Source: Gemmatimonadota bacterium (GTDB taxonomy: Bacteria > Gemmatimonadota > Gemmatimonadetes > Longimicrobiales > Longimicrobiaceae). From it: a stretch of 13,383 bases of DNA. Both the position numbers and the translations under genes were made by a program. Positions 1 through 13,383 of this stretch are shown here, piece by piece (the first letter of the stretch is position 1; each line of letters begins with the position of its first letter). Location of the stretch: the NCBI GenBank assembly GCA_019240375.1, contig JAFAYN010000173.1:1-13383 (forward strand). Direction: 5' to 3'. A model generated the notes under the pieces. The model searched no databases. It was not told the DNA's origin and was given only the letters and a program-made list of their open reading frames with translations.

Positions 1-1233
1 GCCTCACAGCTGGAGCCCTGGTCGGAGTACCTGACCGGGGAGCAGGGGAAGGCCCCGGAGCCCTTCTACGACCCGCTCGCCTTCGCGGTCCGGGAGGCGC
101 ACCGGCGCGGGCTGGAGCTGCACGCCTGGTTCAACCCGTACCGGGCCCGTCACCCCTCCGCGAAGAGTCCGCTCGCGCCCACCCACCTGGGCCGGACGCA
201 CCCGGAGCTGGTGAAGCCGTACGGGGGCAACCTGTGGATGGACCCGGGGGAGGACTCGGTGCGGGCGTTCTCGACGCGGGTGGTGATGGACGTGGTGCGC
301 CGCTACGACGTGGACGGGGTGCACATCGACGACTACTTCTACCCGTACCGCGAAAGGGACGCGCAGGGGCGGGAGATTCCCTTCCCGGACAGCGCCAGCT
401 GGGAGCGCTACGTCCGCTCGGGGGGGCGGCTGAGCCGCGACGACTGGCGGCGCAGCAACGTGGACCGCTTCGTGGAGGGGGTGTACCGGGCGGTGAAGAA
501 GGAAAAGCCCTGGGTCAAGTTCGGGATCAGCCCCTTCGGGAGCTGGCGCCCGGGGAACCCGCGGCAGGTCACCGGCTTCGACGCGTACGAGCAGCTCTAC
601 GCAGACTCGCGGAAGTGGCTGGTGAACGGGTGGCTGGACTACTTCACCCCGCAGCTCTACTGGCAGATCTCCCGCACGGGGTTGAGCTACCCGGTGCTCC
701 TGCGCTGGTGGACGGAGCAGAACGTGATGGGGCGGCACATGTGGCCGGGGAACTTCACCGGGCAGACCCTCCCGACGGAGGCGCACTGGCCGGCGTCGGA
801 GATCATCGGGCAGATCTACGTGACACGCGGGATCCCCGGGGCGACGGGGAACGTGCACTTCAGCATGCGGTCGCTGATGCAGGACCCCGACTCGCTGTCC
901 ACGCGGCTGATGCGGGAAACGTACGCGGAGCCGGCGCTGATCCCCGCCTCGCCCTGGCTGGGGCGCGCCCATCCGGCGCGTCCGGGCGTAACGCTGCGCC
1001 GGGACGCTTCCGGCGGGACGGTGCTGGCGCTGGAGCCGGCCGGGCGGGTGCCGGCGGCCTGGTGGGTGGTGCAATCCCGGTACGCGGCCGGGTGGCGGAC
1101 GGAGATCCTCCCCGGGGAGCTGCGGTCGTACCCGCTCCCCGCGGACAGCACCGGCGCGGCACCGCGGGTGGTGTCGGTGTACGGGGTGGACCGGAACGGG
1201 AACGAGGGGCCGGCGGCGACGGCGCGGCCGTAG
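1..1233 (+). CDS. Family 10 glycosylhydrolase (GHL10/DUF187, YngK-like), 5' end missing
   Basis: The frame is open from the first base, so the true start lies left of the window; 410 codons are visible and the stop is TAG at 1231-1233. The visible part begins inside the TIM-barrel. LHAWFNPYRA (118-147), WMDPG (235-249) and DVDGVHIDDYFYPY (307-348) are hallmark stretches of the GHL10 family, with acidic residues in the last two suited to the active site. FGISPFGSW (520-546) and DYFTPQLYW (637-663) are later barrel motifs. From about 940 the protein becomes a small beta-rich module ending in VSVYGVDRNGNEG, like the fibronectin-like tail of many GHL10 proteins. The family consists of secreted or lipid-anchored polysaccharide-active enzymes; the signal peptide would be in the missing part. 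The substrate cannot be told from sequence. The family call is firm. Confidence 0.9.
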   Translation, partial: ASQLEPWSEYLTGEQGKAPEPFYDPLAFAVREAHRRGLELHAWFNPYRARHPSAKSPLAPTHLGRTHPELVKPYGGNLWMDPGEDSVRAFSTRVVMDVVRRYDVDGVHIDDYFYPYRERDAQGREIPFPDSASWERYVRSGGRLSRDDWRRSNVDRFVEGVYRAVKKEKPWVKFGISPFGSWRPGNPRQVTGFDAYEQLYADSRKWLVNGWLDYFTPQLYWQISRTGLSYPVLLRWWTEQNVMGRHMWPGNFTGQTLPTEAHWPASEIIGQIYVTRGIPGATGNVHFSMRSLMQDPDSLSTRLMRETYAEPALIPASPWLGRAHPARPGVTLRRDASGGTVLALEPAGRVPAAWWVVQSRYAAGWRTEILPGELRSYPLPADSTGAAPRVVSVYGVDRNGNEGPAATARP

Positions 1234-1256
1234 GGGCGGCGGAAAGGCGGTGAAAG

Positions 1257-1294
1257 CGGAGCGGGCATCCCGGATTCCCGGGGTGCCCGCTCCG
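1257..1294. terminator. Bidirectional intrinsic terminator between convergent genes
   Basis: A hairpin with a 17-bp stem (1257-1273 against 1278-1294, one G-T wobble at 1268/1283) closes on the four-base loop ATTC at 1274-1277. It begins 23 bases after the glycosylhydrolase stop and ends 5 bases before the stop of the opposing lipoprotein gene. GAAA on the left (1252-1255) and TTTC on the right (1297-1300) give a short T tract in each direction, so it can serve both transcripts. The T tracts are only three residues long, which is usual in such GC-rich DNA. Confidence 0.8.
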
Positions 1295-1299
1295 TGTTT

Positions 1300-2268
1300 C
1301 TACTCCGCCGCGCCCGTGGTCGCTTCCTTCTGCGGGGCGGCGCCGGGACGGTGGAGCCCCAGCCGGGTCGGGCCGCCTCCCGGGGAGGAGCGGCGCATCA
1401 TGCGGAACAGGCGCCAGAGGATCCAGAGCACCACCCCCAGCGGGACCAGGAAGCCGAGCGCGGCGATGAACCCCGCGACGAAGCCGACGAAGTTGCGCCA
1501 GGCGTCACGGAACGCCTCGACGATCGGATTGGTCCCCGGCTGGTCGGCTCCGACCACCGGAACCGGCTCGTGCAGGTTCACCGTCAGGGTGCTCATCGCC
1601 ACGCGGCTGCGCAGGTAGCGGATCCGCCCCTCGTAGCGGTCGATCTCCTCGCGCACCCGGGCCAGCTCGCGCTCCACCGCCAGCACGTCCTCCAGCTTCC
1701 CGGTGCGGGTCGCCAGCAGCTCCACCAGGCGGGCTTCCAGCCGGCGCGCGTTGGCGACGCGGGCGCTCACGTCCACGAACTCCTCCCCCGCATCCTCGGC
1801 GGTGACGTTCACCGACTCCACCTTCCCCAGCGGGCGGAGGCCGCCGACCAGCGCGTCGAAGCGCGCGGCGGGGACCTTGATCTCCAGCGACGCCTTGCGC
1901 GCCTCGTTCTCCCCCGTGCTCATGGAGGTGTTGGCGACGAACCCGCCGGAGGCCGCGGCCAACTGGCGCACCCGCGCGATGGCCGGCTCCAGCGAATCCA
2001 CCCGCAGCGTCGCCTCGCCGTTGCGGATGATCATGGTAGGGATGGTGACCGAGTCGGTCCTCGACGCGCTGGCGGGGAGGTCGGGGGCGGACGCGTCCGT
2101 CTTCGCCTCCGCTCCCGCGGCCACGCCCTGGGGCGGGGCGGGGGCGGATGCCGAAGCGTTTCCCTGGGAGACCTCGGCGTAATCCACGGCCTTTTCCGTC
2201 CTCGGGCTCCCACCGCCGCAGGCTGTGAGGAGGAGGAGCGCGAGCGCTGCTACGGTGGAGTTTCGCAT
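1300..2268 (-). CDS. DUF4349 domain-containing lipoprotein with C-terminal membrane helix
   Basis: The product has 322 aa and begins MRNSTVAALALLLL, followed by the lipobox LTAC with Cys17 as the predicted lipidation site. A low-complexity Ala/Pro/Ser linker (about 20-70) precedes the DUF4349 domain (about 75-290). This has a beta-rich start (IRNGEATLRVDSLEPAI), the stretch ASLEIKVPAARFDAL, a charged heptad-like helix at about 172-222 likely to form a coiled coil, and a hydrophobic segment at 259-288, followed by an arginine-rich cytoplasmic-type tail. This architecture is typical of DUF4349 proteins, which have no established biochemical function. The gene stands alone, divergent from the TetR regulator and convergent with the glycosylhydrolase. 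The ATG at 2268 is chosen because the signal peptide begins exactly there; no strong Shine-Dalgarno sequence precedes it. Confidence 0.88.
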   Translation of the reverse strand: MRNSTVAALALLLLTACGGGSPRTEKAVDYAEVSQGNASASAPAPPQGVAAGAEAKTDASAPDLPASASRTDSVTIPTMIIRNGEATLRVDSLEPAIARVRQLAAASGGFVANTSMSTGENEARKASLEIKVPAARFDALVGGLRPLGKVESVNVTAEDAGEEFVDVSARVANARRLEARLVELLATRTGKLEDVLAVERELARVREEIDRYEGRIRYLRSRVAMSTLTVNLHEPVPVVGADQPGTNPIVEAFRDAWRNFVGFVAGFIAALGFLVPLGVVLWILWRLFRMMRRSSPGGGPTRLGLHRPGAAPQKEATTGAAE

Positions 2269-2337
2269 GGCGACGGGGTGTGGAGTGGGTGGGGCGACGC
2301 GGCGGGCTGCTTCCTAGACTGGGACCATCCGGGGAGC

Positions 2338-2366
2338 AAGATAGTTCCCCCACCCCGGCTTTCCAA
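2338..2366 (-). promoter_or_regulatory. Candidate sigma-70-type promoter for the DUF4349 gene
   Basis: Read on the minus strand, TTGGAA (2366-2361) and TATCTT (2343-2338) are separated by exactly 17 bases, each matching four of six consensus positions. Transcription would start near 2331, about 63 bases before the ATG at 2268. Position and spacing are good, but the support is by eye only. Confidence 0.45.
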
Positions 2367-2376
2367 CGAGCCGCCG

Positions 2377-2406
2377 TTGACACCGGCCGGCCGTGCGTGC
2401 TAATCT
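2377..2406 (+). promoter_or_regulatory. Promoter of the tetR-fad operon
   Basis: A perfect -35 hexamer TTGACA (2377-2382) is followed after 18 bases by TAATCT (2401-2406), which keeps the key first T-A and last T of a -10 element. The expected start point is near 2412-2414, inside the palindrome at 2405-2427. That geometry, with an operator directly over the -10 edge and start site, supports both calls. The leader to the ATG at 2506 would be about 93 bases and contains the second palindrome. Confidence 0.6.
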
Positions 2407-2427
2407 CACCGAACACCGTTCGGCGAG
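2405..2427. promoter_or_regulatory. Probable TetR operator, site 1 (overlaps promoter start region)
   Basis: An inverted repeat with ten-base arms around a three-base centre: CTCaCCGAAC, ACC, GTTCGGcGAG, with one mismatched pair. The core CCGAAC-ACC-GTTCGG is perfect. Size and symmetry suit a TetR dimer, and the site covers the end of the -10 element and the predicted start point, so binding there would block transcription of the tetR gene and the genes after it. That this TetR is the ligand is inferred from adjacency and from the second copy at 2475-2490. Confidence 0.65.
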
Positions 2428-2474
2428 GTGCACGGCACGTTTCTTCCGGCGCCCTCCGGCTCCTCGTGAGCCGC

Positions 2475-2490
2475 CACCGAACAGCGTTCG
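2475..2490. promoter_or_regulatory. Probable TetR operator, site 2 (in tetR leader)
   Basis: CACCGAACAGCGTTCG matches site 1 at 15 of 16 positions (2407-2422 there). The palindromic core is CGAAC-AGC-GTTCG. Its centre lies 68 bases from that of site 1 and it ends 15 bases before the tetR ATG, where a ribosome binding site would normally be. A second dimer here could act as a roadblock or reinforce repression. It has fewer symmetric bases than site 1, so it is probably the weaker site. Confidence 0.6.
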
Positions 2491-2505
2491 CCTTTTCGTC
2501 GCCCG

Positions 2506-3117
2506 ATGCCCGCTCGCACCGTCCGTGAGGAAGCCGACCTGCGCACGCAGACGCTGGATGCCGCGCGCAGCCTGATCGCGGAGCGCGGGCACCGCGACCT
2601 GTCCATGCGCGAGATCGCGCGGGCGGTGGGGTGCTCGGTGAGCTCGCTGTACCTGTACTTCGAGAGCCGCGACGCGCTGATCCACACGCTGATCGACGAG
2701 GGGTTCCAGCGGTGGTACGACGAGCAGCTCGCGCTCAACGAGCGCTGGCTCGACCCGTGGGCACGATTGGAGGCGGCGGCGCGGCGGTACGTGGAGTTCG
2801 GGGTGGAGAACCCGGAGCTGTACGAGATCATGTACATGTTCCACCCCCGCTCGCTGGAGCGACTGCCGAAGGAATTGTACCGCCGCATCCGGCGCAGCCT
2901 GGACCTGACCGCGGCGAACGTGCTGGCGTGCGCGGCGCCGGGCGGGGCGATGACCGAGGCGGACGCGCGCACCGTGGCCGCGGCGGCGTGGGCCACGCTG
3001 CACGGGGTGGTTTCCACCCTGCTGACGCACCGGCTCGATTCGCGGATCGACCGGGCGGGGTACGTGGACCGGGCGGTGCGGATGGTGATGGACGGAGTGA
3101 GGGCGTGCGCCGGGTGA
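2506..3117 (+). CDS. TetR/AcrR family transcriptional regulator, probable local fad-operon repressor
   Basis: The product has 203 aa. The N-terminal DNA-binding domain (about 10-56) shows the family pattern: a first helix LDAARSLIAERG, then the helix-turn-helix LSMREIARAVGCSVSSLYLYF (about 32-52). The rest is the ligand-binding and dimerisation domain. Its motif WATLHG (162-167) marks the WHG-type C-terminal domain found in many TetR proteins. It is the first gene of the + strand operon, 46 bases ahead of the fadN-like gene, and lies under two near-identical palindromes, so autoregulation and control of the beta-oxidation genes are likely. TetR repressors of fatty acid degradation such as Bacillus FadR bind long-chain acyl-CoA; whether this one senses acyl-CoA or another intermediate is unknown. 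The ATG at 2506 lacks a clear Shine-Dalgarno sequence but places the HTH domain at the expected distance from the N-terminus. Confidence 0.93.
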   Translation: MPARTVREEADLRTQTLDAARSLIAERGHRDLSMREIARAVGCSVSSLYLYFESRDALIHTLIDEGFQRWYDEQLALNERWLDPWARLEAAARRYVEFGVENPELYEIMYMFHPRSLERLPKELYRRIRRSLDLTAANVLACAAPGGAMTEADARTVAAAAWATLHGVVSTLLTHRLDSRIDRAGYVDRAVRMVMDGVRACAG

Positions 3118-3163
3118 GGCGCGCGTCCGCCGGGGATTCTTGAACCTTTACGTGAACGGATCC

Positions 3164-5476
3164 ATGCGCATTCGAAAGCTGGGCGTGGTGGGCGCGGGGA
3201 CGATGGGCGGCGGGATCGCGGCGCTGGCGGCCTCGGCCGGGGTGCCGGTGGTGCTGCTGGACGTCCCCGGCGAGCCGGGGCGGAGCGGGCCCGCGCAGGG
3301 GGGGCTGCAGCGGCAGGTGAAGGCGAAGCCGGCGGCGTTCATGGACACCGGCCGCGCGAGCCTGGTGCGGACCGGGAACACCGAGGACGACCTGGAGCTG
3401 CTGGCCGACTGCGACTGGATCGTCGAGGCGATCATCGAGCAGCCGGCGCCCAAGCAGGCGCTCTTCGCGCGGCTGGAGGAGATCCTGAAGCCCGACGCCG
3501 TGGTCGCCTCGAACACCTCGGGGATCCCGATGCACGTGCTGGTGGAGGGGCGCTCGGAGCGCTTCCGGCGCAACTTCGTGGGGACGCACTTCTTCAGCCC
3601 CGTGCGCTACATGCACCTGCTGGAGCTGATCCCCACGGCGGACACCTCGCCCGAGGCGCTGGCGGTGGTGACAAGGTTCGCGGAGCGGGTGCTCGGCAAA
3701 GGAACGGTGGTGGCCAGGGACGCCCCCGGCTTCATCGCCAACCGGCTGGGGGTGAAGGGGATGGTCGGCACGCTCCGGCAGATGGAGGCGAACGGCCTGA
3801 CCATCGACGAGGTGGACGCCCTGACGGGTCCTCTGATCGGACGGCCGGGCTCGGCCACCTTCCGCACCGGCGACATCTCAGGGCTGGACGTGCTCGCCCA
3901 CGTGTCGGCGGGGCTGGCGCAGACCACCGGCGAGGACTTCGCCCTCCCGGAGTGGACGCAGCGGATGGTGACGAACAAGCAGCTCGGCGACAAGACGGGG
4001 GGCGGCTTCTACCGCAAGCAGGGGAAGGAGATCTCCACCTTCGACTACACCACCGGCGAGTACGTCCCGCAGCGCAAGCCGGACGACCCGGAGCTGGGGC
4101 GGCTGGGCAGGCTCCCCCTCGCGGAGCGGATCAGGGCGGTGCAGGGGCTCCAGGGGAAGTACGGCGACTTCGTGCGCCGGGTGCTGCTGGAGAACGCCCA
4201 CTACGCGCTGACCACCTCCCCCGAGCTGGCGTACGACGTGGTGGCGGTGGACCGGGCGATGGAGTGGGGGTACGGGCACGAGGCAGGTCCCTTCCGCGTC
4301 ATGGACATGATCGGCGTGGACACCCTGCGCGCCGGCTTCCGCGAGCTGGGGCTGGACGAGCCGGAGCTGCTGGGGAAGGCGACGGAGGGGTTCTACCGCC
4401 AGGGTGCCGAGGGGGAGGAGTACCTGGGCTTCGACGGGAGCTACCACCCGGTGCCGCCGGCCGCCGAGGGGGCCATCAAACTGGCCGCGCTGGCGTCGCG
4501 GCCGGGGAAGGTGCTGGAGTCCAACGAGGGGGCGCGGCTCCTGGACCTCGGCGACGGCGTGGCGCTGCTGGAGTTCCGCTCCAAGATGAACACGCTGGGC
4601 GAGCCGGTGATGCGGATGCTGGAAACGGCGCTGGCGCGGGTGGAGCGCGACGGGCTGGAGGGGCTGGTGATCGGCAACGACGACCCGCGCGCCTTTTCGG
4701 CCGGGGCCGACCTGACCGGGCCGGCCGCGCTGCTGCAGAGCGGCGACTGGAAGGCGCTGGACGGGGTGGTGCGCGGCTTCCAGGACGCGGTGCAGAGCAT
4801 CCGGCGCGCCCCCTTCCCGGTGGTGGTTGCGCCGCACGGGATGACGCTGGGCGGCGGGTGCGAGATGACGCTGCACGCCGACGCGGTGCAGGCGGCCGCC
4901 GAGCTGTACGTGGGGCTGGTGGAGGCCGGGGTGGGGCTCCTCCCCGGCGGCGGCGGGACCAAGGAACTGCTCTTCCGCTTCGTCGGCGAGCTGGAGCCGT
5001 ACCCGGAAGCCGACTCGTTCGAGGCGGTGAAGCGCGCCTTCCAGCTGATCGCCCTGGCGGCCACCAGCACCAGCGCGCTCGACGCCCGCAACAAGGGGTT
5101 CCTCCGCGACCGTGACCAGGTCTCCATGAACCGGGACCTGCTGATCGCCGACGCCAAGCGCCGCGTGCTCTCCCTCGCCCCCGGCTACGTCCCCCCGGTC
5201 CCGCGCACCATCCGAGCGCTGGGGAAGGACGGGCTGGGGAACCTCAAGTACGCCCTCTTCTCCTTCCACGAGGCGGGGCAGGCGAGCGACCACGACGTGC
5301 GGATCGGGCACGAGATCGCCTACGTCCTGTGCGGCGGCGACGGCCCGCCGCGGACCGTGACCGAGCAGGACGTCCTCGACCTGGAGCGCGAGTCGTTCCT
5401 GAAGCTGCTCGGCACGAAGGAAACGCAGGAGCGGATCGCGTACACGCTCAAGACCGGGAAGCCGCTGCGCAACTGA
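3164..5476 (+). CDS. fadN: 3-hydroxyacyl-CoA dehydrogenase / enoyl-CoA hydratase, FadN type
   Basis: This 770-aa bifunctional cytoplasmic enzyme hydrates trans-2-enoyl-CoA and oxidises the 3-hydroxyacyl-CoA with NAD+. The dehydrogenase comes first: nucleotide loop GAGTMGGGIA (10-19) with Asp33 ending strand 2, SNTSG (116-120), the catalytic pair His142 and Glu154 in GTHFFSP...LLELI, and Asn193 in PGFIANR. The C-terminal dehydrogenase region runs to about 410. The crotonase domain follows (about 455-650), with FSAGADL (511-517) for the oxyanion hole, GGGCEM giving Glu567, and GLVEAGVGLLPGGGG giving Glu587, so both catalytic glutamates are present. This order is that of Bacillus FadN (about 790 aa), the reverse of Escherichia FadB, and the C-terminal GKPLRN also fits FadN. 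The ATG at 3164 is preferred over the in-frame TTG at 3140 and GTG at 3152, because it puts the Rossmann strand at residue 5. fadA follows after 40 bases. Confidence 0.93.
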   Translation: MRIRKLGVVGAGTMGGGIAALAASAGVPVVLLDVPGEPGRSGPAQGGLQRQVKAKPAAFMDTGRASLVRTGNTEDDLELLADCDWIVEAIIEQPAPKQALFARLEEILKPDAVVASNTSGIPMHVLVEGRSERFRRNFVGTHFFSPVRYMHLLELIPTADTSPEALAVVTRFAERVLGKGTVVARDAPGFIANRLGVKGMVGTLRQMEANGLTIDEVDALTGPLIGRPGSATFRTGDISGLDVLAHVSAGLAQTTGEDFALPEWTQRMVTNKQLGDKTGGGFYRKQGKEISTFDYTTGEYVPQRKPDDPELGRLGRLPLAERIRAVQGLQGKYGDFVRRVLLENAHYALTTSPELAYDVVAVDRAMEWGYGHEAGPFRVMDMIGVDTLRAGFRELGLDEPELLGKATEGFYRQGAEGEEYLGFDGSYHPVPPAAEGAIKLAALASRPGKVLESNEGARLLDLGDGVALLEFRSKMNTLGEPVMRMLETALARVERDGLEGLVIGNDDPRAFSAGADLTGPAALLQSGDWKALDGVVRGFQDAVQSIRRAPFPVVVAPHGMTLGGGCEMTLHADAVQAAAELYVGLVEAGVGLLPGGGGTKELLFRFVGELEPYPEADSFEAVKRAFQLIALAATSTSALDARNKGFLRDRDQVSMNRDLLIADAKRRVLSLAPGYVPPVPRTIRALGKDGLGNLKYALFSFHEAGQASDHDVRIGHEIAYVLCGGDGPPRTVTEQDVLDLERESFLKLLGTKETQERIAYTLKTGKPLRN

Positions 5477-5505
5477 GCGCGGCGCCGACGCATACAGAAT
5501 TCTTC

Positions 5506-5510
5506 AGGAG
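5506..5510 (+). promoter_or_regulatory. Ribosome binding site of fadA
   Basis: AGGAG lies six bases before the ATG at 5517. It is the clearest Shine-Dalgarno sequence in the operon and fixes the thiolase start. Confidence 0.8.
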
Positions 5511-5516
5511 ACGACG

Positions 5517-6692
5517 ATGCCCAATGCAGTGATCGTGTCCGCCGCGCGCAGCGCGGTGGCCCGGGGGAAGGCGGACGGCGCGCTCGCCGCGGCTGGCGTC
5601 ACCCCGGTGGACCTGGCGGGGGAGGTGCTGCGCGAGGCGGTGGCGCGCGCCGGGGTGGACGTGGGGGAGATCGACGACGTGGTGCTCGGGTGTGCCATGC
5701 CGGAGGGGCCGCAGGGGCTGAACATCGCCCGGAACGCGGCGCTGCGGGCCGGCTTCCCAGTGGACTCGTCGGCGGCTACGGTGAACCGCTTCTGCTCGTC
5801 GGGGCTGCAGACGGTGGCCCAGGCGACGCAGGCGGTGATGAGCGGGATGCAGGACGTGGTGGTGGCGGGCGGGGTGGAGATGATGAGCCAGGTGCCGATG
5901 TCCGGCTTCGTGACGCGCCTCCACCCGGAGCTGACGGAGTCGTACATCGGGATGGGCTTCACGGCCGAGCGGGTTGCCGAGCGCTACCACGTCGACCGCG
6001 AGGACCAGGACGCCTTCGCGCTGGAAAGCCAGCGGCGCGCGGCGGTGGCGCTGGAGAACGGCGCCTTCGCCGGGCAGATCGTCCCCATCCACCTCCAGAA
6101 GGTCCGGTGGAACGGGACGGAAAAGACCGTGGAGGAAGCCGTGTTCGACCGCGACGAGCTGCCGCGCGCCGACGCCTCCCTCGAGGGGCTGGCGAAGCTG
6201 AAGCCGGCCTTCAAGACCAACGGCACCGTGACCGCCGGGAACGCCAGCCCGTACTCGGACGGGGCGGCGGCGCTGGTAGTGATGAACGCCGAGAAGGCGT
6301 CGGCGGCGGGGATCAGGCCCCTCGCCCGTCTCATCACCTACGCGGTGGCGGGGATCGACCCGGACATCATGGGCGTGGGCCCGATCATCGCCATCCCCAA
6401 GGCGCTGAAGAAGGCGGGGATGACGCTCGACCAGATCGACCTGTTCGAGTTCAACGAGGCGTTCGCGGCCCAGGCGCTGGCCGTGTCCCGCGAGCTGAAG
6501 ATGGACATGAGCCGGGTCAACGTGAACGGCGGTGCCATCGCCCTCGGCCACCCGCTCGGCGCCACCGGGGCCAAGCTCAGCACGCAGCTCATCTACGAGC
6601 TGCGCCTTCGCGGCGGCGGGATCGGGATGGTGACCATGTGTGTGGGCGGTGGGATGGGCGCGGCCGGGATCTTCGAGGTCTTCCCGGAATAA
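5517..6692 (+). CDS. fadA: Acetyl-CoA C-acyltransferase (3-ketoacyl-CoA thiolase)
   Basis: The 391-aa product has the normal length for a degradative thiolase, which cleaves 3-ketoacyl-CoA with CoA to acetyl-CoA and a shortened acyl-CoA. The nucleophile is Cys93 in NRFCSSGLQ. The other active-site blocks are NEAF (313-316), His345 in GGAIALGHPLGATG, and Cys375 in MVTMCVGGGMG. All are intact, so the enzyme should be active. It follows the fadN-like gene, its expected partner: FadN-type proteins and thiolase act consecutively and are encoded together in Bacillus. A biosynthetic acetoacetyl-CoA thiolase is less likely given this neighbourhood, although short-chain activity cannot be excluded from sequence. 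No promoter is visible in the 40-base gap before it, consistent with cotranscription. Confidence 0.94.
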   Translation: MPNAVIVSAARSAVARGKADGALAAAGVTPVDLAGEVLREAVARAGVDVGEIDDVVLGCAMPEGPQGLNIARNAALRAGFPVDSSAATVNRFCSSGLQTVAQATQAVMSGMQDVVVAGGVEMMSQVPMSGFVTRLHPELTESYIGMGFTAERVAERYHVDREDQDAFALESQRRAAVALENGAFAGQIVPIHLQKVRWNGTEKTVEEAVFDRDELPRADASLEGLAKLKPAFKTNGTVTAGNASPYSDGAAALVVMNAEKASAAGIRPLARLITYAVAGIDPDIMGVGPIIAIPKALKKAGMTLDQIDLFEFNEAFAAQALAVSRELKMDMSRVNVNGGAIALGHPLGATGAKLSTQLIYELRLRGGGIGMVTMCVGGGMGAAGIFEVFPE

Positions 6693-6717
6693 CGTCCGCC
6701 CTCGACCCGGATCTCTC

Positions 6718-7968
6718 ATGGACTTCGGCCTTTCCCCCCGCGCGGCGGACCTCCGGGAGCGGGTCCGCGCCTTCATCCGCGAGCAGGTGATGCCGGTGGA
6801 GGAGGAGCACTTCCGCCGGCTCGCCGCGAGTGGCGAGGGCGGCGACTGGACCCGGTGGACCGTTTCGCCGGAGGTGGAGGGGCTGAAGTCGCGGGCCCGG
6901 GCCGAGGGGCTGTGGAACCTGTTCCTCCCCGACCCGGAGCTGGGGGCGGGACTCACCACGGTGGAGTACGCGCCGCTGGCCGAGGAGATGGGGAGGAGCT
7001 TCCTGGCGCCGGAGGTCTTCAACTGCAACGCCCCCGACACGGGGAACATGGAGGTGCTCTGGCACTACGGCTCGCCGGAGCAGAAGGAGCGCTGGCTGAC
7101 GCCGCTCCTGGAGGGGCGGATCCGCTCGGCGTTCTGCATGACCGAACCGGACGTCGCCTCGTCCGACGCCACCAACATGCGGGCGACCGCCGTGGTGGAG
7201 GGGGACGAGGTGGTGCTGAACGGAAAGAAGTGGTGGTCCACGGGGATCGGCCACCCGGAGTGCCGGGTGGCCATCTTCATGGGCCTCACCGACCCCGCCG
7301 CCGACCGGCACCGGCGGCACAGCATGGTGCTGGTCCCGCTGGACACGCCGGGGGTGACCGTCCGGCGGATGCTGTCGGTGTTCGGCGACTTCGACCCGCC
7401 GTACGGCCACGGCGAGGTGTGGTTCGAGGAGGCGCGGGTGCCCGTCTCCAGCGTGATCACGGGGCCGGGGCGCGGGTTCGAGATCGCGCAGGGGCGGCTG
7501 GGGCCGGGGCGCGTCCACCACTGCATGCGCTGCATCGGCGCGGCGGAGCGGGCCTTACAGCTGATGGTGGAGCGGGGGATGCGTCGCGTCGCCTTCGGGA
7601 AGCCGCTGGTGAAGCTGGACGGGAACCGGGAGCGGATCGCCGAGTTGCGCATCGCCATCGACCAGGCGCGGCTGCTGACGCTGTACGCGGCGTGGAAGCT
7701 GGACCGGGAGGGGCCCCGCGCCGCGCTCGCGGAGGTGTCGGCGATCAAGGTGGTGGCGCCCAACGTCCTCCAGCGCGTGGCGGACGAGGCGATCCAGCTG
7801 TACGGCGGCGCGGGCGTCTCGACCGACGCGCCGCTGACCGCGCTCTTCGCGCAGGCGCGGGCGCTGCGCATCGCGGACGGGCCGGACGCGGTGCACCGGG
7901 CGGTGGTCGCCCGGGTGGAGCTGGCGAAGTACGCATCGCAGGATCGCCAGGGAAAGGGGGAGGAATGA
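6718..7968 (+). CDS. Acyl-CoA dehydrogenase, ACAD10/ACAD11-like (LvaC/FadE2-like)
   Basis: The 416-aa flavoprotein has the three-part acyl-CoA dehydrogenase fold: helical N-domain (1-135), beta-barrel starting at AFCMTEPDVASSD (138-150), and helical C-domain (about 250-405). GRLGPGRVHHCMRCIG (259-274) and IQLYGGAGVSTDAPL (359-373) are characteristic of the subfamily containing human ACAD10/11 and bacterial LvaC. At the place of the catalytic Glu of medium-chain ACAD, in the final RxxxIYEGT-like block, it has Asp387 in RIADGPDAVH. The ATG at 6718 is chosen because the protein then begins MDFGLSPRAADL, a normal ACAD start; the in-frame GTG at 6640 would lie inside fadA. The gene sits 25 bases after fadA and overlaps the SDR by four bases. 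A kinase of the matching family lies two genes on, so it may dehydrogenate ordinary acyl-CoAs or, like LvaC, eliminate phosphate from a 4-phosphoacyl-CoA. Confidence 0.9.
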   Translation: MDFGLSPRAADLRERVRAFIREQVMPVEEEHFRRLAASGEGGDWTRWTVSPEVEGLKSRARAEGLWNLFLPDPELGAGLTTVEYAPLAEEMGRSFLAPEVFNCNAPDTGNMEVLWHYGSPEQKERWLTPLLEGRIRSAFCMTEPDVASSDATNMRATAVVEGDEVVLNGKKWWSTGIGHPECRVAIFMGLTDPAADRHRRHSMVLVPLDTPGVTVRRMLSVFGDFDPPYGHGEVWFEEARVPVSSVITGPGRGFEIAQGRLGPGRVHHCMRCIGAAERALQLMVERGMRRVAFGKPLVKLDGNRERIAELRIAIDQARLLTLYAAWKLDREGPRAALAEVSAIKVVAPNVLQRVADEAIQLYGGAGVSTDAPLTALFAQARALRIADGPDAVHRAVVARVELAKYASQDRQGKGEE

Positions 7969-8795
7969 AGGGGAAGCGGATCTTCGTCACCGGCGGTGCC
8001 TCGGGGCTGGGGCGGGCGCTCGCGGAGCGCTACGCGCGGGCGGGGTGGCGCGCCTGTATCGGCGACGTCAACGAGGAGCGCGGCACCGAGACCGTAGCCG
8101 CGCTGCGGGTGCTGTCGGGCGACGGCCACTTCCTGCGCTGCGACGTCACCCGGGAAGCCGACCTCCAGGCGGCGGCCGACTGGCTGGAGCGGGAGTGGGG
8201 CGGGGTGGACGTGGTGGTGAACAACGCGGGCGTCGCCATCGGCGGAGGGATCACCGAGGTGCCGATCTCCGACTGGGAGTGGATTGTGGACGTCAACCTC
8301 CTGGGGGTGGCGCGCGGGTGCAGGGTGTTCACGCCGCTCCTCCGCCGCGGGGGCGGGGGACACCTGGTCAATGTGGCCTCGCTGGCGGGGCTGGTGCACA
8401 TGCCGCAGATGTCGGCCTACAACGCCACCAAAGCGGCGGTGGTGGCGCTCTCCGAGACGCTGTACCTGGAGCTGGCGGGCGACGGGATCGGGGTGTCGGT
8501 GGTGTGCCCGGCCTTCTTCCGCACCAACCTGACCGAGTCGCTGCGCGCCGGGAACCCGGAGGTGGACGCCCTCACCCGCCGCCTGGTCAACCAGGCGAAG
8601 CGCGGCGCCGACGAGATCGCGGAGATCGTGTACCGGGGGGTGGAGCGCGGCGAGTTCCGCATCCTCACCGACCCGGAGGGCCGGGTGGCGTGGCGGCTCA
8701 AGCGGCTGGCGCCCTTCTCCGTCTACGCGCGGCTGATGGCCCGCACCGCGCAGCGGTTCATGGGCGGCTCCGGCGGGAAGCGCCCCGGTGGCTGA
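7965..8795 (+). CDS. Short-chain dehydrogenase/reductase (classical SDR)
   Basis: The product has 276 aa. Visible SDR motifs are the cofactor loop TGGASGLG (9-16), NNAG (86-89), Asn111, Ser139, and Tyr152-x3-Lys156 in YNATK, so the full catalytic tetrad is present. Asp34 at the end of the second strand (CIGDVNEE) suggests NAD(H) rather than NADP(H). The last 40 residues form a basic, amphipathic-looking tail (WRLKRLAPFSVYARLMARTAQRF) beyond the core fold. Its ATG lies in the ATGA shared with the acyl-CoA dehydrogenase stop, so the two are probably translationally coupled; GGGGGAGG precedes it closely. By context it could interconvert a 4-keto and a 4-hydroxy acyl-CoA, as LvaD does, or oxidise a side-chain alcohol. 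The substrate is inference; the fold and cofactor sites are clear. Confidence 0.9.
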   Translation: MKGKRIFVTGGASGLGRALAERYARAGWRACIGDVNEERGTETVAALRVLSGDGHFLRCDVTREADLQAAADWLEREWGGVDVVVNNAGVAIGGGITEVPISDWEWIVDVNLLGVARGCRVFTPLLRRGGGGHLVNVASLAGLVHMPQMSAYNATKAAVVALSETLYLELAGDGIGVSVVCPAFFRTNLTESLRAGNPEVDALTRRLVNQAKRGADEIAEIVYRGVERGEFRILTDPEGRVAWRLKRLAPFSVYARLMARTAQRFMGGSGGKRPGG

Positions 8796-9876
8796 GACCC
8801 GCCCGGGCGAGGAGCTGGACGCCGCGGCGGTGGACGCCTGGCTCCGCCCCCGCGTCCCCGGTCTGTGCGGCACGCCCCGGGTGACGCAGTACTCCGGCGG
8901 CGCCTCCAACTGGACGTACCGGCTGGAGTACGAGAGCCACGACCTGGTGCTGCGCCGCCCCCCGGCGGGGACCCGGGCCCGCTCGGCGCACGACATGGGG
9001 CGGGAGTTCCGGGTGCAGCGGGCGCTGCGGCCGGCGTACCCGTACGTCCCGGAGATGGTCGCCTTCTGCGACGACGCCTTGGTGATCGGGTGCGACTTCT
9101 ACGTGATGCGTCGCATTCCGGGGATCATCCCCCGGGCGCGGATGCCGGAGGCGGCGCGGCTCGACGCGGCCGGAAACCGCCGGCTCTGCCTGGACGTGAT
9201 TGACCGGCTGGTGGAGCTGCACCGGGTGGACGCGCGGGCCGTGGGGCTGGAGGGGCTGGGGAAGGGGGCGGGGTACGCGCACCGGCAGGTCGAGGGGTGG
9301 AGCGACCGCTACGCGAAGGCGCGCACCTGGAACGTCCCGCGCTTCGGCCGGGTGATCGCCTGGCTGCGCGACCACACCCCGGACGACGTCGCCACCTGCG
9401 TGATCCACAACGACTTTCGCCTGGACAACGTGGTACTGGACCCGGACGATCCCACCCGCGTGGTGGGGGTGCTGGACTGGGAGATGGCGACGCTGGGCGA
9501 CCCGCTGATGGACCTGGGGAATTCGCTCGCCTACTGGGTGCAGGCCGACGACGACTTCGTCGTCCGCTCCATGCGCCGCCAGCCGACGCACCTCCCCGGG
9601 ATGCTGACCCGGCGCGAGGTCGTCGACTACTACTGCGACCGGATGGGAATGGCGCCCGCCAACTGGACCTTCTACGAGGTGTACGGGCTGTTCCGGCTGG
9701 CCGTGATCGCGCAGCAGATCTACTACCGCTACCACCACGGGCAGACTCGCAATCCCGCCTTTCGCCGCTTCTGGCTGATGGCGCACTACCTGGACTGGCG
9801 GTGCCGCCGGATGATCCGGGCTTCGGGGCATCCTCGTGGTCGGTCGGCGGGTGCTCCTCCTCCGGCGGGTGCGTAA
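8788..9876 (+). CDS. APH-family phosphotransferase (ACAD10/11 kinase-domain-like, LvaA-like)
   Basis: The 362-aa product resembles aminoglycoside phosphotransferases in fold but belongs to the acyl-CoA-linked branch. SGGASN (36-41) is the nucleotide loop, and LVLRRPP (53-59) has arginines where many kinases have the ATP-binding lysine. SAHDMGREF (66-74) is a branch-typical block with Glu73. HNDFRLDN (207-214) holds catalytic Asp209 and metal ligand Asn214, and VLDWE (228-232) gives the DFG-like Asp230. ACAD11 carries such a domain fused to its dehydrogenase domain; here the two are separate genes. The start is GTG at 8788, overlapping the SDR stop by eight bases with GGGAAG seven bases upstream; the next in-frame ATG would remove the nucleotide loop. 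Antibiotic resistance is unlikely given the operon. The expected substrate is a hydroxyacyl-CoA. The residues after about 340 are low-complexity (GRSAGAPPPAGA). Confidence 0.88.
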   Translation: MAETRPGEELDAAAVDAWLRPRVPGLCGTPRVTQYSGGASNWTYRLEYESHDLVLRRPPAGTRARSAHDMGREFRVQRALRPAYPYVPEMVAFCDDALVIGCDFYVMRRIPGIIPRARMPEAARLDAAGNRRLCLDVIDRLVELHRVDARAVGLEGLGKGAGYAHRQVEGWSDRYAKARTWNVPRFGRVIAWLRDHTPDDVATCVIHNDFRLDNVVLDPDDPTRVVGVLDWEMATLGDPLMDLGNSLAYWVQADDDFVVRSMRRQPTHLPGMLTRREVVDYYCDRMGMAPANWTFYEVYGLFRLAVIAQQIYYRYHHGQTRNPAFRRFWLMAHYLDWRCRRMIRASGHPRGRSAGAPPPAGA

Positions 9877-9912
9877 CTCGCTTCGCTCAAACATACGCCC
9901 CGCCTGCGGAGG
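9859..9912. terminator. Imperfect hairpin at the convergent operon ends, possible terminator
   Basis: CCTCCG (9859-9864), GCGGG (9865-9869) and GCGTA (9871-9875) pair with TACGC (9894-9898), CCCGC (9899-9903) and CGGAGG (9907-9912). There is a one-base bulge on the left (T9870) and a three-base bulge on the right (CTG, 9904-9906). The 16 pairs enclose an 18-base loop and span the kinase stop codon. No T tract follows on either strand, so Rho-independent termination is doubtful. It may instead protect the 3' ends of the two converging transcripts. The rest of 9877-9953 shows nothing recognisable. Confidence 0.4.
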
Positions 9913-9953
9913 AACCCCCACCTCCCTGTCGGCTTTACCGCGAACTACACGGC

Positions 9954-11993
9954 TTACCGCAGGTCGAAGCCCATCACCACGTCGGAGTAGGAGGCTGCGT
10001 ACACCGAGCCGTTGCCGGCGGCGGGGGAGGAGAGGAAGTGCCCCACCGGCAGGCGGTACTGCGTGACGATCCTGCCGTCGTTCGTGTCGAGGATGGACAG
10101 CAGGCCGTTCACGGAGCCGATGCTGACCCTTCCGTCCGCCACCGCCGGGGAGGAGTCGTAGATCACGTTTCCGGTGGCGGCGGTCCACACTTCCTTGCCG
10201 TCCGTCGCGGAGATGCAGCGCACCTCGCCCCTGTCGCCCAGGCAGCCGATGTAGATGCGGTCGTCGACCAGGGCGGGGGAGGAGTACCCCACCTTGTCGC
10301 CCGGCGAGGTGTAGGTCCAGCGCGTTTCGCCCGTCACGGCGTCGAAGGCGTGCAGGACGTTGCCGTTGGCGGGGATGTAGACTGTCCCGCCGCCCACCGT
10401 GGGGCCGCCGATGGCGGGGGAGTAGGCGAACGATTTTTCCGTTCCCGGCTTCCTCCACACCTGCTCGCCCGTGGCGGCGTCCAGCGCGTACACGTGCTTG
10501 TCCCAGGCGCCCAGGTAGATGCGCTCGCCGTCCGTGGCGGCGGGGCTCTGCGAAAAGGCGGAGTCGCTGGGCGGGAGGGTGAACTTCCAGCGGACGGCCC
10601 CCGTCGCCAGGCCCACCCCGTACACGCTCCCGTCGCCCGAGGCGTTGGCGGCGACCCCCTTCGCCACCGCGGCGGAGGCGTAGACGGGGCCGGCCGTGCG
10701 CTGCTTCCAGAGCTGCCTTCCGGTGCGGGCGTCGAAGGCGTAGGCGTACCCGTCGGCGCTCCCCACCACCAGCCGGTCCCCCGCCAGAGTGGGCGAGGAG
10801 TGGCAGTAGCCGCCGGTCATCGCCTTCCAGAGCGGCGCCCCGTCGGCGGCACGGAGGGCGTTGACCGAGCCGTCCATCGCGCTGACGTACAGTACGTCGC
10901 CCAACAGCCGCAGGTGCGACATCACCCCGCCGCTCAGCCGGCGCTCCCAGCGCGGGCACAGCGGCGCGTCCGCAACGCGGACGCGCACCGTCGCCACCTC
11001 CTCGCGACCGTGCTCCCCCGCCCGCAGCGCGAGCACGTTGCTCCCCGCCGCCAGCCCTTCGGTGGGTACCCCGCCCGCCTGCACGGGCGCCCACTTCCCC
11101 TCGTTCCAGCGCGCTTCCCTCACCTCCGCGGGGACACGCACCGGCCTCCCCGCGTCCACCGTGGCGGCGACGGCCCACACCGGGCGCTTTGCTCGCGAGG
11201 GCTTCAGCGGCACCGTGACCAGCGGCTGCGGCTCGGGCTGCTCCTTCGTCCGGCGGAAGAGGCGCACCTCGCCCGCGGCGGGGTCCACGTCCGCACGCAG
11301 GTACGAGCCCTGGTAGAGCCCCTTGCTCATGGTGCAGGCGAGCCCGTCCCAGTCCCAGAGCAGGTCCGCGTGTCCGTGCCCGGTGAGCACCACCTTGACG
11401 TTGTACGGCTCCAGCACGTCGAACAGGGCGCGCTCGTTGTCCACCATAACCGGGGCGCGGCCCGTCCAGTGGTGCGTCACCACGAACACCGGCGTGCGGC
11501 GTCCGACGCGGCGCAGGTCGGCCTCCAGCCAGCGGAGCTGCGCGCTCTCGAAGTGCCCGTAGTGGGAGAGGGGGACGGTGCTGTCCAGCAGCGCGAAGTG
11601 GACCCCGCCATGGTCGAAGGAGCGGAAGGGCGGCCCCACCCGGCTGCGGAAGATCTGCAAGCCCATCGGCGCCCAGCGCACGTCGTGGTTCCCGGGGACG
11701 TGGTGGACCGGGAAGGGGATTCCCTGCAGCACCTTCCCGTACTCGTCGTACTCGCCCGCGAAGGCGTAGTCGGTCACGTCGCCGCCGTTGATCCCGAACG
11801 CCGGGCGTATGGTCCGCGCCATCTCCTCCAGCAGCGCGCGGCACTCGGCGCCGTTGCGGCCGATGGAAACGTGGGTGTCGCTGAAGTGCGTGAAGGTGAA
11901 TGCGGGCGCGACCGGGAGCCAGCGGAAGGCCGGGGCCAGCCCGGTGGCGAGCCCCAGCTTGAGCAGGTCGCGGCGGCTGATCGAGGAGTCCAT
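9954..11993 (-). CDS. Tat-exported calcineurin-like phosphoesterase fused to a PQQ-type beta-propeller
   Basis: The 679-aa product starts with the Tat signal SRRDLLKLGLATG (6-18) and a possible cleavage site near 29-31. The metallophosphoesterase domain (about 32-250) has every expected metal ligand: Asp39 and His41 in SDTH, Asp72 in GGD, Asn102-His103 in GNHD, His174 in THH, and His206/His208 in GHGH. A linker with an Ig-like look follows (about 270-365). The C-terminal region (about 370-679) carries eight copies of a repeat of the form G-x-V-x-A-x-D-x-x-T-G-x-x-x-W, as in PQQ-binding-like or BamB-like propellers. No PQQ-dependent dehydrogenase catalytic domain is seen, so the propeller is probably a binding or scaffolding part. 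The product is expected outside the cytoplasm, acting on an unidentified phosphoester. The start lies 18 bases after the upstream DUF1343 gene, suggesting an operon. Confidence 0.9.
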   Translation of the reverse strand: MDSSISRRDLLKLGLATGLAPAFRWLPVAPAFTFTHFSDTHVSIGRNGAECRALLEEMARTIRPAFGINGGDVTDYAFAGEYDEYGKVLQGIPFPVHHVPGNHDVRWAPMGLQIFRSRVGPPFRSFDHGGVHFALLDSTVPLSHYGHFESAQLRWLEADLRRVGRRTPVFVVTHHWTGRAPVMVDNERALFDVLEPYNVKVVLTGHGHADLLWDWDGLACTMSKGLYQGSYLRADVDPAAGEVRLFRRTKEQPEPQPLVTVPLKPSRAKRPVWAVAATVDAGRPVRVPAEVREARWNEGKWAPVQAGGVPTEGLAAGSNVLALRAGEHGREEVATVRVRVADAPLCPRWERRLSGGVMSHLRLLGDVLYVSAMDGSVNALRAADGAPLWKAMTGGYCHSSPTLAGDRLVVGSADGYAYAFDARTGRQLWKQRTAGPVYASAAVAKGVAANASGDGSVYGVGLATGAVRWKFTLPPSDSAFSQSPAATDGERIYLGAWDKHVYALDAATGEQVWRKPGTEKSFAYSPAIGGPTVGGGTVYIPANGNVLHAFDAVTGETRWTYTSPGDKVGYSSPALVDDRIYIGCLGDRGEVRCISATDGKEVWTAATGNVIYDSSPAVADGRVSIGSVNGLLSILDTNDGRIVTQYRLPVGHFLSSPAAGNGSVYAASYSDVVMGFDLR

Positions 11994-12011
11994 GTGTCGG
12001 CGGTACGGGCT

Positions 12012-13235
12012 TCAGGGATACAGGAGGTACGGCTGGCGGGTGCGGCGGAAGCGCTCCGCGTCGGCGTCCCACTCGCGCAGGAGGCCGCGCACGGTGCCGG
12101 CGTCCACCGCCTTGCGCATCCGGTCCGTCCCGGCTAGCCGGTCGAAGTGCGACGGGAGCCAGCGGAAGTCCCCCGGGTGCGTGCGGCGGATGGTCTCCAG
12201 CAGGAGGAGCGAGGCGGCGACCGGGCGGTACGTCGCGCGGTCGGTCGCCACCAGGCGGACGCCGTGCACCAGCGTGTCCGCGTACTTCCCGTCGCCGGGG
12301 GCGTGCGGGGTGAAGTCCACCTCCTCGAAGCGCACCCCGGGGAGGCGCATCGCGTTCATCGTCCGCGCCACCTCCCCGGAGCGCAGCCAGGGCGCGCCCA
12401 CCTGCTCGAAGGGGTGGTCGCTCCCGCGTCCCGACGACAGGTTGGTCCCCTCGTAGAACACCGTCCCCGGGTAGTGGACGGCCGACTCCAGCCGGGGGAT
12501 GTTGGGCGACGGGGCGACCCAGGGGAGCCCCGTCGCGTCGAACCAGACGTCGCGCCGCCACCCCTCGGCGGGGATCACCGTCAGGTCGGCGCCGATCCCG
12601 AACTCCCGGTTGTACAGGCGCGCCAGCTCCCCCACCGTCATCCCGTGCCGCACCGGGAGCGGGTACATCCCCACGAACGAGGCGTAGGCGGTGTCCAGCA
12701 GGTTCCCCTCCACCACCGTCCCGCCGATCGGGTTCGGGCGGTCGAGGACGACGTACGGGATGTGCGCCTCGGCCGCGGCCTGCATGGTCAGCGCGAGGGT
12801 GTAGATGTAGGTGTAGGTGCGCGACCCCACGTCCTGGATGTCGAAGACCAGCGCGTCCACCCCGCGCAGCATCTCGGGGGTGGGCTTGCGCGTCTCGCCG
12901 TACAGCGAGTGGATGGGGAGGCCGGTGCGCGGGTCCGTCCCCGAGGCCACGCGCTCGCCGGGGGCGGCAGCGCCGCGGATCCCGTGCTCGGGGGAGAAGA
13001 GCGCCACCAGCTTCATCTCCGGCGCGGCGGCCAGCCGGTCGATGGTGCTGGTCCCGGCGCGGTCCACCCCGGTCTGGTTGGTGACCAGGCCGATCCGCTT
13101 CCCCCGGAGCGCGGCGGGCGGGGAGGCGAGGAACACCTCCACCCCGGGGCGCACGGCGGCGCGGGGAGCGGGCAGGGAGGTGCCCGGGGCGCAGGCGGCC
13201 ACCGCCAGGGCGGCGAGTGCGGGAAGGAGTCTCAT
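12012..13235 (-). CDS. namZ: DUF1343 lipoprotein, NamZ-type exo-beta-N-acetylmuramidase family (GH171)
   Basis: The 407-aa product has a lipoprotein signal: MRLLPALAALAVAAC with lipobox VAAC and Cys15. Family signatures are GLVTNQTG (49-56), SPEHGIRG (81-88) with an invariant glutamate, SLYG (110-113), FDIQDVGSRTYTYIYT (131-146), LDRPNPIGG (164-172), and EGTNLSSGRGSDHPFE (262-277). Characterised DUF1343 proteins (NamZ, YbbC in Bacillus) remove MurNAc from non-reducing ends of peptidoglycan fragments, a step in cell-wall recycling. Lipidation would hold this one in a periplasmic or outer membrane position. The symbol rests on family membership only; activity on muropeptides is inferred. The gene is first in a two-gene minus-strand unit with the phosphoesterase. 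The ATG at 13235 begins the signal peptide exactly; no good ribosome binding site precedes it. Confidence 0.88.
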   Translation of the reverse strand: MRLLPALAALAVAACAPGTSLPAPRAAVRPGVEVFLASPPAALRGKRIGLVTNQTGVDRAGTSTIDRLAAAPEMKLVALFSPEHGIRGAAAPGERVASGTDPRTGLPIHSLYGETRKPTPEMLRGVDALVFDIQDVGSRTYTYIYTLALTMQAAAEAHIPYVVLDRPNPIGGTVVEGNLLDTAYASFVGMYPLPVRHGMTVGELARLYNREFGIGADLTVIPAEGWRRDVWFDATGLPWVAPSPNIPRLESAVHYPGTVFYEGTNLSSGRGSDHPFEQVGAPWLRSGEVARTMNAMRLPGVRFEEVDFTPHAPGDGKYADTLVHGVRLVATDRATYRPVAASLLLLETIRRTHPGDFRWLPSHFDRLAGTDRMRKAVDAGTVRGLLREWDADAERFRRTRQPYLLYP

Positions 13236-13279
13236 GCGCTTTCGGAGTCGGGTGAGGGCGACAAGGTAGGGTGGACCGC

Positions 13280-13307
13280 CCCGCGCCGAAACACCCCGCG
13301 GCGCGGG
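13280..13307. repeat. Inverted repeat upstream of the DUF1343 gene
   Basis: CCCGCGCC (13280-13287) and GGCGCGGG (13300-13307) are perfect eight-base arms around a 12-base spacer. It lies 45-72 bases before the DUF1343 start, in its probable promoter or leader region. It could be an operator or an RNA hairpin. In DNA this GC-rich it could also be chance. Confidence 0.35.
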
Positions 13308-13316
13308 AAACCCGCC

Positions 13317-13345
13317 TTGACGCGTCCGAGCGGGGGGCGTACGAT
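13317..13345 (+). promoter_or_regulatory. Candidate promoter for a gene beyond the right edge
   Basis: TTGACG (13317-13322, five of six consensus bases) is followed after exactly 17 bases by TACGAT (13340-13345, four of six). Transcription would run rightward from about 13352, divergent from the DUF1343 gene. A GTG at 13377 could be a start codon, but too little sequence remains to judge. The rest of 13236-13383 shows only the inverted repeat and no convincing minus-strand promoter. Confidence 0.5.
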
Positions 13346-13383
13346 ACCGGAAACCACCCCTTCCGAATCGAGCATCGTGCCTT

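Follow-up and report, generated by a model that had tools for sequence, protein, structure and literature searches.

In Pseudomonas putida, the route for levulinate is encoded by the lva operon (LvaA, B, C, D, E, F, G and R). LvaD, a short-chain dehydrogenase/reductase (SDR), reduces the 4-keto acyl-CoA, the kinase LvaA and its small partner LvaB phosphorylate the 4-hydroxyacyl-CoA, and the acyl-CoA dehydrogenase (ACAD) LvaC converts it to an enoyl-CoA. The chemistry of ACAD10 and ACAD11 was established by publications from 2024 and 2025 (PMC11342911, PMC12440821), and little was found in the literature searched on its bacterial range and regulation. Here we analyzed a stretch of 13,383 nucleotides from a Gemmatimonadota bacterium (hereafter the window), which very probably carries a TetR-controlled operon bringing 4-hydroxyacyl-CoAs into β-oxidation. 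This reading builds on the genes, their order, conserved residues, a phylogenetic clade and site statistics; its chemistry is carried over from the ACAD10/11 work (PMC12440821 and PMC11342911), and the roles given to the SDR, the operator and the ligand are deduced from position.

An earlier note on this DNA had described three overlapping genes for an ACAD, an SDR and a kinase at positions 6718–9876, an arrangement that the open reading frames and Pfam domains bear out. The ACAD10/11-type dehydrogenase (416 aa, 6718–7968), assigned from structure matches, residues and clade, overlaps by 4 bases with a classical SDR (276 aa, 7965–8795; PRK05650 family, 366.9 bits, cut-off 297), which in turn overlaps by 8 bases with an APH-fold kinase of the LvaA/ACAD11 kinase-domain type (362 aa, GTG start, 8788–9876), recognized by its APH domain and conserved residues. 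All three reading frames are open, and the domains Acyl-CoA_dh_N/M/1 (ACAD), adh_short (SDR) and APH (kinase) all exceed their curated cut-offs. The predicted operon extends beyond these three genes: upstream lie a TetR-family regulator (203 aa, 2506–3117; TetR_N, TetR_C_33), a FadB-like 3-hydroxyacyl-CoA dehydrogenase and enoyl-CoA hydratase (ORF 3140–5476, probable start ATG 3164; 3HCDH_N, 3HCDH, ECH_1), whose best NCBIfam model, Staph_FadB, scores 506 bits and is below its cut-off of 999, and a thiolase (acetyl-CoA C-acyltransferase, 5517–6692; Thiolase_N, Thiolase_C; TIGR01930 at 435 bits, cut-off 240.55). Measured from the listed ORF ends, the spacers are 22 (TetR-FadB), 40 (FadB-thiolase) and 25 bases (thiolase-ACAD). 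As read from the sequence, the six genes, all on the forward strand, are one operon in the order TetR-FadB-thiolase-ACAD-SDR-kinase, with ACAD-SDR-kinase at its 3′ end; a sigma-70 promoter scan gave no match. Because the TetR, FadB and thiolase genes, which the earlier note had passed over, stand directly upstream, the entry of 4-keto or 4-hydroxy acids into β-oxidation, which it had proposed for the three-gene block, is strengthened as a reading. The note had also seen neither an LvaB-like gene nor an acyl-CoA ligase. Neither turned up: the gaps inside the operon, 22 to 40 bases long, leave no room for an LvaB-like gene, and there was no ligase among the 10 window proteins scanned. DUF6285, presumably the LvaB family, had no match in the metagenome-assembled genome (MAG, 62% complete).

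Among solved structures, the window ACAD is matched best by 4hr3 (E 5e-178) and mouse ACAD11 8v3u (E 2e-132), and its best match to an ordinary ACAD is SCAD 2vig (E 1e-45). Its residues R260, H268, R271 and D387 align with R626, H634, R637 and D753 of mouse ACAD11. The first three are the phosphate residues of the ACAD10/11-LvaC group, and D387 supplies the catalytic Asp that in this group replaces the usual Glu, as found in SCAD; the ACAD10/11 type claimed earlier is thus matched at every phospho-substrate residue. Nonconservative substitution of R626, H634 or R637 abolishes the phosphate step of ACAD10/11, according to PMC12440821. In the A* mutant chain 8v3v, Asn replaces the Asp at the D753 position. 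Six diagnostic letters are complete in 103 of 115 aligned ACAD rows, including the window and mammalian ACAD11. The remaining 12 are human SCAD, 8 other locus ACADs, 2 other ACADs of the same genome, one of which has no letter at the Asp column, and 1 fragment that does not cover the diagnostic region. Identity of the window ACAD is 53.6% to mouse ACAD11, 33% to SCAD, and 28.8% and 23.5% to the two other ACADs of the same genome. In a tree of 73 of the 115 rows, the window and mammalian ACAD11 fall in one clade, the 64 signature rows lying on one side of a branch with 100/96 support and apart from the 9 signature-less rows; long-branch warnings concern rows among these 9 and two plasmid rows. 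Grouping with kinase-less FadE enzymes, the outcome named beforehand as fatal to the proposal, was looked for in this tree and did not occur.

The kinase carries intact HNDxxxDN and DWE motifs, as previously noted, in the form VIHNDFRLDN (catalytic D209 and N214) and VLDWE. Its best solved-structure matches are 9o56 (E 8e-78), for which the literature search found no paper, and ACAD11 8v3v (E 2e-54); identity to mouse ACAD11 is 34.5%. The residues that mark LvaA/ACAD11 kinases, R72-E73 on helix C, R166, D209 and N214, are all conserved. Across 104 aligned kinases the helix-C Arg-Glu pair is invariant (104/104), and R176, D220 and N225 likewise. Taken at its published number, the helix-C Arg (R86) would occupy a variable alignment position; the invariant residue stands two positions earlier, at R84 in our numbering of the 8v3v chain. 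Annotation pipelines name such kinases aminoglycoside phosphotransferases. Taken from sequence, the kinase and ACAD are well supported as a putative pair for phosphorylation of, and elimination from, 4-hydroxyacyl-CoA.

The two genes also travel together. By profile-based counts of gene neighbours in 80 homologous loci, an ACAD lies on the kinase's strand within 1.6 kb in 71, an SDR between ACAD and kinase in 25, a histidine phosphatase after the kinase in 60, and a fadB/thiolase neighbourhood in none. No kinase was detected in the stretch examined for 5 of the 103 signature ACADs, and 7 kinases, 3 of them on short contigs, had no signature ACAD in theirs. The window TetR gave a single match in the 80 loci (53 bits, on the other strand). 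Other TetR-type regulators, recognized by eye, stand near some of these loci. A genome of the same family, G032, has fadB-thiolase beside ACAD-SDR-kinase; its kinase is not sister to that of the window (one-clade topology rejected, p 0.003) and, judging from the tree, apparently has a separate origin.

Two candidate TetR operators, both CGAAC-N3-GTTCG, lie at 2410–2422 and 2478–2490, the second ending 15 bases 5′ of the TetR ATG. The window thus holds 2 matches versus 0.01 expected, and none of 200 shuffles reached 2, a chance figure that is too favourable because the pattern was picked after these two sites had been seen. In the whole MAG (62% complete), the palindrome occurs only at these two sites. 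TetR orthologs (48–54% identity) are present in 4 relatives, and in two relatives the palindrome is also found upstream of fadB, FadE-type genes or an ACAD-kinase pair. The exact palindrome was not found upstream of the TetR ortholog in G052 and G380, and all their flanked sites (9 and 5, respectively) lack a queried β-oxidation or TetR gene within the ~2.5 to 3.5 kb covered on each side, some stretches being shortened by contig ends. Just 2 of 8 flanked sites in G032 are near such a gene, and G305, with 5 sites, lacks a TetR ortholog. The TetR orthologs of G347 and G052 adjoin ACAD-kinase pairs, and both loci add a ligase and an SDR. We offer only tentatively, as somewhat less probable than its opposite, the wider idea that a dedicated TetR/operator system of this family, with a TetR sensing (hydroxy)acyl-CoA, governs a 4-hydroxyacyl-CoA module within a β-oxidation regulon, and that two genera separately gained different ACAD-SDR-kinase cassettes next to the same fadB-thiolase pair. 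Such a regulon would cover fadB, thiolase, FadE-type ACADs and ACAD-kinase, and in relatives also a ligase, an SDR and a lipase. No paper on TetR control of a 4-hydroxyacyl-CoA module was found in the literature searched, which included Gemmatimonad TetR and fatty acid degradation (papers listed, judged by title).

In the proposed pathway, the kinase would use ATP to phosphorylate the 4-hydroxyl of a 4-hydroxyacyl-CoA, and R260, H268 and R271 of the ACAD would bind the 4-phospho-acyl-CoA. D387 would then remove the C2 proton, in an FAD redox cycle ending back at FAD, and release of phosphate would give a 2-enoyl-CoA for hydration and oxidation by the adjacent FadB and cleavage by the thiolase. 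TetR would probably repress the operon through the two CGAAC-N3-GTTCG sites until released by an acyl-CoA-type ligand. The SDR, in which the Ser-Tyr-Lys motifs were read by eye, probably interconverts 4-keto- and 4-hydroxyacyl-CoA, as its gene position suggests. It may instead serve only to turn S-4-hydroxyacyl-CoA into the R form via the 4-ketone, rather than to admit 4-keto acids, an option to which we give a minor yet real chance: the ACAD10 kinase part gives about fourfold more product with the R than with the S form (PMC11342911), and SDRs 27–60% identical to that of the window recur in kinase-ACAD clusters, but a lone SDR rarely epimerises and the opposite-handed second dehydrogenase needed was not identified.

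The same kinase-then-elimination chemistry could act on a hydroxyl elsewhere, or on something other than a simple fatty acid, e.g. the CoA ester of a hydroxylated isoprenoid or steroid side chain. Related clusters have unlike neighbours, as on a Sphingobium plasmid, where one stands beside a 3-hydroxyacyl-CoA dehydrogenase, a hydrolase and a P450, so substrates may vary, and kinase relatives are very numerous (at least 8000, every one of the 8000 candidates scored being a homolog). We nevertheless consider this unlikely, given that the phospho-pocket residues match those of mammalian enzymes tested on 4-hydroxyacyl-CoAs and that FadB and thiolase suggest acyl chains.

Slightly less likely still is a strict levulinate operon, in which the SDR would be LvaD and the substrate levulinyl-CoA. 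Kinase, ACAD and SDR are all there, and a P. citronellolis levulinate cluster likewise lacks lvaB (PMC6692424), but a TetR replaces the sigma-54 regulator LvaR, and LvaE and the LvaF/G transporter are, like LvaR, missing among the 10 window proteins scanned. Since these and LvaB are absent from the window, it is not a strict lva operon. The SDRs adjoining Paraburkholderia and Massilia kinase-ACAD pairs are just 29–31% identical to that of the window (partial alignments), and therefore more than one SDR type is in use. Plasmid-record searches with the kinase and ACAD gave no recognizable lva operon among the matches listed; the kinase search included one P. aeruginosa match at 25% identity. A last alternative, a conventional FAD dehydrogenase next to a kinase with an unrelated target, for instance a drug or a small metabolite, would suit the pipeline label, but it is highly improbable, being contradicted by signature, clade and co-location and by aminoglycoside and macrolide NCBIfam models for which the kinase scores far under the cut-offs (APH(3′) 24.5 versus 205).

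The operon favoured here, for 4-hydroxyacyl-CoAs, is of a known kinase-ACAD type, and what is unusual is its setting and putative regulon. It joins the split bacterial kinase/ACAD form with the next steps of β-oxidation and offers a candidate regulator and operator. The locus also indicates that what is probably an acyl-CoA kinase can be concealed behind an "aminoglycoside phosphotransferase" label. Phosphate-handling and ordinary ACADs, in turn, seem to be separable by a short residue signature, even at ~35% identity.

Compared by gene content with the lva operon of P. putida, the window likewise encodes kinase, ACAD and SDR together, and it differs in having fadB-thiolase and TetR and in lacking LvaB, LvaE, LvaF/G and LvaR. 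Its ACAD-SDR-kinase order is that of the ACAD-SDR-kinase-histidine phosphatase clusters of Myxococcus, Zhongshania, Lysobacter, Ideonella and others (22 of the 80 loci), the Ideonella SDR and kinase being about 60% and 64% identical to those of the window; the phosphatase gene, usual 3′ of the kinase in homologous loci, is missing from the window, which adds FadB and thiolase. With mammalian ACAD10 and ACAD11 (PMC12440821 and PMC11342911), it shares the kinase and ACAD families and their catalytic and phosphate-binding residues, but whereas mammals have one kinase-ACAD polypeptide, the window has no such fusion and no HAD domain, and its separate ACAD, SDR and kinase genes are accompanied by FadB, thiolase and TetR in the same operon.

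In mouse ACAD11, one study describes R626, H634 and R637 as binding the phosphate, with conventional acyl-CoA dehydrogenases (ACADs) lacking these residues, and D753 as the catalytic base (PMC12440821). Alignment to the 8v3u chain, whose numbering is one lower than that of mouse ACAD11, places R260, H268, R271 and D387 of the window ACAD at the positions of R626, H634, R637 and D753. The full signature (R626, R631, H634, R637, D753 and H597) was present in 103 of 115 aligned ACADs and is kept in Massilia and Paraburkholderia plasmid ACADs at 35-36% identity. The other 12 comprise human SCAD, 8 other ACADs from fetched loci, 1 fragment with the signature region outside its coverage, and 2 further ACADs encoded in the window's genome (in one of them the Asp column is empty). 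When 73 of the 115 rows were placed in a tree, 64 signature rows, mammalian ACAD11 among them, separated from 9 others (support 100/96), with long-branch warnings chiefly among these 9 and for two plasmid rows. Of 395 genomes from the window's phylum, 22 gave an ACAD match at E ≤ 1e-120.

The catalytic Asp/Asn, R176 and a helix-C Arg-Glu are common to the window kinase, ACAD11 and all 104 aligned kinases. Taken with the ACAD signature and the clade shared with ACAD11, these residues bear out, at the sequence level, the ACAD10/11-type chemistry proposed in the earlier note, and the window's kinase and ACAD very probably act together on 4-hydroxyacyl-CoAs as ACAD10/11 do; we infer the role of the SDR, the pathway substrate and the TetR ligand. 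The domains of ACAD10 are described as replaceable in vitro by bacterial orthologs, namely proteins from a Burkholderia (PMC11342911); a kinase of B. ubonensis, possibly the ortholog of the protein assayed, shares 64.7% identity with that of the window.

The six genes lie in the same direction: TetR (2506-3117), FadB-like (3140-5476), thiolase (5517-6692), ACAD (6718-7968), SDR (7965-8795) and kinase (8788-9876), the last three overlapping as previously noted. Because the gaps are short, they presumably form one transcript. The mechanically called FadB start (TTG 3140) is probably wrong, since ATG 3164 matches the MRIRK start of relatives. The window is a complete contig (G000:C217) of a MAG that is 61.9% complete in 632 contigs. 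Both flanking genes lie on the opposite strand: a DUF4349 protein upstream (1300-2268), divergent from TetR, and downstream a fusion of a TAT-signal metallophosphoesterase with a PQQ/BamB-like beta-propeller (9954-11993; TAT match slightly under the curated cut-off), beyond which lies, on the same strand, a NamZ-type exo-beta-N-acetylmuramidase (12012-13235).

A scan of species genomes matched at least 593 stretches, at least 570 of them relatives, and the best 80 were kept; many are Myxococcaceae, so counts among them are not independent events. In 71 of these 80, the kinase has a same-strand ACAD (>200 bits) no more than 1.6 kb away. The nine others include three with ACAD and SDR farther upstream (L051, L060, L070), three short contigs (L022, L054, L083) and three with no ACAD in the fetched flank (L026, L058, L080). 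Of the best 80, 25 place an SDR (>200 bits) between ACAD and kinase, 60 have a histidine phosphatase directly after the kinase, and 22 show both; neither FadB nor thiolase was found around any of the 80 kinases. These 60 loci, the HAD domain described for ACAD10 and the phosphatase gene reported for the P. citronellolis levulinate cluster (PMC6692424) suggest that a phosphatase is a recurrent partner of such kinases, which may limit build-up of the phospho-intermediate; the window lacks the histidine phosphatase. On a Sphingobium plasmid (L195, 5920-11276), 3-hydroxyacyl-CoA dehydrogenase, ACAD, kinase and hydrolase genes, with a cytochrome P450 nearby, constitute an independent pairing with beta-oxidation.

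A kinase gene commonly accompanies the signature ACADs, though not demonstrably in each case: none was detected in the stretches fetched around five (L128, L129, L135, L136, L197), where it could lie elsewhere, be too divergent, or be replaced by a different phospho-acyl source. A second type of ACAD, which reads YDGPD where the other has ADGPD and scores 215-340 bits, also carries the complete signature; it is found with kinases in the window's relatives as well as in some Acidobacteriota and Myxococcota. Kinase-paired members of this subfamily (YDGPD/YDGAD) occur at L118 (in G347, of the window's genus), L119, L121-L127, L005-L007, L029 and L069. Since the kinases nearest that of the window, from Acidobacteriota, partner this second type, kinases and ACADs seem to have re-paired during evolution.

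In G032, of the same family, fadB and thiolase (-) diverge from ACAD-SDR-kinase (+). Its kinase clusters with Archangium, apart from the window kinase, and a single group of the two, a test set up after the ACAD tree had separated them, was rejected (p-AU 0.0034). On these grounds, the cassettes beside fadB-thiolase in the window and G032 appear to have separate origins. FadB identity is 66% between the window and either G347 or G032, and 77.5% between the latter two. Among the 12 family genomes searched, 4 carried this fadB type, and each of these belongs to the 5 with the TetR ortholog (hypergeometric 5/495 = 0.010); it was not found in the fifth, G380.

The palindrome CGAAC-N3-GTTCG, a candidate TetR operator, occurs at 2410 and 2478 in the region between TetR and the DUF4349 gene, which might also be under its control, and nowhere else in the 61.9%-complete MAG. 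The expectation of 0.01 is too favourable, because the pattern was picked after sight of these two sites, and relatives provide the better test. G347 has six sites with a flanking C: four surround ACAD-kinase-TetR on C465, and on C30 flanked sites precede fadB and a FadE-type ACAD. In G032 one lies in the fadB/ACAD gap and another between TetR and a FadE-type ACAD; genes near the remaining six were not recognised as related. The five TetR genomes hold 30 flanked sites in 28.1 Mb, versus 21 in 78.9 Mb for 16 without TetR (one-sided rank test, p 0.002). Other relatives speak against the link: in G380 and G052, both of the family, TetR is preceded by no exact site, and no queried gene lies near their five and nine flanked sites, respectively (about 2.5 to 3.5 kb either side, contig permitting); in G052, fadB shares a contig with one site, about 6 kb apart. 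G305, where TetR is absent, likewise has five sites.

Relatives also carry acyl-CoA activation genes. In G347, a divergent set (hormone-sensitive-lipase-type hydrolase, AMP-binding acyl-CoA ligase and SDR) adjoins ACAD-kinase-TetR, and two sites fall within or close to the promoter region that both sets share. In G052, TetR precedes ACAD-ligase-kinase and an SDR follows, the ligase being 72% identical to that of G347. This ligase supplies the activation step absent from the window; none of this type was found at E ≤ 1e-100 in the window's MAG or G032.

In summary, the window operon is not an lva operon in the strict sense. Its kind of kinase-ACAD is already known, and the newer aspect is the operon together with its putative regulon.
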